The notes under the pieces were generated by a model. That model did not search any database, was not told the DNA's origin, and saw nothing but the letters and a program-made list of their open reading frames with translations. The position numbers and the translations under genes were made by a program. From Eremomyces bilateralis CBS 781.70 (Eukaryota; Ascomycota; Dothideomycetes; Eremomycetales; Eremomycetaceae): 20,696 nt of DNA. The DNA is taken from NCBI RefSeq assembly GCF_010015585.1, contig NW_022985087.1:1-20696 (forward strand), written 5' to 3'. Positions 1-20,696 of this stretch are shown piece by piece. Numbering within the stretch: the first letter of the stretch is position 1; each line of letters begins with the position of its first letter.

Positions 1-2035
1 AGATCTTCTCCTTCTCTCTTTAGCAATTCAACAGCGTTACCAGCTTACCAAATCCTTCGTGGTTTGGGCCCTTGACAAGAAGACGGGTATATCGAGTTAG
101 CGGCGTCGGTCGTGCCGGTATAGGAGCTGCTAAAGTCGATTAAGGCGCAGCAAAAGAGCGTCTCGCGCGAGAGAGAGAGGATAATCTAAGGGATTTAGGG
201 GCCGGTCGGGGAGAGTACTACCGAGTTTAGGGCGCCGGACGGTTTCGGGGAGCACGACGTCCATTTCACCGCTCCCGATAAGGAAGGCCCGGGATAGGAC
301 GCCGGTCTATCTATGAATATCTAGCTCGGTCCCTCTATATCGTTTTCTACGGTTAGGAAGGAGTTAGCAGAGGAGTCGTTTACCTTAAATCGAAAGTAGA
401 GTATCGTATTTCGACTTATCTGCCGCTAGCTAGACCGGGTCTACCGCGACGAGTCCGGAGTTCCCTAGCTCTACTAATTTATTAGAGGTGAGGGCGGGAC
501 GGGAAAATCACGGATCATCGGAGCGGTCGCGGCGCTGTTCGCGAGGAAGGGGATCCCGCACCGCCTACTGGTTATAGCGACCTCGGGAACGGCGGCAGCC
601 AATATTAATAGGGTCACTATCTATTCCGCGTGCGGGTTCTCGAAAGATACGACTCGGTCGGTGGGTCGGAGTACGGACCTAGAGAGATTCGCGCCTAGGA
701 GTTTAACTAATCTCCGCGTCGATAGACGAAGCCGGGCCGTATAGTAGGAAAAGCTCCTGCTCATTATCGACGAGGTTAGTATACTGGGTGAGCGGACGCT
801 GTATATGGTAAACGAACAGCTGTACCGACTTCGAGGGTATGCGGACGACTTTGGCGGGATCCCGATTATCGTGTTCTGCGGGGATTTCCGCCAGTTCCGC
901 CCGGTCTAGGAGCGGTCCATCCTTCTCCCTAGCCAAGTTATTGCGTGGACCGACGATACAGCTTTCCGAGTAGAGCAGAGGCACTAGTACGATAAAGCGC
1001 ACGCGCTATAGAACAAGTTTACTACGGTCGTGATACTCGACGAACAAGTCCGTGCCGCCGGAGATCCACGACTCCAGCAACTCCTCAGGCGGATCCGGCA
1101 CGGCGTACAAGATCAGTCCGATATGGATTTTCTGAACGACACGTGCTACCAGGAAGGTCGACGTATCCCATGGGAGTCCGGCATCACGGTTATCACGCCG
1201 CTGAATCGGAACCGCTGGAATCTGAACGTCGAAGCCACGCTGTCCTTCCAACGCCAAAGGCAAAGCGTGCTTCGGATTTTCATGTCCGAGCACAAGTAGA
1301 AAGATGGCCAGCCTACGGAGGAGGAGGCCCTAATGCTGTTAAGTCAGGGGGACGACAGCGCCATCCCCGTCCCCGCCATCTTTATATTCGTCCAGGGGAT
1401 GCCCATCACCGTAAATCAAAACACCCACCAAGGCCTGAAGCTGGTCAATGGCGCCCGCTATACGGCGTTAGACGTCATCCTCGACCTGAAATTCCCCGGG
1501 CATCGCGTTAACGCCGATACCATGCTCCACTTCGGGCCTCCGGCCGGGATCGTGCTGGCGTCCGAGACGACGAGAGACTACGATTTCGTGGGCATGCCAG
1601 CCGGCACCATCCTCCTAGTACCCGTCAGTGTTAAAATCGACTCCTAGAGAAAGCGGCCGTGGCAGATGCACGACGTCAGCCGGCGAGGATTACCGTGCGC
1701 AGCGGCGTTCGCCTCCACGGATTATACGGTATAAGGAAAGACGTTAGACCGAGTGGCGCTAGAACTTCGCGGCGCGAGGACGACGAACATCGATAGCCAG
1801 GCCGTTCCTAGTTAATGCGATACCTACGGCCTATACGTATAACTATCGCGCTGCCTATCCCTAGATAGGATCATGCTTCTATCTCGAGCGCGAGAAAGGG
1901 ACATTATCGGTAATCGAGTGCCCGAGACCATAGTCGCCGCCGAGAATAGGCTAGAACGGCTGAGCGAGGGGATGATTCAAGACGCGGAACGTTGGGACTG
2001 GTCAACAGAAGAGGGATGGACGGTACATTAAGGGG
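1..2035 (+). pseudogene. Decayed Pif1-like (Helitron-type) DNA helicase
   Basis: This is a superfamily 1B DNA helicase relic of the Pif1 type abundant in fungal genomes and carried by Helitron rolling-circle transposons. Seen: one reading frame (the frame of position 490) gives Walker A GEGGTGKS at 487-510, then ATSGTAAANIN near 570-610, Walker B LLIIDEVS near 755-780, FCGDFRQFRP near 875-905, DEQVRAAGDP near 1039, ITPLNRNRWNLN near 1192-1227 and QNTHQGLKLVNGARYTALD near 1420-1470. The C-terminal part runs to a WDWSTEEGW-like end near 2010. More than ten in-frame stops, nearly all TAG, interrupt it, but the frame itself is kept, as expected of RIP (C-to-T at CpA) and not of random indels. Bases 1-440 are more degraded and the N-terminus is not recognisable. 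No Rep/HUH domain and no clear Helitron end is visible, so a stand-alone Pif1 relic is equally possible. Confidence 0.85.
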
Positions 2036-2197
2036 AAGTAAACGCGGCCTAGATATACAAAGTAGATTGGCTAGCAGAGCGCAAATAGAGCGAGAGACAT
2101 TGAAAACCGACCCTTTGTAACATTGATCGCTTAATGATGGGGAGACTTCGCCTCTTTTTTTTCCCTCGCATCCCTCCTCTTTTTCTCGAGTCTTTAT

Positions 2198-2274
2198 GAT
2201 CGGAGTCAGTCTTGACAATCAGAGTCAAGTCTCAACGATCGGATTGAGTCCCGACGATCGGACTCAGTCAGGCG
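2198..2274. repeat. Four degenerate copies of a 19-20-bp tandem repeat
   Basis: Four head-to-tail units lie at 2198-2216, 2217-2236, 2237-2255 and 2256-2274, built around GATCGGANTNAGTC followed by a TTGAC/TCAAC/CCGAC tail. They follow the helicase relic directly and may be its 3' flank or part of its parent element. No function can be read from them. Confidence 0.6.
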
Positions 2275-2756
2275 CGGGGTCAGAATCAGGCGGTGTCAGC
2301 GAACGGCGAGTGAACGATGCCGAGCGTGTAGTTTCATAACTCGTTAGAATCATATCATACGGGCTAAATCGGGCGGCGATCGCGATGTCGACGAAGGTTG
2401 GGGTGAAGGAACCGAAATCACGTGAAACTCACGTGAATATCATGTGATTTAAGTTTGAGTTGGGAGAAAAGTTGGCCCTCAGGCGTCCACAAAGACCTTA
2501 CGGAACTTCGTTCCTCCAGGCACTTCTACACCATATGCATCCATCATTCATCATTATTCGCATCGATCTCGTCTTGCCACTATACTGTACTGTATAAGTT
2601 GACCAAGGCGACTTCCTCCGTCGCGAGCAGCAGTGTCTCTTATTGCTTCAAACCTCGCCAAGTGCCCGTCGGCGTGAGACGAACCCTTCGTTCTGAATAG
2701 AATTCTTGGTATATAGCGAAATCTGCTGGTCCCTTCCCCGCTTAGCTCCCGGCATC
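2275..2756. other. Spacer and probable promoter of the first HET gene
   Basis: No gene is supported here. The open frame running through 2455-2700 has no homology I recognise and begins with a non-ATG codon. The stretch turns pyrimidine-rich toward the HET start codon (about 2510-2640), and a TATA-like TGTATAAG lies near 2591. Apart from the phased E-box-like sites listed separately, nothing else stands out. Confidence 0.4.
2418..2450. promoter_or_regulatory. Three E-box-like sites phased at 11 bp
   Basis: CACGTG occurs at 2419-2424 and 2430-2435 and CATGTG at 2441-2446. Starts are exactly 11 bp apart, so all three face the same side of the helix. Each sits in an 11-mer of form TCACGTGANNN. 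The block lies about 310-340 bp upstream of the HET gene ATG. CACGTG is the classical core bound by bHLH factors (known). Use in regulating this gene is inference; a decayed micro-tandem repeat is the alternative. Confidence 0.45.
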
Positions 2757-4781
2757 ATGACAAACCGATACCAATACCGAACATTACAACGTTCCAGAGG
2801 TGAAGTCAGACTCCTGAAACTTTTACCGTACGATGGCAACGACAAGCTTAAATTCATTCCCACTTGCAATATCTTCCACGTCAGCCTTCATACGAAACCG
2901 AGGTTTACAGCCTTATCGTACGTCTGGGGAGCTGCTGCCGATTCACGTTTGATACTCCTGGAGAGCTCCCCAGTTCTAGTAACCAAAAACCTATACGATG
3001 CGATGATGGCACTTAGACCTACCAATGAACACATTATAATGTGGATCGATTCCCTTTGCATCAATCAGTTGGATGACGCGGAAAAGAGCTGGCAGGTTAC
3101 ACTTATGGCAGATATCTACCGACAGGCGGAAAAAGTCGTTGCATGGCTTGGTGCAGCAGATGATCAGAGCGATTCCGTGATGGACTACCTGAACTCTTTA
3201 GGAGCACAAGCGGAAGCTTGCGGTATGGACAATGGACCGGAACCCTTTCAAGAAATCTGGCAGAAGCTAGCGTCGAACCTCCCAGGAGCCCGTGACCTAA
3301 ACCGATCAAATGTCATGATGATGACACCAGCTGGCAAAGTACGAACGATTGCATATACTCAGGTGTGCAACCTCTTCTACTCCATCAGTGGCCGGCATGA
3401 TCCATGCAATCCACTACCGCTTGCTGGCATAAAACAGCTCTTTACTCGGCCATGGTGGGGTCGTGTATGGGTTTTACAAGAAATAACTCTTTCAGAGAAT
3501 GCTGAGTTCATTTGTGGGACTAAGAGACTCACACGGCGCAGATGCACTGCTGCTTTTAATGCGTATTGTGCTTTGCGGTTTATTCTCATGGAAAAATTCA
3601 CCCGCGAGCGGCTATCATTGACGCGTAATGAACTCGACATTATTCGACTCTTATTTCAACACCGACCGACCGTCATGCTATCGTCTTGGAATATATATCG
3701 GTATGGCAGATTCCCATTGGCAGCGCTCCTCCGTGCAACATGCGTCGGAAGTATCAATCTGCAGAACCATGGTCCACACCACCTAGAATCAACCGATCCT
3801 CGAGATAAAATTTTCGCTTTGTTGAGTCTGGCGGCAGACCAAGAAGAACTGGCAGATCTGGGTGTGTTCCCGGACTATACAAAATCCTGTAAGGAAATAT
3901 ACACGACGACTATGGCGGCTCTACTTCAACAAGGTCATATATCATTGCTCTCGTGCTGTCAAATGCCCAAATCTCAATCCGGCTTACCATCTTGGGTCCT
4001 AGACTGGTCTCGATCTGTGACAGATATGTTGCAAGACGTGGAAAATGATCATATCGTACTTTACCCGCAGTTTAGCGCTTCTGGAACGGGTCCTTCCGAA
4101 ATTACCATCATCAAGAAAAAGGACGTTATTGAGGGGTTATCAGTGGTAGGCCATATATATGACGAAATACGTGAGGTTGGTCGTTTCCCCGGCAGAACTT
4201 CTAGCCACGAAGTGCCTCTTGAAGAGACGGATTCTTGGCCAGTAAAATGGCTAGTTGAACTACTCCGACTCACATATTACGACAACAAACGCTACACAAC
4301 TTTTAGTGATCGCCTACGTGCAGCAGCCAGCACCTCAATCGGGGGTGTCTGGCATGATCAGAATACACGACTGGCAAGAGTTAGAGATGACTGTTTCTTT
4401 GGGGCGGTAGACCTCTTGCAGAATGGCATCAAGTATATCACGGAACACCAAATCAAACGTAAGGTGTACCAGCTCTTGGCCAACAAAGCTACCCAGCTCG
4501 AGGCCAGGGCCAGTGCGGCGCATGTGAAGCTAGACTCAGAGATTATGGGAAAGAGCTTAGGGCGACTTCCATTCATCACTAGAGAAGGCAACCTGGTCCT
4601 CTCTTCCGAGCATGTCAAGCGTGGCGACTTCATTGCACTAATCAGAGGAGCGCAAGTTCCCTTTGTTCTTCGACGTCAAAGCGGTGAAATTTATCAGCTC
4701 ATTAGCGAAGCGTATGTCGATGGGATTATGGACGGTGAGGTGATAGAGCAGAATAATTGTGGCATCATTAATCTTGTCTAG
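2757..4781 (+). CDS. HET-domain (heterokaryon incompatibility) protein, HET-6-like
   Basis: A 674-aa, single-exon HET-domain protein. HET domains act as cell-death triggers in vegetative incompatibility between unlike fungal individuals (known of the family). Seen: ALSYVWG at residues 52-58, WIDSLCINQ at 96-104, EKSWQVTLMADIYRQAEKV at 109-127, RPWWGRVWVLQEI at 231-243, DPRDKIFALLSLA at 347-359 and PSWVLDWS at 411-418, the usual order in the long HET-6/OR-like group. The C-terminal 250 residues hold no domain I recognise. No signal peptide or membrane segment is apparent. The frame is open from 2706, but that codon is TTG; ATG at 2757 is the first in-frame ATG and sits 51 residues before the conserved ALSYVWG. 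The stop is TAG at 4779-4781. The gene looks intact, in contrast to the transposon remains on both sides. The trigger partner cannot be told from the sequence. Confidence 0.93.
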   Translation: MTNRYQYRTLQRSRGEVRLLKLLPYDGNDKLKFIPTCNIFHVSLHTKPRFTALSYVWGAAADSRLILLESSPVLVTKNLYDAMMALRPTNEHIIMWIDSLCINQLDDAEKSWQVTLMADIYRQAEKVVAWLGAADDQSDSVMDYLNSLGAQAEACGMDNGPEPFQEIWQKLASNLPGARDLNRSNVMMMTPAGKVRTIAYTQVCNLFYSISGRHDPCNPLPLAGIKQLFTRPWWGRVWVLQEITLSENAEFICGTKRLTRRRCTAAFNAYCALRFILMEKFTRERLSLTRNELDIIRLLFQHRPTVMLSSWNIYRYGRFPLAALLRATCVGSINLQNHGPHHLESTDPRDKIFALLSLAADQEELADLGVFPDYTKSCKEIYTTTMAALLQQGHISLLSCCQMPKSQSGLPSWVLDWSRSVTDMLQDVENDHIVLYPQFSASGTGPSEITIIKKKDVIEGLSVVGHIYDEIREVGRFPGRTSSHEVPLEETDSWPVKWLVELLRLTYYDNKRYTTFSDRLRAAASTSIGGVWHDQNTRLARVRDDCFFGAVDLLQNGIKYITEHQIKRKVYQLLANKATQLEARASAAHVKLDSEIMGKSLGRLPFITREGNLVLSSEHVKRGDFIALIRGAQVPFVLRRQSGEIYQLISEAYVDGIMDGEVIEQNNCGIINLV

Positions 4782-5042
4782 TAGCTTTCCGAAACAGATT
4801 AGCTGTGCTGTACTACATACTATATTGTTTAGCGTTTGAAGGAGTATAAAGTGATCTTGTACGCAGTTAGTCAGGTTAACAAGCCCATTCTATGTTACAG
4901 TCGAGTAGCTTGCCCCGATCGTGTTGCAGTGGCACCACTCCGACCTAAGTTCGAGAATTTGATCTATGGTAAACCGTGCAGGGTTCGCGAAAAAAGAGTA
5001 GACGATCTACGGAGTCCAACACAAGACTTTGGATTGATGATA
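4782..5042. other. Short spacer downstream of the HET gene
   Basis: Probably the 3' UTR and terminator of the HET gene. An open frame (4836-5105) runs into the palindrome and begins at a non-ATG codon; I see no coding support for it. Confidence 0.4.
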
Positions 5043-5480
5043 GTTATTAACGTATTCCACAAGCGAGTGGCCCATACAAGCGAGTGGCCCAGCTCATTTT
5101 ACTAGTAAATTCGACAAAATTCGATATCAATATCTCAACAACCACTGGATAATATAGTCTGAAAACCTAGAGTTAGGTTTTCCTAGCCATTTCTAGCTTA
5201 CTATTGAAATATTAAAGCCCTAGCTTTTACAGGTATAGAGATACCTACTTCTTGGCAAGATTTAGAGACCAAATCTCTATATCTTTATAACTATAAAATA
5301 TAAAGCTCTAAGATTCTAATAATAAGCTAGAAATCGATAGGAAAACCTAATTCTAAGTTTTCAGACTATATTACCCAGTGGTTGTTGAGATATTGATATC
5401 GAATTTTGTCGAATTTACTAGTAAAATGAGCTGGGCCACTCGCTTGTATGGGCCACTCGCTTGTGGAATATGTTACTAAC
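5043..5480. mobile_element. 438-bp palindromic foldback / MITE-like element
   Basis: The two halves are reverse complements about a centre at 5261/5262. The outer ~125 bp of each arm (5043-5166 against 5357-5480) are almost identical with no gap. The inner ~85 bp per side still pair but with more mismatches. Each arm carries a 17-bp tandem duplication, ACAAGCGAGTGGCCCAT/G, at 5059-5075 and 5076-5092, mirrored on the right. There is no coding capacity. This is the layout of a nonautonomous DNA element made of terminal inverted repeats with little or no core. I could not define a convincing target-site duplication: TA lies on the left and TT on the right. A transcript across it would form a long hairpin. 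Confidence 0.8.
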
Positions 5481-5783
5481 TTAACCTAAGTAACCTCCCT
5501 CCCTGTGTGGCGGGCATCCCTGCGTGACGGGCAAATTCCTAGGTACTGTGACAGTCTTGGGCTTCGCCCAGTCTGTGTATTGTGGCCTTGCGGCCTAAGG
5601 TAGGAAGGATAGGTAGTGTTATTGTAGGGTGACGGGTTGTGTCTAGATTGATTTTATATACACGAGGCAGATTGACTTATTATACAAATTGGATTTTTGG
5701 TTAGAAATAAGAGAAAAATAGAAAGATGGATAATTTTTGAAAAAAGAAAGATTAAGAGAGTATTAAGAGAGGAAGAAGTTTGA
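5481..5783. other. Non-coding stretch with two GC hairpins, downstream of the LINE fragment
   Basis: No gene. Two compact stem-loops stand close together: TGGGCTTCGCCCA near 5559-5571 and GGCCTTGCGGCC near 5584-5595. Similar TGGCGGGC/TGACGGGC words repeat near 5508-5533. On the minus strand this is the segment following the end of the LINE ORF2 piece, so it may hold that element's 3' tail. Around 5690-5780 it is purine-rich on the plus strand. Confidence 0.4.
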
Positions 5784-6151
5784 TTAGAGGAGGTAGAGGC
5801 GGGTCCTATACCGCGTTAGGAGGATTGAGAGTTGCCCGTCAAGGAAATTCGACCCCGGATAGTTCTTTTGTAGGTCCCGGTAGAACTTCGCCGTTTGTAG
5901 CTGGCAGAGGCCTCCCACGGAGAGGACGACTGGACGAGGGGGACGAAGTCCTTTCCGTAGGCGCGGTACTTCGCAGTCTTTGCCTTAGCCGCCTCGTCGA
6001 GGACCGGGAGGGGCGCCTTGCCCTTAACTGAGCTGGCGTGGACGGACACGACGGTAAGGTCGTAGAAGGTCTCTCCAGGTGGTCCGAGGACGGAGATATC
6101 GTGTGATGGTCCCATAGAGCTCGGCACGGATAGACGGATATCACGGATCAT
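5784..6151 (-). pseudogene. LINE ORF2 C-terminal fragment
   Basis: The minus strand reads DISVLGPPGETFYDLTVVS, KAPLPVLDEAAKAKTAKYRA and DFVPLVQSS, then, after one change of frame, FYRDLQKNYPGSNFLDGQLS and an end at TAA 5784-5786. From memory this is the region after the reverse transcriptase of some non-LTR retrotransposons, where a KxxKY...FxPLVxSS segment precedes a QLSxLLxRYR end. It starts exactly at the border of the Copia LTR, which suggests the LTR element landed in, or recombined with, this LINE. The reverse transcriptase and endonuclease domains are absent from the window. Confidence 0.55.
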
Positions 6152-6416
6152 TGTTATGGTCCCAGGCCTGCGGCCTGTTCCCTTGGTTGTGGCTGAAGAC
6201 GTGGCTGGTGGATTATATCAGAGAAGCAAACTGTTGATCGTTTTGGCGTGTCAATCAATCACGGAAACAATAGGATACCTGTTCAGAGGCAGTGAGATGC
6301 TTGTATTCGATCCGAAGTATATAGTTTACCTTGACGGGTATATATACCCAGGGCTTATGTAATCTTATGTAATCTACAAGGTGCGGTGACTAAGTAATAG
6401 CCGCGGAGTTCCGACA
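6152..6416 (-). repeat. Ty1/Copia long terminal repeat (3' LTR of the fossil)
   Basis: The segment is 265 bp with TG...CA ends. On the minus strand it begins TGTCGGAACTCCGCGG and ends GGACCATAACA. A purine tract (GATCTGGGGGGG on the minus strand) lies just outside it at about 6419-6430, as expected of the polypurine tract beside a 3' LTR. A TATA-like palindrome GGGTATATATACCC lies near 6336-6351. It directly follows the Copia RNase H region on the minus strand. Confidence 0.8.
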
Positions 6417-7220
6417 CACCCCCCCAGATCTAGAAAAGATCTGTATATCACAACCATATCGCGGAGTTATCCTTCTGAATCAGTTACGTTCGTTTCAGTG
6501 ACGGATGTGATCATATCTCGTAGGATTGTAATGAGATGCTGGATAGATCGCATATTCAGGTGCTCGAGGAATTTCCGGTAGTTCTAAGGGGAGAGTATCT
6601 TGGTAAGACCGTCGGCGACCATCTCAGATGTGGAGACCCATTCAACGTTAAGGTCACCAGTCTGGACCTCTTGGCGTAGCCAGAACTGATGGATATCAAC
6701 GTGACGGAGGCGTGAAGTGAGCAAAGGGGTTGGCTTAGAGACAATACCAACTGTCTGCTTATTATCACATTAGATCGTGAGTTCTTGCTCTAGATCAAAT
6801 CTGAGTTAACGGAAGAGACGGTTCATCGCGATTATTTCGCGTGCTGCCCAGGAGAGGGCAAGGAGCTCAGCTTCGGTTGTAGAGGTCGTTACCACTGTCT
6901 GACGGGCGGATTGCCAACGAACGGGGCCGTTGAACAGGTAAATGATGTATCCGTTAGAGGACTTGCGAGTCTCTAGATCATCAGCGAAGGATGCGTCAGA
7001 AGCAGCCTGGACGGGAAGTAAGCTAGCATCTGGAGGAGGTTGTGAAGACCCGGAGTATTCAAGTGCGTGGAATTTCGTCGTCTTTAGGTAGGCGATACAG
7101 CGATCAGCCTCTTCTATATGCCTTGGAGACGGATTGATGTTGTGACGGGAAAGCCTGGATACCGCAAGGGCGATATCAGGGCGTGTGGTCACTGCGGCAT
7201 ATACAAGGGAGTCTAGACCA
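6152..7220 (-). mobile_element. Ty1/Copia retrotransposon fossil, 5'-truncated
   Basis: On the minus strand the segment holds the tail of the reverse transcriptase (YAAVTTRPDIALAVSRLSRH), the RNase H domain (QAASDASFADD, SSNGYIIY, TTSTTEAELLALSWAAREI, then a DNKQTVGI region and RLRHVDIHQFWLR), a polypurine tract and the 3' LTR. These are standard parts and order for Copia pol. Gag, protease, integrase and most of the reverse transcriptase are missing. At 7215-7235 the piece abuts a LINE ORF1-like segment. It is broken, with a few breaks. It looks moderately old: motifs are easily recognised and RIP bias is weaker than in the helicase relic. Age cannot be estimated without a matching 5' LTR. 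Confidence 0.85.
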
Positions 7221-7235
7221 TGCGTCTACTACCCG

Positions 7236-8042
7236 GAGGGGGTCTTCTGCCTAGGGGGCGTTTCTAGTCCTTGCGTCTTCTGTACAGTCCGCTGCGTTAT
7301 GGTTGGGGCCTTGGCACTTGAAGCATTGTCTGCTTCGTGGTATTTCGAAGAACTCTTTAATTCTCACGTATGATCCCTAGATAGAGATCGATCCTTCGTT
7401 AAGTAGTCTATCTTTCTCTGCTTGCGATCTATAGAAGACCACTAACTCGATTCTTAGGTTGGCTGATGGCCGGCTGAGTAGTCGTATACCGCGGATCTGG
7501 GCATCGTTCTCGAAGCAGATGGCCTTAATAATATCTTTATCGATCCGTCGACCTGTCTCTAGGTTGCCTACCGAGAATCTGTCGACTCCTGTTGCTTTGA
7601 CTTTGAAATCCTCGCGGATATTCAATTTTATGTCCTGGAGCGTTAGATCGTTGGCCCACGGTAGTGCTATCTCTATAGTTTCGACTTCCTGTTGTGATCG
7701 AAAGACGAAGCCTATGCTCTCTGGTCGGCGGTTTAGTACGGCGGTGTACTTGTAATTCTTCGTTTCGTCGGTTGCCTGTAGGGTCTTGTTCATTATTTCC
7801 TTAAGCTCCTTATTACCGGCCGAACTATATCGAGAAGCCGAAAGGTTAAGGTTAACCGTCGGTGGCCTATGGTTTTCCCTCCTTATCTGGCCGTTTCCTG
7901 GAGAGGGGATACGTGTCACGACGGGGTCGGAGACGGAACGAAGATCTGGGATGGTGTCTGGTGGTATAATGGCGATCGATGGTAAGAGCATCGTCGGGGA
8001 AGAGGGGGGTAGTGTGATGAAGTGGACTTCCACCATGCACAA
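7236..8042 (-). pseudogene. LINE ORF1-like (gag-like) fragment with CCHC zinc knuckle
   Basis: The minus strand encodes about 220 residues with a basic, proline-rich start, a middle with TVNLNLSASRYSS and KYTAVLNRRPESIGFVFRS, an RIELVVFYRSQAEKDRLLNE segment, and then a CX2CX4HX4C knuckle (CFKCQGPNHNAADC) at 7284-7325. The layout of an RNA-binding-like fold, a short SxxVxY/F-EADR-type motif and a zinc knuckle is that of ORF1 of Tad/I-type fungal LINEs (family knowledge; no search was run). The reading is open from 8042, but the first ATG is at 8036. The fragment is broken and ends at the Copia junction. It may belong to the same LINE as the 5784-6151 piece, since the strand and order agree. 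Confidence 0.6.
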
Positions 8043-8291
8043 GTCACCATATTTGTGTCACGGGACTTACCACTTCATCACCTGTAGACTTTACAACCTC
8101 CTGTTGACGTAGACGTAGATTCTTCCCTCTTCATAGATGAATCTAACTTGTTACGTTACTACCTTGATTTTACATCATCCAGTATCAATCCGTGACAGAT
8201 GACTAAGTAATCAGCTCGGATATCTGACAGAATGAGACCGTGGTGAAATGCCAAGAAATACAGGCATTCTGTGACACTACCCTCTGCATGC
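8043..8291. other. Spacer between retroelement nest and flavin monooxygenase
   Basis: No gene. It contains an LTR-edge-like 30-mer (listed separately), and the right part (8230-8291) is presumably the 3' UTR of the minus-strand flavin monooxygenase. Confidence 0.4.
8200..8229 (-). repeat. Possible second Copia LTR edge
   Basis: The 30 bases match the terminal 30 bases of the 6152-6416 LTR at 23 positions, including an unbroken TGACTAAGTAAT and the final GACA. On the minus strand it would be the first bases of an LTR (TGTCAGATATCCGAGC). A CAACA end about 120 bp further along (near 8104-8108) could close a short LTR, but that is a guess. Confidence 0.35.
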
Positions 8292-9927
8292 CTACAACTT
8301 GGCCTTAATCCACAGCTCTTCTTCCTCTTTCTCTGCTTGCTTTCTGGTCTCTTCCCATGCTTGAATCTTTGGAGCGACCATACCGGCCCATACCTTCAAC
8401 CATTCGTCGTCAAACGGCGCCAGTGCGATGCCATTGGTTCCTGGTACCGGATCTCCAGCTATGTTACGAAGGAATTCAAAGTAGTCGCGATAGTTTGGTG
8501 CAATGGAGTAGTAATTCTTCCCGCCAATAAACTCCGCAACCCGTTTAGTCTCCCACTCTTTCTGTTCTGCGGCTGGCGGGAGTGGCTTCGAGCGGCCTGC
8601 TAAATGACGTGCAACTGCGACAGCTTGCCATTCGTACACGCGGAAAGTAAATCCTCCACCGAGCTATCAGGATAGTCAATTTCAAGATCAGTCGGCAGAA
8701 CGTTGCGGCTGGACTCACCATTCCAACGAACGTAAGAGTTGGATCATCGATATTCCATGTGTGCTGGTAGACGCCGGGAAGTCGACGATATGCTCCCTTA
8801 ATTGTCTTTTGCACTTCGGGTATCCACGGTAGGCTGAAAGTGTAGCCGGTCCCAAAGATGACATGATCGACGTTGTCGACAGATGAGCCGTCTTCGAAGA
8901 AAATCCTTCCGCTTTCGGGATCGAACTGAGTGATTTGTTTCTTGACCACTATATGTGGATGAGTCCAAGGAATGAGTCCAAATGCCGGAATTGGATCGCC
9001 CCGTAGCGCTCCGAGTACTGGATGCTGCGCGTATGGTAAAATTTCATGGATGATTTCCGACGAAGACACGGACGCTCCAACGACAATCACGCGCTGCCAA
9101 CAAATCAGCAATTACCCAGTTTTTAGGAAGCGCCACATACCTTTCCCTTGTAACCTTTGGCATTTCTAAAGTGCTTGCTATGGATTATCCGCCCTGGGAA
9201 TCGCGCGTCGTACTCCAAGAGACCAGGAATCTTCGGAAGCCAAGGCACATTATAATGCCCACTCGCCACGACCAACGCATCGAAGCTCTCTTGCCACCAC
9301 CAATTCTTACCCGGCTCTTCCTTTCGAAGCGTCAGCACCCATTTGTCATCAATCTTCTCTGCCTTCTCCACAGTCGTGTTTAACTCTAGAAGCTTGTCGT
9401 TTCCGTTGCGAACAAAGACATCTTCGACCCACTCGCGAATTAGCTCGCGATCCCGGTACGGCGAATCTCGTCCATATTTCTTGCGAAGATCTGGAGAGAC
9501 TGTTGCTGGGAAGGGATATCTGGTGTAGCTCATGATAGGATCTACGATATTGCTGTGCAAGTTCTCATGGAGCGGCGTATCGGAGAAGCGAAACTGGTGA
9601 CTGTTTACGGCCTCCGATTTTGGAGTCACTGCAGGGAGCTGCGAAGGAATTTGTACTGGCACATCTCCATTTCCGGCGATTAAATCGCTCAACGAAGGAA
9701 TTTTTGCTGGGAGATGTGGTGTATAGACCCTATCTCGTAAGTTAAAAACTTCCGCGTTGTTGTATCTTAGGAGGCCGATGTTCAACTTACCAAACACCTC
9801 CGGGAATCGCCTTTCGTTCGAACACTCGGATAGTATCAAAAGCCTGCTCTTTAACGAGAGCATCCGTGGCAATGGCTCCAGCCGGTCCGGCCCCGATTAC
9901 TGCGACGCTCCTTGCTTTAATAGCCAT
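8292..9927 (-). CDS. Flavin-containing monooxygenase (FMO family), four exons
   Basis: A 490-aa flavoprotein monooxygenase that would use FAD, NADPH and O2 to oxygenate a nitrogen- or sulfur-bearing substrate (family knowledge; substrate unknown). Exons on the minus strand are 9791-9927, 9141-9729, 8719-9093 and 8292-8663. The introns of 61, 47 and 55 nt all have GT-AG ends (GTAAGT, GTATGT, GTGAGT), and the frame holds across all of them. Seen: FAD site IGAGPAG at residues 11-17 with FERKAIPGGVW after it, FMO fingerprint FPGRIIHSKHF at 223-233 (FxGxxxHxxxF), NADPH site VVGASVS about 246-252, GTGY at 323-326 and, in exon 4, LGGGFTFRVYEWQAVAVAR. The start context is CACCATGGC, close to ideal. 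The C-terminus is charged, with no membrane anchor, so it is probably soluble. The gene looks intact. It is divergent from the SAC gene across about 840 bp. Confidence 0.92.
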
Positions 9928-10767
9928 GGTGCTCTACAATATTCTTTCGCGGTGAGTTTGACTTTGTAAAACCTCTAGGTTAGATCTAGAAACAAGAGCA
10001 GTTCTCCTGCCAATCGGTCTAGAAAAGGGTATCTCCTTATCTCTGTTGCATGGATAGGATACCGATCCCGTAGCTCCATTCCGCCATCTGCGCACCCATT
10101 ACGTCTTCCGTAGCCGCCAGCACACAATGTTCGTAAGTAGTGCAAACGCAGGCAGGAGTCCAGAGAGCAGATCGCCTCCCACGCCGCTTCTCCACCTATG
10201 ATGCCATCTAGTCTAGCATTGACGAATTCGTGTGTTGCGAGGTACGTGCATTCTTGACTAGCCTGAAAACCCCAGCTTGGGCTCTGCAATGATTGTGTTT
10301 AGTGACTATTTACTGAAAGCATGGAGGTTTAGAGGTGGCACGAATATTCGTAGTCGAATGTTATGGGCATGGCCCATGGTTGGCATAGGCTGAGAGCCTA
10401 AGCCTAATCAAAACTAGCGTAGAGATGGAACCTCATCCGGATGAATACACTGCTACCCCTGTAATGCGCTAGGACTGAGTAGGAAACTCCCTTGTCATAT
10501 GGACCGTGCGGTGAGAACAAATCAGAGACTCAGAGTGCAAACCGGAAACCGATTCTGCTCGCGACTGTATATGATACTGTAGCAATACCTGCCGTGAATT
10601 ATGATTCCCTTCCGACGTTGTCCCACCCTCCGCAAAATGACCATGGACTTCTCACCAGGTGACGTATGTGGGGTGATCCATGTCCCGACCTCGCCATCCA
10701 CCTCCCACCCATCTCCTCCCAACTTCGGTCCACATGCAATGGCCCCGGAAGACGTCCAATCTTTAAA
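9928..10767. other. Divergent intergenic region between FMO and SAC genes
   Basis: About 840 bp hold the 5' regions of both neighbours. The open frames crossing it (for example 9975-10289 and 10522-10959 on the minus strand) have no recognisable motifs and I do not support them. A TATA-like TGTATATGA lies near 10566, about 200 bp before the SAC start. A short ATG-initiated upstream frame begins at 10637, out of frame with SAC. Confidence 0.45.
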
Positions 10768-13725
10768 ATGCCGGACATAGTGCGCCGCATGCTGGTCCTC
10801 GCCGCCATCGACGGCCTGGTCCTCCAACCCGTCCCGCCGAGGAACCAGAAACCCGCCACCGAGCAGGCCATCACGGTCGGCTACAAGACGAATGCGATCC
10901 AGGCACTGCAGCATGATCGGCGCGAGGAAGCGAAGCCGCCGCCGTCGTTTGAAGCGCATGGGGTGGTTGGTACGTCAAGCGGGATACATTCCCTAAACAG
11001 CGTCGATATGCGCTGACTCTGCGTTCCAGGCCTGCTCAAGTTCGCCAGCTCCTCGTTTCTGGTCTTGATCTCCGCACGGGACCAAGTCGCCCAAATCCAC
11101 GGAATCCCCATCTTCACCCTCACCGACGTCGCCATCATCCCCCTCTCCTCTCAACGCGACGCGGAGACGGCGATCGCGCACATCCGCGCGACGCAGCAAC
11201 AGACCGCGGCAGGCGAGGATGCGGAGGATTCGGCGTCGGAGACGGAGTCGATTCTGAGCGAGGACTCGATACCGACGCCGGAGCGAGAGGCGAAAGGGAG
11301 TTCGACTACGAGCGAGGTGGTGGAGGATGTGTTTGGGCGGAAGGGGATGTATGGGCGGTTTGCGCAGCGGTGGTTTTCGCGGAGGAATTGGCGGGGTGAG
11401 CCGGAAGTTGCGGCGGAGAGGAGGGACGAGATGGAGTTGGAGGAGTTGAGGAAGAGGGAGGCGAGGGGGGAGGCTGGTGAAGAGGGCCTTGAGACACCAC
11501 TGGACTCGACGGCTGTAGAGGATGTAAACCAAGACGAGACTCCCGAGCCGGTGAAGGTGGACGATGACATGCCCGAGCCGTTGCTGCCCAAGGTTTTGAG
11601 GGTTGCGAAATTGCTGTTCACGTCGAGGAGTTTCTACTTCTCGTATGACTACGACTTGTCAAGAACGGTGACGGAGCAAGAGAAAGAAGCGGATTCGGTG
11701 CCGTTAAGTCAAAGATTCAATTCATTGGTAAGAGCTCGTCCGATCTATGATACGCGGAATCTAATTCTAGAAGTACTTCTGGAACCGTCATATTACGGAT
11801 CCTTTCATGGAAGCCGGCCAGCATAGCTTTGCCCTACCTCTTCTACAAGGATTCGTTGGGCAGCGCGAGTTCGAGGTGGAAGTATCACCGACTAGCAAGG
11901 AGGGGGCGATTATCAGTGCATCTAAACCGGAAGAGGATGATGAAGAGACGATAGAGAGCGCCGAGTCTTCCGGCGATCCCCGGCAGAGCCGTAAGCAGTA
12001 TCTCTTAACCTTAGTCTCCCGCCGATCCGTCAAACGAGCCGGACTGCGATATCTACGCCGCGGTGTCGACGAGGAAGGGAACGCGGCCAACAGCGTCGAG
12101 ACCGAGCAGATCTTCTCATCCTGCGACTGGGACGACCACGACACGAAGATACATTCCTTTGTCCAGTACCGAGGCAGCATCCCGCTCTTCTTCTCGCAAC
12201 CCCATACAGCTTCAAGCCGATCCCCGCATTCTTCGGATCGCCGGAGACCAACCGGGCGGCGTTCCAGCTTCATTTCTCGTCGTTGATTGAGCGGTATGGC
12301 AAGATTCAGGCGGTGTCGTTGGTGGATAAGAAGGCGACCGAGCGGAAGATCGGACAGGAGTTTGAAAATCATGCGAACGAGGTTGTCGATAGCGGAGTGT
12401 TGGGAGAGGGAAAGTTTGGTTTTCTATGGTTCGACTTCCATCATGTCTGTCGAGGGATGAAGTTCGAAAATGTCTCGATCTTGCTCGACAGCATTTCTTC
12501 TTTCCTGACATCCGCTGCCTGGTCGATTCAAGAAGGGGATCGCCTCGTGCAGAGGCAGTCTGGCGTCATCCGGACAAATTGCATGGACTGCCTGGACCGC
12601 ACGAATGTTGTACAATCCGCATGTGGTCGAGATGTCCTCGAGAAACAACTCGCCACATGTAATGTCTTGATTAACCTCCAGACCGATCCCACCACGTCAT
12701 GGTTCAACACACTCTGGGCTGACAACCGCGATGCGATATCTGCACAGTATGCAGGCACAGCTACGCTCAAGGGCGACTACACGCGGACAAGAAAGCGGAA
12801 TATCAGTGGTGCTCTGAACGACTTCCGGCTTACTTTGAATCGGTACTACAACAACATCGTAAACGACTACCTCGCACAGGCGGTCATTGACTACCTTCTC
12901 GGCCGCGCATCCGCCCAGGTCTTCGCGGACTTCGAGGCCGAGATGATGTCTCAAGACTACGCGGTGGATTTGAAGAAAATGAGACAAGGCGCTATCGACA
13001 ACTGCCTCCAGATCGCCGTCGAAGATGCGCGGGAAGAGTTCATTGCGGGCTATGCTCTGACGTCGCTGCGCAGGGCGTCAACCCTGAAAACGCTGCCGTT
13101 CGAAGAATGCGTGCTGCTCTTGACGGGAAGCGCGCTGTACCTGTGTCGCTTCGACTGGAACACCGAAAAGCTGCGTGAATTCGAGCGGGTCGAGCTAGAG
13201 GACATCATTGACATCACCCGCGGAGTGTACATCACGTCGACGTTAGCGCCGAAGCATTTAGACGAGACGAAGAACATCGGCATTGTCCTCCGATATGTCA
13301 GCAAAGGGCCACGAATGGTGCGGACGAATACCAGGAGCCTTGGAAACAAGCAGAAAGAAGGCGAGACGACTCCCGACGAAGGGGAGGACGATACGGTTGC
13401 GAACCAGCCGACGTCTCAGGAGACCAAGTTCTGGGCGCTGAAAGCCGGCCAACCGGTCTCGACTTTAAAGAGCATACACAGCAGCGCCACCGCGCTGAAT
13501 GAGCGGGAGGTTCTCGACCTCATATGTCAAGATGTAAAGCAAGCAGTCGATCTTCATCGCCAGCCGACATCCGAGATAGAAGGGGAACCTGGTGGAAAGG
13601 AAGCATGGCGGAGGGAGCCGCTCACAGTGGAGGAGGGCGACATTATTTCTGTTGCGGAAGCGAAGAAGAGCACGGGATTGATTGAACAGATGACATATAA
13701 CCTGAAGCGGCTGGTCTGGACATAG
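10768..13725 (+). CDS. SAC-domain phosphoinositide phosphatase with hSac2 domain
   Basis: A phosphatase that would remove phosphate from phosphoinositides at membranes (SAC family; the hSac2 domain points to the INPP5F/Sac2-like branch). Exons are 10768-10969, 11030-11727 and 11771-13725; introns of 60 and 43 nt are GT-AG, with a CTGAC branch site in the first. About 951 aa. Seen: [13 protein letters not shown] near the N-terminus, [17 protein letters not shown] at about 91-107, an acidic Ser/Glu-rich insert at about 126-255, [10 protein letters not shown] at 270-279, [12 protein letters not shown] opening exon 3, the catalytic CX5RT motif CMDCLDRT at about 571-578, and an hSac2 region at about 690-810 ([16 protein letters not shown]). 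Start: ATG 10768 gives the conserved N-terminus; in-frame ATG 10666 would add 34 unconserved residues. Oddity: between [10 protein letters not shown] and [12 protein letters not shown] the frame slips by one base at a C4 run (12200-12203), as if one base were missing. It is a recent lesion or a sequencing error; the downstream frame stays open for 480 codons. Confidence 0.9.
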
Positions 13726-13993
13726 GGAAGTATATAGCGAGGTCTTGGTTTAGTTAGGGTGGGTAGATAATGGGTATGTAGGACGACCGGAATATGGGAA
13801 TCGGTACTTCTCTGAAGTGTTCAGAAGAAGATTTTCATAGATATCAGCTAATAGGTTCATCCGCTTTGAATATTATGCCTTGGCATTGTTCGTTGGAAGA
13901 ACTTCGTCTCACTTTCTTTTCCTCTTCTTTTTTAACTCTCGTAATAATGAAAATTTCACCACTCTGATCCTAACGCACCCTTAAACCGTATCA
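13726..13993. other. Convergent 3' spacer
   Basis: The 268 bp separate the ends of the plus-strand SAC gene and the minus-strand NLR gene, so it should hold both 3' UTRs and polyadenylation sites. An AT-rich patch with AATAATGAAAA lies near 13943-13953. Nothing else is seen. Confidence 0.5.
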
Positions 13994-16900
13994 TTACTGC
14001 CGCCTACTATGATTCTTTTCGTGCCTCTTCCGATCATTGTCCCTTGTAAAAGCCTTCCCACACTCTGTACATTCAAACGGTTTCTCTCCATTATGGCTCC
14101 TAATATGGCTCATCTTGTGAAAGTTCCGCGAAAAGCTTTTCCCGCAAATGTGGCAAACGTGCTTAGAAGACTCTATCACCTTCTTCGGTGTGAGTTTAAA
14201 TAATGCTGACAAGTCGCTCTTATCGGGGTGGTAGTCTCTCATGTGTTTTTCGAGCTCATAGTTAGAGGAAAACCCGAAGCTGATGGAGGTACAGTGCGGA
14301 ACATGGCAGACCCAGGGTCGGTTATGTCTGTCAATGTGCTTATCTCGCGTTTTAGCACTATCAAAGCCTTCGTAGAAATCAGGGCAGGTAACAAACGAGC
14401 ACTTAAAGCGCTTGTGGCCGTAATAGCCCACGAGGGCTCCTTTGGTGGCAGAATTCCTCGAGGATTCCATGGAGAACTTCTTAATGAGCTCCCGGTTCCG
14501 TCCGAATGCTTTCTTGAGCGATTGGAGGCATATTTCGTTGCGGAAGTTTGGTCCTTTCTCTATGTGTCTCGTAACATGGCTTATAATGCGAGTTATATCC
14601 TCGTAAACCTCATGGCTAGCAAGCTTATTGTAGTCGTCTCTCACATCGTCATGGACTGGCTCGTCCGATATATCATCTGCGTAGCGGTCCAGAAAACGAA
14701 ACATGGATCCATAGAGTGAATTCAGAGCTGCCAAGCTGTCTTCGACCTTAAAGCCTTCTTCGTTGTAGATTTTTGCCAAGGCGGCTAGATGTTGAAACCA
14801 TTTGGATACGACGTAGTCTTGCAGAGACAACCATCCATCCAGAGTGTACTGATTGATCTTTGTCTTCTCCAGATCGGGATCGAAAAGGTCCATGGTTAGG
14901 TATCTTAAGCAAAGTGATGCCAATTTACATTCGACATCCGGTTTGCTAATATATTGCGTCTTGGTCAAGTATCTAGCGTGGGTCAGCAAGTGCAGTTATG
15001 GTTTGGGTGGAAAGATCCATACATTCGTGCTGTGCCATGGACCAGCTCCAGTCTCTCTCCAGGAAGCTCACGCACTAATGTCCCGCAAAGCTCTGTTACT
15101 TTCGCGACCAGTCCTCTACTTTCAACGTCATGGAGCGTTTCGTTACTGTCGGTCAACTCCAAGCAAAAGGCACACTGAATCTCGTAGTGTTTAAGTGGCC
15201 GTTTGGCACAAATCATCCACCCCAGAAGATGAGTGATCTAATTCCAAGCTCCTTCTATACCTTTCCATTGTCTCTCAAGACGACCGAGGATCTTTGCATA
15301 CCTGAAGCGTCGTTAGTGATTCACTCCGACAGGACATGCCTATCGGCGGCTTGATTACACTCACGCTGCAGCAATGCCATCTGGAAAACGATGCTCATCA
15401 AGCTCTGTAACCACGTCGTTTTTGTTTGTTTGATTGAATAAATTTTCCAAGACCAGCTTCGCGTATAGGAACATTCCTGTACTCATGTAAGCTGATGAAC
15501 TGACAGAATGTTGGCCATACCATTCGTTCTCGAAGACGTAAGTCTTTCGATGCATTTCACTTCATCGAAGCTAAGTCGAAATTTCCGCCCAATTTGATCG
15601 GTCCACATCCCTACAAAGTCCTCAATCTCTTTTATATTATCCTTCGGGCGTATAGCGAACTGTCCTACAGAAAAATTCGGTCGGGCGCGGGACTCCTTAC
15701 TCAACGTTTCAGCAATATCTGCTTCGTCCTGGCTGACGATCAGCACGCGGAGTTTCCCAGGTTCATCGTCTTCTGCCTCGTCGACAACTTCGGCCAAGAA
15801 AGAGAGCAAAATCCGCCTTTCCTCCTTAGGACACTCGTCCAAGCCGTCAATGATGATAAACTGATTAAGAATTCGCTTGCAGGAAATCTTGATCAAGTTT
15901 TGGGCAAGTTGATGGGCTATTAACGTGACTTGTCCGCTCGATCTCGCCTTCATGAAGAAGTGAGGAATCATGGTTGGTTCTTGTGTGACCAATTGAACCA
16001 AGAGGCCCTGGAGAATGGAAAGAGCATCGCTCTTCTGCGTATCAGACTCCTTGCAGTAGAAGTATGAAGTTTTGAACCCTTTCTTTCTTTCGCACTCTTC
16101 GATGATTCTAGACGCGAGAATTGTTTTCCCTAAATTAGCAGGTTAGCAGCGTGTTTGATTCGGTACAACGCACTCACCCGCTCCAGGTATTCCGTTCAAC
16201 CAGAGTACCGGGTATCTTGGTGTCTCATCATCCATCCAGCTAGCCATCATTTCGTTCTGTATTATCCAGTCCCCACTGCCTGGATTACATTTTCTCACAT
16301 TGCAGAAGAACTCATGGTCGGCGACATGTTCCTGGGCAGTCTTATCCTCTCCTTCTGTCGGCCGCAAACAGGCCAACCATTCTATTACGCGCCAGTATTT
16401 CTTGTCTTTCTCTTCTTTCTCCTTGCTATCTAGTTCTACACGGAGTTTACCCCGCTTCAAGGCATATGTGTTGAGCTTCTCCATAATGGAGTAGATGTCG
16501 ACGGAGCTAGAAGTAACCGTGTACCGCGCAAGCGACTCAACCAGGTCCTTCTGGCGCTGGAAATTGACTAAAATGCCCTGGAAACGTGTGTCAAAGTTGC
16601 CCCAGTTTGCCTTGAAAACCTGTTTCCATCCGCGGTGACGGAAAAACTGCTGTGCTTTGATGTGAAATTCGAGTAAGTCAGCATACACCCAGCCTATAAT
16701 GCGCTGCATGAGCGGGTACTGGGTAAAGACTTTTTCATTTGCAGATAGGAAAGTCAGCTTTTCGCCAATGTCTTCATATGCACTTAGTAATGCATCAAAA
16801 GTTTCTGCGAAATGACTAGCTGCCTGTGGTATTGCTTAGTGATGTTCACGCCGGAGGACTGGGGCAAAAGCTTTTCGTCTGGCGTTACTTACGTGCAACA

Positions 16901-17934
16901 TGAACTTCATCGGACCCAATATATATGCAGCGTAGCTATCCTTGGGAAATCGTGCGCTGGATATTTTGACAATGGTGCTCATTCCCTGTAGGAAGTTGTT
17001 CAGCCGGGAGCAGTTTATTAGTGATTTCTTTCTTTCCTGGTCGCGCTGTAGGTTAAAGACTGCCCTCCTGACATCTTCGACCCGGGTTTCATGGAACTCA
17101 TTTCGTTCCTCGGCGGTAAGCAATGTCGTGAACTCATTCCATGCGTCCTGGAACATTTTCTCTATCCCATGAGATTCGTCACGGATACCGGGGAAGGCGG
17201 GTGGCCTAAAATTCCGCCTGATATCTTCTTTTAACCGTTGGTGCGCCTTGAGAAGCCCTTCACCGTAATTCATCACGAAGGAGACGTCGAATATGCCTAT
17301 TAGCGAGTAGGCCATGTCTTCTTCTCGCTTGGTTTTACGAGAACTGGCCCACTGAAACTTTTCGTCGTTGGTAAACTGAGATCGATCTTGGCCTTGTAAA
17401 GCTGTGACTGGGATCTTCGTTATGTCATGGATAAGCCCTTCTAGGGAGTGTTTGTCGCCGAGGTAGGTGCCTTCAGAGGAGAAGAACCGCACTACCTTTG
17501 GAGCGATAAGCTCCTGAAGAGTCCAGCCTCTGGTAAACCATCTGCTTGCCCGGAATGCCTGCTCCCACTCACATTGTAGACCATCGGCACCGACCGCTAA
17601 AACATCCGATAGATATACATAACATAACTCGGCGTTCTGGTACCAGCGAAACATGGAAGTGATGGCCTCTGTAACCTCACTTGAATCCTCCTTCTTAATA
17701 CAGCATCTATCGACCCAAGAGGAATTCTAGGTTATCAACTGCCGCTTTGTTTGCACAAAATTCAATCTTCTTGTATCCAAGCCTTCCCTTTCCAGAGCTC
17801 TCTGTGACGTCTTTGAAATTGACTTCATCTTCGTCTTCACCCCATGTGTGTGAAAGAATTGCATAAGGGGGTATTTTACCAGGTGTGAACGAGTGGAGGC
17901 TGACTTTGTTATGTCTGAAGTCAAGAAGCCGCAT
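13994..17934 (-). CDS. NLR-like gene: HET - NACHT - four C2H2 fingers, with two lesions
   Basis: STAND/NLR-type non-self receptor gene. Exons on the minus strand: 16893-17934, 16178-16823, 15521-16129, 15365-15476, 15023-15301 and 13994-14972. Introns of 69, 48, 44, 63 and 50 nt are GT-AG, and phases agree at every junction, giving about 1221 codons. HET: ILSHTWG 26-32, WVDRCCI 73-79, GWTLQELIAP 136-145, EEDMAYSLIGIFDVSF 204-219. NACHT: Walker A GIPGAGKT 558-565 (split by intron 2), Walker B FIIIDGLDE 653-661. Four zinc fingers at about 1087-1112, 1118-1144, 1169-1189 and 1197-1217; the last two are canonical CX2CX12HX3H joined by a GEKPF-type linker. Start: ATG 17934 (MRLLD), usual for HET-NACHT proteins; the frame opens earlier only at a TTG. 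Odd: an extra base in AA at 17717-17718 shifts frame before WVDRCC, and TAG at 15238-15240 (codon 824) falls between NACHT and fingers. Recent pseudogene, null allele or sequence errors. Ligand and target are unknown. Confidence 0.82.
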
Positions 17935-18143
17935 TGCGGAGACGGCTCTCTGAGTTTGAATGTGATTTTCTAGCAAACGTAATGACTTTTCGATGAAAGT
18001 TTGTTGTTCATGGCAGGTGTAATGTCTCTTACGGATTGTAGGGGCTAAGGTAAGAGTCTAAATATAGAATACGAGATGTGAAGGAGCACTGCATTTTTAG
18101 CCTCCCCCGATTCATTACCCTCAGGCCGTCACTCCTACATTAC
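17935..18143. other. Upstream region of the NLR gene
   Basis: This is the presumed promoter and 5' UTR of the minus-strand NLR gene. The words CACTGCATTTTTAGCC near 18086 and CACTGCAATTTTAGCG at 18143 are near copies, and the second is the start of the hairpin element listed next. No gene is supported. Confidence 0.4.
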
Positions 18144-18259
18144 ACTGCAATTTTAGCGCCAGAGGACTCTTTGAAGCAAGGCTTACGAGACCGAAAGTGT
18201 GTAGTAAGCAAGCTACCTATTTACTGGATCAAAGAGTCCTCGGACGCTAAAATTGCAGT
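18144..18259. repeat. 116-bp hairpin element with 31-bp inverted ends
   Basis: The ends 18144-18174 and 18229-18259 are reverse complements at 29 of 31 positions (ACTGCAATTTTAGCG, then a CC/TC difference, then GAGGACTCTTTGA). They enclose a 54-bp loop without coding capacity. It resembles a very small MITE. No clear target-site duplication is visible. Confidence 0.75.
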
Positions 18260-18387
18260 CTCCATTAGAATGTACGGGAGTTGTCCAATGGGAGGCGGAG
18301 GCGTCTGCACTGCAATACCAGTAGACTGAAAGGCGTGGCTGTTGATCGAAGGCATCGGACTGGATGACTTGGGCCTTGTCTACTTCG

Positions 18388-18660
18388 AGCCGGCAGGTTC
18401 GATAATAGCGCTGGCAGGTGGCTTTGCTTACTTAAATAGTGGCAGATTCGTGGCAGATTCGTGGCAGGTTCGATATTAGCGCCAGAATGGGTGTATGTCT
18501 ACTTTTTAATGGTGAAAACCTGCCGGCAGGTCTACATCCCGAAATGTGGCTTTTTTAGCGCAGCGCCACCTCGTATTTCGCTCAATTAGGCAAACCTGCG
18601 GCAGGTTTTTTTCTGCTACATCGATGGACCCGATAATAACGCTCGCTGGCAGGTTCTCTA
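18388..18660. repeat. Cluster of GGCAGGTT and ATAGCGC-type repeat words
   Basis: The words GGCAGGTT/GGCAGGTG/GGCAGATT and AATAGCGC/ATTAGCGCC/AATAACGC recur in both orientations. Examples: CGGCAGGTTCGATAATAGCG (18391-18410), an 11-bp tandem TGGCAGATTCG, TGGCAGATTCG, TGGCAGGTTCG (18440-18472), the perfect palindrome ACCTGCCGGCAGGT (18518-18531), AAACCTGC-G-GCAGGTTT (18592-18608), and CGATAATAACGCTCGCTGGC near 18632. The pattern suggests stacked or nested copies of a short nonautonomous element. Confidence 0.6.
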
Positions 18661-18706
18661 CTCCTCATTGTTATCACAATGGCCCCTCTACATCGTCCCA
18701 ACCCCC

Positions 18707-18990
18707 ACCGCCCATTCTAGGCACCTCCACCACCTATTTTAGGCACTCCCCCCCACCGACTTTAGAACCCCATCATCACCCATTTTAAGCACCCTCTATC
18801 ATCCATTTTGGGGTACTCCCACCACCCGTTCTATCACCTGTGCCCAAAACGGGAGGCGGGAGTGATAAACGGTATCCAAAATAGGTGATAGTAGGGCCCA
18901 AAATAGGTGGTGGAGGTGCCCAAAACAGGTGATGGGGGATGCCCAGAATATGTTGTAGGGGTGCCCAGAATAGGTGGTAGGGGTGCCCAC
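18707..18990. repeat. Minisatellite arranged as an inverted repeat
   Basis: About six degenerate units of 21-26 bp in one orientation (18707-18840; core ACCACCTATTTTAGGCACTCC) are followed at once by about six in the opposite orientation (18841-18990; core TGCCCARAATAGGTGGTAGG). The switch point is at 18840/18841. The right arm is the reverse complement of the left, so either strand can fold into one long imperfect hairpin. There is no coding signal. Confidence 0.8.
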
Positions 18991-19308
18991 GCTTTAGGGA
19001 TTTTCGAAATAGACTAATTAGAGCATAGTATTCCTAGGTCACGTGGCTGGGATGTAGCTGCAGGGTGGATGGCGTAGTGACAGCTCGGCTGACCCTGAAA
19101 AAGGTTCGGCTCACCATCCTAATCGGGTTAGGTTAATCACGTGAGGTCAGTTGACCTATATCTATGATCGACGTTGGTCGGCTCACCTTTCTGGATACAC
19201 ACATCTCAATTCAACCCCACACTCCCTCTAACTATATGGATATGGAAAATGCGTAAGATGTTTCAAACATGTTTGAAATATGTATATTAATAACCATGCT
19301 GTAGCTTA
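18991..19308. other. Spacer with TCGGCTSACC repeats and two CACGTG sites
   Basis: No gene. TCGGCTGACC or TCGGCTCACC occurs at 19085-19094, 19106-19115 and 19178-19187. CACGTG lies at 19040-19045 and 19138-19143, the second within TTAATCACGTGAGG. The sequence becomes markedly AT-rich after about 19220. The role of these sites is unknown. Confidence 0.45.
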
Positions 19309-19633
19309 ATCTCTAATCCTTCTATCTAAAGAGAATTCTGATGATAAGAGTAATGAAGTCGACCAAGAAGATCTCCAGCTTATGTTTGATGATGATTTCT
19401 ATAAAGAATCATATATTGCAATTAAGGATGGTGAAGTAAATATCTTCCTGCGTAATATATTTAGAACATATTCATGTTCTTATCCTTTAATATCTAAACC
19501 TAAATTGCCGCTTACCACAAGAACTAATTATAATAAAAAAAGATTAGAACATTTTTCTGCAAAACAGCCCACAACTTGGAAATTAGCTGAGATTATGATC
19601 GTAATCGATTCTTCACACTTCATTCAATTATAA
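19309..19633 (+). other. AT-rich open frame, unknown
   Basis: A frame is open from about 19309 to the TAA near 19631-19633. The only internal ATG start is at 19382, giving 83 residues (MFDDDFYKESYIAIKDGEVN onward), with an acidic stretch (SNEVDQEDLQ) upstream. Composition is much more AT-rich than the host genes. I recognise no domain. It could be an exon remnant of a transposon or foreign gene, or chance. Confidence 0.2.
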
Positions 19634-19658
19634 TCAACTATTATAGCCCTCCCAAATA

Positions 19659-19931
19659 ATGGTTAGAGGGCGCATGAGGGGGAAAGGCCCGCAGGCCAAA
19701 GACGCGTCCCCGACGCGTCCCCAGCAGGCGGACCACCCACGACCCAACACCCGCAACGGAGTAGGAGAACAAAATGGACGGACGGATGAGGGGCGGATGC
19801 TCCAAATTATGGAAAACCATATAAAACTCGCGTTGGAGAGCTGCCGTGGATGGGCTAGGGCGGGGTCGCTCCGTGGAGTTCTTGAGGCTTACCTAACGCC
19901 CGTTCTCCGGCTTATTCCGGAGCTAGCATAG
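19659..19931 (+). CDS. Small hypothetical ORF, possibly transposon-derived
   Basis: ATG 19659 opens a 90-residue frame with a basic, Pro/Arg-rich N-terminus followed by a helix-prone stretch (MLQIMENHIKLALESCRGWA). After the stop the same frame goes on with a helix-prone LERLGRIEAGIAKDRG segment to about 20062. A short direct repeat GACGCGTCCCC x2 lies at 19701-19722. GC content rises sharply here compared with the preceding AT-rich stretch. It may be the N-terminus of a transposon gag/ORF1 or simply chance; I do not recognise the family. Confidence 0.25.
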   Translation: MVRGRMRGKGPQAKDASPTRPQQADHPRPNTRNGVGEQNGRTDEGRMLQIMENHIKLALESCRGWARAGSLRGVLEAYLTPVLRLIPELA

Positions 19932-20062
19932 AGAAAGAGTATAGAAAAGGCGCAGGCGGGAATACCCGCCAGGGACCTAGCGATGGGTCAAATATTGGAG
20001 CGCCTTGGACGTATTGAAGCTGGAATCGCGAAAGACCGCGGTTGTGAAGATTCACTACCTGC

Positions 20063-20286
20063 ATGAGCCATTTGGGCCCTTTGGGCCCAGATCGGATTAT
20101 CTTTTATCCTTACCCCGCTTTTGAGGTATATAATACCCCGCACGAATCCTACCAACTCTCGACGGTAGCGATTCGCGCTGTTACACATTTACACGATTAC
20201 ATACAATACAAATACGTTGATACAGACTTCTTGATCTATTCAGTTGCCTACAGCAATCCAATATCACCCAGGACTACCAATCCTTG
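20063..20286 (+). promoter_or_regulatory. Promoter- or LTR-like segment with TATA box
   Basis: It contains a duplicated TTTGGGCCC (20071-20079, 20080-20088), a TATATAATA box at 20127-20135, a pyrimidine-rich start-site-like stretch CCTACCAACTCTC about 20 bp downstream, and an end reading CCAATCCTTGACA near 20274-20286. This resembles the TATA-R-U5 order of a retroelement LTR, but no matching second copy or TG start could be fixed within the window. Confidence 0.3.
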
Positions 20287-20329
20287 ACACATATTCCGAA
20301 TATAACTAGTACTAAACTGATAGTTAACT

Positions 20330-20696
20330 TAAAGATAGTCTTCTTATCGGGGCGCAACATCGTTTCCGTACTGGTGTGGCGTGTGAGGAATAGAACGATA
20401 CGTGCAGCCTAGTTTTTCGTCAATTGGTGACACCGGTATATAAATATATTTTAAATATATTTTAAACACGTTCTAAAGAGTTCTAAAATCTATAGGACAT
20501 GGCTAGTATCTGCCATCCTTATCTAAGTTATAGTAACTCCACCATTTAGACAATGAGTAGACACTTTATAAAGTATTTACCGCTAAACGGAGAATTCGAT
20601 ACTAGTCATCTTCGAAGCCTTATCGAGAATGGTATACTAGTAGAGTAAGAGGAGTACGGAGTAGTTAAGTAGCAGTCGACTCGAAGACTAATATAT
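20330..20696. other. TpA-rich, RIP-like DNA at the window edge
   Basis: Rich in TA, CTAG and TAG words. It holds a near-duplicate TAAATATATTTTAAATATATTTTAAA near 20442-20465. A short frame from ATG 20553 (MSRHFIKYLPLNGEFDTSHL onward) stops at TAA 20646-20648 and seems to go on in the same frame with further stops. The look is that of a RIP-mutated coding repeat cut by the window edge; the family is unknown. Confidence 0.35.

What the first reader, a model, noticed from the sequence alone, without database searches (positions are those of the whole stretch)
13994..17934. NLR-like gene with HET trigger, NACHT switch and C-terminal C2H2 zinc fingers
Six exons join in phase into HET (ILSHTWG, GWTLQELIAP), NACHT (Walker A GIPGAGKT split by an intron, Walker B FIIIDGLDE) and four C2H2 fingers, two of them canonical with a GEKPF-type linker. 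Fungal NLRs are known for C-terminal WD40, ankyrin or TPR repeats as ligand sensors. Zinc fingers in that place suggest a receptor that senses nucleic acid or a protein partner, or one that acts in the nucleus. Architecture is seen in the sequence; the sensor role is inference. I recall other fungal NACHT proteins with C2H2 tails but cannot say how common the full HET-NACHT-C2H2 order is.
Basis: partly seen in the sequence, partly recalled or inferred. Interest (0 to 1): 0.78.

Follow-up and report, generated by a model that had tools for sequence, protein, structure and literature searches.

The report
Broken fungal NLR with zinc-finger tail

Summary
"Join in phase" is wrong. A frame break lies inside HET (17722-17717), with 4 nt between the two matching halves, so no intron fits. 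An in-frame TAG (15240-15238) precedes the winged-helix match and all four fingers. It may be a recently decayed allele or a sequence error: the adjacent Sac phosphatase gene also has a frame break, while a flavin monooxygenase and a second HET gene are open. C2H2 fingers in fungal NLRs are in print: 34 Sordariales NLRs and a proposed sensor role for zinc fingers (PMC12258605), and a decoy idea in 2017 (PMC5658179). I saw no HET-NACHT-C2H2 described, but that paper's tables were not open to me and no fungal sequence collection could be searched. Verdict: a new, interrupted member of a known kind.

The parts
17707..17934 (-). first HET part in the ATG frame (75 aa, own stop at 17709-17707), holding ILSHTWG; its HET-like part ends at 17722
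   Evidence: (F codon 17724-17722); no Pfam match on its own
17715..17724 (-). frame break inside HET: F codon 17724-17722 and W codon 17717-17715 in different frames, 4 nt between
   Evidence: HET profile positions; candidate introns
16893..17726 (-). rest of exon 1: HET remainder (RGWTLQELIAP), start of the HET-NACHT linker and of the DUF7708 match
   Evidence: HET 6.7e-7 on the 754-aa piece, best stretch profile 51-88
16824..16892 (-). intron 1, 69 nt
16178..16823 (-). exon 2: most of DUF7708, linker, start of NPHP3_N/NACHT to GIPGAG
   Evidence: DUF7708 1e-10 (aa 245-378 of the 754-aa piece); 2.9e-11
16130..16177 (-). intron 2, 48 nt, inside the P-loop
15521..16129 (-). exon 3: NACHT core, KT of Walker A, Walker B IIIDGLDE
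   Evidence: NPHP3_N 9.5e-36, NACHT 1.6e-8
15477..15520 (-). intron 3, 44 nt
15365..15476 (-). exon 4
15302..15364 (-). intron 4, 63 nt
15023..15301 (-). exon 5: most of the winged-helix match, with the in-frame TAG
   Evidence: GPIID_WHD 1.8e-9 on the piece after the TAG, aa 4-79, profile 16-83 of 90
15238..15240 (-). in-frame TAG, the only stop in the spliced frame from 17726 to 13997
14973..15022 (-). intron 5, 50 nt
13994..14972 (-). exon 6: end of the winged helix, a stretch without Pfam match, four C2H2 fingers, TAA
   Evidence: zf-C2H2 7.1e-7
14228..14401 (-). fingers 1 and 2, C-x4-C-x15-H-x3-H and C-x4-C-x15-H-x4-H
14009..14155 (-). fingers 3 and 4, C-x2-C-x12-H-x3-H, linker NGEKPF

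Best explanation
This is a fungal STAND/NLR gene with the order HET - DUF7708 - NACHT - winged helix - unassigned stretch - four C2H2 fingers, interrupted in this sequence by a frame break in HET and by a TAG before the winged-helix match. In intact form it would most likely work as HET-NACHT receptors are thought to: the tail holds the NACHT ATPase off until it meets its cue, nucleotide exchange drives assembly, and the clustered TIR-like HET domains start cell death (inferred from what the papers say of HET-E and of HET/TIR). The fingers stand where WD40, ankyrin or TPR repeats usually stand and would be the sensor, binding nucleic acid or, as an integrated decoy, a protein partner (inferred). 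As sequenced, translation from 17934 ends after 75 residues, so no full receptor can be made. On the state of the gene I put about 0.48 on real decay, 0.40 on sequence errors, the rest on splicing or two genes. Shown here: domains, intron ends, the two breaks. Inferred: switch mechanism, sensing role, present function.
For: Domain matches on pieces kept apart and on stretches with X at the breaks. Five introns with GT...AG ends and open runs of 754 and 397 codons round one TAG; about 54 stops would be expected in 1152 codons at 3 in 64 (my arithmetic). HET is cut in the middle with 4 nt between its halves, and the winged-helix match begins at profile position 16 four residues after the TAG, in the middle of exon 5, so the parts belong to one gene. 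No WD40, ankyrin or TPR match in the 397-aa tail at E up to 1. C2H2 fingers in fungal NLRs are published.
Against: The sequence as given cannot make the protein. Bridging the TAG with an X did not extend the winged-helix match upstream: it still began at profile position 16, so continuity there rests on the missing first 15 positions and on exon 5, not on a match across the TAG. No relatives were found (none of these collections is of fungi), so neither the intact architecture nor conservation of the fingers was tested. Structure models were unusable (mean pLDDT 37.1 and 42.9). Nothing here shows what the fingers bind.
Confidence: 0.75

Rival explanations
1. The gene is intact in the living fungus and the breaks are errors of sequencing or assembly.
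For: The adjacent Sac phosphatase gene has a frame break with no intron room near 12,200, at a run of four C (12200-12203): Syja_N profile 106-227 in one frame, 226-305 in the next, with [12 protein letters not shown] shared with yeast SAC1. The five NLR introns and both long frames are otherwise clean.
Against: The flavin monooxygenase gene (490 codons over four exons) and the second HET gene (2757-4781; full HET profile) show no break. The TAG is not an indel.
Confidence: 0.4
2. The gene is a real recent pseudogene or a non-functional allele of an NLR.
For: Two lesions of different kinds in one gene. The PLoS Genet survey says that it removed NLR candidates with frameshifts and premature stops (passage), so such cases occur in other fungi, by decay or by error.
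Against: Few lesions for a decayed gene; the Sac break points to a shared technical cause.
Confidence: 0.48
3. Splicing bypasses the breaks. For the TAG, the intron 4 donor at 15364 joined to the CAG ending at 15146 (219 nt) keeps frame and fingers.
For: In-frame choices exist for both breaks.
Against: That 219-nt choice removes 52 residues of exon 5, the core of the winged-helix match. At the HET break the 31 candidates use seven donors (GTCAGC, GTTCAC, GTGAAG, GTCAAT, GTCACA, GTGCAA, GTTGAT), none like GTRAGT, and each removes 46 nt or more of HET.
Confidence: 0.08
4. Two separate genes: a HET-NACHT protein ending at the TAG and a zinc-finger protein downstream.
For: The TAG separates them and ATG codons follow it in frame.
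Against: The TAG lies inside exon 5, and the downstream piece begins within the winged-helix profile, at position 16 of 90. The HET break also ends the upstream frame after 75 aa.
Confidence: 0.04

Closest known systems
Sordariales NLRs with zinc fingers (PMC12258605, PLoS Genet 2025; passages and section 14 seen)
   Same: 34 NLRs with C2H2 fingers; 52 of 57 zinc-finger NLRs of all types have them C-terminal; the 16 fingers that lie next to canonical repeats are all of treble-clef type; one NLR shown with the motif three times; authors propose a sensor role
   Different: The text read gives neither the N-terminal partner nor the switch type of the 34, nor how many of those 34 are C-terminal; the present gene has HET plus DUF7708 and is interrupted as sequenced
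HET-NACHT-WD40 (HNWD: HET-E, HET-D, HET-R) of Podospora anserina
   Same: N-terminal HET, NACHT switch (passages of PMC12881547 and PMC9815663)
   Different: No WD40 match here; C2H2 fingers instead; DUF7708 between HET and NACHT
Podospora anserina NLR with a C-terminal zinc-finger DNA-binding domain (personal observation in PMC5658179, passage)
   Same: Zinc finger in the C-terminal region of an NLR, raised as a possible decoy
   Different: No sequence, finger type or N-terminal domain given in the passage
Fungal NLRs with two consecutive N-terminal effector domains (PMC10197012, passage)
   Same: Two domains before the switch
   Different: DUF7708 has no described activity that I found and may be no effector

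Membership tests
Fungal NACHT NLR (STAND) | NACHT-type NTPase with Walker A and B | tested here: met
   NPHP3_N 9.5e-36, NACHT 1.6e-8; GIPGAGKT and IIIDGLDE
Fungal NACHT NLR (STAND) | winged helix after the NTPase | tested here: met
   GPIID_WHD 1.8e-9, on the piece after the TAG, profile 16-83 of 90
Fungal NACHT NLR (STAND) | N-terminal effector domain | tested here: met
   HET 6.7e-7 on the 754-aa piece, 9.9e-12 with X at the break; the 75-aa start alone 0 families
Fungal NACHT NLR (STAND) | one open reading frame through all parts | tested here: not met
   frame break 17722-17717 and TAG 15240-15238
HET-NACHT-WD40 (HNWD) | C-terminal WD40 repeats | tested here: not met
   no WD40 match in the 397-aa tail at E up to 1
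NLRs with C-terminal C2H2 fingers | C2H2 fingers at the C-terminus, no canonical repeats | tested here: met
   zf-C2H2 7.1e-7, no WD40/ankyrin/TPR match; four fingers
NLRs with C-terminal C2H2 fingers | common descent of this tail with the published 34 | not testable with these tools
C2H2 DNA-binding proteins | binds DNA | not testable with these tools
   fingers 3 and 4 keep canonical spacing and a TGEKP-like linker and match zinc-finger proteins of solved structure; binding untested

The most novel reading that the evidence does not exclude
A five-part receptor (HET, DUF7708, NACHT, winged helix, four fingers) in which a DNA- or RNA-reading zinc-finger tail directly gates a TIR-like death domain, intact in the living fungus and distinct in its HET pairing from the published zinc-finger NLRs: a fungal sensor of foreign or misplaced nucleic acid.
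Probability: 0.08. Interest if true: 0.65.

Novelty: new member of a known kind. Interest (0 to 1): 0.27.

Why it matters
If intact relatives exist, the gene joins a cell-death trigger to a DNA-binding type of tail in one receptor, which would make it testable whether fungi sense nucleic acid through NLRs. As it stands it mainly adds one interrupted example to a published class, and shows that a gene model read by eye can step over a frame break and a stop.

Tried and rejected
Relatives: the search for related loci with the open frame of the finger exon and of the NACHT exon gave 249, 29, 5 and 90 pattern matches and 0 relatives in viral contigs (13, 26) and genome contigs (25, 47); tblastn of the NACHT exon frame against plasmids gave no match. 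These are collections of viruses, prokaryotes and plasmids, so the absence means little. The window's own genome is not held.

Structures: single-sequence models of the open frames of exon 6 and exon 2 (each with a few codons of neighbouring intron) had mean pLDDT 37.1 and 42.9; no fold search was made with them. A PDB sequence search of the 754-aa piece gave 3 weak P-loop matches, best E 0.027.

RIP as the cause of the TAG: the dinucleotide composite is -0.48 over the gene, against +0.37 over 4800-6400. One site cannot be tested.

Micro-intron at the HET break: the 13-nt GT...AG stretch 17739-17727 (seen by eye; the scan began at 30 nt) is far below the 44-69 nt of this gene's introns; rejected.

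Papers: 8 of 10 searches used; (DUF7708) returned 0 papers. 13 papers were opened, as passages only except section 14 of PMC12258605. Other listed papers were seen as listings only. The words zinc and C2H2 occur 0 times in the main text of PMC4986451 and PMC9815663. PMC11412873, PMC5371717, PMC3778014, PMC4234444, PMC3218866, PMC8914235 and PMC4779268 passages do not describe NACHT with C2H2 in one protein; PMC3218866 lists proteins with WD40, NACHT and HET, and an ankyrin/CCHC-finger/PNP family.

Full report
What the sequence holds. On the minus strand a gene model runs from ATG 17934 to TAA 13996-13994. The second intron splits the P-loop as GIPGAG|KT. Pfam on pieces kept apart finds the second part of HET (6.7e-7), DUF7708 (1e-10), NPHP3_N (9.5e-36), NACHT (1.6e-8), GPIID_WHD (1.8e-9) and zf-C2H2 (7.1e-7). 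The 75-aa first piece alone gave 0 families. Joined to the second piece with one X at the break, HET scores 9.9e-12, residues 24-111 on profile positions 1-88.

The two breaks. The start of HET (ILSHTWG...DNLEF) and its continuation (SWVDRCC...) are in different frames: the F codon is 17724-17722 and the W codon 17717-17715, so 4 nt lie between them. The W is profile position 51 when the second piece is searched by itself. There is no room for an intron. In the ATG frame translation ends after 75 residues. The second break is an in-frame TAG at 15240-15238 in exon 5. From 17726 the spliced frame is open for 754 codons before it and 397 after it; about 54 stops would be expected in 1152 codons at 3 in 64, so this is plainly the frame of a gene. 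The GPIID_WHD match begins four residues after the TAG, at profile position 16 of 90. Bridging the TAG with an X did not extend that match upstream (again from position 16). I still read the TAG as cutting one gene, because it lies inside an exon between two good introns and the piece after it begins within a domain. So 'six exons join in phase' is not correct for this sequence.

Could splicing save it? A script listed GT-AG introns of 30-200 nt that would restore the frame at the HET break (31, all printed) and of 30-250 nt that would remove the TAG in frame (50, of which the 20 starting within exon 5 were printed; the shortest of those is 147 nt). At the HET break the donors are unlike GTRAGT and each choice removes 46 nt or more of HET. 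For the TAG, the intron 4 donor joined to the CAG ending at 15146 keeps frame but removes 52 residues around the winged helix. I give this a low probability; RNA would decide.

Error or decay? Other genes of the window serve as a yardstick. The flavin monooxygenase gene (9927-8292) reads as 490 open codons through three introns of 61, 47 and 55 nt (FMO-like 5.3e-5 and 4.3e-11 on two of its pieces; a third piece gave no FMO match). A second HET gene is open (frame 2697-4781, first ATG 2757; HET 7.8e-29 over the full profile). But the adjacent Sac-type phosphatase gene (about 11.0-13.7 kb) is broken near 12,200, at a run of four C (12200-12203): Syja_N is matched at 106-227 in one frame and 226-305 in the next, overlapping in the DNA, with [12 protein letters not shown] shared with yeast SAC1. 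A gene of this conserved kind broken in this way suggests consensus errors, which weakens the pseudogene reading of the HET break, 5.5 kb away. The TAG is a different kind of lesion. I cannot decide between the two. The gene is not RIP-like in composition.

The fingers. Exon 6 ends in four C2H2 fingers: C-x4-C-x15-H-x3-H, C-x4-C-x15-H-x4-H, and two canonical C-x2-C-x12-H-x3-H joined by NGEKPF. In the 60 rows shown of 101 PDB sequences matched at 1e-6, the best stretch lies on fingers 3 and 4; many of these (Zif268, PRDM9, CTCF) are DNA binders (recalled). C2H2 fingers can also bind RNA or protein (recalled), so the ligand is open. No WD40, ankyrin or TPR match appeared in the tail at E up to 1.

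How it would work. By analogy with HET-E, in which WD40 repeats sense a variant host protein and the HET domain starts cell death (passage of PMC9815663; HET as a TIR relative in passages of PMC12881547 and PMC10197012), the tail would restrain the NACHT switch until it meets its cue, and clustered HET domains would trigger death. DUF7708 may be a second signalling part or an assembly module; no paper in the library names it. All of this is inference.

What is known. Section 14 of PMC12258605, read in full, reports zinc fingers in 57 Sordariales NLRs, 52 of them C-terminal, and C2H2 fingers in 34; a passage of its discussion proposes that zinc-finger and SPRY domains act as sensors and may be further canonical C-terminal domains. 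A passage of PMC5658179 mentioned in 2017 a Podospora NLR with a C-terminal zinc-finger DNA-binding domain as a possible decoy. So zinc-finger tails on fungal NLRs are not new. Whether HET is ever the N-terminal partner of C2H2 was not stated in what I read, and supplementary tables were not open to me. Eight searches and 13 opened papers showed no HET-NACHT-C2H2 protein; several listed papers were not opened, so this is a limited negative.

Verdict. Observation partly confirmed, interpretation partly supported, a new but interrupted member of a known kind. Interest 0.27.

Noticed in passing
11017-13725 (+), break near 12200: Sac-type phosphoinositide phosphatase gene with [12 protein letters not shown] kept but a frame break at a run of four C; a sequence error or a broken conserved gene.
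   Followed up: partly
2697-4781 (+): A second, open HET-domain gene (first ATG 2757; HET 7.8e-29), so two HET genes lie within about 15 kb.
   Followed up: partly
5042-5243 and 5280-5481: 202-nt inverted repeat, 91% complementary, 36 nt apart: perhaps a foldback or MITE-type element, in a stretch with RIP-like composition (4800-6400, composite +0.37).
   Followed up: no
18144-18174 and 18229-18259: 31-nt inverted repeat, 94% complementary, 54 nt apart, 210 nt upstream of the NLR ATG; perhaps a small element in the promoter region.
   Followed up: no
18701-18989: Minisatellite-like arrays of about 22-nt units on either side of a 145-nt spacer, partly inverted copies of each other.
   Followed up: no
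6387-8229: A 30-nt direct repeat (77%) at 6387 and 8200 brackets a stretch with a frame that by eye resembles the end of a copia-type polyprotein (6806-7225, minus); no Pfam match at E up to 0.1.
   Followed up: no
8292-9927 (-): Flavin monooxygenase-like gene, four exons, 490 open codons.
   Followed up: yes
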